DNA of 64,000 nucleotides, taken from Daejeonella sp. JGW-45. Lineage in GTDB: Bacteria; Bacteroidota; Bacteroidia; Sphingobacteriales; Sphingobacteriaceae. The stretch covers positions 434,001 to 498,000 of the forward strand of contig NZ_JARKNC010000008.1 of NCBI RefSeq assembly GCF_029360805.1. The letters run 5' to 3'. The position numbers and the translations under genes were made by a program. The notes under the pieces are model-generated. The model saw only the letters and a list, made by a program, of their open reading frames with translations. It did no database searches and had not been told where the DNA came from. Positions 1 to 64,000 of the stretch are shown here, in pieces (position 1 is the first letter of the stretch; every line of letters begins with the position of its first letter).

Positions 1-1
1 G

Positions 2-232
2 GAAATGGGAAAAAACGAAAAACAGGCTGACCTGCAAATTATCAATGGTGATATTGACCACGATTTTGCGATGCTAATGATTGGGCATCATCATGCTGCT
101 ATCGAAAATTCCCGTTTGGAATTAATATACGGCCATGATGCAAGTATGAAAGCTATGGCACAAAAAATTATTGATGCACAGCAGGCAGAAATAAAAGAGT
201 TACAAGAATGGCTGTTGTCAGACGGTAAATAA
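2..232 (+). CDS. DUF305 protein, 5' end cut by window
   Basis: C-terminal part of a DUF305 protein. The visible residues include DIDHDFAMLMIGHHHAAI, followed by a helix ending in AEIKELQEWL, the usual His/Met-bearing helical pattern of the family. The frame is open back to the window edge, so the ATG at base 5 is probably internal and the real start lies upstream. DUF305 proteins often travel with copper and silver resistance genes; their biochemical role is not settled. The copper-storage gene follows after 31 bp, which suggests one transcription unit. Confidence 0.75.
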   Translation, partial: EMGKNEKQADLQIINGDIDHDFAMLMIGHHHAAIENSRLELIYGHDASMKAMAQKIIDAQQAEIKELQEWLLSDGK

Positions 233-263
233 TCATATCAATTCACCTATAAAACAATTAATT

Positions 264-608
264 ATGTCACATCAACAATTTAAAGACTGTATTGATGCTT
301 GTGTAGCATGTGCAGTAGCTTGTAGCCATTGTGCTACCGAATGTCTTAAAGAAGACGATGTTAAAATGATGGCTCGCTGTATCCAACTGGATCTGGAATG
401 CGCCTCAATTTGCAGGTCAGCAGCAGAGCTGATGAGTTTGGGAAGTGAATATAGTCACCATTTATGCCGTGTTTGCGCTGATGTTTGTAACGCATGTGCT
501 GACGAATGTGAAAAACATGCTTCAATGGGTATGGAACACTGCCGTGAGTGTGCTGAAGCTTGCCGCAGATGTGCTGAAGCATGTGAGCAAATGGCTACCG
601 CTGTTTGA
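264..608 (+). CDS. four-helix-bundle copper storage protein (Csp, DUF326 type)
   Basis: A 114-residue protein with about 19 cysteines in repeated CxxxC and CxxC spacings (CIDACVACAVACSHCATEC near the N-terminus, CRECAEACRRCAEACEQ near the C-terminus). This is the hallmark of Csp four-helix bundles that hold many Cu(I) ions in their core. No signal peptide is visible, so it resembles cytosolic Csp3 rather than exported Csp1. It sits between two DUF305 genes. The family call is strong; copper as the cargo is inferred from family knowledge and context. Confidence 0.9.
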   Translation: MSHQQFKDCIDACVACAVACSHCATECLKEDDVKMMARCIQLDLECASICRSAAELMSLGSEYSHHLCRVCADVCNACADECEKHASMGMEHCRECAEACRRCAEACEQMATAV

Positions 609-680
609 TTTAATTATTAACAGTAGCTATCTGTTACATACCAACGGATAGCTACTTTTTGAAACTTTTAATTTAAAAAA

Positions 681-1139
681 ATGAACAACAACAACAACAA
701 CAATTATCGGACGTTTTTTATTATGATATTGGCCTCGTTTTTTATAATGTATGCAGTTATGTACTTGAATGTTGATAGTATTAATCATATTTATTTAAAT
801 ACAACCCGTCTCTATATGACGTTAATGATGGTAGCTCTAATGTCATTGTTGATGTTAGCTTTAATGAGGATGATGTATCAAAATAAAAAGTCAAACTTAA
901 TTATAGTCTTTTCAAGTATCACCATATTTTTTCTGGCTCTAACAGGTGTTAGAACGCAAACGCCCATTGGTGACGTCCAATATATGAAAGGAATGATACC
1001 ACATCACTCCATAGCTATTATGACCAGCAAAAACGCCAATCTAAAAGATCCTGAAGTTAAACAGCTGGCGCAGGAGATCATTACAGCGCAAGAAAAAGAG
1101 ATAGCTCAGATGAAAAGGATAATAGCACGAATGAAATAA
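681..1139 (+). CDS. DUF305 membrane protein
   Basis: 152 residues. A poly-Asn start (MNNNNNNN) precedes three hydrophobic segments at about residues 10-30, 45-65 and 75-90. A C-terminal DUF305 helical domain follows, with MKGMIPHHSIAIMTS and a Gln/Glu-rich helix. The His pair after IP and the nearby Met residues are the likely metal-contacting positions of the family. It probably exposes a metal-binding domain from the inner membrane. It lies 72 bp after the copper-storage gene. Confidence 0.8.
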   Translation: MNNNNNNNYRTFFIMILASFFIMYAVMYLNVDSINHIYLNTTRLYMTLMMVALMSLLMLALMRMMYQNKKSNLIIVFSSITIFFLALTGVRTQTPIGDVQYMKGMIPHHSIAIMTSKNANLKDPEVKQLAQEIITAQEKEIAQMKRIIARMK

Positions 1140-1359
1140 TTATACTCGTTCGTACTATTTAATGCATACATCAGGCAACAGGTGGTGATTTTGGATAAAA
1201 AACTCTAAACCAATGATTCCCACCTCAAGGAACGATTTTAAATGGTGGATAGCTAACATACAAACTCAATCAGGAGCCACAGAGAGATATCATTTCAGGC
1301 CAGTATTAAGCTTAAGTTGGACGTTAAAAGTTAAAGTGACTATATTTGTTCAGATAAAT

Positions 1360-1845
1360 ATGAAATCTAAAGCATTATTTCTACTGGTAATTTTTCTGCT
1401 AAACACTTTAGTGGGTTTTGCCTGTGCTTTACAGATTGAATATAAATCTCAGGGGAGCAAGTCGGAAGAGCATGTCCACGATCATTCATCACACGCCCAT
1501 GATTCTGCTTCCTCTGCTGATATAGCACATAACCATGGTTCTCATAAACATTCTGGCAACCGTGAAACCGCTCATAAAAAGCCTGAACTTAATCACTCTC
1601 AATCTGGTTCAGCTGAGGACGGTTCTTGTTGCCAGGATGAAGTTCGCAAATTTTATTCTTTAGATAAAATCGCACCACAATCCGGAAAAATAATCGCAAA
1701 ACCTCCTGTTTTAGATATTACCGGATTTTATTACACTCCACTTGCTGTTTTACCTATAAAAAAGGGGTTTGATAAATATTTAGATAATCGACAGCGACCT
1801 CCTACAAATGATATCCGAATTGCAATTCAAAGTTTTCAAATCTGA
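1360..1845 (+). CDS. His-rich exported protein, HYC_CC_PP-like
   Basis: I chose the ATG at 1360 because it opens directly into a signal peptide (MKSKALFLLVIFLLNTLVGF); the longer frame from 1213 adds an unlikely soluble extension. The mature part has a His-rich stretch (EHVHDHSSHAHD, HNHGSHKHSG), then SCCQD and a C-terminus with RPP and IRIAIQSFQI. It resembles the two clearer HYC_CC_PP proteins in this window but lacks a clear HYC motif. Likely a periplasmic metal-binding protein; function unknown. Confidence 0.6.
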   Translation: MKSKALFLLVIFLLNTLVGFACALQIEYKSQGSKSEEHVHDHSSHAHDSASSADIAHNHGSHKHSGNRETAHKKPELNHSQSGSAEDGSCCQDEVRKFYSLDKIAPQSGKIIAKPPVLDITGFYYTPLAVLPIKKGFDKYLDNRQRPPTNDIRIAIQSFQI

Positions 1846-1890
1846 TCAATCTTCTCATATAAAGTGAGGTTGAATACGTTTTGCCTGAAT

Positions 1891-1995
1891 ATTAGAGACT
1901 TTCAGAATTAGTCACTCTTTTACAGTCAACTATTCAGCTTGCTTGACTTGCCAGTCTCTAATGCCTTATTAGCGGCAACGGTTCTAATAATAAGG
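1891..1995. repeat. inverted repeats in the gap before the DUF3347 gene
   Basis: In the 222-bp gap, attagagact (1891-1900) is repeated inverted as agtctctaat (1953-1962). Immediately after it, ccttatta (1964-1971) pairs with taataagg (1988-1995). Neither is followed by a clear T-run, so this may be a regulatory or weak terminator structure between two transcription units. Confidence 0.3.
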
Positions 1996-2067
1996 TATCG
2001 ACCTACAATTTAAATACAGCCTTTTTTTAAAGTTTGCTGTAATTATTAAAAACTTAACTCAAAAAAG

Positions 2068-2640
2068 ATGAAAAAACTAATTTTTAGCATAGCCCTATTT
2101 ACTATAATTTTGACCGCTTGTAATAATAATTCTACTTCAACAGCCGAAAACGATACCACTAAAAGCGATGAATCGGCAATAACTGCTGATGCTGGCACAT
2201 CCACTTCCCCAATTAAGGGTATTGTTGACGGATATTTACAGCTATCTCAAGCCCTTGCGCAAGACAATGATAAAAATGCAGCTGAAGCCGGAAAGAATAT
2301 CGTTGCAACAATGAACAGATTGGATAAATCATCATTTACAGCTGAGCAGACCAAAGTATACAATGAAATAGAAGTAGATGCCAAAGAGCATGCAGAGCAT
2401 ATTTCTGCGAACGTAGGTAACTTAAAACATCAAAGGGAACACTTTGATATGCTTAGTAATGATGTATATGATCTTGTAAAAACTTTTGGAGCAGGACAAA
2501 CGCTTTATCAGGCTAATTGTCCAATGTATAATAATAACAAAGGTGCCAATTGGTTAACTGCATCTAAAGAGATAAAAAACCCGTATATGGGCACAGAAAT
2601 GTCAAGTTGCGGGACAATTAAAGAAGAACTAAACAATTGA
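2068..2640 (+). CDS. DUF3347 lipoprotein
   Basis: 190 residues with a lipoprotein signal (MKKLIFSIALFTIILTACNN; lipobox LTAC). A helical DUF3347 domain begins near residue 50 (IVDGYLQLSQALAQDN). The C-terminus has NCPMYNNNKGANWL and a final SCG, positions often seen with copper-linked DUF3347 domains that also occur fused to CusB-type proteins. Probably an envelope metal-binding protein. The next gene starts 1 bp after its stop, so the two are cotranscribed. Confidence 0.8.
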   Translation: MKKLIFSIALFTIILTACNNNSTSTAENDTTKSDESAITADAGTSTSPIKGIVDGYLQLSQALAQDNDKNAAEAGKNIVATMNRLDKSSFTAEQTKVYNEIEVDAKEHAEHISANVGNLKHQREHFDMLSNDVYDLVKTFGAGQTLYQANCPMYNNNKGANWLTASKEIKNPYMGTEMSSCGTIKEELNN

Positions 2641-2641
2641 A

Positions 2642-3106
2642 ATGAGGGGCTATAAGAGAATACTTCCAGTACTAATAATAGTATTTATCGGCCTTCAGTT
2701 TATACCATCTGTCCGCAATCAAAGCGGCCAGATGGCTATAAACGACATTTCCAGAATTTATAACGTTCCTAAGAATATTCATGCTGTTCTTGTAAAATCC
2801 TGCTATGATTGCCATAGTAATAATACAAACTATCCGTGGTATGCGAACGTTCAACCTTTTCGTTATTGGTTGGACCATCATGTAGAGGAAGGCAAGAAGG
2901 AGCTTAATTTTAATGACTATGGCACCTATTCTAAAAGGAGGCAGTCAAATAAATTGCGGGCCATAGGTAGCAGTATAACAGACGATACGATGCCTTTATC
3001 TTCCTATCTACTGTTACATCGGGAAGCTAAGCTCAGTGAAGAGGAGAAAAGCCAAATTTTAAAATGGGTTGAAGATACAAGGGGTAGTCTATTGGGATCC
3101 AGGTAA
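2642..3106 (+). CDS. haem-binding domain protein (Haem_bd type)
   Basis: 154 residues. An N-terminal membrane anchor (ILPVLIIVFIGLQFIP) precedes a c-type haem site with C54, C57 and H58 (SCYDCHSN), followed by TNYPWYANVQPFRYWL, which is characteristic of the Bacteroidota Haem_bd family. The haem would sit on the periplasmic side. It begins 1 bp after the DUF3347 gene and is followed closely by a DUF6122 gene. Role in this island unknown; redox support of copper handling is conceivable. Confidence 0.8.
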   Translation: MRGYKRILPVLIIVFIGLQFIPSVRNQSGQMAINDISRIYNVPKNIHAVLVKSCYDCHSNNTNYPWYANVQPFRYWLDHHVEEGKKELNFNDYGTYSKRRQSNKLRAIGSSITDDTMPLSSYLLLHREAKLSEEEKSQILKWVEDTRGSLLGSR

Positions 3107-3115
3107 GAAATACTT

Positions 3116-3409
3116 ATGCTTCATATCATACTTCACTTGGTCGTTCCAGCGTTAATCGCGGTTGTTTTTTATAAAAAGCAATTTGCGAAGGCATGGCTGA
3201 TAATGATTGCAACTATGATAGTCGACCTTGACCATTTATTAGCTGTGCCTATTTATGATCCTAATAGGTGTAGTGTTGGCTTTCATCCATTACACTCTTA
3301 TATAGCTATTGCTATCTATTTTATATTGTTATTTTTTCCAAAAGCGCGTTTGGTAGCCGTAGGTTTGATAATTCATATGGCGCTTGATTATATTGATTGT
3401 TATGTTTAA
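3116..3409 (+). CDS. DUF6122 small membrane protein
   Basis: 97 residues, nearly all membrane-embedded. Conserved polar positions include DLDHLLAVPIYDPNRCSVGFHPLHS and the C-terminal HMALDYIDC. The DLDH and HPLHS motifs resemble a metal-dependent hydrolase-like membrane fold, but no activity is established. It is 9 bp downstream of the haem protein and probably in the same operon. Confidence 0.75.
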   Translation: MLHIILHLVVPALIAVVFYKKQFAKAWLIMIATMIVDLDHLLAVPIYDPNRCSVGFHPLHSYIAIAIYFILLFFPKARLVAVGLIIHMALDYIDCYV

Positions 3410-3510
3410 TGCAATCCGTTGAATATTGCAATTCCAAGATTGGATATAAAATTTTCAAGGAATTATGTAAAAACATATCAGTTTTTTTCTCAATCTTTGT
3501 ACAGGTTCAA

Positions 3511-3903
3511 ATGAAAAAGTTCATTATCACCATATTAGCTGTTTTCTATCTGGGTATCTCATCCGGAGCGACTATGCATTTTCATTATTGCATGGGGCAG
3601 TTAATTGAGTCGGGATTAATTTCTAAAGAATTTAAAAAATGCAGTAAATGCGGCATGAAGGCTGACAGTGCCAAAAATTGCTGCAAGCATGACAGTAAGC
3701 TGGTTAAAGTTGACAATGCCCAAAAGCTTTCCGATAATTCTTATCACTTTAAAGCTTTCAGTTCAGATCTGGCTTGGAACAAATATTCAGTAATCCCTGA
3801 GGTGTATGCCTCTTCTATAACAGAAGAGCAACCTCTATCAAATGCACCTCCCACTACGGATAATACCCCTGTTTTTATCCGAAACTGCACCTTCCGCATA
3901 TAA
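3511..3903 (+). CDS. HYC_CC_PP family exported protein
   Basis: Start taken at 3511, where a signal peptide begins (MKKFIITILAVFYLGISSG); 38 further upstream codons look non-coding. The defining motifs are in order: FHYCMGQL, KCSKCGM, NCCKHD, NAPP and a C-terminal FIRNCTFRI. Cysteine and histidine motifs in the periplasm beside HMA and Cus genes suggest metal binding. A close paralogue lies at 13735-14127. Confidence 0.75.
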   Translation: MKKFIITILAVFYLGISSGATMHFHYCMGQLIESGLISKEFKKCSKCGMKADSAKNCCKHDSKLVKVDNAQKLSDNSYHFKAFSSDLAWNKYSVIPEVYASSITEEQPLSNAPPTTDNTPVFIRNCTFRI

Positions 3904-3997
3904 TACCATTTCCATGATGTTCAAGCTAATTCGATAGTTTGACGTAGGCATCCATGCCAAATTCTTTACTTTTTTCTTAACTCTTATTAAAAAAATC

Positions 3998-4354
3998 ATG
4001 AAAACCACTACGTTTTTTGGTGTGGCTTTTTCAATCCTTTTTAGTACTGCTGTACTCGCCCAGGATAAAAGCACATCCTTTAAAGTATCCGGGAATTGCA
4101 ATATGTGCAAGAGGACGATTGAAAACGCCGCAAAAAGTGCCGGTGCAACCTCAATAACCTGGGATCCCAGTAAAAAAATCGCTTACGTCGTATTTGACTC
4201 TTCAAAAGTTTCAGTAGATGCTATTCAAAAGCAGATAGCCGGGGTTGGTTACGACACTGAGAAATTTACAGCAGATACTAAAGCCTATAATAGCCTTCCT
4301 GACTGCTGTCAGTATGAGCGGGTAAAATTGCAAGTAAATAAATCAAACCCTTAA
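3998..4354 (+). CDS. periplasmic HMA-domain metal-binding protein
   Basis: 118 residues: signal peptide (FFGVAFSILFSTAVLAQ), then one heavy-metal-associated fold with GNCNMCKRTIENAA, in which the CxxC pair binds soft metal ions, and the typical VDAIQKQIAGVGYDTE second half. A C-terminal extension adds a CC pair (LPDCCQYER). It probably accepts Cu(I)/Ag(I) in the periplasm. It is followed 13 bp later by the propeller lipoprotein and then the efflux operon. Confidence 0.85.
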   Translation: MKTTTFFGVAFSILFSTAVLAQDKSTSFKVSGNCNMCKRTIENAAKSAGATSITWDPSKKIAYVVFDSSKVSVDAIQKQIAGVGYDTEKFTADTKAYNSLPDCCQYERVKLQVNKSNP

Positions 4355-4367
4355 ACTGATCTGAATA

Positions 4368-5438
4368 ATGAAAGCAATAACATTCGCAGTTCTGATTGTA
4401 GGCTCCCTAACTCTATTGAGCTGTAAGAAAATGAATCATGATATGGACGAAGATATGGGAATGAATCTTAATATCAATTATTCTGCAGCTTATGTAGTAA
4501 ACGGTGAAGATGCATCTGTTTCAGTGATTGATATCACAAAGAACCTCGTAACTGAGACTATTCCTTTAATGGGAAACGATGGTAAAATGGTAATGTGGCC
4601 TCATCATATTTATAAATCTCCGACATCGAATAATCTTTCCATAGCAATTCCAGGAACAGATTTGAGCGCAGGACATGCTGGCGGCATGCCGAATATGAAC
4701 GGAATGGTCATGGTACTTGATGGCCAAAAGGGTTCTATGATCAAAAATTTAGAGTTGCCAGCTATGAACCATAACGCTGTCTTTTCACCCGATGGGAAGG
4801 AAATCTGGACTTCACAGATGGAAATGGAAGGAAAAGTGCTGGTTTATGATGCCCAGTCATACATGCTTAAAAAAGTGATAAGTGTTGGAATGGAACCAGC
4901 CGAAGTTACTTTCTCAGCAAACGGAACAAAAGCTTATGTGGCAAATGGTGGCAACGATAACGTAATGGTTATCAATCCCATTACTAAAGAGAGGATAGCG
5001 ACAATACCTGTTGGAGATAATCCTGTTGCAGCATGGGTAGGCCAGGATAACAAAATGTACGTGGATAATGAAGATGGACAGTCAGTGAGTGTCATCGATG
5101 TAATCTCAAATACCGTTGTCCAAACAATAGCTCTTGGATTTATGCCGGGAAGTGTGGCTCATAATGCGTTCAAAAACGAGTTGTGGGTAACTGATCCTGA
5201 TAATGGTAGGGTCCACTACTGGACACTTAACAGCGGAACTAATACCTGGGTACATGGAAATGTATTTTCAACCGGTCTCGGAGCTCATGCCATTGCTTTC
5301 ACTAAAGACGGTGAAACAGCTTATGTCACCAATCAGTTAGCGAAAAATGTTTCTGTTATCAACGCTTCAAACCATACCACAATAAAGGATATAACTGTAG
5401 GAGCAAAACCGAACGGCATATTAATAATTAACAATTAA
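4368..5438 (+). CDS. YncE-like beta-propeller lipoprotein
   Basis: 356 residues. Lipobox LLSCKK, then a Met/His/Asp-rich segment (MNHDMDEDMGM), then repeated blades of the YVTN type (VSVIDITKNLVTETI, VSVIDVISNTVVQTI, VSVINASNHTTIKDI). Such propellers bind partners or metal in the envelope; the substrate here is unknown. The Met/His-rich head and the position ahead of the Cus-type operon support a metal role. Confidence 0.8.
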   Translation: MKAITFAVLIVGSLTLLSCKKMNHDMDEDMGMNLNINYSAAYVVNGEDASVSVIDITKNLVTETIPLMGNDGKMVMWPHHIYKSPTSNNLSIAIPGTDLSAGHAGGMPNMNGMVMVLDGQKGSMIKNLELPAMNHNAVFSPDGKEIWTSQMEMEGKVLVYDAQSYMLKKVISVGMEPAEVTFSANGTKAYVANGGNDNVMVINPITKERIATIPVGDNPVAAWVGQDNKMYVDNEDGQSVSVIDVISNTVVQTIALGFMPGSVAHNAFKNELWVTDPDNGRVHYWTLNSGTNTWVHGNVFSTGLGAHAIAFTKDGETAYVTNQLAKNVSVINASNHTTIKDITVGAKPNGILIINN

Positions 5439-5452
5439 CAAAGACAACCACA

Positions 5453-5695
5453 ATGAAAAGTTTAATTCTAACAGCTATAGCAGCAATTGCGTTATTTATT
5501 TCAGCTTGCAATTCAAACAGCACATCAGATAAAAATAAATCTGCTGACTCAACATCAGTTCATACAGCAGGTACGACATACACCTGTCCTATGCACCCTG
5601 AAGTAGTTAGTGATAAGCCTGGTAAATGTCCTAAATGCAAAATGGATCTTGTTGCAAAAGAACAAAAAGAAGACCACTCTGGCCATCAGCACTAA
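5453..5695 (+). CDS. heavy-metal-binding domain (HMBD) lipoprotein
   Basis: 80 residues. Lipobox FISACNS, a short linker, then one HMBD module, YTCPMHPEVVSDKPGKCPKC ending in MDL, and a His tail (HSGHQH). The same module heads both membrane fusion proteins of this operon and the CopB-like ATPase at 32.6 kb. Likely a small periplasmic metal carrier feeding the pump whose gene begins 5 bp downstream. Confidence 0.85.
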   Translation: MKSLILTAIAAIALFISACNSNSTSDKNKSADSTSVHTAGTTYTCPMHPEVVSDKPGKCPKCKMDLVAKEQKEDHSGHQH

Positions 5696-5700
5696 AAATT

Positions 5701-7005
5701 ATGGTAGAGAAACTTATCGAATTTTCATTGCGAAACAGATTTCTGGTTTTGCTTTTAGCCGCAGGAATATTTGGCTGGGGTATCTATTCTGTTAAAACCA
5801 GCAAAATTGATGCAATACCAGATTTGTCAGAAAACCAGGTAATCGTATTCACTGAATGGATGGGGAGAAGTCCTCAGATTATCGAAGATCAAATTACCTA
5901 TCCGTTGGTGACAAACCTTCAGGGTTTGCCAAAAGTGAAGTATGTAAGAGCCAATTCCATGTTCGGAATGAGCTTTATCTATATAATTTTTGAGGATAAT
6001 ATAGATGTTTACTGGGCTCGTTCACGAGTACTTGAACGGTTAAACTCCATTGGGAATGCCCTACCGGAAGGTGTTACGCCAACTATGGGTCCCGATGGAA
6101 CAGGTGTCGGGCATGTATTATGGTATACGCTGGACGCTCCGGGAATGGATCTTGGCGAACAACGGGCTGTTCAGGATTGGTATATTAAATTCGCACTTCA
6201 AAATGTACCTGGAGTTAGTGAAATTGCATCTTTCGGTGGTTTTCAAAAGCAATATCAAATTAATATTGATCCAAATAAGCTCACTTACTACAAGCTCTCT
6301 GTATCTGATATAACCCGTGCTGTTAATACCAATAACAATGAAGCAGGCGGGCGCAAATTTGAGATGAATGATGTAGGATACATTATTAAAACTACCGGAT
6401 ATCTGAAGTCCATTGAGGAAATGGAAAACCTGGCTGTTCGTACTCAAAATTCAATTCCTGTTAAAATAAAAGATGTTGCAACTGTGCAAATGGCGGGTGA
6501 AAGCCGCCTTGGAATATTTGACTACAACGGAGAGGGTGAAGTAGTAGGCGGAATTGTGGTACTTCGATACGGCGAGAACGCAGATGAAGCTATACAAAAA
6601 GTAAAAGCAAAAATGACCGAGGTAAGCAAAGGTCTACCCGAAGGAATGAAATTCAATATTGTGTATGACAGAGGTGAATTGATTGAAGAGTCCATATCAT
6701 CTATCAAGAATACGCTTATAGAGGAAATGATTGTGGTTTCTCTCATAGTCATTGCGTTTTTATTTCACTGGAGAAGCGCAGTTAGTATTATTATTCAAAT
6801 CCCAATTACAATAGCTGCCAGCTTTATTATACTGAATGCTTTTGATATTTCATCAAATATTATGTCCCTCACCGGTATTGCACTTGCCATTGGAGTAATT
6901 GTCGACAATGGAATTATTATGGCTGAAAACGCCTATAAACATCTTGCCGTTAGGCAAGCTGAACTTAATGAATTAAGAAAAGGAGGACAAACAGATGCGC
7001 AATAA
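5701..7005 (+). CDS. cusA: CusA-type RND pump, N-terminal half (operon 1)
   Basis: 434 residues corresponding to the first part of a heavy-metal-efflux RND permease: TM1 (RFLVLLLAAGIFGWGIYSV), the first periplasmic porter region (FGMSFIYIIFED, DGTGVGHVLWYTLD, ASFGGFQKQYQI) and TM2-TM4, ending with GIALAIGVIVDNGIIMAENA. The Asp in VIVD is the expected proton-relay position of TM4. The frame stops just after TM4 in the cytoplasmic loop, while normal family members continue to about 1,040 residues. The rest is encoded by the overlapping gene at 6995. The homologous pump at 14460 is split at the same place. Metal specificity (Cu/Ag) is inferred from the neighbours. Confidence 0.85.
   Translation: MVEKLIEFSLRNRFLVLLLAAGIFGWGIYSVKTSKIDAIPDLSENQVIVFTEWMGRSPQIIEDQITYPLVTNLQGLPKVKYVRANSMFGMSFIYIIFEDNIDVYWARSRVLERLNSIGNALPEGVTPTMGPDGTGVGHVLWYTLDAPGMDLGEQRAVQDWYIKFALQNVPGVSEIASFGGFQKQYQINIDPNKLTYYKLSVSDITRAVNTNNNEAGGRKFEMNDVGYIIKTTGYLKSIEEMENLAVRTQNSIPVKIKDVATVQMAGESRLGIFDYNGEGEVVGGIVVLRYGENADEAIQKVKAKMTEVSKGLPEGMKFNIVYDRGELIEESISSIKNTLIEEMIVVSLIVIAFLFHWRSAVSIIIQIPITIAASFIILNAFDISSNIMSLTGIALAIGVIVDNGIIMAENAYKHLAVRQAELNELRKGGQTDAQ
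6980..6986 (+). promoter_or_regulatory. strong Shine-Dalgarno before the second pump half
   Basis: AAGGAGG ends 8 bases before the ATG at 6995 and lies inside the last codons of the upstream ORF. It is the best ribosome-binding site I noticed in the window, in a phylum that seldom relies on such sites. It supports separate initiation, or coupled re-initiation, of the C-terminal half. Confidence 0.6.
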
Positions 7006-8944
7006 ATTCAACACCTTTTTCAAAAGAAAGAACCGACAGGATGATTATGTAAAGCTTAATAATGAAGAGCGATTAAGCATTATTGAGAAAGCCTGTAAGC
7101 AGGTATCACGTGGTGTTTTTTACTCTACTGTAATTATAATAACTTCTTTTCTGCCAGTATTTCTTTTAACCGGACAAGAAGGAAAGCTTTTTCACCCGCT
7201 AGCTTATACCAAGACGTTTATATTAATTGTAGATGCTTTTCTGGTGGTAACCCTGGCTCCCGTTATTATTTCCTTCTTCATGAAAGGAAGATTCAGATCT
7301 GAACATGAAAACCCGATTAACCGATGGTTGGAAAAGAAGTATGAACCAATTATCCGGGCTTGTATGAAGTATCGGAAAACAACATTGGGAATAAATATCC
7401 TTGCTTTATTAATCAGCATTCCTTTAGTAATGAGCCTGGGCAGGGAGTTTATGCCTCCACTTGATGAACAATCTATTTTGTTCATGCCAGTTACTTTACC
7501 GGATGTTTCAAATGCAGAGGCCAAACGTATTTTACAGGTTCAGGACAAATTAATTAAATCAGTACCGGAAGTTGATAAGGTTTTAGGAAAAGCTGGGAGA
7601 GCGAATACAGCAACTGATAATTCGCCTATCAGCATGATTGAAACCATTGTATCCTTAAAACCGAAGAGCGAGTGGCGACCTGGAATAACTAAAAAGGATA
7701 TCATAGCGGAATTGGATGCAAAACTTCAGATCCCCGGAGTAGTCAACGGATGGACACAGCCAATCATTAACCGGATTAATATGCTTTCGACAGGTATTCG
7801 TACCGATGTTGGGGTTAAAGTTTACGGCCAGGATTTAAATCAAATTGCTGCTGTCTCACAAAAAGTTCAAACATTATTGCAAAATATTGAAGGAGTTAAA
7901 GACTTATATGTTGAACCCGTTACCGGAGGAAAGTATCTTGAAATAGATATAAAACGAGACCAACTTGAGCGGTATGGCTTGACAGTAGATGATATTAACG
8001 CAACGGTTGAAACTGCTATTGGTGGTGCTCCATTCGGTACTACCATTGAAGGAAGACAACGGTTTAATATCCATTTAAGGCTTGGTCAGGATTACCGGAA
8101 TAGCATTGACAGAATTAAGCGTATCCCTATAAATTCCCCGGATGCCGGCACCATTCCGCTTTCCGCAGTTACTGATATACGCTTTGCGGACGGCCCTCCA
8201 ATGATCACTTCCGAAAATGCACTTTTAAGAGGGGCGGTAATGTTCAATGTAAGAGAGCGGGATCTGGGAAGCACTGTTCAGGAGGCAATAGATAAGTTGA
8301 ACAAAGATCTAAAGCTGCCGAATGGATACTTTGTAGAATGGAGCGGACAATATGAAAACTTAATTCGCGGGCAACAGACTTTAATTTACATCCTGCCCAT
8401 TGTATTGATCATTATTTTCATATCCCTATATCTGGCATTTAAATCTGCGAGAGAAGCATTTCTAAGTTTAGTAACCATTCCTTTTGCGCTAATCGGCGGT
8501 GCCTATCTTATTTACTTCTGGGGAGTTAATATGTCGGTGGCAGTTGCGGTTGGGTTTATCGCATTATTTGGTATTGCGGTGGAAACCGGGGTTGTTATGG
8601 TTATTTATCTGAATGATGCAATGAAACAACTGGTTGCTTTGAAAGGAAATTCAAGCGAAACTATTACAAAAGAAGATTTAAGGGAATATGTAATCAACGG
8701 GGCAGCAAAACGCCTGCGCCCAAAGATCATGACTGTCTGCGTGGCTCTTTTTGGTTTAATACCTGTGTTATGGTCGACAGGTGTGGGTAGCGACATGATG
8801 CAACCCATTGTCTTACCAATGATCGGAGGGGTTTTAACTTCATCTACGCATATCCTGCTGGTTACCCCGCTCATCTTTCTGATGACAAAAGAATATGAAT
8901 TAAAAAAGTTTGGAAAATTGGAGGTGCACGATGTACATCATTAG
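6995..8944 (+). CDS. cusA: CusA-type RND pump, C-terminal half (operon 1)
   Basis: 649 residues. After about 40 charged N-terminal residues it resumes the RND fold: TM5 (FYSTVIIITSFLPVFLLTG), TM6, TM7, the second porter region (FMPPLDEQSILFMPVT, INRINMLSTGIRTDVG, TTIEGRQRFNIHLR, DGPPMITSENA) and TM8-TM12. It overlaps the first half by 11 bp in the +1 frame. Of the three E. coli CusA methionine ligands, as I recall them, those in NMLSTG and PPMITSEN are kept, while the GGAM position reads GGAP. The two halves would assemble as a 4-TM plus 8-TM complex. Confidence 0.85.
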   Translation: MRNKFNTFFKRKNRQDDYVKLNNEERLSIIEKACKQVSRGVFYSTVIIITSFLPVFLLTGQEGKLFHPLAYTKTFILIVDAFLVVTLAPVIISFFMKGRFRSEHENPINRWLEKKYEPIIRACMKYRKTTLGINILALLISIPLVMSLGREFMPPLDEQSILFMPVTLPDVSNAEAKRILQVQDKLIKSVPEVDKVLGKAGRANTATDNSPISMIETIVSLKPKSEWRPGITKKDIIAELDAKLQIPGVVNGWTQPIINRINMLSTGIRTDVGVKVYGQDLNQIAAVSQKVQTLLQNIEGVKDLYVEPVTGGKYLEIDIKRDQLERYGLTVDDINATVETAIGGAPFGTTIEGRQRFNIHLRLGQDYRNSIDRIKRIPINSPDAGTIPLSAVTDIRFADGPPMITSENALLRGAVMFNVRERDLGSTVQEAIDKLNKDLKLPNGYFVEWSGQYENLIRGQQTLIYILPIVLIIIFISLYLAFKSAREAFLSLVTIPFALIGGAYLIYFWGVNMSVAVAVGFIALFGIAVETGVVMVIYLNDAMKQLVALKGNSSETITKEDLREYVINGAAKRLRPKIMTVCVALFGLIPVLWSTGVGSDMMQPIVLPMIGGVLTSSTHILLVTPLIFLMTKEYELKKFGKLEVHDVHH

Positions 8945-10178
8945 AAATTTTATCCTGCTTGTATTGTTAGCTGTTTCTACCATTGCATACGGTCAGGAAG
9001 TATTAACCCTGGATAAAGTATTACAGGAAATTAACGCAAATAATCCAACCCTAAAGGCTTTTGACAGTCAGGTAAAAAGCCAGGACGCAAAGGTTGAAGG
9101 AGCCGGATCATGGATGGCTCCAATGGTTGGTGTAGGAACTTTTATGACGCCGTATCCCGGTTCAATGGTTATGGATGAAGCTGATAGAGGAGCCTGGATG
9201 TTGTCAGCGGAACAGGATATTCCTAATCCCGCTAAGACAAAAGCAAAGGCAAAATACCTTGCCGCCCAGTCGTCTATTACGAGAGCTGCACAGGCGGCAC
9301 AAGCCAATCAATTAAGAGCGAGGGCGAAACAACTTTATTATGAACTATTGGTAGCTGATAAAAAGATTGCTTTCCAGAAGGAAAACCAGACTATTATGGG
9401 GACCATGAAAAAGCTTGCAGAAATTCGCTATCCATACAACCAAGGCTCATTAAGTCAGGTTTTTAAAGCTGAAGGGCGGCTTTATGAGTCAGAAAATATG
9501 ATTTTAATGACTGAAAGTGAGATTAAGTCTAAAAAGATCGCTTTGAATGCATTAATGTACAGGCCTGTTAATTCAGATTTTACTGTAGATACAACTAAAA
9601 AGGTCGTTTTTACTCCACTTGCTGTTCTGGATACTTCTTATTTAGCAACGAACAGAAGTGATATTCAGCAAATGGATAGATCGATTCGTGCTATGGAACT
9701 TAACATTAATCAAATGCGGCAGGAGGCCAAGCCTGATTTCCGTATACGATTGGAACATATGTCCCCACGCGCGGAAATGATGCCAAATCAATATACGCTT
9801 ATGGGAATGATATCTATTCCAATTGCTCCGTGGTCATCTAAAATGTATAAGTCTGAGATTAAGTCCATGAATTTTGAGCGTGAGGCCATGCGTCAGCAAA
9901 AGGAAGGTATGCTATCGGAGATGCTTGGAATGACTAAATCCATGGAAACTGAAGTGTTAAACATGCAAACCCAGTTAAGAAATTACGAAACTAAAATATT
10001 GCCTGCTCTAAATAAGAATTTAAAAGTATCTATGCTTTCTTATCAGGAGAATAAAGGTGATGTGAATACGGTAATTGATGGTTGGGAAGCCGTAAATATG
10101 TCTCAGATGAACTATTTGGAACAATTACAGAAATTTTATCAAATGATTGTTGAATATGAAAAGAATATTGAAAGGTAG
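8931..10178 (+). CDS. cusC: TolC-type outer membrane efflux protein (operon 1)
   Basis: 415 residues. ATG 8931 is preferred to an upstream TTG because it opens the signal peptide ([20 protein letters not shown]) and has GGAGGT at 8920-8925. Long coiled-coil helices and duplicated repeats are typical of outer membrane efflux channels. Motifs include the [19 protein letters not shown] region. It overlaps the end of the pump gene by 14 bp and is overlapped by the next gene, so translation is coupled. Confidence 0.85.
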
Positions 10179-11511
10179 TTTTCCAATAGTCGTTTTATTT
10201 GCTATTCTTTTACTATCAGCCTGTAAAGGAAAGAATAAGCAGGCAGAAACAACAGAGGCGACTAAATATACTTGTCCCATGCATCCTCAAATAGTTAAAG
10301 ATGCGCCGGGATCATGTCCTATTTGCGGAATGGATTTAGTACCAATGAATTCATCGGGGAAAGATGGGGGTGTTAATGATACACTGGCAGCCCTGGTTAA
10401 ACCAACGAATGAGGTTGTGCTTTCAGGAATAAAAACTATAAAGCCCCAAACGGGCTCGCGTTTTCAGGATATAAATGTAAAAGGAGTCATCAATTACAAT
10501 ACGAATAATCAAAATTCGGTTTCGTCGAGAGTAAGTGGAAGGATTGAGAAATTGTACGTAAAGTATAACTATCAGCCAGTATCCAAAGGTCAAAAGCTTA
10601 TGGATATTTATAGTCCGGATTTAGCGAATGCCCAACAGGAGTTACTCTTTTTAAAAAATAACAATGAGCCTGCTCTTTTAGAACAGGCAAAAAGAAAACT
10701 TCGGCTCTTAGGAGCTACGGAACAACAGATCAAACAAGTTCTCAGCACTGGAAAAGTAGATTATACAGTAAGTATCTACAGCCCGTATTCAGGTTATGTA
10801 TCAGAACTTCAAAATACTTCAGCCTCCGCTGGGGGGCTAAGTTCAGCAGGCAGTACAATGATTACATCTGAATCCTCGGGTGGTAGCTCTTCTATGGGGG
10901 GAATGGCGGGTTCTTCTGGGGCCTCTGCTTCCAACGCAACACCTTCAGTTCCTGATGTAGCCACTAATTCTCCTTTACAATTGAGAGAAGGACAATACGT
11001 ATCTGTAGGACAAAAGCTGTTTAGCTTAGTTAATTCCAATGTGATCTGGGCTGAATTTTATGTAAATCCTTCTGATATAGATAAGTTTAAAAGAGGTACA
11101 ATGATTGAGGTGCAATCAGTTGATGTGAAGACTAAAAGAAATAGAGTCCCGGTAAGCTTAATCCAACCATACTATAGTGAAGGAACAAACTATTCCCTTG
11201 TCCGAGCTACTGTTAACAATTCAGATAAATCATGGAAAGTTGGGGAACTGATCACTGTAAAAAGTGAAAGTACCCGGAAAATTGGCAACTGGCTGCCGCG
11301 TACCGCTGTACTTCAATTGGGTACCCGCTATGTTTCATTCATTAAGAAAAATAATGCATTTGTCCCTGTTTACGTAGCTGTAAAAAGTGTTTCAGGAGAA
11401 TGGATAGATATAGGGAACAGCATAGATATGACACAGGATGTAGCTGTAAACGCATGGTTCCTGATAGATAGTGAAAGCTTTATTAATGTACAAAGTATAA
11501 CCAGACAATAA
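10156..11511 (+). CDS. cusB: membrane fusion protein with HMBD, CusB type (operon 1, first)
   Basis: 451 residues from ATG 10156. Lipobox LLSACKG, then an HMBD module ([20 protein letters not shown]), then barrel-sandwich and hairpin segments ([36 protein letters not shown]) and C-terminal beta domains. A Gly/Ser/Met-rich insert of roughly 50 residues (near residues 225-275, including [14 protein letters not shown]) interrupts the lipoyl-like domain; the paralogue at 18958 has a similar insert in the same place. It bridges the RND pump and outer membrane channel and can deliver Cu/Ag. Confidence 0.85.
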
Positions 11512-11513
11512 AT

Positions 11514-12722
11514 ATGGAAAGGAAAAGATTTATAAAGAGTTTAGCAGTGCTTACGCTAGCTCCTTCTCTGTTTATTGCAGCTTGTAAAAATGAGAAAAAG
11601 GCCGCTTTATCTCAAAAATATACCTGCCCGATGCACCCTCAGGTGATAAAAGATGCTCCAGGCTCTTGCCCCATTTGCGGAATGGATTTGGTTCCTGTTA
11701 GTAATGGTAGCGATAAAAATGAGCTTATATTAATGGACAGCCAAATTCAGCTAGCCAATATTACAACAATGCAAATTGCAACAAGTAATTTTGGGACTTC
11801 TAAAGTATTAAATGCAAGGTTGGTTACAAATCCTGAACTTTCAGAAGTAATCTCAAGCAGGTACGCCGGGCGTATTGAACGGTTATTTGTCAAAGAAACG
11901 GGCCGTCAGGTTTCTAAAGGACAGCCCCTTTTTCAGATTTATAGTGAAGAACTTCAAACGCTTCAGCAAGACTACTTACTCCAGGTAAAACAAGCCGCTG
12001 CATTTCCTAACGAGAAGATTTATGTTACTCTTCGGGAAGCAGCTAAAAATAAACTCCGATTATTTGGATACTCAAATGCTCAGATCGAGAGCCTGGCTCG
12101 AGGCAATAAAACTTCACCGGTTGTAACCGTCAATGCCACTGCTTCAGGTGTCGTTAACGAAGTGAGTGTTTCAGAAGGTCAGTACGTTTCTGAGGGTTCC
12201 CCAATTATAAGATTAGAAAATTTTAGCCAGCTATGGGTAGAAGCAGATGTTTATCCGGGTGAAGCTAGTTCAATAAAAGCGGGCACTCCTATCAAAGTAT
12301 CTGTTAATGGATTTCCTGAGTTAGAACAGACAGTAAAAATAAATTTCATTTCACCTCAAATTGATCCTTCAAGCCAAATATTAAAAGTTAGGGCACCTAT
12401 ACAAAGTCAGGGCAAATTGCAATCTGGAATGCAGGCCACTGTATTATTAAATACGGCAAAAATCAATAATGCAGTTGCGTTGCCTCTCAATGCAGTAATT
12501 CGGGATGGTAAAGGCGCCCACGTTTGGATTAAAACGGGCAAAAATACGTTCGCTCCAAAGATGGTTATAACCGGACAGGAAGACGAGAACCAAATTATCA
12601 TCACCTCAGGATTAGAGAATGTTAAAGAAGTAGTGGTAAGTGGTGCTTATCTTTTATCAAGCGAATTTATCTTAAAGAAGGGTTCTGATCCTATGGCTGG
12701 CCACGATATGAGTCAAATGTAA
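11514..12722 (+). CDS. second membrane fusion protein with HMBD (operon 1)
   Basis: 402 residues, starting 2 bp after the first fusion protein. Lipobox FIAACKN, HMBD module ([20 protein letters not shown]), then the CusB-like core (SSRYAGRIERLFVKETGRQV, SEGQYVSEGSPIIRLENFSQ). The C-terminus ends DPMAGHDMSQM. Two different fusion proteins per operon occur in both efflux loci of this window, which suggests the assembled pump uses a mixed adaptor ring. No terminator is evident right after it. Confidence 0.85.
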   Translation: MERKRFIKSLAVLTLAPSLFIAACKNEKKAALSQKYTCPMHPQVIKDAPGSCPICGMDLVPVSNGSDKNELILMDSQIQLANITTMQIATSNFGTSKVLNARLVTNPELSEVISSRYAGRIERLFVKETGRQVSKGQPLFQIYSEELQTLQQDYLLQVKQAAAFPNEKIYVTLREAAKNKLRLFGYSNAQIESLARGNKTSPVVTVNATASGVVNEVSVSEGQYVSEGSPIIRLENFSQLWVEADVYPGEASSIKAGTPIKVSVNGFPELEQTVKINFISPQIDPSSQILKVRAPIQSQGKLQSGMQATVLLNTAKINNAVALPLNAVIRDGKGAHVWIKTGKNTFAPKMVITGQEDENQIIITSGLENVKEVVVSGAYLLSSEFILKKGSDPMAGHDMSQM

Positions 12723-12767
12723 ATTAACGCGCAATCGACTTGCATACATGTAACCTAACACGTAAAA

Positions 12768-12935
12768 ATGGAGCTTTTATTTTACCATAAATTTAACTTA
12801 GGGAAGATCGCTAATAAGTTAGGCTATAGCAGCATCGCTCATCTTTCAGCTCAGTTTAAAAAAGTTACAGGCTCAACTCCTTCTCTTTTCAAAAAAGCCA
12901 GAGCCCCTAGACAAGCGATAGATTCGATTATTTAA
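12768..12935 (+). pseudogene. remnant of an AraC-type DNA-binding domain
   Basis: A 55-codon frame encodes only the last helix-turn-helix part of an AraC-family regulator (LGKIANKLGYSSIAHLSAQF, then KKVTGSTPSLFKK). A stop codon lies four codons upstream in frame, and nothing earlier resembles the rest of the protein, so it is a 5'-truncated remnant. It closely resembles the end of the second AraC-like locus at 12959-13552. Confidence 0.6.
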
Positions 12936-12958
12936 CTGTTCCCTCAACCCAACTAATA

Positions 12959-13552
12959 ATGACAGAACTGTATATAAAGAATATGGTTTGCCTATGCTGC
13001 ATTCATATTGTTAAAATGGAGGTAGAGAAAGCTGGCTGTACGCCAATAGCCATTGACTTCGGTATTGTAAAAGTTAAGGAAGATTTAACTGATAAAGTCT
13101 TAGATGAAATTTCTAAAAAACTTCAAAAATATGGATTAGGCCTGATAAATACATTCAAAAGCATTATTGTCGAGAAGATAAAAACTATTGTAATACGATA
13201 TATTCATTCAGCCGATATCCTCCCTTAAAAAATTGACTGGTATAATATAATTTCAGGGCAACTGAGTCAGAAATACTCGCCGTACCAAATAACTAAACTA
13301 TTTCCTATTGTCGAGGGCGTTACGTTGGAGCATTTTATTATTATCCAAAAAACAAAGCGTGCAGAGGAATTGCTATTCCAAAACGAACTAACTCTTACCG
13401 AAATATCAAAAAAACTAGGTTATGCCAACTTACCTCATTTGTCCGGACAATTCAAAAAAGTTACTGGATTTACTCCCACACAATATAAAGCAAAAAGAGT
13501 AGAAAGGGCTCGAAAAACTAGTCGCTCTAAACAAGGCTCCACTGTCATGTAA
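12959..13552 (+). pseudogene. AraC regulator with HMA-like N-terminus, in-frame stop
   Basis: Reading one frame from 12959 to 13552 gives a complete Bacteroidota regulator of the type with an HMA-like head (MTELYIKNMVCLCCIHIVKM) and an AraC helix-turn-helix (LTEISKKLGYANLPHLSGQF). It is interrupted by a single TAA at 13226-13228. The sequence after the stop continues the family (KIDWYNIISGQLSQKYS, ITKLFPIVEGVTLEHFI) with no shift, so one nonsense change explains the break. The intact relative would sense a soft metal and control the neighbouring efflux genes. Two separately made domains cannot be excluded. Confidence 0.7.
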
Positions 13553-13664
13553 ACCAATATAATTCTTTGCCTGATTAAATATAAAAGTTTCTTATGTATT
13601 AGAAAGGTGATGATGCATTATAACTTTCCTGTATTTATTAATACAGAATTAGTGATAAGATTCA

Positions 13665-13696
13665 CTGCTTTATGTGATCCTAATCATATAAAGCAG
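13665..13696 (+). promoter_or_regulatory. 14-bp RNA hairpin upstream of HYC_CC_PP gene
   Basis: ctgctttatgtgat (13665-13678) pairs with atcatataaagcag (13683-13696) across a 4-base loop. All 14 pairs form if one G-U is allowed. It ends 38 bases before the GTG start and has no T-run, so it is more likely a leader structure or operator than a terminator. A smaller hairpin (ctgtatt/aatacag, 13629-13646) precedes it. Confidence 0.35.
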
Positions 13697-13734
13697 CTAC
13701 TAGTATTTATACATTTACTAATAATTTTACTCTT

Positions 13735-14127
13735 GTGAAGAACTTTGCAGTTTTCATATTGGCTCTTTTATACATCACCACATCTTCTGGTGTAGTGATA
13801 AACATGCACTATTGCATGGGAAAATTGACTGATTGGAGCATATCACAAAGCAAAGATGTCGTTTGCTCAAATTGCGGCATGAAAGAAAGCGAAAGTAATG
13901 GCTGCTGCAAAGACCAACAACAGTTTCTTAAAATTGATAAAGATCAGAAAACTCCCAATACGTCTTATCAATTAGCACAGTTTGCATCTGATGCTCTAAT
14001 CCACAATTATTTCGAATTAAGTGCTGCACATGTTCCTTCATTAATGGAAGAACACCCGCTTGTAAAAGCACCTCCCCGAGTTCAAAATTTACCTCTTTTC
14101 ATTCGTAATTGCGTTTACAGGATATAA
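13735..14127 (+). CDS. HYC_CC_PP family exported protein (second clear copy)
   Basis: 130 residues from a GTG start; this start gives a clean signal peptide (KNFAVFILALLYITTSSGV). Motifs in order: MHYCMGKL, VCSNCGM, GCCKDQ, KAPPR and FIRNCVYRI. Closely related to the protein at 3511-3903. It stands alone between the broken regulator and the second efflux operon. Confidence 0.75.
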   Translation: MKNFAVFILALLYITTSSGVVINMHYCMGKLTDWSISQSKDVVCSNCGMKESESNGCCKDQQQFLKIDKDQKTPNTSYQLAQFASDALIHNYFELSAAHVPSLMEEHPLVKAPPRVQNLPLFIRNCVYRI

Positions 14128-14459
14128 TCCTTGCGACTAAAGGATAAAAGGGGAGCAATTTAGGTTTGTAGATAATAACAAATACAAGATACTTAATCCC
14201 GCCAACGGATTACTAATTTTTGCCTACAAGCATTCGCCCCACTCCCCCAAGAAACTGCAAAATATTTTCCAATGTACTATTCAGTATATATGGATTTTTC
14301 ACACCACAGTCTCTGCCTAAAACAAAAATTAAAATAGCATTTCTGTGGTTATGATCCTTTTTAGATCGCACCAACCTTTTATAATATCAATAAACATAAA
14401 ATGCTTTCGCGAATAGCCATTCAGGTATATGCTTACATCAAACATTAAATGCAGATGAA
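14128..14459. other. gene-free gap before efflux operon 2
   Basis: 332 AT-rich bases with no convincing ORF. A small hairpin (atcctt/aaggat) lies just after the HYC_CC_PP stop. I see no sure TAnnTTTG promoter box. The promoter of operon 2 should be here, but I cannot place it. Confidence 0.4.
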
Positions 14460-15740
14460 ATGATCGAAAAAATTATCACCTGGTCAATTAATAACCGATT
14501 TTTTGTATGGTTAGGGATAGTCATGATTGCCATTGGCGGAATATATTCCATCAAGAACATGCCGGTTGATGCGATCCCTGATCTTTCTGAAAATCAGGTG
14601 ATCGTTTACACAGAGTATATGGGCCGTAACCCGAAGATCATGGAAGATCAGATTACATATCCACTGGTTTCCAATTTACAGGGGATTCCGAAAATCAAAT
14701 CTATCCGGGCCGCTTCCATGTTTGGTATGAGTTTCATCTTTGTCGTGTTTGATGATGGAGTTGATGAGTACTGGGCCCGTACCCGTGTTCTTGAGCGACT
14801 AAATTATGCTCAGCGATTTTTGCCGCAAGGTGTTACCCCTACGCTGGGACCGGATGGAACTGGCTTAGGCCATGTATTTTGGTATACATTAGATGGAGAT
14901 GGTTATAATCTTGGAGAGTTGCGGGCATTACAGGACTGGTATGTAAAGTTTGCACTGCAGAATGTGGATGGGGTAAGTGAAGTAGCCTCTTTTGGTGGGT
15001 TTCAAAAGCTTTACCAGGTAACCATTGATCCTCATAAGCTAATCTATTATGGGGTACCTTTAATGGATATTACCCGGGCTGTAACTGCAAATAACCGGGA
15101 TGTGGGCGGAAGTCTTTACGAAATGAATTCCACCGGCTACCTGATCCGGGGACAAGGTTATATAACCGGCCTTGAAGATATAAGAGATATTTCCATCGGT
15201 ACATATAAGTCAATTCCTGTTCTGCTCAGTGACGTTGCCGATGTTCAAATGTCAGCTGATTTAAGATTAGGGATAGTGGATGAAAATGGTGAAGGTGAGG
15301 TAGTAGGCGGCATTGTAGTCATGCGTTTTGGTGAGAATGCAAAGGATGTAATAGAGCGGACGAAAGTAAAGATGCAGGAGGTAGAAAAAGGTCTACCTGT
15401 CGGTGTAAAATTCAAAACTGCTTATGATCGAAGTGATTTGATTTTGGCATCTATAGATACCTTGTCCGAGTCGTTGTGGCAAATGATCGTGATTGTTTCC
15501 ATTGTAGTAATTGTTTTCTTATTCAGCATCCGTAGTGGTTTGATTGCCATTGTCTGCATCATTTTATCTGTACTTATAGGATTTATCTTGATGCAATTTT
15601 TTGGGGTGACCTCTAACATCATGTCATTGGGTGGAATTGCCCTTGCTATCGGAGATGTAGTAGACCCTGGGATAGTAATGGCCGAGAATGCCTACCGTTC
15701 GCTAACAAACCGTGTTTTAAAAACTCAAACCGAAGATTAG
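14460..15740 (+). CDS. cusA: CusA-type RND pump, N-terminal half (operon 2)
   Basis: 426 residues: TM1, the first porter region (FGMSFIFVVFDD, DGTGLGHVFWYTLD, ASFGGFQKLYQV) and TM2-TM4, ending GIALAIGDVVDPGIVMAENA. As in operon 1 the ORF ends just after TM4, in the cytoplasmic loop. TM4 is unusual: it reads GDVVDPG where the other copy has GVIVDNG, adding a second Asp and a Pro. The stop TAG is followed after one base by the ATG of the other half, so re-initiation is likely. Confidence 0.85.
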   Translation: MIEKIITWSINNRFFVWLGIVMIAIGGIYSIKNMPVDAIPDLSENQVIVYTEYMGRNPKIMEDQITYPLVSNLQGIPKIKSIRAASMFGMSFIFVVFDDGVDEYWARTRVLERLNYAQRFLPQGVTPTLGPDGTGLGHVFWYTLDGDGYNLGELRALQDWYVKFALQNVDGVSEVASFGGFQKLYQVTIDPHKLIYYGVPLMDITRAVTANNRDVGGSLYEMNSTGYLIRGQGYITGLEDIRDISIGTYKSIPVLLSDVADVQMSADLRLGIVDENGEGEVVGGIVVMRFGENAKDVIERTKVKMQEVEKGLPVGVKFKTAYDRSDLILASIDTLSESLWQMIVIVSIVVIVFLFSIRSGLIAIVCIILSVLIGFILMQFFGVTSNIMSLGGIALAIGDVVDPGIVMAENAYRSLTNRVLKTQTED

Positions 15741-15741
15741 T

Positions 15742-17688
15742 ATGTCAGCAGTTAAAATAGAAAAAGTAAAGGAGCGGATCGGCAATACAAATGAAATTTC
15801 CGATGAAGAACGTGTGGAAATTATAAGGGAATCTTCAAAAATGATAGGGCGCTCTGTGTTCTTTTCAGTCCTCATTATGATTATTTCATTCGCACCAATT
15901 TTATTCCTTACCGGGCAGGAGTTTAAAATGTTTAGCCCCCTTGTTCTGACCAAGACATTTTCACTTATTGGTGCCGCTATCCTTGCAATTACTGTTGCTC
16001 CCATGTTAACGCGGACGTTTATGAAAGGAAAGCTTATACCGGAGAGCCGTAACCCGGTCTCTAACTTATTTATCACCCTTTATAAACCCGTTGCCCGTTT
16101 TTGTCTTAGCTGGCGCAAAACAATTCTAGCTGCATGCCTGGCATTGCTGATTGGAAGTATTCCATTAGTAACTAACCTGGGGTCAGAATTTATGCCCCCT
16201 CTCGATGAAGGTTCTTTACTGTTTATGCCTGTAACACTTCCCGATGTTTCCAATTCTGAGGCCAAAAGAATTATTCAGTTACAGGATAAAATTATTAAAA
16301 GTTTCCCGGAAGTAGAGAATGTACTGGGAAAAGCAGGCAGGGCCAATACAGCTACTGATAACTCACCGATAAGCATGATTGAGACCATAGTGATCTTAAA
16401 ACCAAAGGATCAGTGGCGGAAGGGAATGACCAAAGCAAAGCTGATTTCAGAAATGAATGAAAGAGTTCAGATACCCGGTGTCAGTGTTGGATGGACCATG
16501 CCTATAATAAATCGGATAAACATGCTATCTACTGGTATCCGGACAGATGTTGGGATAAAAATATACGGCAAAAACCTCGATAGCATATACAATCTTAGCC
16601 GCCGGGTCGAAAGCACTATTAAGGGAATAGAAGGTTTGGCAGATTTGTATGTAGAGCAGCTTACGGGAGGCAAATATCTCGATATAAAAATACGCAGGCG
16701 TGACATAGCCCGCTATGGCCTCAACGTAGACGATGTAAATATGGTCATTGAGAGCGCCCTGGGTGGGATGATCCTGACCACAACCGTTGAGGGAAGGGAA
16801 CGCTTTAATGTTAACCTTCGGTTAGCGCAGGAATACAGAAATGATATTCATGAAATTGAACGAATTCCAATTCAAACCACGAATTATGGAGTAGTTCCCA
16901 TTTCTGCCGTTGCCGATGTAAAAATTACGGAAGGCCCGCCTATGATCAGTTCTGAAAACGCTATGCTGAGAGGAACCGTGCTGTTTAACGTCCGCGGACG
17001 GGATATGGGAAGTGTAGTAAAAGATGCGAAAGAACGGATTGATGAGGCTTTTAAAAGGCTGCCGCAGGGTTATTATATCGAATGGAGTGGACAGTATGAA
17101 AATCAGGTGCGAGCCAACCAACGCTTAAGCATCATCATACCCATCGTTTTTCTGATTATTGCTTTTATCTTATTTATTACTTTTCATTCCTATAAGGCTG
17201 TACTCATGGTCTTTGTGAGTATTCCAGTGGCTCTGATCGGGGGTGTCTACTCTTTATACTTTTACAATGTCAATTTCTCTGTGGCAGTTGCTGTAGGGTT
17301 TATTGCCCTCTTTGGTGTGGCCGTAAGTACCGGTGTACTCATGATCTCTTATCTCAATGATACCGTTAAAAAATTGGTGCAGGAAAAAGGGAACAATCCA
17401 CAAGCCATCAGTCTTCGGGCGCTTAAGGAAGCTATTTTGTTTGGAGCTACCCAGAGAGTGCGGCCACTCCTCATGACAGTTCTGGCGAATATCCTGGGTT
17501 TGATACCCGTGCTGGTATCAACAGGCACAGGAAGTGACGTAATGAAACCCATAACCATTCCCTTTGTATTTGGGTTAATTACGGCAACTCTTTTTGTATT
17601 GATTGTTCTGCCGGTCATTTTCAATCTGGTAAAAGAGTGGGAATTAAAAAAGAGTGGGAAACTCGAAATTATGCAAATAAGTGAATAA
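15742..17688 (+). CDS. cusA: CusA-type RND pump, C-terminal half (operon 2)
   Basis: 648 residues. A charged 35-residue lead-in is followed by TM5-TM7, the second porter region (FMPPLDEGSLLFMPVT, INRINMLSTGIRTDVG, TTVEGRERFNVNLR, EGPPMISSENA) and TM8-TM12. It is in the +1 frame relative to the first half with a one-base gap. Compared with recalled E. coli CusA ligands, Met is kept in NMLSTG and PPMISSEN; the third region reads GGMIL instead of GGAMV. It is about as long as its counterpart in operon 1 (649 residues). Confidence 0.85.
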   Translation: MSAVKIEKVKERIGNTNEISDEERVEIIRESSKMIGRSVFFSVLIMIISFAPILFLTGQEFKMFSPLVLTKTFSLIGAAILAITVAPMLTRTFMKGKLIPESRNPVSNLFITLYKPVARFCLSWRKTILAACLALLIGSIPLVTNLGSEFMPPLDEGSLLFMPVTLPDVSNSEAKRIIQLQDKIIKSFPEVENVLGKAGRANTATDNSPISMIETIVILKPKDQWRKGMTKAKLISEMNERVQIPGVSVGWTMPIINRINMLSTGIRTDVGIKIYGKNLDSIYNLSRRVESTIKGIEGLADLYVEQLTGGKYLDIKIRRRDIARYGLNVDDVNMVIESALGGMILTTTVEGRERFNVNLRLAQEYRNDIHEIERIPIQTTNYGVVPISAVADVKITEGPPMISSENAMLRGTVLFNVRGRDMGSVVKDAKERIDEAFKRLPQGYYIEWSGQYENQVRANQRLSIIIPIVFLIIAFILFITFHSYKAVLMVFVSIPVALIGGVYSLYFYNVNFSVAVAVGFIALFGVAVSTGVLMISYLNDTVKKLVQEKGNNPQAISLRALKEAILFGATQRVRPLLMTVLANILGLIPVLVSTGTGSDVMKPITIPFVFGLITATLFVLIVLPVIFNLVKEWELKKSGKLEIMQISE

Positions 17689-17697
17689 ACAGCTTAT

Positions 17698-18954
17698 ATG
17701 AAACCTATATTATCCATATTACTTAGCCTGGTGCTTACAGTAAGTTCTATCAAAGCACAGGATACCGTTCGTCTTTCTCTGCCGGAGATATTCAAAGAAG
17801 TTGATAAATCCTATCCGCTATTACGAGTTTATCAAAACCGGATCAATAGTATAAGAGCTCTTGCCGAAGGTGCCAAAAGTTGGATGCCGCCCACTCTTTC
17901 CGTGGCAATTGACAAGTTTCCCTATCAGTTAAGTATGATCAGGGAAAAATCCCCTATGAACCAGGCCGGCTTCATGTTTTCAGCTCAACAAATGATTCCA
18001 AACGCTGCGAAACTCAATGCAAAAAGAGACTTTATTCTTTCGCAGCAGGACATATCCAGCAATGAAGCCGAATGGGAAAAAAATGTTCTTCATTATTCTG
18101 CCCGGCTTTACTACTATCGCCGTTTCACTGCTGAAAGGAAATTAAAGCTGGTGAATGATTATGAAGGGCTATTAAAGATGCTTATCAAAACAGCAAGGGA
18201 TAAATACGTTTATAACCAGTCTGACCTGCCTTCCATCTTTAAAGCAGAAGCTTCTCTTAGTGAGTTGAAAAATATGGAAACCATGTTACTTTCACAGGTT
18301 GCCGAAAGTACTATCGGGATTAATACGCTATTGAACAGGGATGTAAATACCCCGTTTGCAATTGATTCACTTTTACAGCCAACAGATTATCAGGCCGATT
18401 TTGTGAATACTGGTGATACGACGTCTCTAAACCGCAGCGATATTCTTGCAACTGAAAGCCGGATACGTTCCATGCAAAGCAGCCTTCGGTTGGCTGCCAC
18501 AGGTTTGAAGCCTGACTTTGGCATCCAGTTCTCTCACGGGCAGATGTTTGGTATGCCTAACCAATTTTCCCTAATGGGCATGGTTACGATCCCCATTGTT
18601 CCCTGGTCGTCGCGAATGTATAAGTCCGAAGTTCGTTCCATGAATTTCGATATTGAAGCCATGCAAAACGAACGGTCAACCATGCGTTTAATGACGAGGC
18701 AAATGATCCGCGAAAAAATCACTATGCTCAACTTTGAGAATCAGCAGCTGAGAAATTTCGATATCAGCATTTTACCCGCTTACCGAAAAAATCTTGAAAG
18801 TAACCTCCTCGCCTATCGTCAGAATACCGGTAATTTTTTTGTGTTACTGGATGCCTGGACCATGCTGATGATGAAAGAAATGGAACGCATTGATAAACTC
18901 GCGCAGGTGTTTGCCATTCAATCAGAATACGAATACCAACGGGAAAAAAAATAA
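17698..18954 (+). CDS. cusC: TolC-type outer membrane efflux protein (operon 2)
   Basis: 418 residues, signal peptide ending SIKAQ, then long helical repeats of the outer membrane efflux family. It shares the IPIVPWSSRMYKSEVRSMNF motif with the operon 1 protein. It lies 9 bp after the pump and 3 bp before the fusion protein, in the same order (pump, channel, two fusion proteins) as operon 1. Confidence 0.85.
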   Translation: MKPILSILLSLVLTVSSIKAQDTVRLSLPEIFKEVDKSYPLLRVYQNRINSIRALAEGAKSWMPPTLSVAIDKFPYQLSMIREKSPMNQAGFMFSAQQMIPNAAKLNAKRDFILSQQDISSNEAEWEKNVLHYSARLYYYRRFTAERKLKLVNDYEGLLKMLIKTARDKYVYNQSDLPSIFKAEASLSELKNMETMLLSQVAESTIGINTLLNRDVNTPFAIDSLLQPTDYQADFVNTGDTTSLNRSDILATESRIRSMQSSLRLAATGLKPDFGIQFSHGQMFGMPNQFSLMGMVTIPIVPWSSRMYKSEVRSMNFDIEAMQNERSTMRLMTRQMIREKITMLNFENQQLRNFDISILPAYRKNLESNLLAYRQNTGNFFVLLDAWTMLMMKEMERIDKLAQVFAIQSEYEYQREKK

Positions 18955-18957
18955 GCC

Positions 18958-20295
18958 ATGAAAAAAAATATTCTATATACGATCAGGCAGTATTCACTTG
19001 CTGCATCTGGTTTCATCATGTTGCTGCTTTTGGCTTCCTGTAGTTCAAACGGGAATCAGCAGGAACATGAAGGAAGCCATACAACTGAAACCGATACCGT
19101 GGCCGGAATGAATAAAGATTCACAGATGAAAGACCATTCTAATATGGACCATTCAAATGAAAAAGCCGAAGATCATCAACAGATGGAAATGCAGCCAGCC
19201 CGGGATACACTGGATGAACTTTACCTGAGTGCGCTGCCCGCCAATCAAAGCGTTATTTCAAAACAATCGGCCGTACCAGTGAAAGACAGTATCCAGCAAT
19301 TTACAATTACCGGACAAGGTTACATCACGTTCGACCCAAGGAGAAACCGGAAAATTTCTGTGCGCTTCGGCGGACGAATAGAACGCCTTTACGCAAAATA
19401 CAATTACCAGTACGTACGTAAAGGAGAAAAGATCATGGAAATATATAGCCCTGACTTAAACACATATGTTTCTGAATACATTTATATACGCCAGAAAAGC
19501 AATGATCTGGAATTGATGAAAAAAGCAAAGCAAAAGTTATTACTTCTCGGCCTTTCCGATGCCCAGATTGCCCAAATTGATAAAAACCCTGCTGCCCCAT
19601 TTACCATATCCATTTACAGTCCTTTTGAGGGCTATGTGCTATTTAATCCTTCGGCGTCCAGTAGCGGTATGACTTCTTCTGGTCCGCAGGGAGGCATGGG
19701 TGGCGGAATGAATAGCGGAGCGGCCGAATCCACAGGTACCGCCAGTACTTCGTTAGACGATAATTCTATCAGGGAAGGAATGTATGTCAGTAAAGATCAA
19801 ACGGTTTTTTGGATCAATGATTTCCAAACCGTATTGGGCGTCGTCGCCTTTTCACATGAAAACGAAAAGATTGCAAAACCCGGATTAGATGTTGTAGTAA
19901 AAAGTGAACTTTTTCCAGACCAAACCTTTCGGTCAGTTGTCCGGATGGTAGAGCCGGTTTACAGGGGTGCTCAGAAGTTTACACAAGCCCGCCTATATTT
20001 TTCCAACCCAAATCGAAAGCTCAAACAAAACTCTCTCATCAGGGCCAGTGCTTTAGTTAATTCGGGCTCTCTGATTGTTCCTGCAAGCAGTGTTTATCAT
20101 GTGGGAAGCACCGCAATCGTTTGGGTCTTAAAAACAAAAACTAAAGATGGGAGCAACGTTTTTCAGGCAAGAGCAATAAGAACCGGCAACCGAAGTAACG
20201 AATACATTGAAGTATTAAAAGGATTGAACAGTAGCGAATTTGTTGCTAAAGATGCTGGCTACCTGGCAGATAGTGAAACCATAATACAATATTAA
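18958..20295 (+). CDS. cusB: membrane fusion protein, CusB type (operon 2, first)
   Basis: 445 residues with lipobox LLASCSS. Instead of the HMBD module found in operon 1 it carries a Met/His-rich segment (MKDHSNMDHSNEKAEDHQQM). The core has ISVRFGGRIERLYAKYNYQY and IYSPDLNTYVSEYIYI. A Gly/Ser/Met insert (MTSSGPQGGMGGGMNSG) sits at the same point as in the operon 1 protein. It probably couples pump and channel and binds Cu/Ag through Met residues. Confidence 0.85.
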   Translation: MKKNILYTIRQYSLAASGFIMLLLLASCSSNGNQQEHEGSHTTETDTVAGMNKDSQMKDHSNMDHSNEKAEDHQQMEMQPARDTLDELYLSALPANQSVISKQSAVPVKDSIQQFTITGQGYITFDPRRNRKISVRFGGRIERLYAKYNYQYVRKGEKIMEIYSPDLNTYVSEYIYIRQKSNDLELMKKAKQKLLLLGLSDAQIAQIDKNPAAPFTISIYSPFEGYVLFNPSASSSGMTSSGPQGGMGGGMNSGAAESTGTASTSLDDNSIREGMYVSKDQTVFWINDFQTVLGVVAFSHENEKIAKPGLDVVVKSELFPDQTFRSVVRMVEPVYRGAQKFTQARLYFSNPNRKLKQNSLIRASALVNSGSLIVPASSVYHVGSTAIVWVLKTKTKDGSNVFQARAIRTGNRSNEYIEVLKGLNSSEFVAKDAGYLADSETIIQY

Positions 20296-20298
20296 ATT

Positions 20299-21447
20299 AT
20301 GAAACGGAACAATATAATAATCATAGCGATTGGGGTGATGGTTTTGTGGGGAATATTTTTAACGGCTGCATGTACGAATGACAAAAAGGTGGCTGAGCAG
20401 GAGGAACATACAGAGGCACATGCCGCTCCTGACTCCTCTGGTAAAGAGATCTTATCTCTTACCGACCAGGATGAAAGGCATGCAAATATTAGGATTGATA
20501 CCGTCAGGACAAAATCAATGGCGGAATTTTCTACGGTATTGGGAACTGCTAATTTTGATCAACGAAAACTCACTGTAATTACTTCGCGGATTCGTGGCAG
20601 GCTTGATAAATTATTTGTAAGAAATCCGCAGCAATACGTAAGGGAAGGAGAGCCAATTTATGCCATTTATAGTGAGGAACTCATAGCATACGAAAATGAA
20701 TTGCTGACTGCCATTCAAATGAAAGCGAACCCGAGTGATTTAAAGGTATCATTTGACCAGCTTATTGAGGCAGCCAGGAAAAAATTGTTTCTGCTGGGAC
20801 TAACCAACTTTCAAATTGAGCAAATAGAGAAATCTGGTGTTGCCTCAGCCCTGGTTACCTTTTACAGCCCGGTTTCCGGCACCTTAACGGACTTGCCTGT
20901 AAGCGAAGGGCAATATGTGGAGGAAGGTACAGCCATGTTCAGTATTGCTGATATGTCGCGACTTTGGATAGAGGCCCAAATGTATGTTAATGAATTGAAG
21001 TGGTTAGATGGCGGGGCAGCCATACAGGCAGAATTTGACGCGTTGCCAGGAGAAATATTTACGGTTGTGCCGGTATTTGATAACCCAAGCTTAGAAGCAG
21101 ACAGTAAAATAAGCCTCGTGAGATTTCAGGTCGAAAATCCTACTAATAAATTGAGGCCTGGAATGATGGCATATATCAGCATCAAAAGGAATGAGAAAAA
21201 GACTATGGTGATTCCAAAGAGCTCGATAGTGGTTGGCGAAATGATTTCTGCCTGGGTAAAGACCGCAAAAGGAACGTACGAAAACCGGATGATCCAGTTG
21301 GGCATTCAGAATAAAAAAGAAGTAGAAGTGCTTAGCGGTTTAAAAGAAGGCGAATTAATAGTAACCAATGGCGCTTACTTGCTCAACAGTGAGTTAATAC
21401 TAAAAAAAGGAACTGGAATGCCGGGCATGGAAGGAATGGATATGTAG
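20299..21447 (+). CDS. second membrane fusion protein (operon 2)
   Basis: 382 residues starting 3 bp after the first fusion protein. Hydrophobic start with a lipobox-like TAACTN, a short His/Glu-rich linker, and the CusB core (TSRIRGRLDKLFVRNPQQYV, SEGQYVEEGTAMFSIADMSR). It ends in a Met-rich tail (GMPGMEGMDM). It pairs with the first fusion protein as in operon 1. Confidence 0.85.
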   Translation: MKRNNIIIIAIGVMVLWGIFLTAACTNDKKVAEQEEHTEAHAAPDSSGKEILSLTDQDERHANIRIDTVRTKSMAEFSTVLGTANFDQRKLTVITSRIRGRLDKLFVRNPQQYVREGEPIYAIYSEELIAYENELLTAIQMKANPSDLKVSFDQLIEAARKKLFLLGLTNFQIEQIEKSGVASALVTFYSPVSGTLTDLPVSEGQYVEEGTAMFSIADMSRLWIEAQMYVNELKWLDGGAAIQAEFDALPGEIFTVVPVFDNPSLEADSKISLVRFQVENPTNKLRPGMMAYISIKRNEKKTMVIPKSSIVVGEMISAWVKTAKGTYENRMIQLGIQNKKEVEVLSGLKEGELIVTNGAYLLNSELILKKGTGMPGMEGMDM

Positions 21448-21485
21448 GGATTAATAGTCTCTAATCAATCAGCTAGCATAATATT

Positions 21486-24185
21486 ATGTCAATCCCTGAA
21501 ATTATAACGACAGAAACACCTTGGACTTCAAACTATGAAGCAGCGTTGAAGCAGCTTCACGCTGATCCTGAACATGGACTGTCAGCAGCAGAAGCTGTCC
21601 GCCGTCTTGACCTTTATGGATATAACAGGATTGAATCCGGAAAAAAGATTAACCCGTTAATGATCATGGTTAATCAGTTTATCAGTCCTTTTATGTTGTT
21701 GCTGGCAATTGCGGCAGGGCTTTCGTTCTTCTTTCAGGAGTGGCTGGATGGTATCGCCATTATGGCTGTTATTGTGATCAACGCAGTCATCGGGTTTTTT
21801 ATGGAATTCCAGGCTGAACGTTCTATGGAGGCGCTGAAAAAACTTACAATAGTTCCTGCGAGGGTACTAAGAGATGGCAGGTTATCTGAAATACCTTCGG
21901 AAGAATTGGTGTCCGGTGATATCATATTTATAGAAGGTGGAGATATGGTGACTGCGGATGCCAGGGTCATAAAATCAACTCAGTTACAAACCGATGAATC
22001 TGCTTTAACCGGCGAGTCTCTGCCCATTGAAAAGAATGTGTCTGTGCTGCCGGAAAAAACTCCACTTGCCGAACGTTATAACATGCTTTACAAAGGCACG
22101 TTTGTTACCAATGGCAATGCCTATGCACTTGTGGTCCAAACAGGCATGCATACAGAATTGGGCACGATTGCCAGCATGGTTCAAAAGGCCGGCCAGGCAG
22201 CAACACCGCTGGAGAAAAAGATCCGGTCGTTTAGTAAAAAACTGATCTGGATGACGGTGATCCTGCTGGTTATCATCTTTATCGCTGGGATTATAAACGG
22301 TCAAAATTTAGTGCAAATGATGGAAACGTCCATTGCACTGGCTGTTGCAGCTATTCCGGAGGGCTTGCCTATTGTGTCAACATTAGCCCTGGCGTTTGGC
22401 ATGTTGCGTATGGCAAGGCACAATGTACTTGTTAAAAAATTATCATCAGTGGAAACGCTGGGAGGCACCAATGTAATTTGTACAGACAAGACAGGAACGC
22501 TGACTCAAAATAAGATCGAGGCTGCCTTTATTCAAATCAACGAAGGCGCATCAAGAATCAATCTGGATATTGCCGGCGCTTCCATTAAATGGATGGATGG
22601 TAATGAAATTGAAGATAGAGCAGCTTATGATCAGCTATGTTGTATTGCCGCTTTATGCAACACGGCTACTTATTATTCTGAAGGTGGTACTGAAAAAGAG
22701 TCGGGTGACCCTATGGAAGTAGGATTACTAAAAATGGTCTATTGCGGACACACCAAACAGCTGGACTATATTAAAGAATATCCCAAGCTGGATGAAGTTC
22801 CATTTTCTTCTGACACCAAAGTAATGGCCACATTTCATGGTAGTAAACAAGGATATTATATCGCGGCGAAGGGAGCAGTAGAAGAATTGCTGCATTCCTG
22901 CACATCGGTATTAGAGGGTAGTGAAGTGGTAGCTCTTGATGAGTCGAAAAGAAACAACTGGCTAAATTATGCCGAACAAAGGGCACAATCAGGTTTGCGA
23001 ATGCTTGCTTTTGCCTACCGTAATACCAGCGAAAAGGAAAGCTATTTCCTGCATCAACTAACCCTGGCAGGTTTAATTGGTTTCATTGACCCTCCCAGAC
23101 CCGAAGTTTCACAGGCCATTGCGGAATGTAAATCTGCGGGAATTAAAGTTGTAATGATAACCGGTGATCATCCTGCCACCGCAAAGAATATTGCGCTGCA
23201 GTTAGGTCTGGCTAATCAGGAAGATGAAGTGATGCATGGCAACGCTATGAAACCCTATGCGGAGCTTACAGCAGAAGATAAAACGAAGTGGCTGAACACA
23301 TCGGTCTTTGCAAGAGTTAGTCCGGCACAGAAATTAGACCTGGTGTCCTTGTATCAGGAAAAGAAAATGGTGGTTGGCATGACTGGAGATGGTGTAAACG
23401 ATGCACCCGCCCTGAAGAAAGCAGATATAGGAATTGCCATGGGACAAAGAGGCACACAGGTAGCTCAGGAAGTGGCCGATATGGTGTTAAAAGATGATGC
23501 CTTTTCATCCATTGTACTTGCAATAAAACAAGGGCGGACCATATTCGACAATATCCGGAAGTTCATCATTTTCCTGCTTTCATGCAATATGAGTGAACTT
23601 TTTGTTATTGCAACGGCAGCTATCCTAAACTTGCACTTTCAGCTTTTTCCGATACAAATACTTTATATAAATCTTATAACGGATGTATTGCCGGCGCTTG
23701 CCCTGGGTGTTACCAAAGCCGCTCCGCACATCATGGAGCGTAAGCCGTTTTCCTCTTCTGAACCCATTATTGACAGGGAACGATGGAAGGCTCTTTTTGT
23801 TTATTCGTCTGTAATTGCTATTGCTACAATAAGCGCAGTGTTTGCAAGCCATGGATTATTGCACGCTGATGAAGCCTGGAATACGGATTTATGCAATAAC
23901 ATCCTGTTTTATACCCTTATTTTTTCACAGGTACTACATGTGTTTAATATGTATTTCGAAAGAGGTGTGTCCTTCTTTAAATCAGAGGTGTTTACAAACC
24001 GTTACGTGTGGTACGCTGTGTTTGCCTGTACGATTCTGGCCCTTTCAGCATACTGGATCCCAGCGATCCGCGATGTTTTGAAAATAACCATTCATGGCTG
24101 GAAAGACTGGAGCATCATCATTGTATTCGCATTCCTCTCACTTTTGATTAATCAACTTCTGAAACGGTTAAAAGTTATTATTTAA
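21486..24185 (+). CDS. P2-type cation ATPase (Ca2+-ATPase-like)
   Basis: 899 residues with all catalytic marks of P-type ATPases: TDESALTGES, the phosphorylation site CTDKTGTLTQNK, and MTGDGVNDAPALKKADIGIA. It belongs to the P2 class: TM4 has AIPEGLP and TM6 has NLITDVLPALALG, keeping the Asn, Thr and Asp of Ca2+ sites. The CPx/HMA features of copper pumps are absent, so Ca2+ or Mn2+ is more likely than copper. It follows efflux operon 2 by 38 bp and precedes two small membrane proteins. Confidence 0.85.
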   Translation: MSIPEIITTETPWTSNYEAALKQLHADPEHGLSAAEAVRRLDLYGYNRIESGKKINPLMIMVNQFISPFMLLLAIAAGLSFFFQEWLDGIAIMAVIVINAVIGFFMEFQAERSMEALKKLTIVPARVLRDGRLSEIPSEELVSGDIIFIEGGDMVTADARVIKSTQLQTDESALTGESLPIEKNVSVLPEKTPLAERYNMLYKGTFVTNGNAYALVVQTGMHTELGTIASMVQKAGQAATPLEKKIRSFSKKLIWMTVILLVIIFIAGIINGQNLVQMMETSIALAVAAIPEGLPIVSTLALAFGMLRMARHNVLVKKLSSVETLGGTNVICTDKTGTLTQNKIEAAFIQINEGASRINLDIAGASIKWMDGNEIEDRAAYDQLCCIAALCNTATYYSEGGTEKESGDPMEVGLLKMVYCGHTKQLDYIKEYPKLDEVPFSSDTKVMATFHGSKQGYYIAAKGAVEELLHSCTSVLEGSEVVALDESKRNNWLNYAEQRAQSGLRMLAFAYRNTSEKESYFLHQLTLAGLIGFIDPPRPEVSQAIAECKSAGIKVVMITGDHPATAKNIALQLGLANQEDEVMHGNAMKPYAELTAEDKTKWLNTSVFARVSPAQKLDLVSLYQEKKMVVGMTGDGVNDAPALKKADIGIAMGQRGTQVAQEVADMVLKDDAFSSIVLAIKQGRTIFDNIRKFIIFLLSCNMSELFVIATAAILNLHFQLFPIQILYINLITDVLPALALGVTKAAPHIMERKPFSSSEPIIDRERWKALFVYSSVIAIATISAVFASHGLLHADEAWNTDLCNNILFYTLIFSQVLHVFNMYFERGVSFFKSEVFTNRYVWYAVFACTILALSAYWIPAIRDVLKITIHGWKDWSIIIVFAFLSLLINQLLKRLKVII

Positions 24186-24255
24186 CCCGTGAATATATGT
24201 CAAAATTAACAGAAACATTAAATGCTTAAATTAACAATAACAAATTCTCGAAATT

Positions 24256-24474
24256 ATGAAACACTTTCTTTGGATGATTATCGGATGCGGTATTCCTTTA
24301 CTGCTCATTTTTTTTGCGCCGGCGCTGGGCCTTGGTTCCGACACTTCGCTGTTCATTTTTATCATCTTTATGTTTGCCTGCCACTTATTGATGCCTATGC
24401 ATTCTCACGGCAATCACAACCAAAAGCAACAGAATTCAGAAACTACTAAACCAGAAAATCATGAACACCATTAA
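24256..24474 (+). CDS. small membrane protein with His tail
   Basis: 72 residues: two hydrophobic stretches (WMIIGCGIPLLLIFFAPALG and SLFIFIIFMFACHLLMPM) followed by a polar tail rich in His, Asn and Gln (HSHGNHNQKQQ ... ENHEHH). It resembles small DUF2933-like proteins found beside heavy-metal genes. A frame of similar length from 24222 is a shadow. It overlaps the next gene by 14 bp. Confidence 0.65.
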   Translation: MKHFLWMIIGCGIPLLLIFFAPALGLGSDTSLFIFIIFMFACHLLMPMHSHGNHNQKQQNSETTKPENHEHH

Positions 24475-24736
24475 TGTAAGAAAGTTTGGCTTTGCAACAG
24501 GATCTACCGCTGCCCTGCTGTATGTGGGTTGTATTTTGGTAATGACCACCGTAGGTCAAAGTGGAACCGTGAAATTTTTTAATAGCATTCTTCATGGGAT
24601 AGACACGACGTCTATTATCCGGATGAACGTTTCTTTTTGGGAAGCATGTATGGGGGTCATTGAAGTTTTTATTATCGGCTGGCTGGTAGGAGCCTGCATT
24701 GCTGCTATTTATAATATCAGTTCAAAATCAGTATGA
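24461..24736 (+). CDS. DUF5676-like membrane protein
   Basis: 91 residues with two membrane segments (GSTAALLYVGCILVMTTVG and CMGVIEVFIIGWLVGACIAA). The sequence pattern fits DUF5676 proteins that accompany P-type ATPases in metal-resistance islands. Start at 24461 overlaps the previous gene. Function unknown. Confidence 0.65.
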   Translation: MNTINVRKFGFATGSTAALLYVGCILVMTTVGQSGTVKFFNSILHGIDTTSIIRMNVSFWEACMGVIEVFIIGWLVGACIAAIYNISSKSV

Positions 24737-24778
24737 TTTAATAATTAATGGCAGATACTTAAAATATGGAAAGGAAAA

Positions 24779-26281
24779 ATGGAAAACCAATCTAACGTTG
24801 TAAAATATAGATATCTCGGAATCAACACACAAAATGAAAGGGTGGTATATATGCATGAGAACTGCCACATTTGTATTTCAGAAGGCTTTGAAGCACTTAC
24901 CCGAATTAGAATATCGACTCTGGCCGGCTCAATCGTAGCAAGCCTTAATGTGATAACATCAAATCTTTTATTGCATGATGAAATTGGGTTGTCTGATGCC
25001 GCGGCAAAGGAACTGAATGTTTCCCCAAATGAAACCCTGTATGTTTCACACTTGGAACCTATTGAATCTTTGGGCCACGTACGGGCAAAAATCTACAATC
25101 AGAAGCTGGGCTATAGGGCGTACAATGAAATCATAACGGATATCGTTCAGGGCAATTATTCCAATATCGACCTGACAGCATTTATCACCGCCTGTGCGGG
25201 AAACAGGATGGATCTTGATGAAATCACAAGTCTTACCAAAGCCATGATTACTTCAGGTACGCAATTGCACTGGAACCAGGAGATTGTAGTCGATAAGCAT
25301 TGCATTGGGGGCTTGCCGGGCAATAGAACAACGCCCCTGGTAGTTGCCATTGTTGCTGCTTTTGGCCTTACTATGCCCAAAACCTCTTCCCGGGCTATTA
25401 CCTCGCCTGCCGGCACTGCAGATACCATGGAAGTTTTTACCAATGTGACACTTTCTCCCGAAGAAATAAAAAAAGTAGTAGCGCAAGAAGGAGGATGTAT
25501 AGTTTGGGGAGGAACCGCTCAGTTAAGCCCTGCAGATGATTTATTAATAAAAATCGAGAAAGCGCTGGATATTGATAGCGAAGGGCAATTGATTGCTTCG
25601 GTACTCTCAAAAAAAGCAGCGGCGGGATCCACGCACGTTGTGATAGATATTCCGGTAGGTGAAACTGCAAAAGTGAGAAGTACAAAAATGGCGCAGGAAT
25701 TACAGAATCACATGGAAACCATAGGGAATGCAATTGGATTGAATGTCAAAGTAGTAATCACAGATGGTACGCAACCTGTGGGAAGAGGAATTGGTCCTGC
25801 TCTTGAAGCCCTCGATATCTTAAAGGTGCTGAAAAATGAAGCGGATGCACCTAAAGACTTGACAGAAAGATCATTGCTTTTAGCTGGAGAACTGTTGGAG
25901 CTGTCTGGAAAAGTCGACTCTGGAACTGGATATCAAACAGCGAGGGAGCTGTTGGAATCTGGTAAAGCCTATAAAAAATTTATTGCTATTTGCGAAGCGC
26001 AGGGTCACTTTTCACAACCTGTTTTAGCACCTTATAAATTCGAAGTCAGGGCCAAAAAGTCAGGTATTTTAAAAATAATCGACAACAGAAAAATTGCAAA
26101 ACTCGCCAAGCTTTCGGGCGCGCCTACTGCTAAATCTGCAGGGATCCTTTTAAATGCCCGTCTGGGAGAAAATATTGAAAAGGGCCAGTTGCTATTCACT
26201 ATCTATGCGGAATCCAAAGGCGAGCTAAACTATGCTCTGGAATATAAGAACTATCACGACAATATTATAACCGTAATCTAA
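24779..26281 (+). CDS. AMP phosphorylase-like (thymidine phosphorylase family)
   Basis: 500 residues, the length of archaeal-type AMP phosphorylases rather than the roughly 440 of DeoA. An N-terminal domain of about 85 residues precedes the nucleoside phosphorylase core with DKHCIGGLPGNRTTPLVVAI and SPAGTADTMEVF, and the C-terminal domain has KAAAGSTHVVIDIPVG. Expected reaction: AMP plus phosphate gives adenine plus ribose 1,5-bisphosphate. It is followed 10 bp later by a PRPP synthetase gene, which suggests joint work on the ribose phosphate/adenylate pool. No RuBisCO or ribose-bisphosphate isomerase is visible in this window. Confidence 0.85.
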   Translation: MENQSNVVKYRYLGINTQNERVVYMHENCHICISEGFEALTRIRISTLAGSIVASLNVITSNLLLHDEIGLSDAAAKELNVSPNETLYVSHLEPIESLGHVRAKIYNQKLGYRAYNEIITDIVQGNYSNIDLTAFITACAGNRMDLDEITSLTKAMITSGTQLHWNQEIVVDKHCIGGLPGNRTTPLVVAIVAAFGLTMPKTSSRAITSPAGTADTMEVFTNVTLSPEEIKKVVAQEGGCIVWGGTAQLSPADDLLIKIEKALDIDSEGQLIASVLSKKAAAGSTHVVIDIPVGETAKVRSTKMAQELQNHMETIGNAIGLNVKVVITDGTQPVGRGIGPALEALDILKVLKNEADAPKDLTERSLLLAGELLELSGKVDSGTGYQTARELLESGKAYKKFIAICEAQGHFSQPVLAPYKFEVRAKKSGILKIIDNRKIAKLAKLSGAPTAKSAGILLNARLGENIEKGQLLFTIYAESKGELNYALEYKNYHDNIITVI

Positions 26282-26291
26282 AAACCGTATT

Positions 26292-27179
26292 ATGAACACG
26301 ATATTATTAAGCCTTCCGGGAAACGAAAATCTCACAGTGCTTTTAGCAAAAAAACTGAATGCCGAAGTTGGCGAAGTAACCTTTCGTAAATTTCCAGACG
26401 GAGAAACCTATACTCGTATCTTGTCTGACGTAAAAGACAAATGTGTGGTACTGATCTGTACTTTGCATGAACCAGACGAAAAATTGTTGCCGCTTTACTT
26501 TTTAAGCCATACAGCAAAATCACTGGGTGCGAAATGTACCTGTTTGGTAGTCCCATATCTGGCCTATATGCGACAAGACAAAGTTTTCAATGAAGGTGAA
26601 GGGATAACCTCTGGTTTTTTCGGAAAATTGATTTCAGGTTTTGCCGATAGCATTATTACAGTTGATCCTCACTTGCATCGGATAAGCTCTCTGGAAGAAG
26701 TTTATGACATTCCAAACAAGGTTGTCCGTGCAGCAGATGCTATTTCAGAATGGTTAAAGCAAAACATCGAAAACCCGGTTCTTATCGGTCCCGATTCTGA
26801 AAGCGAGCAATGGGTTTCAGAGGTTGCCAGGAATGCGGGAGTCCCATTTACGGTCCTGCAAAAGGTACGTCACGGCGACCGCGAAGTGGAGGTTTCTGTC
26901 CCCGAGGTTGATAAATACAAGGATCATACCCCTATTTTGGTAGATGACATCATCTCAACCGCCCGTACAATGATTAAAACAGTGGAGCATTTAAAAAATG
27001 CTGGAATGAAACCCCCGATATGCATAGGTATACACGCGGTTTTTGCGGGCAATGCCTATCAGGAATTACTGGATAGCGGAGTGAAAAAGATAGTAACCTG
27101 TAATACCATTCCACATCCTTCCAATGAAATTGATTTGAGCGATCTTTTGGCTATTGGAATAAAGAAACTAATGCACTAA
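26292..27179 (+). CDS. ribose-phosphate diphosphokinase (PRPP synthetase)
   Basis: 295 residues, shorter than the roughly 315 of housekeeping bacterial Prs. It keeps an N-terminal KFPDGETYTRI, the ATP/Mg segment TVDPHLHRI and the PRPP-binding loop ILVDDIISTARTM. It makes PRPP from ribose 5-phosphate and ATP, or could run in reverse. The compact form and sequence style are closer to archaeal or class III-like enzymes; that placement is a judgement by eye. Same operon as the AMP phosphorylase. Confidence 0.85.
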   Translation: MNTILLSLPGNENLTVLLAKKLNAEVGEVTFRKFPDGETYTRILSDVKDKCVVLICTLHEPDEKLLPLYFLSHTAKSLGAKCTCLVVPYLAYMRQDKVFNEGEGITSGFFGKLISGFADSIITVDPHLHRISSLEEVYDIPNKVVRAADAISEWLKQNIENPVLIGPDSESEQWVSEVARNAGVPFTVLQKVRHGDREVEVSVPEVDKYKDHTPILVDDIISTARTMIKTVEHLKNAGMKPPICIGIHAVFAGNAYQELLDSGVKKIVTCNTIPHPSNEIDLSDLLAIGIKKLMH

Positions 27180-27267
27180 TAGAGAACTAGCCTTCTTGAT
27201 GGGGTAACGTTCAAAATCAGTCCGATCTAAACATCTTTATTATGGACAATTAAAACCACTTATTAAT

Positions 27268-28299
27268 ATGGAAAGAATTAAAGTAGCCATCAATGGGTAT
27301 GGCGTAATAGGCAAACGGGTTGCCGATGCGGTAAAGCTGCAGGATGACATGGAGCTAATGGGTGTTTGTGATGTTGTTACTGACTGGCGCATCAAAATGG
27401 CTGTAAGAAAAGGTTATCCTGTTTATGGTTTTGACCTGTCATTCAGTGCCAGAATGAAAGAAGCCAGTATTCCAGTGATAGGGAACCTGGATGAAATGTT
27501 GCATGCGGCAGATATTGTAATAGACTGTACGCCAAAAAAGATTGCGGCGCAAAACATTCCGAAATACAGGCTAATGGGCAAAAAATTCATTGTTCACGGA
27601 GGAGAAAAACATGAAACCACGGGTCACTCTTTTGGTGCTGAAAACAATTATGAAACTGCCATCGGACGTGAAAGCACCCGTGTAGTTTCGTGCAATACCA
27701 CTTCTATTGTGCGTACGCTTACAGCATTAAAAAACGCCGGATTACTAGTAAAAGCAAGAGGTACATTGCTTCGAAGGGCGACCGACCCCTGGGAAAGTCA
27801 TTTAAGTGGTATAATGAATACGCTGGTTCCTGAAAAAGACATACCCAGTCACCAGGGGCCGGATGCACAAACTATTGACCCTTCTCTTGATGTAATAACG
27901 GTTGCTATTAAGGTGCCCGAAACGCTAAGCCACCTGCACTACTGGAATGTGCAGCTAACCCGTCAGGCGTCAAAAGAAGAAGTATTACGGGCTTTCGGTA
28001 ATTCCACAAGGATAGCGTTGATCAATTACAGCGACGGGCTGCCTGCCAACAATACCTTGAAAGAACTGATGCTGGAAATGGGCCGACCGTATGGCGATAT
28101 GTACGAAGTAGCAGTTTGGAAAGATATGCTGAAAGTACAGGGTGACGAATTGTTTTATGCTTACATAGTGGACAATCAGGCTATCGTAATCCCTGAAACC
28201 ATCGACGCTATCCGTGCATTGACAGGAATAGAAACAGAGGCTGAAAAGTCAATACTAAAGACGAATGAAAGCCTGGGCATAAAACAAAGTTTCTATTAA
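27268..28299 (+). CDS. type II (archaeal-type) glyceraldehyde-3-phosphate dehydrogenase
   Basis: 343 residues. The N-terminal NAD(P) fold begins KVAINGYGVIGKRVADAV. The catalytic Cys is C142 in VVSCNTTSIVRT, the signature of the archaeal type II enzyme, unlike the SCTTN motif of normal bacterial GAPDH. It oxidises glyceraldehyde 3-phosphate with phosphate. Together with the aldolase two genes on it forms a second, archaeal-style glycolytic pair next to the nucleotide genes. Confidence 0.85.
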   Translation: MERIKVAINGYGVIGKRVADAVKLQDDMELMGVCDVVTDWRIKMAVRKGYPVYGFDLSFSARMKEASIPVIGNLDEMLHAADIVIDCTPKKIAAQNIPKYRLMGKKFIVHGGEKHETTGHSFGAENNYETAIGRESTRVVSCNTTSIVRTLTALKNAGLLVKARGTLLRRATDPWESHLSGIMNTLVPEKDIPSHQGPDAQTIDPSLDVITVAIKVPETLSHLHYWNVQLTRQASKEEVLRAFGNSTRIALINYSDGLPANNTLKELMLEMGRPYGDMYEVAVWKDMLKVQGDELFYAYIVDNQAIVIPETIDAIRALTGIETEAEKSILKTNESLGIKQSFY

Positions 28300-28326
28300 C
28301 CAGCGCACTTTTAAAGAAAACGCGAC

Positions 28327-28998
28327 ATGAAAAACTCATTTTACCGCATATTATTTTTCGCGCTGCTTTTAATTCCATTCGCTTCAATGAAAGCTCAGGA
28401 CAAAGCAATGTTGATTGCGCAAATAGAAGGCAAAAAGATAACAAGAGAGAGCTTTGACAATAAAGGAAAACTTACCGGGAAGCAAATATTCACCGCCGGC
28501 AAAATGACCAAAAGGGGGGAGAGTTTCTTTATAAATATCAAATCGGAACTTTATGACGAAGCACAGAAGTTAGAAGAAACCTATACGACCAGTTACGAGT
28601 GCCGCGCGGGAGAAGCCGACGTGCTTTTATCGGTCTTTGCAATCAATCCCAAAAAGAGGAAGGTTAGGGTATCTGTAAAATCCGGAGATTTTAAAAAGTT
28701 ATATGCTTTAACGGCTAACGATATGATACGAAGTATGAGCCTGACGATGTATGTGGAATCAGGGATTCTTAATTTTCTTGGTTCAAAAAACAATGTAGAT
28801 ATTACGAATCGAGTGCTGACAAAAGAAAACAATAACCTGAAGATTACAGAAAAGATTTCCATTAAGGCTTATTTGATGGGCCTGCGGGTAAGAACAATTA
28901 ATTATAATGTAACGGAATATTTAACACTTTCAGGTTCATTACAGAAGCAGGTGTTTAGGCAAACAACTGGAGATTATTTTACTGTCACCTATAAATAA
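28327..28998 (+). CDS. exported protein, possibly TapB-like
   Basis: 223 residues with a signal peptide (YRILFFALLLIPFASMKAQ). The rest is beta-rich, with KGKLTGKQIFTAGKMTKRGE and a C-terminal TVTYK. It loosely resembles the TapB/DUF3108-like secreted family of Bacteroidota, but I cannot confirm this. It sits between the GAPDH and aldolase genes with short gaps on both sides (27 and 12 bp), so it belongs to the same operon although its role is unclear. Confidence 0.5.
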   Translation: MKNSFYRILFFALLLIPFASMKAQDKAMLIAQIEGKKITRESFDNKGKLTGKQIFTAGKMTKRGESFFINIKSELYDEAQKLEETYTTSYECRAGEADVLLSVFAINPKKRKVRVSVKSGDFKKLYALTANDMIRSMSLTMYVESGILNFLGSKNNVDITNRVLTKENNNLKITEKISIKAYLMGLRVRTINYNVTEYLTLSGSLQKQVFRQTTGDYFTVTYK

Positions 28999-29010
28999 AA
29001 TAAACTTATA

Positions 29011-30102
29011 ATGGCAAATGAAAAAACATCAAACCTTGAGAGAAAGTACTGGCAGAATATTCCGGAACTATTAGGGACAAATGCATCTTTCTATTTAGAT
29101 CACGTTTGTGAAAAAATACCCAAGAATGAATTGCAAACCCCCGGTATGGATGGTCTTGACCATGTATTTGGAAATAGCAATAGAAATCCACAAGTCCTGC
29201 GGAGCCTTGCCCAGCTGTACAATAACGGGAATCTTGGGGGGACGGGTTACTTAAGCATTCTGCCTGTCGATCAAGGTATTGAGCATAGTGCCGCTTTTTC
29301 ATTCTATAAAAACCGGGACTATTTCGACCCCGAGAATATAATTAAACTTGCCCTTGAGGCAGGTTGTAACGGTGTGGCATCTACGTTTGGAGTATTGGGG
29401 TTGAACGCCCGTAAATATGCCCACAAAATTCCGTTTATTGTAAAAATCAATCACAATGAACTACTTAGCTACCCAAATACCTATGACCAAACACTATTTG
29501 GAAAGGTAAAATCGGCCTGGGATATGGGAGCTGTTGCCGTGGGTGCAACCATTTATTTTGGTTCAAAAGAAAGCAACAGACAGCTTAATGAAATAGCAGA
29601 AGCCTTCGAAGAAGCACATAATTTAGGAATGATAACTATCTTATGGTGCTATACCCGCAATAATGCTTTTGAGACTGAAACGGAAGATTATCACGCGGCA
29701 GCAGATTTAACAGGACAGGCCAACCATTTGGGCGTGACCATCCAGGCGGATATCATCAAACAAAAACTGCCGACCAACAATTTCGGATTTAGAGAAATAG
29801 GATTTGGAAAGTATGACGATGCCATGTATAAAGCGCTTACCACCGACCATCCTGTTGACTTATGCAGATTACAGGTGGCCAATTGCTATATGGGCAAAAT
29901 AGGATTGATCAATTCAGGAGGCGGATCTAAAGGTGAGTCTGATTTAGTTGAAGCAGTTACCACAGCCGTTATCAATAAACGAGCAGGGGGGATTGGGTTG
30001 ATTATGGGGAGAAAGGCATTTCAAAAACCATTCGCTGAAGGGATTAAATTAGTCAATGCGGTTCAAAGCGTTTATTTGGACGGCAAAATTACAATAGCGT
30101 AA
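29011..30102 (+). CDS. fbaB: class I fructose-bisphosphate aldolase, FbaB/archaeal type
   Basis: 363 residues. Motifs include [19 protein letters not shown] at about residue 80 and the Schiff-base region [16 protein letters not shown], plus [16 protein letters not shown]. This matches the DhnA/FbaB group, which archaea also use. It cleaves or forms fructose 1,6-bisphosphate. It is 12 bp after the exported protein and close to the type II GAPDH. Confidence 0.85.
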
Positions 30103-30193
30103 AGTATGCAGCTTCTTAAGCTATTTTTAAAAAGCATTGCCGAGGTCAAAACCAATTCATTCAGCATTACCAGTAATGACAATACATATAAAA

Positions 30194-31036
30194 ATGAAAC
30201 CCCCAATTAACATAGTAAAGTATTCTGGCGACGTCGTATCTTTTGACGTGAATAAGCTTCGTAGTTCCTTAAGACGTTCCCATGCAAGTGAAGAACTGAT
30301 CCAGCAAATAGTAACGCAAGTTGAAAACCAATTATATGATGGTATTTCCACTCAAAAAATTTATCAGATGGCGTTTAAAATACTCAAGGCACAATCAAGG
30401 GTTAGTGCCTCAAAGTACACGCTCAAAAAAGCCCTGATGGAATTGGGCCCATCCGGTTTTCCCTTTGAAAAATTGGTTGGTAAATTATTGGCTCACGAAG
30501 GATTTGAGGCAGAGGTTGGTGTAATTGTAAAAGGCAATTGTGTACAGCATGAAGTAGACGTGATAGCAAAAAAAGATAATACTCATTTCATGATAGAATG
30601 CAAATACCATAGTGATCAGGGACGATTTTGTAATGTAAAGATTCCCTTATATATCCATTCAAGATTTTTGGATATAGAAAAACAATGGCTGCAATTAAAA
30701 GATCACGAGGCTAAAATTCATAAAGGAGGCCTGTACACCAATACCCGGTTTACAACTGATGCCATTCAATATGGAAAATGTGTTGGATTATTATTGACAA
30801 GTTGGGATTACCCCAGAGGAAATGGTTTAAAAGATAGAATAGACAAATCCGGGCTACATCCGTTAACCGCTTTAACAACACTCACAAAGGTTGAAAAAAC
30901 AAAATTACTCGATGAAGGCATTGTACTCTGCAAAGAACTTCATGGAAGCCCTGGTTTATTAGATAAAATTGGAGTGCCTGAAGCAAGACATAGATCTATT
31001 CTTGAAGATTCAGAAGAATTATGTTCCACACATTAA
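30194..31036 (+). CDS. ATP-cone protein with restriction-endonuclease-like domain
   Basis: 280 residues from ATG 30194; earlier possible starts add an unlikely leader. The N-terminal 85 residues form an ATP-cone (NIVKYSGDVVSFDVNKLRSS ... ISTQKIYQMA), the nucleotide-sensing module of ribonucleotide reductases and NrdR. The rest is a PD-(D/E)XK-like nuclease fold (HEVDVIAKKDNTHFMIECKY). A nucleotide-gated nuclease is a reasonable guess. It follows the aldolase and precedes a beta-CASP RNase. Confidence 0.75.
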   Translation: MKPPINIVKYSGDVVSFDVNKLRSSLRRSHASEELIQQIVTQVENQLYDGISTQKIYQMAFKILKAQSRVSASKYTLKKALMELGPSGFPFEKLVGKLLAHEGFEAEVGVIVKGNCVQHEVDVIAKKDNTHFMIECKYHSDQGRFCNVKIPLYIHSRFLDIEKQWLQLKDHEAKIHKGGLYTNTRFTTDAIQYGKCVGLLLTSWDYPRGNGLKDRIDKSGLHPLTALTTLTKVEKTKLLDEGIVLCKELHGSPGLLDKIGVPEARHRSILEDSEELCSTH

Positions 31037-31117
31037 AAATGTGAATTCATAATAATAAACAAACATTAATTTTAAATACCGACACCTTATTAGGTGGATA
31101 CTAAAAATGCATGACAC

Positions 31118-32497
31118 ATGAAAAATAATAATATAGACATCCATTTTTTGGGCGCGGCAGGGACCGTAACCGGCTCAAAATATTTAGTAGACACAGGAGA
31201 TCGTAAAATTCTTATAGACTGCGGTCTTTTTCAGGGATTGAAGGAATTACGCATTAAAAACTGGGAGTATCCGCCTGTGAAAGTGTCAGAAATTGATGTA
31301 GTATTGCTTACCCACGGCCATTTAGACCATATTGGTTATCTGCCCCGATTGGTGAAACAAGGGTTTAATGGCCCAATCTATGGAACACATCCAACATTGG
31401 ATATAGCAAAAATCATACTGAACGACAGTGCAAAAATACAAGAACAGGAAGCCGGGCGTGCCAATAAGGAAGAATATTCCAAACACAGTCCGGCAGAACC
31501 ACTTTACGATTTAATGGATGTAGAAAAAACTATTCCACATTTTAAGGGTGTTCCGCAATCACAATGGATTCCATTGTTTGATGGTATTAGAGCCCGATTT
31601 AAGTATAACGGACATATTTTGGGCGCTACCTTCATAGAATTAGAAGTACACGGAAAACGCTTTGTTTTTTCGGGAGATATTGGAAGAACAAATGACTTAC
31701 TACTGTACCCACCCCTGAAACCAAATATGGCCGATGTTCTTTTCATAGAATCGACCTACGGAGGAAGGTTTCATCCTGATGAACAGGAAGCCATTCCCCA
31801 AATTGAAAAACTAGTTAACGACACCATCAATAGAGGTGGCAGTCTATTTATCCCAAGTTTTGCGGTTGAACGTGCGCAACTAATGATGCTTATTTTCTGG
31901 AAATTGCTTAAGGAAGGAAAAATACCCAAAGTACAAATGATAATGGACAGCCCAATGGGAGCCAATGTATTGGAACTGTTCCACCGAACAAGGGACTGGC
32001 ATCGACTAACAGCCAAAGAATGTGATGAAATGTGTTCGAATTTCACGGTTGTAAACAGTTATAGTGAAACGATGGAATTGCGAACAGATAATAAACCTAA
32101 AATAGTAATTGCTGGTAGTGGAATGCTCACAGGTGGTAGGATGCTCAACTATCTTGAAACACAGGCACAGAACTCCAAAAATGTCTTATTGTTTATAGGC
32201 TATCAAGCCGAGGGCACCCGTGGAAGAAAATTATTGGAGGGCAGTAAAGAACTTAAAGTCTACGGAAAATGGGTGCCATTTGATATGGAAGTAGTTGAAA
32301 TAAAAGGACTCTCGGGCCATGCAGACCACGCCGAACTTATCGATTGGATGGGCAAAATAAAAAATAAACCAGAGCGAATCTTTATTGTACACGGCGAAAA
32401 AGAAAGTGCAGAAGCTCTACAAAAAGGTATAAAGGAAACCTACGGATGGGACGCTGAAATCCCGCAACTTTACAACATTGAAAATATTTCAGTGTAA
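31118..32497 (+). CDS. MBL-fold beta-CASP RNase with RMMBL domain
   Basis: 459 residues. The metallo-beta-lactamase core shows LTHGHLDHIGYLPRL; the beta-CASP part includes FIPSFAVERAQLMM and IAGSGMLTGGRML; the C-terminal RMMBL motif reads IKGLSGHADHAELIDWM. These are the zinc-binding and specificity motifs of CPSF/RNase-J-like RNA-processing enzymes. The usual TVTGSKYLV start is present. It comes 81 bp after the ATP-cone protein, suggesting a joint nucleic-acid role under nucleotide or metal stress. Confidence 0.85.
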   Translation: MKNNNIDIHFLGAAGTVTGSKYLVDTGDRKILIDCGLFQGLKELRIKNWEYPPVKVSEIDVVLLTHGHLDHIGYLPRLVKQGFNGPIYGTHPTLDIAKIILNDSAKIQEQEAGRANKEEYSKHSPAEPLYDLMDVEKTIPHFKGVPQSQWIPLFDGIRARFKYNGHILGATFIELEVHGKRFVFSGDIGRTNDLLLYPPLKPNMADVLFIESTYGGRFHPDEQEAIPQIEKLVNDTINRGGSLFIPSFAVERAQLMMLIFWKLLKEGKIPKVQMIMDSPMGANVLELFHRTRDWHRLTAKECDEMCSNFTVVNSYSETMELRTDNKPKIVIAGSGMLTGGRMLNYLETQAQNSKNVLLFIGYQAEGTRGRKLLEGSKELKVYGKWVPFDMEVVEIKGLSGHADHAELIDWMGKIKNKPERIFIVHGEKESAEALQKGIKETYGWDAEIPQLYNIENISV

Positions 32498-32554
32498 AAG
32501 TTCTATCTTATACTTAATTAAGGATAAATAATATAAGAATCTTTAACCCTTGTT

Positions 32555-34723
32555 ATGAAGAAATATACATGTCCAATGCATCCCCAGATACTCACAGATG
32601 AGCCTGGAAAATGCCCGTTATGCGGGATGGATTTAATTCCTTTTGGAGAAACCGGCAATCACGACCACAAACATCATGAGCATGCGGAACATCAGCATCA
32701 CCATGCTGCACCCGACGATCACGCCAGACCTGATTCTAAAGAGCATGATGATCATTCGGGTCATGATAAGCATGCAGGCCATCATACCCATGATTTTTTA
32801 AAACGCTTTTGGATCTGTTTAATATTAACCATCCCTGTGCTCCTGCTTTCGCACATGGTACAGGATTGGTTTAATTTCAGCATCCGCTTTCAGGGCGATA
32901 AATATGTTTTGCTTTCCCTGGGCACGATAATCTATTTCTATGGCGGGATGCCTTTTTTGAAAGGGATGGTAGCCGAGATCAGAAACAATGCCATTGGCAT
33001 GATGACCCTGGTGGCGCTGGCTATCACCGTTGCTTTTGTTTACAGTGTTGCCATAGTATTTGGTTTGCAGGGGATGGATTTCTTTTGGGAATTGGCAACG
33101 CTGATTGACATTATGCTGCTGGGGCACTGGATAGAAATGAAGTCGTCAATGGCAGCTTCAAACGCCTTGCAATCCCTTGTGGCCTTGCTTCCTTCCAATG
33201 TGCATGTAGAACGAAACGGGGAAGTATCAGACATAGACATACAGGACTTGCAGAAAGGAGATACAGTTATCATCAAGCCCGGTGAAAAAATACCGGCAGA
33301 CGGTTTAGTAATAGACGGCAGTTCATTTGTAGATGAAAGCATGCTTACCGGCGAAAGTGTGCCCGTGAAGAAAGAGAACGGTGCTAAAGTAATCGCCGGT
33401 GCAGTTAATGGTGGTGGCGCTTTAAGGGTAAACGTTACAGGCGCAGGAAAAGAAAGCTATCTGAACAAAGTAATAACCATGGTGGAAAATGCACAGAATG
33501 CCAAATCCAAAACACAAAACCTTGCTGATAAAGCTGCTAAATGGCTTACAATTGTTGCTATTGTTGCAGGCGTTGCCACGTTCATAATTTGGTATATCAA
33601 CAATGATTTGGCTTTTGCACTGGAAAGAATGGTGACGGTAATGGTTATATCCTGTCCGCACGCTTTAGGCGTTGCAATTCCCCTGGTAGCGGCAATTTCT
33701 ACCACGGCAGCAGCAACGAATGGTTTGCTCATCAGAAACAGAACAGCGTTTGAGGATGCAAGAAAGCTTACTACGATCATTTTTGATAAGACCGGGACAC
33801 TAACCAAAGGTTCACATGAAGTTCAGAAGGTGTTCAGCATTTCAGATAAATACAGCAGCGATGAAATATTGCAGTACGCTGCCGCTATCCAGCAGCATTC
33901 TGAGCACTACATTGCCAGGGGCATGTTGAAAAAATTGAAGGAAAAGAACATGGAGTTATGGCAGTCGTCCGCTTTCACCTACATGCCGGGTATCGGGGTG
34001 TCCGGTTCAGTCAATGGTAAGGTCGTTGTTGCGGCGGGCCCTAATTATTTTGCACAACAGAATATGGAGCTTCCGGCTATACCTACAGAAATTGATCAGA
34101 ACACGGAGACAGTCAATTTCCTGATGATTGATGGCGAACCGGTGGGTATCGTTACGCTGGCAGATACAATCAGGGAAACTTCAGCCGAAGCCATTGAGCA
34201 GTTAAAGAACATGCATATCAAATCATTTCTGCTTACGGGTGACAATGAAAAGATTGCCGCTGCTGTTTCCAATAAGTTAGGGATGGATGGTTATTTAGCC
34301 AATGTACTGCCGCACCAAAAGCAGGAGAAAGTAGCCGAGTTTCAGGCCAAAGGCGAAGTAGTGGCTATGACTGGTGATGGCGTAAACGATGCACCGGCCC
34401 TGGCAGCAGCAGACGTAGGCATTGCTGTAGGCAGCGGAACAGATGTAGCAGCTGAAACAGCGGATATAATTCTGGTAAACAGCGATCCAAAAGATGTTGT
34501 GCAGATGATCGACTTCGGCAGAAAGACATATAGGAAGATGATGCAGAACCTTGCCTGGGCAGTTGGTTATAACGTCATTGCGATTCCGTTGGCAGCAGGT
34601 GTTCTTTATCCCAATTTTATGCTAAGTCCTGCAATGGGTGCTGTACTGATGAGCTTAAGCACTGTTGTGGTGGCATTAAACGCACAGTTACTACGTACGC
34701 AGTTTAAAAAATCATTCAAATAA
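32555..34723 (+). CDS. copB: CopB-like copper P1B-type ATPase
   Basis: 722 residues. HMBD module at the N-terminus ([20 protein letters not shown]), then a His-rich stretch (HKHHEHAEHQHHH). The transport site in TM6 is SCPHALGVAIPLV, i.e. CPH rather than CPC, which marks the P1B-3 (CopB) group. Catalytic motifs FDKTGTLTKGS and MTGDGVNDAPALAAADVGIA are intact. It pumps copper from the cytosol to the periplasm, complementing the Cus-type envelope pumps. Confidence 0.9.
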   Translation: MKKYTCPMHPQILTDEPGKCPLCGMDLIPFGETGNHDHKHHEHAEHQHHHAAPDDHARPDSKEHDDHSGHDKHAGHHTHDFLKRFWICLILTIPVLLLSHMVQDWFNFSIRFQGDKYVLLSLGTIIYFYGGMPFLKGMVAEIRNNAIGMMTLVALAITVAFVYSVAIVFGLQGMDFFWELATLIDIMLLGHWIEMKSSMAASNALQSLVALLPSNVHVERNGEVSDIDIQDLQKGDTVIIKPGEKIPADGLVIDGSSFVDESMLTGESVPVKKENGAKVIAGAVNGGGALRVNVTGAGKESYLNKVITMVENAQNAKSKTQNLADKAAKWLTIVAIVAGVATFIIWYINNDLAFALERMVTVMVISCPHALGVAIPLVAAISTTAAATNGLLIRNRTAFEDARKLTTIIFDKTGTLTKGSHEVQKVFSISDKYSSDEILQYAAAIQQHSEHYIARGMLKKLKEKNMELWQSSAFTYMPGIGVSGSVNGKVVVAAGPNYFAQQNMELPAIPTEIDQNTETVNFLMIDGEPVGIVTLADTIRETSAEAIEQLKNMHIKSFLLTGDNEKIAAAVSNKLGMDGYLANVLPHQKQEKVAEFQAKGEVVAMTGDGVNDAPALAAADVGIAVGSGTDVAAETADIILVNSDPKDVVQMIDFGRKTYRKMMQNLAWAVGYNVIAIPLAAGVLYPNFMLSPAMGAVLMSLSTVVVALNAQLLRTQFKKSFK

Positions 34724-34752
34724 AAATCAATTTTACAGTCAAATTATTATTT

Positions 34753-35058
34753 ATGTTAAACTACGATACGCTTTCGCAGGCAATAAATAGCCTGACAAGC
34801 CGGGGCTATACTGAGAATTTGAATCTCAAACCTTTTTGCATCGAATGTCCTTCTTTAGCTTTACAGCTTTATCCCGAAGATTTTACTATAGATGAGTATT
34901 ATCGTTTTGAAGGTGCTAGTGACCCTGCTGATAACAGCATTGTATATGCGATTTCAGCAATCGATAACAGCCTGAAAGGCATGCTGGTAGATGCATATGG
35001 TGTGTATGCAGAAAATATTACACCTGAAATGGCTAGAAAACTAAGAGTTGAAAAGTAA
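34753..35058 (+). CDS. small conserved protein (YRFEGASDP family), island copy
   Basis: 101 residues, no signal peptide. Core motif YYRFEGASDPADNSIVYAIS followed by a small alpha/beta tail (GMLVDAYGVYAENIT). Such proteins in Bacteroidota are sometimes labelled phosphoribosylpyrophosphate synthetase, but they lack PRPP motifs. A clear paralogue sits on the chromosomal side at 47775-48089. Function unknown. Confidence 0.7.
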   Translation: MLNYDTLSQAINSLTSRGYTENLNLKPFCIECPSLALQLYPEDFTIDEYYRFEGASDPADNSIVYAISAIDNSLKGMLVDAYGVYAENITPEMARKLRVEK

Positions 35059-35133
35059 TTTCGCCGATTTGGAGAAAGGAAGGTCAGGCTTGTGAAGCGC
35101 AGAAGTTTAGATTTAGTTGATTGAGTGTAAGTA

Positions 35134-35160
35134 AAGCCCTCCTTTTGAGGGCTTACTTCT
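35134..35160 (+). terminator. possible terminator
   Basis: aagccctc/gagggctt forms a stem (about 35134-35154) with a short loop after the small conserved gene. The following tract (acttctgctt) is only weakly T-rich. Confidence 0.35.
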
Positions 35161-35233
35161 GCTTAAAATTCAGAAATTATAACATTAACAATCTATAAGA
35201 AGTTATCTTTAAAACGGATCTAATAAACAAGCT

Positions 35234-36262
35234 ATGATAAGATTAGTACTTTCCCTTCTTTTAATTATTCCGTTTAAAATAAGTGCTGCGGATATTAAGG
35301 GTCAGCAACCCAATGTTGCAATTGATACCAAAGGCACTGTAAGGCTTGCCTATGGCGAGGGAGAAAAAATTTATTGCATTACCTCTGCAAATAACGGTGC
35401 ATCCTTCTCAAAGCCGGTGCTAGTTGGTCAACTAACGGGCATGCATTTAGGCCACACTAGAGGCCCGCAAATCGCTTCTTCAAAAAACTACAGTTTGATA
35501 GTTGCAATTGATAAACAGGGCAATATTCATTCTTATAAACTTAATCATTTAAATAAAACCTGGACCAAGTTGGCTAATGTGAATGACAAAAGCGGGTCAG
35601 CTGCCGAAGGGCTTATGGCTCTTACTGCCGATAAAGATGATAGTTTTTATGCCACTTGGCTTGATATAAGATCTGAAAAAAAGAATAATATCTTTTTTTC
35701 CTCTCTGAGCGGCAAATCATCCAAATGGACAGAAAATTTAATGGTATATAAATCACCAGATGAACATGTATGCGAGTGTTGCAAGCCCAATATTTCGTAT
35801 AATAACAACAAACTGGTAATTGGCTTCCGCAACTGGCTGATGGGTTCAAGGGATATTTATTATACAGTTTCAACCAACAAGGGTAAGACATTTGCAATCC
35901 CAAAAAAATCCGGAACCGGTACATGGCGTCTTAACGCATGCCCGATGGATGGAGGCGGTTTAACAATTAGCGACAACGGAATAACCTCAACAGCATGGAG
36001 ACGCAATAGTGATGTATATTATTGGTCTGAAGACCAGCCTGAACAAAAACTGGGGCCAGGGCGGGATGTTAGTATGGCTCAAAGCAAAGCGACAACAATA
36101 GTAGCGTGGCAAGATAAGAACAGTATCAAAATCATGGATTTAAAAAAAAATACGACAGCTGAGATCGGAACCGGAATTTCTCCCAGAGTATATTTATTAA
36201 ATAACGGTAAGGTGATTTGTGTTTGGGAAGATGACAAAATGGTGAGATATAAATTGATCTGA
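35234..36262 (+). CDS. secreted sialidase-like beta-propeller protein
   Basis: 342 residues. Signal peptide (LVLSLLLIIPFKISAADI), then repeated beta-propeller blades with BNR-like turns (TSANNGASFSKP, STNKGKTFAIP). Unusual Cys motifs HVCECCKPN and NACPMDGGG suggest a metal site rather than glycoside hydrolysis. It is the last plus-strand cargo gene before the mobility module. Confidence 0.65.
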   Translation: MIRLVLSLLLIIPFKISAADIKGQQPNVAIDTKGTVRLAYGEGEKIYCITSANNGASFSKPVLVGQLTGMHLGHTRGPQIASSKNYSLIVAIDKQGNIHSYKLNHLNKTWTKLANVNDKSGSAAEGLMALTADKDDSFYATWLDIRSEKKNNIFFSSLSGKSSKWTENLMVYKSPDEHVCECCKPNISYNNNKLVIGFRNWLMGSRDIYYTVSTNKGKTFAIPKKSGTGTWRLNACPMDGGGLTISDNGITSTAWRRNSDVYYWSEDQPEQKLGPGRDVSMAQSKATTIVAWQDKNSIKIMDLKKNTTAEIGTGISPRVYLLNNGKVICVWEDDKMVRYKLI

Positions 36263-36376
36263 CACCGAAGCTTGAATTAAAAGGATTGATCGAATTTCCC
36301 CATTTCCTTCTTCTCGTTTGAAAAGGCTGTCGCCCTTAGCGACGATCGTCGGGTTATGTCCCGCACCAGTAACCCC

Positions 36377-38389
36377 TTATCTCTGCACACGTTTCGAAGA
36401 TTTGGCAGCCTCTGTCGGCTTTTGCGATAACTCAGAACAAGCATGTTCAAGACCGCCTTCTAATTCTGCCTGAAGTAACTCGCGTATGTCCTGCTTTATC
36501 TCCTGGTAACTCAGTTGGATTATCTCTGGGTCGATTTCGCGGATTTTAGGAATTGGCTGATAGGCGGCTTCTTCACTCTTCATAGCCTGATGATCGTTCT
36601 GTATCCTACAGTGAAAAACTTTTAAGTCGATGGCTGTATCAGGATCATCTGATACCAAGCCAACAAATTCCCCTGAAGAAAGGGCGGATATTTTCGAGCC
36701 CGGAACGGCGTAATCGAGCTGCGTAGAATGACTAACGGAGGTATCTGAACTGTTAATAGACACACTTTGCCGCTGTTGCATAATTTTACCGAAACGTTCT
36801 GAAAGTTGTTTAGCCGTATCACCACTCACTTGCCCTGCAATGATGTTTCCCACGATATTCATGATAACCTCGGCCTGTTCGCGTCCGTAATCCTTTTTTA
36901 GCTGGCTATAATCCTGGACTGCCAAAGTAGTGGCAACCTTATTTGAGCGAGCGGTTGCAATCAGGCTGTCAATGTTATTAAAATAAATGGTTGGGAATTC
37001 ATCGAAGATCAGGTTGCTTTTTAGTTTTCCTTTCTGATTCACAAGCTTGATTGTTCGGGAAATATACAGGCTGAGCACCGCCCCGTACACCTGCTGTTTC
37101 ATAGGGTTGTTACCCATACAGATAATTTTTGGCTCGTTCGGGTTATTCAGGTCCAGCGTAAAATCGTTACCGGACAAGACATAATAAAGCTGCGGCGAAG
37201 CAAGGCGAGCCATGGAAATCTTGGCACTCGCCACCTGGCCTTCTAGCTGATCATAGGCTTCATTTCTCCAGGCAGAAATAAAGGGATTAATCAGTACCTC
37301 TATCTCCGGCTCTTTCCTAAGTACGGCAAATAGATATTTATACTCTGCCTGCATTAGTTCTATCACATGCGGCAGGGTGCAATATCGGCCGTCCCGGTAT
37401 CGACGCAAATACCAGATGATAGCCGTTACGAAATTGATTGGTGACTCTACAAAGAAATCTCCTTGCTTTTTGATCCATTCACGGTTTAGCCCGAGCATGA
37501 TTGTCCGGCTGGCTTCCGTGGCGTCGGTAATGTCCGTCATGCTCGCAGGATCTAACGGATTGCATCGGTGAGTACGAGAAAGATCCTCGAAGTTGACCAT
37601 ATAAAATCTCGGTTTCACTGGGTACTTGCCGGAATATTTGAGCAGTGTGTTGTAGGCAATTTTCGTAAGGTCGTCGTATTTGAAGTCGTAGATCAGCATA
37701 CTGAAACCTTTCTGGATGTGCTGGGTGATCACGTGCCGGATGGCAAAATAAGATTTTCCTGACCCCGGCGTACCGAGTATTAGGTTTCCGCGAAAGGGGT
37801 TAATAATGTTGATCCAGCTGTCGCGGACTCTTTCTTTTAGGTTGTACTTGGCGGGCAGGTTGATCGAATACTCATTTTCCAGTAACCGCTCTTCCTGTGG
37901 AAATGTCTCGTTTTCCTTGTTAAAAATATCGCCAGCAAGATTCAGCTTTAACAAACGGGTCACTTGTGTACCGCCAGTGAGGATAAGAATGTACCCAATT
38001 GCCACACTTATCATATACGCTAGTGCGGCGACATCGCTCCGTCTGGAGGATGGCGGCATTAGTTCGCTTAATCCGTAAAGGGCGAGCCCACAGATACAAT
38101 AAGCTGTTACACTGCGAGGGCTGATTTTCTCGTTTTTCTTTCCCTTCACACCAAATAAGGATACCACCAGTAAAAGCAATGCAGCGGCTTTTGAAGCGAC
38201 CGATGTTTTAAATATGCTCAGCCTGACGACCGTTGCTATCACCTTGTCTACAATCTCCGCGGTTAATCCCCAGGCCGCGAATGCGGTATGACAGAAAAAG
38301 TAAAAATGGATGGCTAATATGGCGATGCTTAATAGCCTCGTGAAATCGGTGATCTTACGCAAGGCCTGTTCGTTTTCTCCTGTGTGCAT
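36377..38389 (-). CDS. conjugative coupling protein (VirD4/TraG type, MobC)
   Basis: 670 residues from ATG 38389 (MHTGENEQALRKITDFTRLL), the common start of Bacteroidota mobilisation coupling proteins; a longer frame from 38458 would run into the relaxase gene. Several TM segments in the first 150 residues are followed by Walker A (ILGTPGSGKSYFAIR) and Walker B (NLIFDEFPTIYF). It docks the relaxase-DNA complex to a type IV secretion channel. It starts 4 bp after the relaxase stop. Confidence 0.85.
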   Translation of the reverse strand: MHTGENEQALRKITDFTRLLSIAILAIHFYFFCHTAFAAWGLTAEIVDKVIATVVRLSIFKTSVASKAAALLLLVVSLFGVKGKKNEKISPRSVTAYCICGLALYGLSELMPPSSRRSDVAALAYMISVAIGYILILTGGTQVTRLLKLNLAGDIFNKENETFPQEERLLENEYSINLPAKYNLKERVRDSWINIINPFRGNLILGTPGSGKSYFAIRHVITQHIQKGFSMLIYDFKYDDLTKIAYNTLLKYSGKYPVKPRFYMVNFEDLSRTHRCNPLDPASMTDITDATEASRTIMLGLNREWIKKQGDFFVESPINFVTAIIWYLRRYRDGRYCTLPHVIELMQAEYKYLFAVLRKEPEIEVLINPFISAWRNEAYDQLEGQVASAKISMARLASPQLYYVLSGNDFTLDLNNPNEPKIICMGNNPMKQQVYGAVLSLYISRTIKLVNQKGKLKSNLIFDEFPTIYFNNIDSLIATARSNKVATTLAVQDYSQLKKDYGREQAEVIMNIVGNIIAGQVSGDTAKQLSERFGKIMQQRQSVSINSSDTSVSHSTQLDYAVPGSKISALSSGEFVGLVSDDPDTAIDLKVFHCRIQNDHQAMKSEEAAYQPIPKIREIDPEIIQLSYQEIKQDIRELLQAELEGGLEHACSELSQKPTEAAKSSKRVQR

Positions 38390-38393
38390 GGCT

Positions 38394-39620
38394 TTATAGA
38401 TTAAATCGTTTGCGTTTCTTCCTCCGCTTATATGCGGCAAGCCCATCTCCTCCGGCATGTTCGGTTTTTAGCAGATCTGTTATTATTGAATCTTCTTTGG
38501 TTTCATCAGGTTCGTGGTTGGATTGTGATCTAACAGGCTGCAGCCTTTCGAACCTTTCGGCGGTCTCCGACGGATATGGCTGCCGGAACTTGCCTGATAG
38601 AGCAGACGCACTATATTCTTTTCCCAAATCACTACCGTTGAATACGCATTTGCTTCGGTGGTCTACAAAAGTGATCCCGTAAAGCCGGCCTTCATCATTC
38701 GCCCGAAATACTACGTAAACTCCCTCACGTCCCAAGTCTATGCTGAATTGCTTTTTGGTGGGTTTAGAAGCAATCACCTTGTCGATGCGGACTTTCATTT
38801 GTTCCCGCATCGGTTTCCTCATCGCCTGATTGAGTTGGAAACGTTCGTCTAACTTCTTCAAGGTTGGCTTACCATAGATACTGCTGGCCTTGATCGGCAC
38901 ACCAAGCTTTCGTCCGCGATCGTCGGTGATCCAATACACCAAGCCATTTTTCTGAAACATCCTTGAGTCCTTCGATCCCTGATCTGCTGTCACGTTGTAT
39001 TGATTCAGCACGGCGTTTAGCTCCGGGATACTGGTAAAACGATAGGTGTGGATTACCTCATTTACGATGTTGGTGATTGCCCGCTTGGTATCGATCTTCC
39101 CATATTCTGCCTTTTGCAACTGTGCGCGTTCAGGCCGGAGGTTCCGGGTTTTACTTTCGGCCTGTACTAACCCGTACTCCTTTTCAATTGCCTGGCGCGC
39201 TTCTTCGGATTTCGTTCGGCCCAAATTGTGGAGGCTGATCCGCTCACCTCTCGTCGTAATATTAGTGGTCACGATATGGATATGAGGATGCCCAGCATCG
39301 TTATGCTGATATACTAAGAAAGGTTGATGGCCAAAACCGATCCGCTGCATATAATCTTGTGAAATTGCGGTAAGCCGATTAGTATCTATTCGTTCCCCCG
39401 GATCAAAGTTCAGGGAGATATGAACTGTATTGGTTACTACTCGCGCATTCCGTTCGGCCAGGTCCGTTAACCGAAGCAGCTTGTCGTAAAAGTTCATTTT
39501 ATCAATGTCTTTTGCATACCCATTCTCGGAGATAAGCCGGGCCTTTCCCTGCGTCACCTTCTTTTCATTGTAGTTCAATGCACCGATGAGGCTTTTGCCA
39601 CTGATAATTTTTGCGACCAT
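38394..39620 (-). CDS. MOBP-type relaxase (MobB)
   Basis: 408 residues. The N-terminal relaxase domain starts MVAKIISGKSLIGALNYNEK and carries the metal-binding histidines in YQHNDAGHPHIHIVTTN. The C-terminal part is basic (KRRKKRKRFNL). It nicks oriT and leads the strand into the recipient. It overlaps the relaxosome gene by 46 bp. Confidence 0.85.
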   Translation of the reverse strand: MVAKIISGKSLIGALNYNEKKVTQGKARLISENGYAKDIDKMNFYDKLLRLTDLAERNARVVTNTVHISLNFDPGERIDTNRLTAISQDYMQRIGFGHQPFLVYQHNDAGHPHIHIVTTNITTRGERISLHNLGRTKSEEARQAIEKEYGLVQAESKTRNLRPERAQLQKAEYGKIDTKRAITNIVNEVIHTYRFTSIPELNAVLNQYNVTADQGSKDSRMFQKNGLVYWITDDRGRKLGVPIKASSIYGKPTLKKLDERFQLNQAMRKPMREQMKVRIDKVIASKPTKKQFSIDLGREGVYVVFRANDEGRLYGITFVDHRSKCVFNGSDLGKEYSASALSGKFRQPYPSETAERFERLQPVRSQSNHEPDETKEDSIITDLLKTEHAGGDGLAAYKRRKKRKRFNL

Positions 39621-39997
39621 TGTTCCGAGAATTGGGTGATCCGTTCTTTAATGGCTCCGACCTGCGGCTCAAGATTGTCTCTCAACGTACTGATCATCGA
39701 CAGCCAGAATTTAGCCTCCGGCAGGTCTTGCGCAGCATTCAGCTTATGAACTGCTTGATTAAAGTTGTTGCCGACGGCGTTGAGTTCTCGCCGAAGAAGA
39801 ATGAGTTCTTCAAGTAGTTCGTCCATTGATCGGTCCCTATAAGTGACCATTTGCGGCTTGTTCAAAAGTGTAGCCCTGACATATTCACTCAGCTTCCGGA
39901 AGGTGGTTTTCTTGTATCGGCTTTCGACCTGATCGAACTCTTCAGGGCCGAATCGTACCGTTATTTTCCTGGTCTTGTTAATTGATCGCTCGTTCAT
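39575..39997 (-). CDS. relaxosome accessory protein (ribbon-helix-helix, MobA/MobC-like)
   Basis: 140 residues. A ribbon-helix-helix N-terminus (KITVRFGPEEFDQVESRYKK, FRKLSEYVRATLL) is followed by a helical LLRRELNAVGNNFNQAVHKL segment, the hallmark of the bacterial mobilisation protein family. It binds near oriT and loads the relaxase. A candidate oriT lies 67 bp upstream of its start. Confidence 0.85.
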   Translation of the reverse strand: MNERSINKTRKITVRFGPEEFDQVESRYKKTTFRKLSEYVRATLLNKPQMVTYRDRSMDELLEELILLRRELNAVGNNFNQAVHKLNAAQDLPEAKFWLSMISTLRDNLEPQVGAIKERITQFSEQWSQKLSVAKASSVH

Positions 39998-40063
39998 AAC
40001 TGTAGTTTAAAAAATCCGACTTCGGAGGATTTTCAGTGGCCCCGACTGACTTTGGAAGGTAGG

Positions 40064-40098
40064 GCAAGATTCGATTGTCCGACAATCGTACATCTTGC
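40064..40098. other. candidate origin of transfer (oriT)
   Basis: A nested perfect inverted repeat: gcaagat (40064-40070) with atcttgc (40092-40098), and inside it cgattgt (40072-40078) with acaatcg (40082-40088), loop ccg. It lies just upstream of the relaxosome-relaxase-coupling operon, the usual place for oriT. No nic site can be assigned by eye. Confidence 0.45.
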
Positions 40099-40172
40099 TG
40101 ACTGCTTCGAAGAGGCGGTCTGATCTGACCTATAACTCATTTCCGTAGTCTCGGGGAGTTGCTGCTAAGTAT

Positions 40173-40430
40173 TCACTTTCCTTTATTTTCATACTCCAGG
40201 AATAGCTCAAGCGCCTGGATGTTGATCTCCTTCAGTGAAAGATCCTGCTCTAGTCCATATGCCTTAATCCTCTTCAATAAGGACTTGGGTATCCAGGTAT
40301 TGAGTTGCACTTCGACGCTCTTAATAGGTGTGGTTGCTTTCACCGGATGAACCTCCTGAATAGGTGTTTTCGGCTGATCGTTTTTCAGCTTGTCTGCCAG
40401 ACTGCCCAACTTACTTTTGTAATCCTGCAT
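40173..40430 (-). CDS. small ribbon-helix-helix-like protein, ParA partner
   Basis: 85 residues. The C-terminal half (VQLNTWIPKSLLKRIKAYGL then KEINIQALELFLEY) fits a short DNA-binding ribbon-helix-helix fold. It lies 72 bp downstream of a ParA gene, so it may act as the centromere-binding partner. Assignment by context. Confidence 0.55.
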   Translation of the reverse strand: MQDYKSKLGSLADKLKNDQPKTPIQEVHPVKATTPIKSVEVQLNTWIPKSLLKRIKAYGLEQDLSLKEINIQALELFLEYENKGK

Positions 40431-40502
40431 GTCTTTATTTATGTAATTACAGCTATCTAGAAAACTGTATTTCTGTAAAGCTGCATGTCTAGATGTCTAT
40501 AT

Positions 40503-41108
40503 TTATGTAGTAATGCGTCCGACGATCTCCTCCGCCAGGGAAGTGATCTCGTCTTTGGCTTTTTGGTCGGTGCTTCGCAAGATGCCAGAGGTGATTGAAG
40601 ATCGGGCGATGCTCACGCGGTCGTGAATTCGGGTACTTAAAAGCGGTGTCCCCAATGTTTCAATCAAAGTGGCTACGTCGGCGGTTATGCCAGATCGTGG
40701 CTTGATCATATTGAGCACTACCCCTGCTTTTAGATTTCGGTTTCGCGCCTGCGCGTCCTGAACAAGCGCCAGGGTAGAACGGATGGCCATGACATCAAAA
40801 AAGCCAGCTTTGGTGGGCACTAAGATGAAGCTGGAATGCATGAACAAATCAGGCAGTTTATTCGACAGGTACGGCGGTGTGTCTACGAGAACCAGATCAT
40901 GAGGCAGGTCAGCAATGTCCCGCAGGTGATCGGCACCAATAATGTGTAAACCGGGAAACTCTTCACGACTATGATAAAGGCTTCCCTGAAGGTCCGTGTC
41001 CACCAAAGCCACATTGAGCTGATCCTGAAAGCACAGAGCGAGGTTTACTGCCAGGGTGCTTTTTCCGACGCCACCTTTTTGGTGAGCGATTGTGATGATA
41101 CTTGCCAT
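40503..41108 (-). CDS. parA: ParA-family ATPase
   Basis: 201 residues with the deviant Walker A AHQKGGVGKSTLAVNLALCF at the start and VDTPPYLS in the Walker B region. Such short ParA proteins occur in plasmids and integrative mobilisable elements, where they help maintain the excised form. Followed by a small DNA-binding partner. Confidence 0.85.
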   Translation of the reverse strand: MASIITIAHQKGGVGKSTLAVNLALCFQDQLNVALVDTDLQGSLYHSREEFPGLHIIGADHLRDIADLPHDLVLVDTPPYLSNKLPDLFMHSSFILVPTKAGFFDVMAIRSTLALVQDAQARNRNLKAGVVLNMIKPRSGITADVATLIETLGTPLLSTRIHDRVSIARSSITSGILRSTDQKAKDEITSLAEEIVGRITT

Positions 41109-41191
41109 AATTATAGATTTTTAGATTTATGGAATTGTAGATTACTGTATTTACATAAGTATTTGGCACGAATTCCCCCGACTGATAATTT

Positions 41192-41482
41192 TTAAAAAAA
41201 TAATGATTGGCGCTGCCGCAATTTTTTCTCCTGCCGTCTGTCGAAAATCCAATCGGAGGCCAGCACTTTCCAGTTCCGTACCGGCGTTCCGCGAGCGGTC
41301 TTCCAACGACGTGAGTGGTATTCGCTAAAAAATACTTCGGCTTCCGAATCCGTTAGGCCTTTCTGTGAAAAGTAAATCATGATGTGCGTAACTAGAGGCG
41401 GCATGTCAGTCCCGAATCCCGGAGACGATTGCCTCTCCGAAATCATAGTTTCCAATGGCCGCCGTTTCGCCTTGCGTCTCAC
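41192..41482 (-). CDS. conserved mobile-element protein of unknown function
   Basis: 96 residues, very basic. Motifs PPLVTHIMIYFSQKGLTDSE and FFSEYHSRRWKTARGTPVRN suggest a small helical nucleic-acid-binding protein. Its start overlaps the stop of the excisionase-like gene (ATGA type), so the two are co-expressed. Confidence 0.6.
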   Translation of the reverse strand: MRRKAKRRPLETMISERQSSPGFGTDMPPLVTHIMIYFSQKGLTDSEAEVFFSEYHSRRWKTARGTPVRNWKVLASDWIFDRRQEKKLRQRQSLFF

Positions 41483-41811
41483 ACCAACTTCATTTGGTTG
41501 TTACCTGGACGCTTCATGATCTCGTCGATCTCTTCAGAATCGTAATAAGTAACTCCGCCCAGTTTGGTAAACGGGATCACACCCGTGTCCCGTAAGTATT
41601 GAAGCTTGCCTGCCGATATCCGGAGAAGATCCTGCACTTCAGCTGCCTTCAACCATTTCTTCGCTTTGCCTCCAGAACTAGCAGCGATAAGCTTTCGCAA
41701 GTCATTCAATAAAGCGTCACGGAAATCAAGAAGGTCCTCAACCGTTACCAATTGTTCGCGAAAGAATCGTGGCTTTCTTTCATCGGTTCTTTTGTTGTCT
41801 GTTGCTCCCAT
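41479..41811 (-). CDS. helix-turn-helix excisionase-like protein
   Basis: 110 residues. The C-terminal 55 residues are a MerR/Xis-type winged helix (WLKAAEVQDLLRISAGKLQY, then VIPFTKLGGVTYYDSEEIDE). The N-terminal half is helical. In Bacteroidota elements such genes act as excisionases or regulators of mobilisation. It heads an operon with the 96-residue gene. Confidence 0.75.
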   Translation of the reverse strand: MGATDNKRTDERKPRFFREQLVTVEDLLDFRDALLNDLRKLIAASSGGKAKKWLKAAEVQDLLRISAGKLQYLRDTGVIPFTKLGGVTYYDSEEIDEIMKRPGNNQMKLV

Positions 41812-42316
41812 AGTAATAGAGTTTGGAAGACAAAGTTGAGAAGCGGGCGTTACTGTATTTCATGCCTCGTTACCGAGGGCTGAAAAATTTTTATCATTAG
41901 GATGATGAATTGGGCAGGCCGGAATGATAGACCGGGGCAGGGATGGGAAGAGAGTAGCCCACAGGTGGCGCTGCCACCAGGACTACTCGTGTACAGCCCG
42001 GTGCGGCTACCGACGCAGCCCCCAGATAGATGATCTGAGGAAGAGCTATGCTATTATGATTAACAAGTCTTAGCAAGATATGAGTTAAACGAGGTGCTCT
42101 TTAGGGCACTTATCTCGAACGGCTTTGCAGACCTGCATGAGAACTTTGAAATAGAATTTTATGCTTATAATTGTATATGCTTATTGGCAAGCTTGCCCGT
42201 TCGTGCAAAGATTTCATCAGCCAATAGTTTAATAATGCAAACCTACCTGCTTATTATCCAAACAAGATTACGAACGCAAAACTCTGGATAATTAGTTGGT
42301 ATAACAGGAATGTATT
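41812..42316. other. gene-free, hairpin-rich control region of the element
   Basis: About 505 bases between divergent genes without a believable ORF. It holds a two-part hairpin, gagtag (41952-41957) with ctactc (41983-41988) enclosing ggtggc (41964-41969) with gccacc (41973-41978). Further GC-rich palindromes flank it (ccgg ... ccgg around 41928-41938; gtgcggctaccgacgc after 42000). A structured RNA or excision/replication control site is possible. Confidence 0.4.
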
Positions 42317-43102
42317 ATGAAAACAATTGAGTACTTCAAACTCCAAGCAAAAAATCTTCACAAAGATTTTAAAACCCAAAAGTCTTATTTCGATCACGCT
42401 TATGGCCACGACCTTTATGAGTATACGCCAAAGTTTTTCGATGTAGATGCATTAGCTCTCGATTACGATATCGATGAAGAAAATTTTACCCTTATGAACG
42501 CTCAGCACTACATTGCGCAATTGGCGGGATTTAGAAAATGGACAGATATGCTGAAAGCTTCTCCTTCAGCATTAGAATTGTCGAAACTTCTATTTGACAA
42601 CATGCATAAGATCAGTGTTATGGAATGGGATATTTATATTTCGGGTGAAGAACGTGATAAAGGTTTTCAATTTGATGACGACTTTAAACTGGATATTTTC
42701 AAAGCGGTCTTTGCCAACGTGGATGGCCATCAAAGTGATAGCATAGATTACCGACTAGGGAAAGAAAACGAACATCTTTCAAAGGAAAATCAAATAATCA
42801 AGACAAAAAAAAAGAAAATTACTGTGCAAATTTCTGCCTTACCATTGGTTGGAACAGATCGTAACGCCGCAATTAAAGTAGCAAACGAAAAATTCGAGGA
42901 TTTACTGCAAATGATGGAACCCAGACATCCTGGATTAGTGCGCAAATTATGGAACCCTGAACAGTACATTGATGAAGTTCTAAAACCCGATATGTTGCCA
43001 ATCGATCGGGACTACGCACTTTCTTTAATTGAGGCTTTTTTAGTGCATCGTTTTATTACGTTAGACAGCGATGCTGACAAGCTGGGGCTGAACCTCAACT
43101 AG
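42317..43102 (+). CDS. unknown soluble protein, element cargo
   Basis: 261 residues, acidic at first and basic in the middle (ENQIIKTKKKKITVQISALP). No signal peptide or membrane segment. Recognisable stretches: MKTIEYFKLQAKNLHKDFKT, NAQHYIAQLAGFRKW and RHPGLVRKLWNPEQYIDEVL. I do not recognise the family. It is on the opposite strand to the mobility genes and faces the YhcG-like nuclease, so it is probably accessory cargo. Confidence 0.6.
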   Translation: MKTIEYFKLQAKNLHKDFKTQKSYFDHAYGHDLYEYTPKFFDVDALALDYDIDEENFTLMNAQHYIAQLAGFRKWTDMLKASPSALELSKLLFDNMHKISVMEWDIYISGEERDKGFQFDDDFKLDIFKAVFANVDGHQSDSIDYRLGKENEHLSKENQIIKTKKKKITVQISALPLVGTDRNAAIKVANEKFEDLLQMMEPRHPGLVRKLWNPEQYIDEVLKPDMLPIDRDYALSLIEAFLVHRFITLDSDADKLGLNLN

Positions 43103-43163
43103 AGGGAGAGTATAGCGCAAAAACTCGGCAGGCCACGCGCCGCCGAGTTCAAATGTTCTCATC

Positions 43164-44156
43164 TTATTTTTTATCTATTTCCCTTTCAAGCTCTTTCAAA
43201 AGTTGCTCTTCGGACGGGAGGTATAACTCGTATTTGCTGGCAATGATGTGCCGGTTATCTTCCGGTAGGGAAAACTTTACGACCGAGTTATTCTTATCCG
43301 CACATAACAATATGCCTATCGTCGGATTTTCGTGCGGCATCTTTTCCATCCGATCGTAGTAGTTCACGTACATCTGCAACTGGCCGATATCCTGATGCGT
43401 CAATTTCCCGGTTTTGATCTCCACGATGACAAAACATTGGAGGAGACGGTTGTAAAGTACCAGGTCGACAAAGAAATCGTCGCCATCCAGGTGGATACGT
43501 TTTTGCCTGGCGATGAAGGCGAACCCGTTGCCAAGCTCCAGAAGAAAATCCTGTAGATGGGTAATCAGGGCGCTCTCCAGATCACGTTCATAGTAGGAAG
43601 ATTCCCGTTTCAAACCCAGGAATTCCAGCACCATCGGATCCTTTATAATTTCCTTAGCATCAGACGGGTTCTTTTCTTTCCGGGCTACAGCAAGCACACT
43701 TTCTTTGTCATTGCTCAACAGCAGTCGTTCATATAAATGGCTGTCTACCTGTCGCTCTAATTGTCGCGCCGACCAGTTGTTTTTTTCCGTTTCAGCTATG
43801 TAAAAGCTCCTTTGGTCTTCGGATTCAAGGCTGATTAATTTCCTGTAATGGGTCCAGGTCAATTGTGAACGCAGTGCGTGCACAATTGGGAATGTGCGGT
43901 AAAATTGCCGGAACAAGTTGAGGTTCCTCGTTGAAAACCCCGATCCGAACTCAGGTTGAAGTGCTGAGGACAGGAATTTGATCAGCTGATCACCGTAAGT
44001 TGCGCGGTCTTTACCTCCCTGCTCTTCTTCGAAGATCCGCTGTCCAAGGTTCCAGTACATCACAACACGTTCCTGATCTACCGCTTGTACCGCCCTCTGG
44101 CGTGAGGAAGCTATGATAGACTTGATATCCTCTATAATTTTGTTGTCGAACTGCAT
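43164..44156 (-). CDS. YhcG/DUF1016-type PD-(D/E)XK nuclease-domain protein
   Basis: 330 residues. The N-terminal DUF1016 domain (VMYWNLGQRIFEEEQGGKDR, FSTRNLNLFRQFYRTFP, WTHYRKLISLE) is followed by a nuclease domain with DDFFVDLVLYNRLLQCFVIV then EIKTGK, the D...EIK catalytic pattern. Such proteins are frequent next to restriction systems and integrases; some are proposed defence or recombination proteins. It sits between the integrase and the unknown cargo gene. Confidence 0.8.
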   Translation of the reverse strand: MQFDNKIIEDIKSIIASSRQRAVQAVDQERVVMYWNLGQRIFEEEQGGKDRATYGDQLIKFLSSALQPEFGSGFSTRNLNLFRQFYRTFPIVHALRSQLTWTHYRKLISLESEDQRSFYIAETEKNNWSARQLERQVDSHLYERLLLSNDKESVLAVARKEKNPSDAKEIIKDPMVLEFLGLKRESSYYERDLESALITHLQDFLLELGNGFAFIARQKRIHLDGDDFFVDLVLYNRLLQCFVIVEIKTGKLTHQDIGQLQMYVNYYDRMEKMPHENPTIGILLCADKNNSVVKFSLPEDNRHIIASKYELYLPSEEQLLKELEREIDKK

Positions 44157-44195
44157 AACTATTCGCTTTAAAAGTCCTTACTCAATTAGTATAGT

Positions 44196-45425
44196 TCAGG
44201 CCAACCTTCGCTTTAGGGCAGCCATGTCTTCACTGATCTTCTTTTCCAATACCTTTGCATAAATCTGTGTGGTCGCTATTTTAGTGTGCCCAAGCATTTT
44301 ACTGACGGTTTCAATAGGAACGCCGTTAGAAAGCGTGACGGTCGTAGCGAACGTGTGCCTGGCCAGATGAAAGGTGACGTTCTTTTTTATCCCACACAGG
44401 TCGGCGATTTCTTTCAGGTAGCTATTCACTTTCTGGTTAGAGATCACAGGGAAAATACTATTGTTCGCCAATGAACGCACATGTCCTTTATACTTTTTTA
44501 ATATCCGTATCGCCTCTGGGAGTATAGGGGTATTGACCGGGATATCGGTCTTTTGCCGGCAGGTACGAATCCAAAGTTCACCGTCCGACGCCTCTACGAT
44601 ATTATCCGGTGTTAAATTGATGACATCGACATAGGTCAAGCCAGTATAGCAGCAGAACACAAATAGATCCCGGACCATATCAATACGTTCGATCAAAAAT
44701 TCTTTCTCTGTTATCACGGCAAGCTCTCGTTCAGAAAGATGCTCACGGTTAACCTTCAGGATTTTCAACCGGTAATTAGTAAAAGGATCTTTAGTCATCC
44801 ATTCCAGTCTGATAGCCATATGAACCATCTTCTTTAGCCGGATGATATGCTTCATCACACCGTTATTATTCAGCGGCTTTTGATGATCCTTTGGCTTGTG
44901 GTTACGCAGGTATGTCTCAAAGTCCTGGATGAACTTGTAGTTGAGTTCATGGAGATAGATATCGGTGGATTTGTGCTGAGCCTGAAGGAATTTCACTAAA
45001 TACCGCTGCGTAACGTAATAGTGTTTTAAGGTGCTCCATTTCAGCGTACTCGTCGCACTGTGATTGTGATATTCAACCAATTCGCTCAGGCTATGCGCCT
45101 CCTCGGACGTTCCAAGAAACCCATCCTTCACCATATCCGCAGACACCATCTTTCCCTTAAGGACGAGATTTTGATAACAGTTGCCTAATGCGAGGCGAAC
45201 CTCTTCCAGATAACTGTTTAAGGATTTAATTTCTCCACGAACTCCCTTTGCATGACCCCGTGCTGCATCCCAACTGGAAAGTTCAACTGTTTTCTTCAAG
45301 GCCATGGAGATCCGCTGACCATTCACGGTAATCCTCGCATAAATCGGGGCTTTCCCATCTTTCACTTTATCTGCTCTGACTGTAAAGTGCACTCCAAACG
45401 ACTGTGATGTTTTCATAAAATTCAA
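44196..45425 (-). CDS. tyrosine site-specific integrase
   Basis: 409 residues: arm-binding and SAM-like core-binding N-terminal domains, then the catalytic domain with HLARHTFATT (H-x-x-R), MLGHTKIATTQIYAKV (His and the Tyr nucleophile). The first catalytic Arg is not at its usual TGLR position, which reads TGLTYVDV; IntDOT-type integrases also lack that Arg. It inserts and excises the element. Its start faces the tRNA-Met 3' end 254 bp away. Confidence 0.9.
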   Translation of the reverse strand: MNFMKTSQSFGVHFTVRADKVKDGKAPIYARITVNGQRISMALKKTVELSSWDAARGHAKGVRGEIKSLNSYLEEVRLALGNCYQNLVLKGKMVSADMVKDGFLGTSEEAHSLSELVEYHNHSATSTLKWSTLKHYYVTQRYLVKFLQAQHKSTDIYLHELNYKFIQDFETYLRNHKPKDHQKPLNNNGVMKHIIRLKKMVHMAIRLEWMTKDPFTNYRLKILKVNREHLSERELAVITEKEFLIERIDMVRDLFVFCCYTGLTYVDVINLTPDNIVEASDGELWIRTCRQKTDIPVNTPILPEAIRILKKYKGHVRSLANNSIFPVISNQKVNSYLKEIADLCGIKKNVTFHLARHTFATTVTLSNGVPIETVSKMLGHTKIATTQIYAKVLEKKISEDMAALKRRLA

Positions 45426-45610
45426 TTTTTCAGGTTTTCAAATTCTTTTGTTCCATCCTGATTGACAGCGTTTTCCCTGAAAGTATTTGGCGTAATTATC
45501 TGTATATTAGATCATTAAACCACTTTTTGGTACCTCAAAGGTAAAAACCGAAAACAGGTATCCGAATAGGTACCGAGAACCTTGAATTTCTTTGTAGTTG
45601 TTTGAAAGGG
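45426..45610. other. likely right end and integrase control region of the element
   Basis: Holds three aggta motifs (45539-45543, 45556-45560, 45568-45572), two ggtacc sites, and on the minus strand a TACCTTTG box (around 45536-45543) that fits the Bacteroidota -7 consensus for the integrase promoter. The repeats could be integrase or Xis binding sites. The crossover point itself cannot be fixed because the left end is not in the window. Confidence 0.4.
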
Positions 45611-45653
45611 AATTAAATAAAAAACCCTGTAAATCAAGTAGTTTACAGGGTTT
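45611..45653 (-). terminator. terminator after tRNA-Met
   Basis: A perfect 12-bp inverted repeat, aaaccctgtaaa (45622-45633) with tttacagggttt (45642-45653), followed on the minus strand by a T-rich tract. It fits termination of the tRNA transcript. Confidence 0.75.
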
Positions 45654-45678
45654 CGTACGACTTTGAATTCGTACTAGG

Positions 45679-45752
45679 TGCGCCCACCTGGGCTCGAACC
45701 AGGGACCAAAAGATTATGAGTCTTCTACTCTAACCAACTGAGCTATGGGCGC
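45679..45752 (-). tRNA. tRNA-Met (CAT anticodon)
   Basis: A complete cloverleaf: acceptor stem GCGCCCA with TGGGCGC, D arm AGCTCAGTTGGTTAGAGT, anticodon loop CTCATAA with CAT at 45718-45716, T arm CCTGGTTCGAGCCCAGG. The terminal CCA is not fully encoded (CC then T). It is probably elongator Met; a CAT anticodon also allows an Ile tRNA modified to read AUA. It marks the boundary of the mobile island. Confidence 0.9.
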
Positions 45753-45998
45753 CTTTGCCCGGCGTGGCTGAAGCAAAGCCGGGTTGTTGATTAAGGCTGC
45801 AATTTTACACAAATCCCCCGTAATTCTAAAATAGAATTTGCAAAAGTTTGAATTCGTTCCAGGGAGGGGCCATATAGCCTAGTGACAATCGAAATGTCGT
45901 TCTTGTGTCAGAATTCACAACAGGGAAACAGCCGTTGAAAATCTTCACCTTCTCTTCATCTTGCCTTCCTACCTTTATATTAAACTAAAAAATAAACT

Positions 45999-46529
45999 AT
46001 GAAAAAGTTAATTCTTTCAGCTGCAATCGCATTATTTACAGTAACTGCTTTTGCACAAACGAACAATGGCAAGAATAAAAACAAGCAGCACGAGCCTATG
46101 GAACAGAATTCCGACCGTGAGGCGAAAGATAAAACCAGGAAAGATAAGTCTGATAAAGACGATGCTGATCACAGTGTATATGACGTAAATCAGGACGGGG
46201 TTTTTTCTCCGGAGGAAAAGGAAGCCCGCAAAGCTGATAAAATGGCGCGCAAAGAAGCCCGTAAAGCTGAGCGCGACATGGACCGTAATGACGACGGCTT
46301 GCTGAACGGATCAACCGGGAAGGATAACCATGGCGGCAATGTAAGCGGTACCACGAGAGGTACTGATCTTCAGGGAAGGGAGAAAGGTGAGGCAGTGAGC
46401 GGAGTGGCCCGCACAAATGGAAGAGGCGGTGACAGGATCCAGCGCGGTGGTTACACAGGCAATCCTGGTAAAGCTGCCAGACCAGCCGGGTCCGGCAAAC
46501 CTACTGCCGTTGGTCGCAAAATGAAATAA
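45999..46529 (+). CDS. secreted EF-hand-like low-complexity protein
   Basis: 176 residues. Signal peptide (LILSAAIALFTVTAFAQ), then a highly charged Lys/Asp/Glu region with two EF-hand-like calcium loops (DVNQDGVFSPEE and DRNDDGLLNG), then a Gly/Arg-rich basic tail. It is probably a periplasmic Ca2+-binding protein. It stands alone, with its own terminator. Confidence 0.65.
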   Translation: MKKLILSAAIALFTVTAFAQTNNGKNKNKQHEPMEQNSDREAKDKTRKDKSDKDDADHSVYDVNQDGVFSPEEKEARKADKMARKEARKAERDMDRNDDGLLNGSTGKDNHGGNVSGTTRGTDLQGREKGEAVSGVARTNGRGGDRIQRGGYTGNPGKAARPAGSGKPTAVGRKMK

Positions 46530-46553
46530 TGATTGTTTAGGTTGATAGTGAAG

Positions 46554-46583
46554 GCCGCCCCCTAGTCAGGGGCGGCTTTTTTA
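46554..46583 (+). terminator. rho-independent terminator
   Basis: gccgcccc (46554-46561) pairs with ggggcggc (46569-46576) over a 7-base loop, followed by a run of T. It ends the EF-hand-like gene. Confidence 0.9.
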
Positions 46584-46952
46584 TTGTTAAATTATTGGTA
46601 ACTTATAGGATCAAACCTTCTCATGAAGAAGCAATTACCATGGTGTGCTACCTATGTGTCACTCATGATACCCTGACAAACCGGGGGCAAGCTTACGAGG
46701 CGAGCCAGGTGAAGATTCAGCTAATTTCTGCCGAAGCCTGGATCTTATTTAAGCAAGGTAAAATCGAGCAGAGATTAATAAATATCTCCACTCAAAAGGC
46801 ATCAGACCGGCCTGAGATCTCAAAAGCAATCGCTGCTCTGAATTGATATAAATAACAATCCTTATGGGATTGACAGAGCTGGCACATGCTGGTTCAAATC
46901 CATAACTTAGCGCCTCTGCAGTGATATAAGCACAGTTATACTAAGATATAGA

Positions 46953-47600
46953 ATGAACCTAAAGGAAATTAAAAACATCATCTTCGACTACGGCAATGTG
47001 ATCTTCATGATCGACTTTAAACGCACTCAGCACAGCTTTACTGAACTTGGAATAAAAAACGTCGAACGTTTTTTCGCGCATACGGGTCACGACCCACTTT
47101 TTGACAAATTCGAACAAGGGCTTATTTCCTCTGCGGAATTCAGAGACGGCATTCGCCGGATCACCGAAAAACCTGACCTGACTGATGAGCAGATCGACCG
47201 GGCCTGGAATACGCTGTTAATCGGTATAACTCCCGGGAATCACGATCTTTTACTTTCAGCAAAGAAGAAATACCGTACTTTTTTACTCAGCAACAACAAC
47301 GAGATCCATTATAAATGGATTATGGAATACCTCAAGAACGAATTTCACCTGCCTTCAAATGAGGTTTTCTTTGAGAAGGACTATTACTCGCATCTCATGA
47401 AAATGCGTAAACCAAATGCTGACATATTTCAGTTCGTTCTGGATGCCCATGATCTTAAACCGGCAGAAACCTTGTTTATTGACGACAGTCCGCAGCATAT
47501 CCGGACGGCCGCAAGCCTGGGACTGAACACGCATTTATTAACTGCTGACGAGACATTGGAGGAGTATATGTATTCGTCAGGGCTTTTAAGCAGGGAGTAA
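46953..47600 (+). CDS. HAD-superfamily hydrolase
   Basis: 215 residues. HAD motifs in order: IIFDYGNVIF (nucleophile Asp12), FLLSNNNEIH, the Lys in MRKPNADIFQF and FIDDSPQHIRTA. The all-helical cap follows motif I. Likely a small phosphatase of the haloacid dehalogenase/epoxide hydrolase-like subgroup; substrate unknown. Confidence 0.85.
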   Translation: MNLKEIKNIIFDYGNVIFMIDFKRTQHSFTELGIKNVERFFAHTGHDPLFDKFEQGLISSAEFRDGIRRITEKPDLTDEQIDRAWNTLLIGITPGNHDLLLSAKKKYRTFLLSNNNEIHYKWIMEYLKNEFHLPSNEVFFEKDYYSHLMKMRKPNADIFQFVLDAHDLKPAETLFIDDSPQHIRTAASLGLNTHLLTADETLEEYMYSSGLLSRE

Positions 47601-47603
47601 TGC

Positions 47604-47652
47604 AAAGGATAAGAAGCAGGAAGCATGGACGCGGGAGGCAAGAACCAAGCTC
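47604..47652. repeat. degenerate 7-bp-period repeat after HAD gene
   Basis: Starting near 47604 the sequence divides into purine-rich heptamers (aaggata, agaagca, ggaagca, tggacgc, gggaggc, aagaacc, aagctcc). Weak taken alone, but it matches the period of five stronger arrays in the next 16 kb. Confidence 0.4.
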
Positions 47653-47774
47653 CGTCGACTATTACACGGGCAACAAGGGTCAATATACCCCGCCGGAGCG
47701 GGCGGACTGAGGATAGAGAATTGTTCTTTTGGGATCTAAAACATTTCTCCAACGAGTCCTGTTATCCAGGTATT

Positions 47775-48089
47775 ATGGCAAATCCAATAGAACAACCGAC
47801 ACTTGTGGGAACCTTAAATAAGTTGAAAGCCGAGGGTTATACCCATGATTTCAACATCCACAATAACGAACTTAAAAGTGGTGATATCACCTTAAGCCCG
47901 AAAGAATTCGAGATAGTAAAAGTATACCGCTTTGAAGGTGCCAGCGACCCTGACGATAACTCAATCTTGTATGCCATCAGGGCACTGCATCACGATGTAA
48001 AGGGGACACTCATCAATGCTTACGGCACTTATGCAGACGAGAATGCGGATGACCTGTTAAGAAAGCTCGATACTCCGGTACCGGAGTAG
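47775..48089 (+). CDS. small conserved protein (YRFEGASDP family), chromosomal copy
   Basis: 104 residues from ATG 47775; the longer frame from 47625 crosses the heptamer repeat and is unlikely. Core motif VYRFEGASDPDDNSILYAIR and GTLINAYGTYADENADDL match the island protein at 34753-35058. No known catalytic motif. Confidence 0.7.
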   Translation: MANPIEQPTLVGTLNKLKAEGYTHDFNIHNNELKSGDITLSPKEFEIVKVYRFEGASDPDDNSILYAIRALHHDVKGTLINAYGTYADENADDLLRKLDTPVPE

Positions 48090-48137
48090 GTATCGGGTAT
48101 GAGGATTCGAATTTAAATTTTGAATTGCGCTGCAATT

Positions 48138-49373
48138 TTACGGGCGTGGTATAGAGGTCCCCCGCTTTCGCGGGGATCTTCGCCTCTGTTCCTTCACAAT
48201 AAGCTTCAACTCGCGCCCCATTTGCCCGGCGACTGAAGTATTCTCTTCCGCCCGGCGGAACAAATAGGGCATAACTGCTTTCACAGGGCCGTAAGGCACG
48301 TATTTTGCGACGTTGTACCCGGAGGCGGCGAGGTTAAAGCTCAAATTATCGCTCATGCCTAACAGCTGAGAGAAATAAACGTGATCGTGATCATGCTTGA
48401 TCTTCTTTTTATCCAGAAGCTCAGCAAGTAAGCGGCAGCTCTCTTCATTATGAGTGCCCGCTACGAAAGCAAGGGTATTGAGATGGCTTACGCAGAATCT
48501 CAGGGCGTCATTATAATCCTGGTCCGTTTCTTCTTTCGTAGCGTTTATGGGAGATGGATAAGCCATTTCAATTGCTCTCTTCCTCTCCTTTTCCATGTAT
48601 GCCCCGCGAACTAATTTTGCTCCTAAAATAAACCCTTCGGTAAAAGCCAGCTTGGTGTCTTCCTTGAGACATTCCAGTACGTTACTGCGGTATAGCTGGT
48701 AGGTATTGTAAACGATTGGTTGATTCTGGTTATACCGCCGCATCATTTCCAGTGCCAGCTCATCGATACTATCCTGGATCCAGGTTTCTTCCGCATCGAT
48801 CATCACTCTTACACTTTTTTCATGGGCCAGGGAACATATCCTGTTTATCCGGTTTGAAACTCTCCCGAACTCAGCTTTCTCAGCTTCATTAAGTGCTCCC
48901 CTGGCATCCCGTTTCGCTATAAGGTCGAACCTGCCCAGGCCTGTAACTTTAAATACGGTAAGCGGAATACGGGCATCGCCGTCGGCACGGTTTATAGTAT
49001 TTACGATCTCTTCGCAGGTAGCCTCAAAAGCCTTTTCATCGTCTTCCCCTTCCACAGAATAATCCAGGATCGAACCTACCCTTCCCTTATGCAGCTGACT
49101 AATGGTCGCTTCACATTCTTCAATGGTTTCACCGCCGCAAAAATGCTTGAATATGGTAGCTTTAATCAGGGGCTTTATTGGTAAATGGATGAACATCGCA
49201 AACCTCGTCAGCGGCGGACCGATCGTGGTAAGCAGCCTCACGCTGATGATCTTAAACAGCCAATAGGCACGCCGCAGATCGGAATTTGATTTCCCTCTGA
49301 AGGCAATTTCTGTATTATCGAAGTCGGGCGACCCGTTGGATGGTCTTAATTGGTTAGCATCAGGATTGTGCAT
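48138..49373 (-). CDS. proline dehydrogenase
   Basis: 411 residues from ATG 49373 (MHNPDANQLRPSNGSP). A TATCTTTG box lies 4 bases upstream, which fits this start better than a frame extended to 49472. The TIM-barrel motifs include MIDAEETWIQ, TYQLYRSN, GAKLVRGAYMEKER and VAGTHNEES, with a C-terminal VPYGPVKAVMPYLFRRAEEN. It oxidises proline to pyrroline-5-carboxylate with FAD. Divergent from the S4 protein/aroB pair. Confidence 0.85.
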   Translation of the reverse strand: MHNPDANQLRPSNGSPDFDNTEIAFRGKSNSDLRRAYWLFKIISVRLLTTIGPPLTRFAMFIHLPIKPLIKATIFKHFCGGETIEECEATISQLHKGRVGSILDYSVEGEDDEKAFEATCEEIVNTINRADGDARIPLTVFKVTGLGRFDLIAKRDARGALNEAEKAEFGRVSNRINRICSLAHEKSVRVMIDAEETWIQDSIDELALEMMRRYNQNQPIVYNTYQLYRSNVLECLKEDTKLAFTEGFILGAKLVRGAYMEKERKRAIEMAYPSPINATKEETDQDYNDALRFCVSHLNTLAFVAGTHNEESCRLLAELLDKKKIKHDHDHVYFSQLLGMSDNLSFNLAASGYNVAKYVPYGPVKAVMPYLFRRAEENTSVAGQMGRELKLIVKEQRRRSPRKRGTSIPRP

Positions 49374-49391
49374 TGGACAAAGATAGCAATG

Positions 49392-49490
49392 GAAGCGAGA
49401 AACGAGAAACGAGATGCGAAAGACGAGAAGCAAGAGATGGGATTTGAGGCGGGAACAAAGATTAAAGAGCAAAGACGTCTACAAGACGTC
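49392..49490. repeat. degenerate heptamer array, purine arm
   Basis: About 14 consecutive 7-bp units such as gaagcga, gaaacga, gaaacga, gatgcga, aagacga, gaagcaa, ending acaaaga, ttaaaga, gcaaaga. The purine-rich orientation is mirrored by a pyrimidine-rich array 60 bp further on (49552-49600). Confidence 0.7.
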
Positions 49491-49551
49491 AAAACTGGCC
49501 GTACGATAGTTCTTCTTTTCCATCCAGCCTCGTTCGATTGGTATTTATGCA

Positions 49552-49600
49552 GTCTTTGTTCTTTGTTCCTTATTCTTTACTCCTATTTCCTAACTTTGCC
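49552..49600. repeat. degenerate heptamer array, pyrimidine arm
   Basis: Units gtctttg, ttctttg, ttcctta, ttcttta, ctcctat, ttcctaa, ctttgcc run right up to the start of the S4 gene. The last two units create the box TAACTTTG, so the array seems to overlap a promoter. Confidence 0.65.
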
Positions 49601-49603
49601 CCC

Positions 49604-49810
49604 ATGCTTGATTTCAAATTAGAGGGAGAATTTATCCAGCTTATCCAACTGCTCAAGGCAACAAACCTTGTCGCAAGCGGCGGCGAAGCCCAGATGGTTG
49701 TTTTAGATGGATTGGTGAAATGTAACGGTGAGGTGGATTATCGTAAACGGTTAAAAGTACGTCGCGGGGATATCATTGAATTCAATGGCACAAAAATAAA
49801 TGTACAATGA
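49604..49810 (+). CDS. small S4 RNA-binding domain protein
   Basis: 68 residues from ATG 49604. One S4 domain (LKATNLVASGGEAQMVVLDG, VKCNGEVDYRKRLKVRRGDI), as in YbcJ/RqcP-like proteins that bind rRNA or tRNA. TAACTTTG (49591-49598) sits five bases before the ATG, suggesting a leaderless or very short-leader mRNA. Stop overlaps the start of aroB. Confidence 0.8.
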   Translation: MLDFKLEGEFIQLIQLLKATNLVASGGEAQMVVLDGLVKCNGEVDYRKRLKVRRGDIIEFNGTKINVQ

Positions 49811-50862
49811 AGCCTATCAGCAGTATAAGTTACCCTATCTATTTTCAGGACAGTCTCGGAGAGTTAAACAATTTCATTTCTGAGAACAATTACTCTAAAG
49901 TTTTTATACTGGCCGACAGCAATACAGAGATTCACTGCCTGCCCGCAGTCCAGGATGTTTTAAAGGACATTGATTACGACCTGATCGAGGTAACTCCCGG
50001 TGAAGAAAATAAAAATATAGACTTCTGTATAGGCATCTGGAGGATGCTTCTTGATTTTGGTGCCGAGCGGAGCAGTCTGATGATAAATCTGGGTGGAGGG
50101 GTAATAACCGACATGGGAGGATTTGCTGCGTCTACATTTAAACGGGGAATTGATTTTGTGCAGGTTCCTACTACCTTGCTTTCGCAGGTTGACGCCTCGG
50201 TAGGCGGAAAGACGGGCATTGACATGGACAGTGTAAAAAATATCATAGGCACATTCACCCAGCCTAAAGCAGTTTTTATACACACCGGTTTCCTTAGTAC
50301 CCTTGACGAGCGAGAGATCCGGTCGGGATTCGCAGAGGTAATTAAACATGGCTTAATCTATGACCGTTCGCTCTTCGAAAAAGTAAGAACCGCGGGACCT
50401 GAAGGCCTGAATGACGACATTATCTACAGGTCTGTTGAAATAAAGAACGAAGTTGTTAAAGAAGATCCCTTCGAAAAAGGATTGCGCAAGATCCTCAATT
50501 TCGGCCATACCATCGGGCACGCGGTTGAAAGCTATTCATTAAGCCATGGTCATTCTCCGCTTTTACACGGAGAAGCTATAGCTATTGGTTTTATATGCGA
50601 AGCTTATCTTTCATTTAAGAAAAATGGGCTGAGCCAGGCAGACCTGGATGAAACTGTAGCCGCGATAAGGGCAGTGTACCCTGTGTACAATCTTAAAAAA
50701 GAAACCTACCCCGCCCTGCTCGACATCATGAAGAATGATAAGAAGAATAGCGGGGGGAATATCAGTTTTTCTTTATTGAGTGAAATCGGAACGTGTGGGT
50801 TTGATGTTTTTTGTACGGAAGAGGAGATATTCGAGAGCCTGGACTATTATAGTTCTAAGTGA
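49807..50862 (+). CDS. aroB: 3-dehydroquinate synthase
   Basis: 351 residues. Motifs include the NAD-binding SLMINLGGGVITDMGGFAA, FVQVPTTLLSQVDASVGGKT and the metal-binding FGHTIGHAVES with HGEAIAIG. Converts DAHP to 3-dehydroquinate, the second shikimate step. Translation is coupled to the S4 gene by an ATGA overlap. A repeat block separates it from the pheA operon. Confidence 0.95.
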   Translation: MKPISSISYPIYFQDSLGELNNFISENNYSKVFILADSNTEIHCLPAVQDVLKDIDYDLIEVTPGEENKNIDFCIGIWRMLLDFGAERSSLMINLGGGVITDMGGFAASTFKRGIDFVQVPTTLLSQVDASVGGKTGIDMDSVKNIIGTFTQPKAVFIHTGFLSTLDEREIRSGFAEVIKHGLIYDRSLFEKVRTAGPEGLNDDIIYRSVEIKNEVVKEDPFEKGLRKILNFGHTIGHAVESYSLSHGHSPLLHGEAIAIGFICEAYLSFKKNGLSQADLDETVAAIRAVYPVYNLKKETYPALLDIMKNDKKNSGGNISFSLLSEIGTCGFDVFCTEEEIFESLDYYSSK

Positions 50863-51135
50863 TACGTTGTACGTTTTACGTCTGGGCGGATAACAGAGCG
50901 TTTAGAAACGTACAACGTATAACGTAAAACTTATCACTTTCCCCCGGGCGGATAACAGAGCGTTTAGAAACGTACAACGTATCACGTAAAACTTATCACT
51001 TTCCCCGGGCGGATAACAGAGCGTTTAGAAACGTACAACGTATCACGTAAAACTTATCACTTTCCCCCGGGCGGATAACACAGCGTTTAGAAACGTACAA
51101 CGTATCACGTAGAACGTATAACTCCCCCGGGGCGG
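50861..51135. repeat. 62-bp tandem repeat, four copies, with heptamer arms
   Basis: Unit starts gggcggataacagagcg at 50884, 50946, 51007 and 51069, with a partial fifth at 51130 (spacing 61-62 bp). Inside each unit a 7-bp period is plain (gaaacgt, acaacgt, ataacgt, aaaactt). Just before the block, gatacgt, tgtacgt, tttacgt (50861-50881) form the opposite arm, so aroB's transcript ends in a large foldback. No gene lies in 50863-51213. Confidence 0.8.
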
Positions 51136-51167
51136 CCGCAGTAGCAAATAATATTTTCATTTTTATC

Positions 51168-51197
51168 TTGACAAAGAGAAATAACTTTGTACATTTG
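51168..51197 (+). promoter_or_regulatory. promoter of the pheA operon
   Basis: TTG at 51168-51170 and TACATTTG at 51190-51197, separated by 19 bases, match the Bacteroidota -33/-7 consensus (TTTG / TAnnTTTG). A second overlapping box TAACTTTG (51182-51189) has no matching -33 element. Transcription would start about 10 bases before the leader peptide. Confidence 0.7.
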
Positions 51198-51213
51198 GCA
51201 CACAGAACAAAAA

Positions 51214-51264
51214 ATGAACATTAACAACACATATTACTTCGCTTATTTTTACTATCCACAGTAA
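51214..51264 (+). CDS. attenuator leader peptide rich in Tyr and Phe
   Basis: A 16-codon ORF encodes MNINNTYYFAYFYYPQ, with five Tyr and two Phe among eight consecutive codons. It lies directly after a promoter and before a terminator and the prephenate dehydratase gene. This is the arrangement of pheL-type leader peptides, where ribosome stalling reports aromatic amino acid shortage. It is too short for normal gene finding. Confidence 0.8.
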   Translation: MNINNTYYFAYFYYPQ

Positions 51265-51266
51265 GA

Positions 51267-51336
51267 GCGGGGAGAATATGCAATAATCTATAAAGAAATT
51301 AGCACAAAGTCCCTGCCGCAAGCAGGGACTTTTTTT
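51267..51336 (+). promoter_or_regulatory. transcription attenuator (antiterminator/terminator)
   Basis: Terminator: aaagtccctgc (51306-51316) with gcagggacttt (51322-51332), then T-run to 51336. Antiterminator: gcgggga (51267-51273), just after the leader stop codon, can pair with tccctgc (51310-51316), the left arm of the terminator. A ribosome finishing the leader would cover the first element and let the terminator form; a stall at Tyr/Phe codons would free it. Ends 10 bases before pheA. Confidence 0.8.
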
Positions 51337-51346
51337 ATGAAATAAA

Positions 51347-52174
51347 ATGCAGAAGAAACGCGTAGCAATTCAGGGTACAAGGGCGTCTTTCCACGAAGAG
51401 GCAGCATTCAAGTTTTTCGGTACAGATATCGAAACAGTAGAATGCGACTCATTCAAGAGAACCTGTGATGTTCTTAAACAAAAGCAGGCCGATTATGTCG
51501 TTATGGCTATTGAAAACTCAATAGCTGGAAGTTTACTTCCTAATTATACCCTGCTTCGCGAATACAACTTCCCTATTGTCGGCGAAGTTTACCTGCCCAT
51601 ACAATTACATTTACTGGCATTGCCAGGGGTGAAATTCGAGGATATTAAGTACGTAACCTCGCACCCGATCGCGATTCGCCAGTGCAGCGACTTCCTGGAC
51701 GAGTATCCTCAGCTGAAGGTAATTGAAAGCTCAGATACCGCGGCCTGTGCTAAAAAGATCCGTGAAGAAAACCTGACAGATACCGTGGCCATTGCAAACA
51801 GCCTCGCTGCAAAACTGTACGACCTGGAAGTTATGGAAAGGAGGATCGAGTCTAATAAAAAGAATTATACGCGTTTCCTGATCCTGACGGATAAGGCAGT
51901 AGAAAATGCTTCATTTAACAAAGCATCCCTGAGCTTTCAGGTTGGTAACTCGGTTGGCTCGCTGGCAGAAGTCCTAAATATACTTTCGGATCATCAGATC
52001 AACCTGAGCAAGATCCAGTCGATGCCGGTGCTGGGAAAACGAAATGAATATAATTTCTATGTCGATGTGGAGTGGAAAAGCCAGCCCGATTATGATGCTG
52101 CCATCCGCAAGGTTTTGAAGCATACAGTGAACTTTACGATTATGGGCGAGTACGTCAAGAATGATAAAGTTTAA
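51347..52174 (+). CDS. pheA: prephenate dehydratase
   Basis: 275 residues. The catalytic domain has GTRASFHEEAA, AIENSIAGSLLPNY and KKNYTRFLIL (Thr-Arg-Phe motif); the ACT domain follows from about residue 195 (VGSLAEVLNILSDHQINLSK). Makes phenylpyruvate from prephenate; the ACT domain gives feedback control by Phe. First structural gene behind the Tyr/Phe attenuator. Confidence 0.93.
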   Translation: MQKKRVAIQGTRASFHEEAAFKFFGTDIETVECDSFKRTCDVLKQKQADYVVMAIENSIAGSLLPNYTLLREYNFPIVGEVYLPIQLHLLALPGVKFEDIKYVTSHPIAIRQCSDFLDEYPQLKVIESSDTAACAKKIREENLTDTVAIANSLAAKLYDLEVMERRIESNKKNYTRFLILTDKAVENASFNKASLSFQVGNSVGSLAEVLNILSDHQINLSKIQSMPVLGKRNEYNFYVDVEWKSQPDYDAAIRKVLKHTVNFTIMGEYVKNDKV

Positions 52175-52177
52175 AAG

Positions 52178-52226
52178 GAACTTAAAATTTACTGCTTATA
52201 ACTTACTACTTACAACTTATACAAAA
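52178..52226. repeat. heptamer array between pheA and DAHP synthase
   Basis: Units ggaactt, aaaattt, actgctt, ataactt, actactt, acaactt, atacaaa occupy nearly the whole 57-bp gap. The period is 7 bp, with aactt as common core. Confidence 0.65.
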
Positions 52227-52231
52227 ATAAA

Positions 52232-53341
52232 ATGAAACTTAATTTAAAACTACAGCCAATTAGTACATGGCTTAATCAAACAAGTGAGCCATTATTAATC
52301 GCGGGGCCTTGTAGTGCAGAAACAGAAGATCAATTACTGGCAACAGCACACTTAATTGCGAAAACAGGAAAAGCATCAGTTCTTAGAGCTGGTATATGGA
52401 AACCGCGCACCCGTCCGGGAGAGTTTGAAGGTATTGGAAGTATTGGATTAGAATGGTTAAAACGCGCTAAGGCAGAAACCGGATTACCTACAGCCGTTGA
52501 AGTTGCCACGGCAAAACATGTTGAAGAAGCGCTGGCTGCTGGCGTGGATATCCTTTGGGTTGGAGCACGTTCTACGGTAAATCCTTTTACTGTTCAGGAA
52601 ATTGCTGATGCCCTGAAAGGCGTTGACATCCCGGTGATGGTGAAGAACCCGGTAAACCCTGACCTGCAATTATGGATCGGTGCTTTAGAGCGTATTAACA
52701 ACGCAGGCATCACTAAGCTGGCGGCTATTCATCGCGGCTTCTCATCGTTTGAGAAAACTGCCTTCCGTAACGAGCCGATGTGGGAACTTGCTATCCAGCT
52801 TAAAACCCTTTGCCCGGAGCTTCCAATCATTAATGATCCCAGCCACATTTGCGGTAACCGCGAACTGATCCCATACATTTCTCAAAAAGCACTTGATATG
52901 GACATGCAGGGATTGATGATCGAATCACACCTTGACCCTTCAGTGGCGTGGACAGATGCGAAACAACAGCTAACTCCTGCTGCCCTGGCTGAATTAATGG
53001 ACCACCTTACATTGCGTAAACCAGAGATCAGGGATAAAGAATTTACCGATAAACTGGCTTCTCTAAGAGAAAGCATTGATAGAATAGACGACCAGATCAT
53101 CCAAAAAATTGCTGAACGGATGCAGGTCGTTCAAAAGATCGGCGAATACAAGAGAGATAATGGCGTAACCATTCTTCAGGTTAACCGCTGGGACCAGATC
53201 ATGCACAAGAGGAGCGCTTTTGCAAGTGCATTAAAGCTTGATCTTAACTTTACAGGAAAATTCCTTGAGCTGATCCATAGCGAATCTATTCGCAAGCAAA
53301 CTGAGATCATGAACGACAAACCGGTTGTTGAAGAAAAATGA
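52232..53341 (+). CDS. DAHP synthase fused to chorismate mutase (AroQ type)
   Basis: 369 residues. The N-terminal type I DAHP synthase domain (LIAGPCSAETEDQ, VLRAGIWKPRTRPGEFEGIG, VMVKNPVNPDL, IINDPSHICG) is followed from about residue 275 by a helical chorismate mutase domain (LASLRESIDRIDDQIIQKIA, VQKIGEYKR). It makes DAHP from PEP and erythrose 4-phosphate and converts chorismate to prephenate, which lets the C-terminal domain regulate the first step. Overlaps aroA by 4 bp. Confidence 0.93.
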   Translation: MKLNLKLQPISTWLNQTSEPLLIAGPCSAETEDQLLATAHLIAKTGKASVLRAGIWKPRTRPGEFEGIGSIGLEWLKRAKAETGLPTAVEVATAKHVEEALAAGVDILWVGARSTVNPFTVQEIADALKGVDIPVMVKNPVNPDLQLWIGALERINNAGITKLAAIHRGFSSFEKTAFRNEPMWELAIQLKTLCPELPIINDPSHICGNRELIPYISQKALDMDMQGLMIESHLDPSVAWTDAKQQLTPAALAELMDHLTLRKPEIRDKEFTDKLASLRESIDRIDDQIIQKIAERMQVVQKIGEYKRDNGVTILQVNRWDQIMHKRSAFASALKLDLNFTGKFLELIHSESIRKQTEIMNDKPVVEEK

Positions 53342-54651
53342 GTTCAGCAAGCGTAAAGATTTCAGCTGCAGAAAAGAAGCCGTCAGGTACGATATACCTG
53401 ACGGGCTCGAAAAGTGAAAGCAATCGGGCGCTGATCATGCAGGCAATAAGTAAGTCGGCCGTTCACGTGAAGAATGTTTCAGAAGCTGCCGATACGGTTA
53501 CTTTACTCGGCATCTTACAGGGAAAAGCTCAAAGCTCAAAGCTCAAAGCTCAAAGCTCAGGGCTCCAAGCTCAAAGCTCAGGGCTCCAAGCTCAAAGCCC
53601 AAAGCTCATCGACATTGGCCCGGCAGGTACGGCTATGCGCTTCCTGACTGCCTATTATACTTTGCAGGATGGCGAAATTATACTTACCGGTTCTGCCAGG
53701 ATGAAAGAACGCCCTATCGGGATCCTGGTAGATGCGTTGCGTGAACTTGGCGCTGAGATAGCGTATACTGAAAAGGATGGTTACCCGCCGATCAGGATCA
53801 AAGGGCCGCTGAAACAAAAGTCTGGAAGTGTTTCCATAAAAGGGAATATCAGCAGCCAGTATATTTCTTCGCTCCTGCTCGTTGGCCCCTTGCTCGAACA
53901 GGGGCTTGAATTGGTGATCGAAGGGGAGCTGACTTCGAAGCCATATGTGGAAATGACCCTGGCTATGTTATCCCAGGCCGGGATAAAATATACATGGAAG
54001 GATAATGTTATCAGCATTCCTAATCAACCCTACGCTGATTCAGTGATCAGTGTAGAACCAGACTGGAGCGCCGCATCTTATTGGTATGCGATAGCTGCAC
54101 TTTCTGAAGAAGCTGAGCTTTTTCTTCCCGGATTGAACGCTTATAGCCTGCAGGGCGACAGCAAGATCACGGAGATCATGGCTAATTTCGGGATCACCTC
54201 ACAATTTAAGGATGGTGGTGTGTGCCTGAAAAAAGAACCAAAAAAGGTGGAACGCAAGATCTTTGATTTCAAAGAATGCCCGGATCTGGCGCAGACTGTA
54301 ATTGTGGTTTGTGCTGCTTTAGGGCACGAAGCAACCTTTACCGGCCTTGAAACACTGAAGATCAAGGAAACCGACCGGGTAAATGCCCTCCAGGTAGAAC
54401 TTGCCAAAATCGGGGTCAAACTTATTGAGAAGAATCAGACTTATAAACTGGATTGTTCAGAAAGGGACCTAAGCAAAAGCATTAAAGTCAACACCTATGA
54501 TGACCACCGCATGGCGATGGCATTTGCGCCACTGGCCATGGTTTTAACTGAGCTTGAGATTGAAGACCACCGCGTAGTGGACAAGTCATACCCTCATTTC
54601 TGGAGCGATCTGGAAAGTATTGGTTATGAAGTAAATACCGTAAATAATTAA
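53338..54651 (+). CDS. aroA: EPSP synthase with a repeat-encoded insert
   Basis: 437 residues. Motifs: YLTGSKSESNRALIMQAISK, IDIGPAGTAMRFLTAYY, LKIKETDRVNAL and YDDHRMAMAFAP. Converts shikimate 3-phosphate and PEP to EPSP. Residues 63-90 (QSSKLKAQSSGLQAQSSGLQ and following) are an extra low-complexity loop encoded by a heptamer DNA array, placed directly before the GPAGTAMRF active-site segment. The rest looks intact, so the enzyme is presumably functional. Confidence 0.92.
   Translation: MSSASVKISAAEKKPSGTIYLTGSKSESNRALIMQAISKSAVHVKNVSEAADTVTLLGILQGKAQSSKLKAQSSGLQAQSSGLQAQSPKLIDIGPAGTAMRFLTAYYTLQDGEIILTGSARMKERPIGILVDALRELGAEIAYTEKDGYPPIRIKGPLKQKSGSVSIKGNISSQYISSLLLVGPLLEQGLELVIEGELTSKPYVEMTLAMLSQAGIKYTWKDNVISIPNQPYADSVISVEPDWSAASYWYAIAALSEEAELFLPGLNAYSLQGDSKITEIMANFGITSQFKDGGVCLKKEPKKVERKIFDFKECPDLAQTVIVVCAALGHEATFTGLETLKIKETDRVNALQVELAKIGVKLIEKNQTYKLDCSERDLSKSIKVNTYDDHRMAMAFAPLAMVLTELEIEDHRVVDKSYPHFWSDLESIGYEVNTVNN
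53524..53607 (+). repeat. in-frame heptamer array inside aroA
   Basis: Twelve 7-bp units: five exact aaagctc, then agggctc, caagctc, aaagctc, agggctc, caagctc, aaagccc, aaagctc. The total of 84 bp is 28 codons, so the frame is kept. Gain or loss of one unit would shift the reading frame. Confidence 0.9.
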
Positions 54652-54703
54652 ATACCCCGACTTCAGGTAGGGGAATGTAGAATTCTTATTTTAATTGACA
54701 ATC

Positions 54704-55816
54704 ATGGCAGGCAATTCATTCGGGCAATTATTCCGCATCACAACCTTTGGAGAATCACATGGTGAGGCTATCGGTGTAATAATTGACGGCTGCCCTTCAA
54801 ATCTCGAGATCGACATGGATTTTATCCAGTCGGAATTGGATAAACGCAAACCCGGACAATCGAAAATAACAACCCAGCGGAAAGAAAGCGATACGGTTAA
54901 AGTCCTTTCAGGGATCTTTGAAGGCAAAAGCACCGGAACGCCTATTGCTATGGTCATTCCGAATGAAGACCAGCGTTCGAAAGACTACTCTCATATTAAA
55001 GATGCGTACCGCCCTTCACATGCAGACTATACCTATGATGCAAAATACGGGCACAGGGATCATCGCGGCGGGGGCAGGTCATCGGCCCGCGAAACCGCGG
55101 CGAGGGTTGCTTCGGGTGCAATTGCAAAATTGCTGCTTAAACAGGCGGGTATAGAGATCTTTGCACATGTGTCGTCTGTCGGAACTATCGAATCGCCTAA
55201 TGTTGACCTGAATTCACTCAGTGAGCTTTTGGAGATCCGGGAAAGTAATATCGTACGTTGTGCTGATCCGGCAACAGCAAATCAAATGATCGACCTGATC
55301 GATTCCATAAGAAAAGACGGCGATACTGTAGGCGGGAAAATTTCCTGTGTGATCCGGAATTGCCCCGTAGGATTGGGTGATCCGGTGTTTGATAAGCTTC
55401 ATGCTGACCTTGGAAAAGCGATGCTAAGTATCAATGCGGTCCATGGTTTTGATTACGGCTCTGGTTTTGACGGTTCGGAAATGCGCGGGTCGGAACATAA
55501 TGATCTTTTTGTGCCGCCGGGTACAGATGAGAATAACAGGTTTAAAACCCTCACTAATTTCTCAGGCGGAATCCAGGGCGGTATTTCTAATGGCATGGAC
55601 ATCACCTTCAGGGTGGCCTTTAAGCCTGTAGCTACCATTATGCAGAACCAGGAGAGCCTCGACTCAGCCGGTAACGCAGCAAGCGTACAGGGAAAAGGCA
55701 GGCACGATCCATGCGTAGTGCCCCGCGCTGTTGCTATCGTAGAATCGATGGCAGCGCTCGTACTGGCAGATCATTATTTAAGGAATAAGGTGGTTCGAGG
55801 CCCTTCCCCGATTTAA
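54704..55816 (+). CDS. aroC: chorismate synthase
   Basis: 370 residues from ATG 54704 ([20 protein letters not shown]). Family signatures: [36 protein letters not shown] with [15 protein letters not shown], and the C-terminal [18 protein letters not shown]. Uses reduced FMN to make chorismate from EPSP. Last gene of the aromatic operon; a ccccgat/atcgggg hairpin covers its stop. Confidence 0.94.
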
Positions 55817-56010
55817 TCGGGGATCTCCTCCAGACGCGGCGCAGCTCGCGTCCTCTATACATTTGGATGTAGCAGAGTTTAAAATCCAGCGTAGCTTTAA
55901 TTTAGTTTGAAAAGCTAGATTTAGTTTGAAAAGTTAGATTGCAGGCGTAATTTCGAAGTAGACACGGCGGCTTGGGCCGCGTGTCATCCGGAGATCCCCG
56001 GCCAAGTCGG
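55805..56010. repeat. REP-like palindromes and 19-bp tandem repeat
   Basis: Between convergent aroC and the E1 gene, a ccccgat...atcgggg hairpin followed by ggggatctcc (from 55805) is matched, in inverted orientation, by ggagatcccc (about 55990-56000), with gacgcggc/gccgcgtg partly matching further in. In the middle a 19-bp unit tttagtttgaaaagctaga (55901-55919) is repeated with one change (55920-55938). A related ccccgctttcgcgggg hairpin overlaps the end of the proline dehydrogenase gene (about 48160). Confidence 0.55.
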
Positions 56011-56019
56011 GAAAGAGTC

Positions 56020-58437
56020 TTAATACAACCCCGGAAACTTCTCCGGGTTACTATCATTCATCATCTCATAAATGATTTCAATCACATCGTCTATAGATGG
56101 TTTGGTAAAATAATCTCCATCAGAACCATAAGGCGCACGATGAGCTTTAGCCGTCAGCGTACGTGGTTTGCCATCTAAATATTGATAGCCATTCTGCACC
56201 TCCAGGATCTGCTGTAAAATAAAAGCTGAAGAGCCTCCCGGAACATCCTCCCCTACAATAAGCAATTTATTGGTTCGGCGTAATGATTCAACGCAAAGCT
56301 TATCGAGGTCAAAGGGTAAGAAAGTCTGAGGGTCTACTATTTCAACCGAAATACCCATCTTATCCAGTTCCTCCGCTGCTTCCTGAACCACCCTTAATGT
56401 CGAACCATAAGACACCACAGTAATATCAGATCCCTGCCTGAGAATTTCAGCTTTGCCCAGTTGAACAGTAAATTCACCGACATTCGACGGCAACCTTTCT
56501 TTAAGGCGGTAACCATTAAGGCATTCTATTACTAAAGCCGGCTCATCGCCTCTTAATAATGTATTATACATACCTGCCGCCTGGGTCATATTCCGCGGCA
56601 CACATATATGTATTCCCCGGAGGGCATTAATTATAACACCCATCGGAGATCCTGAATGCCAGATACCCTCCAGGCGGTGCCCTCTTGTACGGACGATAAG
56701 CGGTGCCTTTTGCCGGCCTTTTGTCCGGTAGCTAAGCGTAGCCAGGTCATCACTCAATATATTTAATGCATAAAGCAGGTAGTCCAGGTATTGGATCTCA
56801 GCAATGGGGCGCAAGCCACGCATCGCCAGGCCTATCCCCTGACCCACAATGGTCATTTCACGGATACCGGTGTCTGAAATGCGCATTTTACCAAACTTAG
56901 CCTGCAAACCTGCGAAGCCCTGGTTTACATCACCAATGGCTCCAACGTCCTCGCCAAACGCTACCACCCGTGCATCACGGCTAAAATTAGCTTCGAAGCA
57001 GGCATTTAATATCTCACGTCCGTCTACAGACCTGGCACCCTCGTTATATTCAGGCGCAACAGCAGCGATATTTGACGGCGACTCGGCGGTACCTGTAAAA
57101 AGCTTGGAATTATACCTCTCAAAATTACTCTCATGCTGCTCTTTATACCAGGCTAAAAGCTTCTCCTTAGCTTCTGATCTTTCGCTCCTTAAGGTGCGTG
57201 CCGCATTCCGCACCAGCCCGATCACGTCCTTACGGGATAGATCTGAACTGCTCAATAATGCTTCTGCATCGGCTATAAGGCTCTCGTTTCCGGTCTCCGC
57301 AATTAACTTCGCAGCTACCTTAAGCTCGGTTTTCATAACAGCATTAAAATCTGCCCATGCGGCTTTCTGACAATCCCTGATATAGGATTTTGCCGTATTT
57401 TCAAGCTCTGTTAACTCTTCATCAGAAGCAACAGCAGATTCAATCATCCACTTTCGCATCTGAAGCATGCAATCGTATTCATTTTCCCAGTCGATCCGGG
57501 CCTTATCTTTATAACGTTCATGAGAACCCGAGGTAGAGTGGCCTTGCGGCTGCGTCATTTCGGTTACATGAATCATCACCGGAATATGCTGTTCACGGCA
57601 AATTCGAATCGCTTTCTCATACGTCTCGCAGAGGCCCGGATAATCCCACCCCCTGACTTTGAAAATCTCGTAGCCTTCACCCGCTTCATCCCGTTGAAAT
57701 CCTTTTAATATTTCTGATATATCCTGCTTTGTGGTCTGATACTCAGCCGGTACCGAAATTCCATAGGCATCATCCCAAATGGAAATGGCCATTGGTATCT
57801 GCAATACGCCAGCGGCGTTTATGGCTTCGAAAAATATCCCTTCAGATGTGGATGCATTGCCGATAGTGCCAAAAGCAACTTCATTGCCGTCAAGGGAAAA
57901 CTTATGAAGATCTTTTAATGCCTTGTTATTCCGGTACATCTTGGATGCCAGGGCCAGACCCACCAAACGTCCCATCTGTCCGCCTGTAGGCGATATGTCG
58001 GCTGATGAATTTTTACTTGCAGTAAGGTCAACCCAATCACCTTCTTCGTCTAGTGTACGTGTTGCAAAGTGACAATTCATTTGCCTGCCGCCCGATGCAG
58101 GATCGGCATCAGGATCAGTATTAGCATATAGCTGGGCAAAGAATTGAGGCATGGTGAGCATCCCCGCAGCGAACATGAAGGTCTGATCCCGGTAATAGCC
58201 TGAACGCCAGTCGCCCGCTTTAAACACCTTTGCCATAGCTAGCTGGGCTATTTCCTTCCCGTCACCGAAGATGCCAAATTTGGCCTTCCCGGTAAGAACT
58301 TCCTTGCGTCCTAAAAGACTTGCCTGGCGACTTTCATAAGCAATTTTGTAATCGTTTATAATAATGCTTCTGAAATCGTCAAAGCTTAATTCTTCCTGAT
58401 CCGGGAAATTGTTCTCTATCACCTGGGTTCCTTTCAT
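56020..58437 (-). CDS. 2-oxoacid dehydrogenase E1, alpha-beta fusion
   Basis: 805 residues joining both E1 subunits. The N-terminal alpha part binds thiamine diphosphate (GSGYY-like RSGYYRDQTFMFAAGML, GNASTSEGIFFEAINAAGVL, GWDYPGLCETYEKAI); the beta part starts near residue 465 (REILNACFEANFSRDARVVA, GEDVGAIGDVNQGFAGLQ). This fits the branched-chain-type E1 fusion common in Bacteroidota. It decarboxylates branched-chain 2-oxoacids with separate E2 and E3 encoded elsewhere. Confidence 0.88.
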   Translation of the reverse strand: MKGTQVIENNFPDQEELSFDDFRSIIINDYKIAYESRQASLLGRKEVLTGKAKFGIFGDGKEIAQLAMAKVFKAGDWRSGYYRDQTFMFAAGMLTMPQFFAQLYANTDPDADPASGGRQMNCHFATRTLDEEGDWVDLTASKNSSADISPTGGQMGRLVGLALASKMYRNNKALKDLHKFSLDGNEVAFGTIGNASTSEGIFFEAINAAGVLQIPMAISIWDDAYGISVPAEYQTTKQDISEILKGFQRDEAGEGYEIFKVRGWDYPGLCETYEKAIRICREQHIPVMIHVTEMTQPQGHSTSGSHERYKDKARIDWENEYDCMLQMRKWMIESAVASDEELTELENTAKSYIRDCQKAAWADFNAVMKTELKVAAKLIAETGNESLIADAEALLSSSDLSRKDVIGLVRNAARTLRSERSEAKEKLLAWYKEQHESNFERYNSKLFTGTAESPSNIAAVAPEYNEGARSVDGREILNACFEANFSRDARVVAFGEDVGAIGDVNQGFAGLQAKFGKMRISDTGIREMTIVGQGIGLAMRGLRPIAEIQYLDYLLYALNILSDDLATLSYRTKGRQKAPLIVRTRGHRLEGIWHSGSPMGVIINALRGIHICVPRNMTQAAGMYNTLLRGDEPALVIECLNGYRLKERLPSNVGEFTVQLGKAEILRQGSDITVVSYGSTLRVVQEAAEELDKMGISVEIVDPQTFLPFDLDKLCVESLRRTNKLLIVGEDVPGGSSAFILQQILEVQNGYQYLDGKPRTLTAKAHRAPYGSDGDYFTKPSIDDVIEIIYEMMNDSNPEKFPGLY

Positions 58438-58583
58438 AGCCTAGCTTGTGGCTCAAAAATAACAAAAGAGTGCAGGAAAAGATAATCGGTGCGCAAAATA
58501 TTAGTTTGAAATCTACGAGTTATGCCAAATTTTAAATTATTGCCAAACCTAAACAAGTGATATTCCGCTTGTTGGAATGATTT

Positions 58584-58611
58584 TTGAAATATGTAAATTA
58601 GTTTATATTTG
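58584..58611 (+). promoter_or_regulatory. promoter of the DUF1573 gene
   Basis: TTG (58584-58586) and TATATTTG (58604-58611), 17 bases apart, fit the Bacteroidota consensus. It shows that ATG 58631 is the true start, because an earlier in-frame ATG (58577) would precede the promoter. Confidence 0.6.
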
Positions 58612-58630
58612 TTTTAAACCAAATCATGAT

Positions 58631-59026
58631 ATGAAACATTTTATGAAATTATGTGCAGTAATCATTGCCTTTATTGGTTTTACTGCCATGCAGGACGATA
58701 CAAAAGCAGATTTTAAGTTTGAGAAAGAAACGCACGACTTTGGGAAGATAGCCCAGGGGAAACCAGTGAGCATAGATTTTGTCTTCACAAATGTGGGCGA
58801 AGAGCCGCTTATAATTTCAAATGTGGAGTCAACCTGCGGCTGTACTGTACCTAAATATACAACGGCACCAGTCCCGAAAGGGGGAAAAGGTACCATCACG
58901 GTAACCTTTAACGCAGCCGCTGTACAACCCGGCTTCACAAAGGCCGTCACAATTAAATCGAACGCCCGGACACCTGTTAAGGTGCTTTATATTAAAGGGG
59001 AAGTTGTGGCTTCCAGCACCCGGTAA
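58631..59026 (+). CDS. DUF1573 exported protein
   Basis: 131 residues. Signal peptide (MKLCAVIIAFIGFTAMQ), then an Ig-like DUF1573 domain with THDFGKIAQGKPVSIDFVFT, the conserved ESTCGCTVPKYT and TVTFNAA. Widespread in Bacteroidota envelopes; function unknown. Own promoter and terminator, so a single-gene unit. Confidence 0.85.
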   Translation: MKHFMKLCAVIIAFIGFTAMQDDTKADFKFEKETHDFGKIAQGKPVSIDFVFTNVGEEPLIISNVESTCGCTVPKYTTAPVPKGGKGTITVTFNAAAVQPGFTKAVTIKSNARTPVKVLYIKGEVVASSTR

Positions 59027-59047
59027 GGATCAAAATATTTATGTGCA

Positions 59048-59078
59048 AACCTCTCCCTAAGCGGAGAGGTTTTTTTAT
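59048..59078 (+). terminator. rho-independent terminator
   Basis: aacctctcc (59048-59056) pairs with ggagaggtt (59063-59071), then a T-run. The T-run merges into a TATTTTTG box directly before the next gene. Confidence 0.9.
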
Positions 59079-59087
59079 TTTTGCGCC

Positions 59088-60287
59088 ATGCCGCAAATAT
59101 CAAATAAAGGCAGGCAGATGCCAGCCTCCCCTATCCGTAAGCTTACGCCGTTTGCCGATAAAGCAAAACGCGATGGCAAGAAAGTATTTCACTTAAATAT
59201 CGGCCAGCCGGATATCGAAACCCCTGAGGGTATGCTGAATGCAATCAAGGATATCGACTTTAAGGTATGGGCGTATACGCCGTCGGAAGGCACCCTGGTT
59301 TACCGGACTAAGCTTACTGAATACTACAATAAACTAAACTATAATATTGATCCGTCACAAATATTGGTAACCGTTGGCGGGTCTGAAGCCATTACGATAG
59401 CCATGCAGGCATGTGTGAATGAAGGGGACGAGATCATTATACCCGAACCGTTCTATGCAAACTACAATGGATTTGCATGCATGAGTAATGTAGTAGTAAA
59501 ACCTATACTCTCTTTTATTGAGAATGGCTTTGCACTACCTGCAATCAGTGAATTTGAAAAGCTGATCACCCCTAAGACCAAAGCGATCATTATTTGTAAT
59601 CCAAATAACCCGACCGGGTACTTATACTCGAGGGAAGAGCTTGAAGCGCTGAAAGTATTGTGTTTGAAATACAACCTCTTCCTGTTCTCTGATGAGGCTT
59701 ATCGCGAATTTTGTTATGATGGCAGAGAATTCATCTCGCCAATGCACCTCGAAGGACTTGAAGAACATGTAGTCGTATTGGATACAGTTTCAAAAAGATA
59801 CAGCGCCTGTGGCGCGCGTCTGGGATGCTTAATCACCAAAAACAAAGAAGTTATCGCTGCAGGTTTAAAATTCGCACAGGCCAGGTTAAGCCCGGGAATG
59901 GTGGAACAAATTGCTGCAGCAGCCGCGGTTGATACGCCTGACAGCTATTTCGAAAAGGTGAACAAGGAGTATACCCTGCGCCGGGATACCCTGGTAAAAC
60001 GATTGAATAATATCGCGGGAGTATTCTGTCCTAACCCGGGTGGTGCCTTCTATGTGGTGGCGAAGTTCCCGATCGACAATGCTGATAAATTCTGCCAATG
60101 GATGCTGGAAGAGTTCGAGTATGACAATCAGACAGTAATGATGGCTCCTGCGACAGGATTTTATAGTTCTGCCGGTACCGGAACGAATGAAGTACGATTG
60201 GCATACGTTTTGAATATTGAAGATCTGGAGTCGGCAATGACATGCCTGGAGAAAGCTTTACAGGTTTATCCCGGGCGGTCAAACTGA
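59088..60287 (+). CDS. PLP-dependent aminotransferase (aspartate/aromatic type, class I)
   Basis: 399 residues. Motifs: HLNIGQPDIETPEGML, IICNPNNPTGYLYSREELEA, the PLP lysine in LDTVSKRYSACGARLGCLI and GGAFYVVAKFP. Probably an aspartate or aromatic aminotransferase, which would complete Phe/Tyr synthesis from the pathway encoded upstream. TATTTTTG at 59076-59083 lies 4 bases before the ATG, again implying a leaderless transcript. Confidence 0.88.
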   Translation: MPQISNKGRQMPASPIRKLTPFADKAKRDGKKVFHLNIGQPDIETPEGMLNAIKDIDFKVWAYTPSEGTLVYRTKLTEYYNKLNYNIDPSQILVTVGGSEAITIAMQACVNEGDEIIIPEPFYANYNGFACMSNVVVKPILSFIENGFALPAISEFEKLITPKTKAIIICNPNNPTGYLYSREELEALKVLCLKYNLFLFSDEAYREFCYDGREFISPMHLEGLEEHVVVLDTVSKRYSACGARLGCLITKNKEVIAAGLKFAQARLSPGMVEQIAAAAAVDTPDSYFEKVNKEYTLRRDTLVKRLNNIAGVFCPNPGGAFYVVAKFPIDNADKFCQWMLEEFEYDNQTVMMAPATGFYSSAGTGTNEVRLAYVLNIEDLESAMTCLEKALQVYPGRSN

Positions 60288-60315
60288 TTCCAACAGGGAT
60301 ATCGCCGATTTTTCG

Positions 60316-60323
60316 TATCTTTG
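60316..60323 (+). promoter_or_regulatory. -7 box of the tmRNA promoter
   Basis: TATCTTTG fits TAnnTTTG about 27 bases before the mature tmRNA 5' end. No clear TTG at the -33 position was found. Confidence 0.45.
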
Positions 60324-60349
60324 TATGATACTTTACCCCCCAAATAGAC

Positions 60350-60714
60350 GGGCCCGACCGGAATTGACAGGATGGAGATAGGTATGTAAGCATGCAGCGC
60401 GTTGTGAGACTAGCGCTTAAATCTGAACTCTCAAAACACAATTGGCGAAAATAACTACGCCTTAGCTGCCTAATTTAGAATTAGCATAGCTTTTGTCCCG
60501 CTAAGTTCCGCTTTGTAGCTTAGCACCAGGGGCATCGAACAACAAAGCTGGCCAGGGCTTAATGGTGTGATAGCCCGGCAAGATAAGACATCTAAGGAAG
60601 AAGGTACAGGCGAGCGATTGGCCTTCCCCTTCCCGACAATAAAATAATTGCTAAGCACGTAGAAAGCATAATTTGTCCCATGTTTGGACGAGAGTTCGAA
60701 TCTCTCCGGGTCCA
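60350..60714 (+). ncRNA. ssrA: transfer-messenger RNA (tmRNA)
   Basis: The 5' GGGCCCG (60350-60356) pairs with 3' CGGGTCC (60707-60713), discriminator A60714, with a T arm GAGAGTTCGAATCTCTC. The tag frame GGC GAA AAT AAC TAC GCC TTA GCT GCC TAA (60444-60473) encodes GENNYALAA, the usual Bacteroidota degradation tag. It rescues stalled ribosomes with SmpB. 365 bases is a normal length. Confidence 0.95.
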
Positions 60715-60753
60715 CTTGATGATCAAAAAAGCAGGCAGCAGCCTGAACGAAGC

Positions 60754-60788
60754 AAAAAAGCCAAGCCCCGCAGGGTTTGGCTTTTTTT
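60754..60788 (+). terminator. tmRNA terminator
   Basis: A 15-bp stem with one G-U pair (aaaaaagccaagccc with gggtttggctttttt, loop cgca) that is closed by its own T-run. It begins 40 bases after the tmRNA 3' end. Confidence 0.85.
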
Positions 60789-61124
60789 GCGTAGTGAGGG
60801 ATGCCCGAGCGCAGCGAGGCTGCTTTTTGATCCACTGCACGGGTTAGGAGATGATCAGCGCAGCTAATCTCAAATACACTTCACCCAATTCCCAAAGGGC
60901 TTGTTTTTTGCATAGCGAAAGATGCCCGAGCGCAGCGAGGCTGCTTTTTGATCCACTGCACGGGTTAGAGATGATCAGCGCAAGCTAATCACAAATACTT
61001 CACCCAATTCCCAAAGGGCTTGGTTTTTTTGCATAGCGAAAGATGCCCGAGCGCAGCGAGGCTGCTTTTTGATCCACTGCACGGGTTAGGAGATGATCAG
61101 CGCAGCTAAGCTCTCCGGGTCCAC
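60775..61124. repeat. 121-bp tandem repeat ending in a copy of the tmRNA 3' end
   Basis: The landmark atgcccgagcgcagcgaggc recurs at 60801, 60922 and 61043, exactly 121 bp apart; the three units are near-identical. The last unit runs into ctctccgggtccac (61111-61124), a 14-bp copy of the tmRNA 3' end (60702-60715). From 61125 to the next gene at 61280 I see only a ccgcc/ggcgg hairpin followed by T-rich sequence. Confidence 0.85.
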
Positions 61125-61279
61125 AGCATCCGCCCTGGCTTCAGCGATGGCGGGCTTTCTTTTAGCTCCCTAGGGAGGACGCAATCCACCAAAGGCAATT
61201 GCCCGGCTCAAAAGCTAAGCCTTCAGCAAGAAATCCTATTTCATCAAAACTTCCTAATTTTAACGAAAAAAACACAGTT

Positions 61280-61834
61280 ATGAGAAAGCTTATCTACGGC
61301 ATTAATATCAGTTTGGACGGTTGCTGTGACCATACTAAATTTAGTGGTGGCGACGATATCCAGGACTATTTCCGGCAACTGCTGCAAGAGGTTGATCTGC
61401 TTGTTTACGGACGTAAAACTTACGAATTAATGGTACCGTTCTAGCCGGAAGTGGCTAAAACGCAGACATTGAACGAAGCAGGCAATGCATTTGCAAAAGT
61501 TTTCACCGGTATTCCGCGAATAGTTGTATCCCGGACCCTGACGGACCTCGATGATGAACAAACAAGAATTATCAACGAAAACCTGAAAGAAGAGATCCTG
61601 AAGCTCAAGCAACAACCCGGAAAAGCGATCTCCACAGGAGGCGTGGAATTACCTGCACGATTGATAGAACTCGGCTTGGTGGATGAATTCCACATGATAG
61701 TTCATCCCACGATCGTGGGCGAAGGACGACGCCTGTTTGCTGAAATGCGCTTACCCGAAAGCCTGGGTTTAAAATTAACTTCATCGGAAACGCTGAGTTC
61801 CGGCTGTGTGGCACTGCGATATAAGAAGAACTAA
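61280..61834 (+). pseudogene. dihydrofolate reductase-family protein with in-frame stop
   Basis: From ATG 61280 (MRKLIYGINISLDGCCDH) the frame encodes a RibD_C/DHFR-family protein. TAG at 61442-61444 interrupts it where relatives have a Trp (YELMVPY-W-PEVAKTQ); a TGG to TAG change would explain it. After the stop the same frame continues intact (RIVVSRTLTDLDDEQTRI, AISTGGVELPARLIELGLVD, IVGEGRRLF). Either a recent pseudogene or a sequencing error. Confidence 0.75.
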
Positions 61835-61961
61835 GAGCAATTTAAAAGTAAGCCCCCGATAATAAAAGCCCCCCGTCAATAATATTTTGGTATTTTTATT
61901 GCTCCCTGGGAATCAGTCCTGAAAAGCTCAGGATGTTTTTGTTATCCGCATACCAGACCAA

Positions 61962-63443
61962 ATGATAAAAAGATTACTGCTGACTTCACTGCTATTCCTC
62001 GGGCTGACCCAACATTCTAAAGCGAACTTCGACTTCAACAACAACTGCATCAGGGCCTACCAGGCTATTTTTGACCTTCGGCTTAACGATGCAAAAACAC
62101 TTATACAGAACGAGAAAAAACAAAACCCAAATAACGGAATTACTATCCTTCTGGATAACTATATTGATTACTTTACCCTCCTCGCATCAGAGAATAAAGC
62201 AGATTACGAACGTCTGAAAAACGTTAAATCAACCCGGCTCAGTGCGCTTGAGAAGCAGGATAAAAATTCCCCTTATTATCTTTTCGCTCAGGCGGAAGTG
62301 AATCTGCAGTGGGGAATGCTAAAAAGCCGGTTCCAGGATTACATGTCCTCGGCCATGGATATCCGGAGAGCAGATAATTTACTTTCGGATAATGCGGCAA
62401 AGTACCCTTCATTCCTGCCAAACAGGAAAAGTGCTGGCTTAATCGACGTGATCTTCGGTTCGATTCCTTCAAACCTGAAAGGTGTAGTTGCGGCACTGGG
62501 GATCAAGGGAAACGCAGGTTCGGGAATCAGGACCTTAGAATCTCTTGCATCCAGTTTACCCAAGTCTCCTTACAGCTTTTACAAGGATGAAGTAGTGTTC
62601 TTTCTGTGTTACATAGAAACCGACCTGGTTCACAACAAGGCTAATTACGGTAAAATAATGGGCCTGACCTCAACCATGGACGATACGAGTCTTTTGAAAA
62701 CTTACCTGCAGGGCTACGTCTCCGCAAGAAATGCACGTAATGACAGCGCGATACAATACCTGTTAAAAAGGCCAAAGGGAAGCGATTATATTAATTTCCC
62801 GGTGCTAAACTATCACTTGGGAAATGCCAAGCTTAACCGTATGGACAACGACGCTAACGTTTACCTGGTGAATTACCTGAAAGAATATAAAGGAATCAAT
62901 TACATCAAGGATGCATACCTCAAACTGGCCTATTACTTTTATTTGAGGGGCGATAATGCTAAGTACAACACGTTCCTGAAGATGGTGAAAACCCAGGGAA
63001 GCCTGTATGACGAAAAAGATAAACAGGCGCTTAAAGAGGCAAACGATACTCCTCCGGATATGGATCTGCTAAAAGCGAGGCTTTATTTTGACGGTGGATA
63101 TTATCCTAAAGCGCTGGCTGAACTCGCGGGCAAAGATGCAAGTGATTTTAAGTTAAAAAGAGACCAGATCGAATTTTATTATCGGCTGGGCAGGATATAC
63201 GATGAGTCGGGAAGGGATGCCGATGCAATAGCGCACTACCAGAAAGCTATAAATGCTGGAAAACTCAGTTCTTATTATTATGCAGCGAACGCAGCCCTTA
63301 GCATCGGGAATATCTATGAAAAGAGAAACGATAAAGCTAAAGCATCTTCATTCTATAAGCAGGCGATCGCTATGAAAAACCATGAGTATGAAAATAGTAT
63401 TGAGACTAAGGCAAAGGATGGGTTAAGACGACTCGAATATTAG
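61962..63443 (+). CDS. TPR-repeat exported protein
   Basis: 493 residues with a signal peptide (RLLLTSLLFLGLTQHSKA). The C-terminal part has tetratricopeptide units (FYYRLGRIYDESGRDADAIA, AALSIGNIYEKRNDKAKASS). The N-terminal part is helical without a familiar domain. Probably an envelope scaffold protein; partner unknown. Confidence 0.8.
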   Translation: MIKRLLLTSLLFLGLTQHSKANFDFNNNCIRAYQAIFDLRLNDAKTLIQNEKKQNPNNGITILLDNYIDYFTLLASENKADYERLKNVKSTRLSALEKQDKNSPYYLFAQAEVNLQWGMLKSRFQDYMSSAMDIRRADNLLSDNAAKYPSFLPNRKSAGLIDVIFGSIPSNLKGVVAALGIKGNAGSGIRTLESLASSLPKSPYSFYKDEVVFFLCYIETDLVHNKANYGKIMGLTSTMDDTSLLKTYLQGYVSARNARNDSAIQYLLKRPKGSDYINFPVLNYHLGNAKLNRMDNDANVYLVNYLKEYKGINYIKDAYLKLAYYFYLRGDNAKYNTFLKMVKTQGSLYDEKDKQALKEANDTPPDMDLLKARLYFDGGYYPKALAELAGKDASDFKLKRDQIEFYYRLGRIYDESGRDADAIAHYQKAINAGKLSSYYYAANAALSIGNIYEKRNDKAKASSFYKQAIAMKNHEYENSIETKAKDGLRRLEY

Positions 63444-63461
63444 TTTAATACTTGCTTTATT

Positions 63462-63571
63462 GAGCCAAGAACCAGGAGCCAAGAATCAAGATTATCCACG
63501 TCCTTATATCTTTATTCCCAGTTCTTATCTCCTGGCTCTACGCTTAGCGTCTTGGTTCTTGATTCTTGACT
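63462..63571. repeat. inverted pair of heptamer arrays between convergent genes
   Basis: Left arm: gagccaa, gaaccag, gagccaa, gaatcaa (63462-63489). Right arm: about ten units including ttcttat, ctcctgg, cttggtt, cttgatt, cttgact (about 63501-63571), the last touching the acyltransferase stop codon. The arms can fold back on each other and could end both transcripts. Confidence 0.7.
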
Positions 63572-64000
63572 ATTCTTCGGTGGTGAACCGAAATTGCTTT
63601 TGAACGGCAGCTCTATGATGAACATTGATCTCCCGTCCCAACCTACCAAAATCGAAATCGTGATTAGTACCGCAGTCGAGCATATGGAAATAAACTGAGG
63701 GTCTTAGGCTTTCAAAATATTCGATCAGGTTACTGCTCCAGAGCAACTGGCATTTACCTTCGATTTGAGGGACGATATGATTAATTCCGTCTTTCATCAC
63801 AATCTCACGCACATGATTAGATTCCAGGTTTCCCTGCGGGTACATCAATAACAGGTTTCCTGGCTTATTCAGCAATTGGGCCGCGTAAGCGAGGCTTTCA
63901 TTTACCGTAGCTGTGCCCGGAGCAATAGAGAAACAGCCAAAATACTTCAGCCAGGGGTTCATCTGCATCTGCTTCTTTAGGACCATAATGTAAAACCCTT
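63570..64000 (-). CDS. PlsC-like lysophospholipid acyltransferase, 5' end cut by window
   Basis: The frame is open to the window edge, and upstream codons (GFYI) before the first ATG continue the family (FYIMVLKKQMQMNPWLKYFG), so the gene is partial. Typical acyltransferase elements: the CFSIAPGTATVNESLAYAAQ region and NLLLMYPQGNLESN. The HxxxxD motif would lie outside the window. Likely transfers acyl chains to lysophospholipids or a related lipid. Confidence 0.7.
   Translation of the reverse strand, partial: GFYIMVLKKQMQMNPWLKYFGCFSIAPGTATVNESLAYAAQLLNKPGNLLLMYPQGNLESNHVREIVMKDGINHIVPQIEGKCQLLWSSNLIEYFESLRPSVYFHMLDCGTNHDFDFGRLGREINVHHRAAVQKQFRFTTEE

Follow-up and report, generated by a model that had tools for sequence, protein, structure and literature searches.

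The two CusA-type RND pumps found in a 64,000-nucleotide stretch of Daejeonella sp. JGW-45 DNA (the window, by which we mean the whole stretch analysed) are each encoded by two genes, and each pair very probably supplies the two chains of a single Cu(I)/Ag(I) exporter. On comparative sequence evidence, the halves are separate, intact and co-inherited genes under purifying selection, with a conserved break point that occurs clade-wide. We regard them as a genuine and widespread two-chain variant of CusA, whose assembly and activity we infer. The features of both loci are given in Table 1.

Table 1. Genes and signals of the two split pump loci (nucleotide positions in the window)
Feature	Position	Strand	Remarks
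HMBD (heavy-metal-binding) lipoprotein-like small ORF, 80 aa	5453..5695	+	directly 5' of pump 1; Pfam PF19335 E 2e-16
Pump 1 N half, CusA-type RND permease, 434 aa, TM1-TM4	5701..7005	+	
AAAGGAGG, Shine-Dalgarno-like	6979..6986	+	within N-half coding region; 8 nt 5' of C-half ATG, pump 1
Pump 1 C half, 649 aa, TM5-TM12, copper-site methionines	6995..8944	+	
Pump 1 outer-membrane efflux protein (OEP/TolC type)	8931..10178	+	Pfam PF02321 E 3.7e-23
Pump 1 adaptor a, CusB type with HMBD	10156..11511	+	Pfam PF16576 E 5.9e-45 on 10147-11508
Pump 1 adaptor b, CusB type with HMBD	11514..12722	+	Pfam PF16576 E 2.2e-52
Pump 2 N half, 426 aa, TM1-TM4; extra Asp in TM4	14460..15740	+	
Pump 2 C half, 648 aa, TM5-TM12	15742..17688	+	
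Pump 2 outer-membrane efflux protein	17698..18954	+	Pfam PF02321 E 5.8e-16
Pump 2 adaptor a	18958..20295	+	Pfam PF16576 E 7.7e-40
Pump 2 adaptor b	20299..21447	+	Pfam PF16576 E 1e-52

The original prediction was that both pump genes end a first ORF after TM4 and restart in the +1 frame, and this is what we observed: the two ORFs overlap by 11 nt in pump 1 and are separated by 1 nt in pump 2, the second frame being +1 in both. The mechanical ORF call for the N half of pump 1 starts at 5635; we took the ATG at 5701 as the CusA-homologous start, because its Met aligns with Met 8 of the CusA crystal-chain sequence. Alignment to CusA had been proposed as a check; the halves jointly cover the TIGR00914 (CusA/CzcA) profile (1–429 and 429–1037 for pump 1; 1–424 and 429–1042 for pump 2). 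As the cover runs from end to end, hardly anything is missing from either pump. On the ACR_tran profile (PF00873), the halves of pump 1 cover positions 2–422 and 416–1019 of 1021. The predicted division into 4 and 8 TM segments, with the break in the cytoplasmic TM4–TM5 loop, was confirmed for pump 1 by hydropathy (overlapping windows merged by hand) and by the helices in AlphaFold models. The best match of both pump 1 halves, in sequence and in fold, was E. coli CusA; the single-half models were mediocre (pLDDT 71 and 72; ∼11 Å rmsd to CusA). Each window pump is followed 3' by an outer-membrane efflux gene and two CusB-type adaptor genes, as expected of an HME-RND operon. The same genome holds a third split pair outside the window, so that each of its three pumps consists of two ORFs and none is the single ∼1,040-residue chain of CusA/CzcA-type HME-RND pumps. 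A defence role was rejected, as PADLOC gave no match for the pump 1 halves.

A search of Bacteroidota genomes for the same break had also been proposed, and it found such ORF pairs in number, for example in Mucilaginibacter lappiensis (L143) and Pedobacter chitinilyticus (L122). A tree of 142 pumps places 111 of them in one Bacteroidota clade with strong support; 106 of these are split in the TM4–TM5 cytoplasmic loop, and the 31 pumps outside the clade are all single-chain. Both window pumps fall in this clade, where the split is the rule; their close homologues are therefore not all single-chain, as they would be if these two were isolated mutations. The tree was sampled from 184 pump entries in loci (171 after length and partner filters, 142 after removal of near-copies) and built without a mixture model, and long branches may meet among its distant single-chain rows (program warning). 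A mixture-model tree was built on 68 chosen rows; both trees were 'quick', with SH-aLRT support. The third split pair in the genome and the identical break recurring throughout the clade argue that the break at TM4–TM5 is not due to chance, and the breaks of the two window pumps are unlikely to be independent of each other.

C halves were found as open frames of ∼630–730 aa at 65 of the 68 family-sample places and, at ≥50% identity, at 59 of the 63 class-sample places (the family, class and phylum samples overlap in genomes, and the counts are not additive). For every one of the 59 C halves of the class sample, the genome also carries an N half, and a hand count from the tables pairs their places one to one. 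Three N halves are unpaired in the tables. The C half of G261 is in pieces, that of G293 is cut off where the contig starts, and the contig of G273 stops within the N half. G007 has a broken C half as well; in G166 the C-half ORF is intact, at 630 aa. Outside the clade, G803, a possible split pump, has an open frame of 622 at 42% identity, and no N half was found on its 19-kb contig; G775 was rejected as a split pump, being single-chain and cut by a contig end. In phage records, RND matches were all below 60% identity among the matches listed (10 of 45 records). Two complete-plasmid records annotate the halves as two CDS, each named 'efflux RND transporter permease subunit'. Given such generic names, and as each half of pump 1 scores below the curated TIGR00914 cut-off (459.8 and 645.7 bits; cut-off 701.45), these proteins can end up without the specific CusA label, and length-filtered surveys would overlook them.

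The two-chain explanation, in which we have high confidence as a whole, includes a fission that would have arisen once, or twice (one per subgroup), in the ancestry of the clade. Five single-chain members are nested inside the split clade, from which it follows that the halves were probably re-fused at least twice. The other way to read these five is that they are ancestral and that fission happened several times without any re-fusion. Fewest-change counts are blind to gain versus loss, and the position of L115 as sister of the pump-2 group is compatible with both directions. However, supported branches place L181 and the L112–L114 group deep within the split pumps, L113 has a Met where related C halves start, and a single clade of all 53 split rows was rejected (AU p 1.2e-58, two trees). 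Several fissions would also have to hit one and the same loop. We therefore consider the absence of re-fusion improbable, though it is the best-surviving of the alternatives.

Judged from substitution rates, both halves are under strong purifying selection: dN/dS was 0.02–0.04 in each wherever dS was estimable (nine pairs, in six of which at least one half was saturated). The distance matrices of N and C halves are correlated with r of 0.901 (106 pairs; none of 500 permutations reached this value), a lower value than in single-chain pumps (0.967). The residues D405/E939/K984, which we take to be the proton relay of CusA, are all present in pump 1 and are distributed over both chains; a functional pump should thus depend on both halves. 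Pump 2 keeps D405, has an extra Asp in TM4 and has lost the equivalents of Glu939 and Lys984; its energetics may therefore differ. In 48 chosen pairs, the TM4 Asp and the equivalents of R83, E567, M573, D617, M623, E625, R669 and M672 are invariant, and the ninth metal-site residue of CusA, K678, is Arg in all 48 (Cu(I)/Ag(I) methionine and charged residues as listed in excerpts of PMC11213822).

These data bear on the idea that the halves are functionally parted, each acting alone or with other partners and not as one pump. Their independence as genes, sometimes at least 4 kb apart, fits with it. It is nevertheless a very unlikely reading, in view of the one-to-one pairing in the class sample, the correlated evolution of N and C halves, the relay spread over both chains and the likely re-fused members.

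Junctions were compared in 101 cleanly delimited pairs (in five of the 106 split rows the start was not assignable by script). N halves measure 419–438 aa (two at 464 and 467) and C halves 630–652 aa, with no inner stops. The C half starts between −17 and +15 nt from the N-half stop in 85 pairs and +30 to +952 nt past it in 12, and in four the N half lies behind the C half. Among the 85 close pairs, the C half is in the +1, +2 and 0 frame in 45, 32 and 8 cases, respectively. An extra ORF separates the halves in five loci (L097–L100 and L104), and in nine genomes the operon order is C-OEP-adaptor-adaptor-N. By their arrangement, the N and C halves are independent genes.

The original prediction had left a choice between an ancestral split of the group, which the clade-wide count strongly supports, and a programmed +1 ribosomal frameshift fusing both ORFs into one chain of ∼1,070 residues. 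The latter drew on the +1 frame of both window C halves, whose ORFs abut or overlap, and on the Shine–Dalgarno-like motif ahead of the pump 1 junction. That motif, however, has the spacing to its ATG of an initiation signal, which counts against frameshifting. The varying offsets, the use of all three frames, the intervening ORFs and the reversed gene order exclude both a +1 frameshift and sequencing error as general explanations, and we give the frameshift hardly any credence. Least credible of all is that sequencing errors or pseudogenization broke two single-chain genes: genuine breaks within the C half do occur in some other copies (those of G007 and G261), but the recurrence of the identical break, both across dozens of genomes and on complete plasmids with two CDS, the low dN/dS and the third split copy bear out the earlier view that two independent errors are unlikely.

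Shine–Dalgarno-like motifs precede 26 of the 85 close C starts compared to 6 of the 101 N starts; the remaining 59 close C starts are without one. At least 11 residues lie ahead of the conserved core in 75 of 101 C halves. Over all 101 C halves, the mean net charge was +2.66, with 3 negative. A conserved amphipathic N-terminal helix as a general feature of C halves was only partly borne out, the hydrophobic-moment z exceeding 1 in 37 of the 75 and the AlphaFold helix having a pLDDT near 50.

Both adaptors are present in 43 of 47 named split loci, the remaining four ending at contig edges, and in 15 of 18 further clade loci; of the other three, L211 is cut, and L212 and L217 are split pairs with no recognisable adaptor or outer-membrane gene adjoining. 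Pfam found no adaptor domain in six ORFs around L217 (four downstream, two upstream) or in three ORFs of L212. Two CusB-type adaptors are thus found in most operons but are not a strict rule of the clade.

We propose that two subunits would be made from their own genes, usually by coupled termination-reinitiation: one of 4 TM (TM1–TM4) that includes the first large periplasmic domain, and one of 8 TM (TM5–TM12) that includes the second periplasmic domain. They would meet via the TM bundle and the porter domains as one 12-TM protomer, and three N/C pairs would form a trimer that exports Cu(I)/Ag(I), with the outer-membrane channel and two distinct CusB-type adaptors serving it. Some lineages would later have re-fused the halves. 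We infer the coupled translation, physical assembly, stoichiometry, energy coupling and substrate from the genes. A bolder proposal sees in the split a distinct architecture, not a neutral fission. The core would be N3C3 and work with two unlike adaptors, and the 4-TM subunit could swap between the paralogous C subunits of a cell, which here has three N/C pairs; mixed pumps, or assembly as a regulated step, would result. We hold this to be unlikely.

Searches of the open-licence PubMed Central literature gave no report of a split CusA, and tripartite metal and drug pumps of the RND type are treated as single-chain trimers. E. coli CusA (HME-RND, TIGR00914; PDB 3k07, 3ne5) shares its copper-site and relay residues with pump 1, whose operon likewise has an OEP and CusB-type adaptors. 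It is, however, a single chain, whereas each window pump is in two chains that part between TM4 and TM5, and the window loci have two adaptors in the order A-OEP-adaptor-adaptor. In the split pumps, the proton relay would cross a subunit border. A large natural clade with an asymmetric 4+8 pair, reordered genes and probable re-joining thus amounts to a natural experiment on how RND proteins fold, insert and couple.

Within the RND superfamily, SecD/SecF resembles split CusA in having the RND core encoded as two chains. According to excerpts of the sources, its 12-TM core occurs as two chains or one fused chain (PMC4139356; PMC8277102), set up as 2 × 6 TM (PMC8277102). SecD/SecF exports protein and breaks between the 6-TM repeats; the break of split CusA is not of this type but falls inside the first repeat (4+8). 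In TriABC and MdtABC, every permease gene encodes a full-length chain, and unlike them split CusA takes two genes for one permease. The likeness is in RND operons with two adaptor or two permease genes, TriA and TriB being two adaptors in TriABC, and MdtB and MdtC two permeases in MdtABC (excerpts of PMC8277102).

Two metal-efflux operons lie within the window, and in each the gene order is N half (TM1-TM4), C half (TM5-TM12), outer-membrane efflux protein (OEP) and two CusB-type adaptors. In the profile search, the combined N and C halves of both pumps covered the TIGR00914 profile almost wholly. The closest sequence match of both pump 1 halves is E. coli CusA, which was also the top match of their predicted folds (mediocre models). 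For pump 1 we found four TM segments in the N half and eight in the C half, consistent with the original prediction of a CusA-type pump divided 4 + 8.

Features of the two split-pump operons (window positions)
Feature	Position	Remark
Small HMBD (TCPMHP) lipoprotein-like ORF	5453-5695	upstream of pump 1
Pump 1 N half	5701-7005	11-nt overlap with C half
Pump 1 C half	6995-8944
Pump 1 adaptors	10156-12722	two different, CusB-type
Pump 2 N half	14460-15740	1-nt gap to C half
Pump 2 C half	15742-17688
Pump 2 adaptors	18958-21447	two different, CusB-type

We searched overlapping family, class and phylum samples with the pump 1 C half, and read the split state of unfetched places from open-frame length. 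In the family sample, 58 of 121 genomes matched at 68 places; at 65 places the open frame is 637-728 aa long, and the other three are one single-chain pump (41% identity), one broken and one at a contig start. The class sample gave 66 places in 55 of 395 genomes. Among the 63 with at least 50% identity, 59 have split-size frames (631-728 aa) and the other four are single-chain, as are all three below 50%. In the phylum sample (120 of 395 genomes matching), the top-scoring 31 places (at least 54% identity) are all split-size and the next group (53-55%) is single-chain, mostly of ∼1,050 aa. By hand count from the tables, split-size places span 22 family codes of the class and two outside it.

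The best 80 named genome-contig loci comprise 47 split, 31 single-chain and two cut by contig ends, and all 47 split ones have Bacteroidota titles. Split loci include Pedobacter, Mucilaginibacter, Chitinophaga, Rufibacter, Pontibacter, Adhaeribacter, Flavobacterium, Cytophaga, Kaistella and Ohtaekwangia; the Runella slithyformis and Adhaeribacter swui plasmid copies are each annotated as two CDS. The break that the original prediction proposed to look for across Bacteroidota recurs in 106 split rows, in the same stretch between the ENAY/ENSY motif region at the end of TM4 and the ER-xII-type motif leading into TM5.

Some odd loci were also seen. Locus L219 (1088-2956; genome G803, phylum sample, lower-scoring) has a short ORF, C-half-like and from a distant subfamily (42-44% identity), and a recognisable N half was not found on that contig. 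In L201 (G007) and L222 (G261) the C half of a split operon is itself interrupted by a stop or frameshifts. In a Planctomycetota locus (L183, 9979-11742) a C-half-like ORF of 588 aa stands directly behind a single-chain pump.

A programmed +1 frameshift had been offered as the alternative to an ancestral two-chain pump, and it was not borne out. Junction distances were read from 101 pairs with clean boundaries. In 85 of them the C half starts (ATG) at -17 to +15 nt relative to the stop codon of the N half, in 12 it starts at +30 to +952 nt, and in four the N half follows the C half. The 85 close pairs are in frames +1, +2 and 0 (45, 32 and 8 by arithmetic). SD-like motifs precede 26 of these 85 C starts, as against 6 of 101 N starts. 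The junction therefore looks, from its sequence, like coupled re-initiation rather than a slippery site. Moreover, a small ORF resembling an HMBD domain stands between the halves in L097-L100 (Pfam-tested in L097), as does a 194-aa ORF without Pfam match in L104, and in nine genomes the C half comes first and the N half last, with OEP, adaptor a and adaptor b in that order between them (G480, G218, G650, G665, G385, G443, G336, G361 with additional ORFs ahead of the N half, and G293 with the C half cut by the contig start). A frameshift is unable to join such halves and is ruled out there. The small ORFs of L097-L100 are related to the HMBD gene upstream of pump 1.

With an N-half query on the same class sample, all 59 split C halves had an N half in the genome, one to one by places (hand count). 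The N and C distance matrices of 106 pairs correlated with r 0.901 (0 of 500 permutations as high), and the same correlation was 0.967 in 35 single-chain pumps. Both halves share the nearest neighbour in 65/106 pairs, versus 23/35 single chains. Wherever synonymous change was unsaturated, dN/dS was 0.02-0.04 for both halves; six of the nine pairs showed saturation in at least one half.

A quick ML tree of 142 pumps placed 106 split and five single-chain pumps in one clade (SH-aLRT 100); the remaining 31 rows, from several phyla, are all single-chain. Genomes of the host's family group with the named Pedobacter, Mucilaginibacter and Sphingobacterium loci, and the window's two pumps fall in two subgroups of the clade. 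A quick mixture-model tree of 68 chosen rows agreed with this and had four state changes. A clade of all split rows excluding the single-chain ones was rejected (AU p 1.2e-58; two-tree test, group chosen with knowledge of the first tree). These trees and this rejection indicate that the single-chain L181 and L112-L114 group have most likely re-fused; L115 may be an ancestral single chain or re-fused. The single-chain L113 has Met at the site where related C halves start.

Among the best 80 named loci, both adaptor types occur in 43 of 47 split loci, the other four ending at a contig edge, whereas the pair stands behind only one of 31 single-chain pumps, the clade member L181, and behind none of the 30 outside the clade, although the queries were the window's own adaptors and very distant ones could escape. 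The single-chain clade members L112-L115 have the pair too. Thus, the usual two-adaptor operon and gene order mark the clade. Of 18 further clade loci, 15 have both adaptors, one is cut, and two (L212 in G438, L217 in G205) have intact permease pairs without adjoining adaptor or outer-membrane gene; upstream of the pair in L217 are a multicopper oxidase gene and one of HMA/MauE type. The outer-membrane gene was not seen in a few pump-2-type operons (L154, one operon of L116). L119 and L153 on one contig, and L116 (G274), place pump-1-like and pump-2-like split operons close together as in the window, which suggests a travelling metal-resistance island.

We compared 48 chosen pairs with CusA residues listed in an excerpt of PMC11213822. 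The equivalents of R83, E567, M573, D617, M623, E625, R669 and M672 are invariant, and that of K678 is Arg in all 48. Because of these residues and the CusB and HMBD neighbours, we infer Cu(I)/Ag(I) export. The TM4 Asp is in the N half (48/48) and the TM10 Glu (45/48) and TM11 Lys (42/48) in the C half, so that energy coupling is predicted to cross the subunit border. The pump 2 subgroup (window 14460-17688, L116, L153, L154, L165, L169, L170) has an extra TM4 Asp of IGDVVDPG type in 7/7 rows and is missing the TM11 Lys in 5/7; window pump 2 is missing the TM10 Glu as well. These differences point to an altered proton relay.

A PF00873 search of the host genome (4.1 Mb, 10 contigs) gave 19 matches: three N halves, three C halves, 12 RND proteins that are not split, and a single weak partial match. 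The third pair, on contig C3, matches pump 1 at 93% identity in its halves; the other two pairs are the window pumps. About 10 kb before the window start (contig C9), L002 (1489-5823) is one 1,444-aa ORF with a PF00873 permease followed by a PF02321 outer-membrane efflux domain. Three further RND places (L003, L005, L007) have open frames of 1,446-1,468 aa; the domain scan covered L002. Judging by its ORFs, the host seems to combine split pumps with pumps fused to their outer-membrane component.

A split CusA was not found in searches of the open-licence literature. PMC3711429 surveys conserved frame transitions; the excerpt lists translational-coupling clusters and names no RND pump. In the excerpts of the RND literature, a known two-chain RND is SecD/SecF, of 2 x 6 TM (PMC4139356, PMC8277102); two adaptors are encoded in TriABC and two permeases in MdtABC (PMC8277102).
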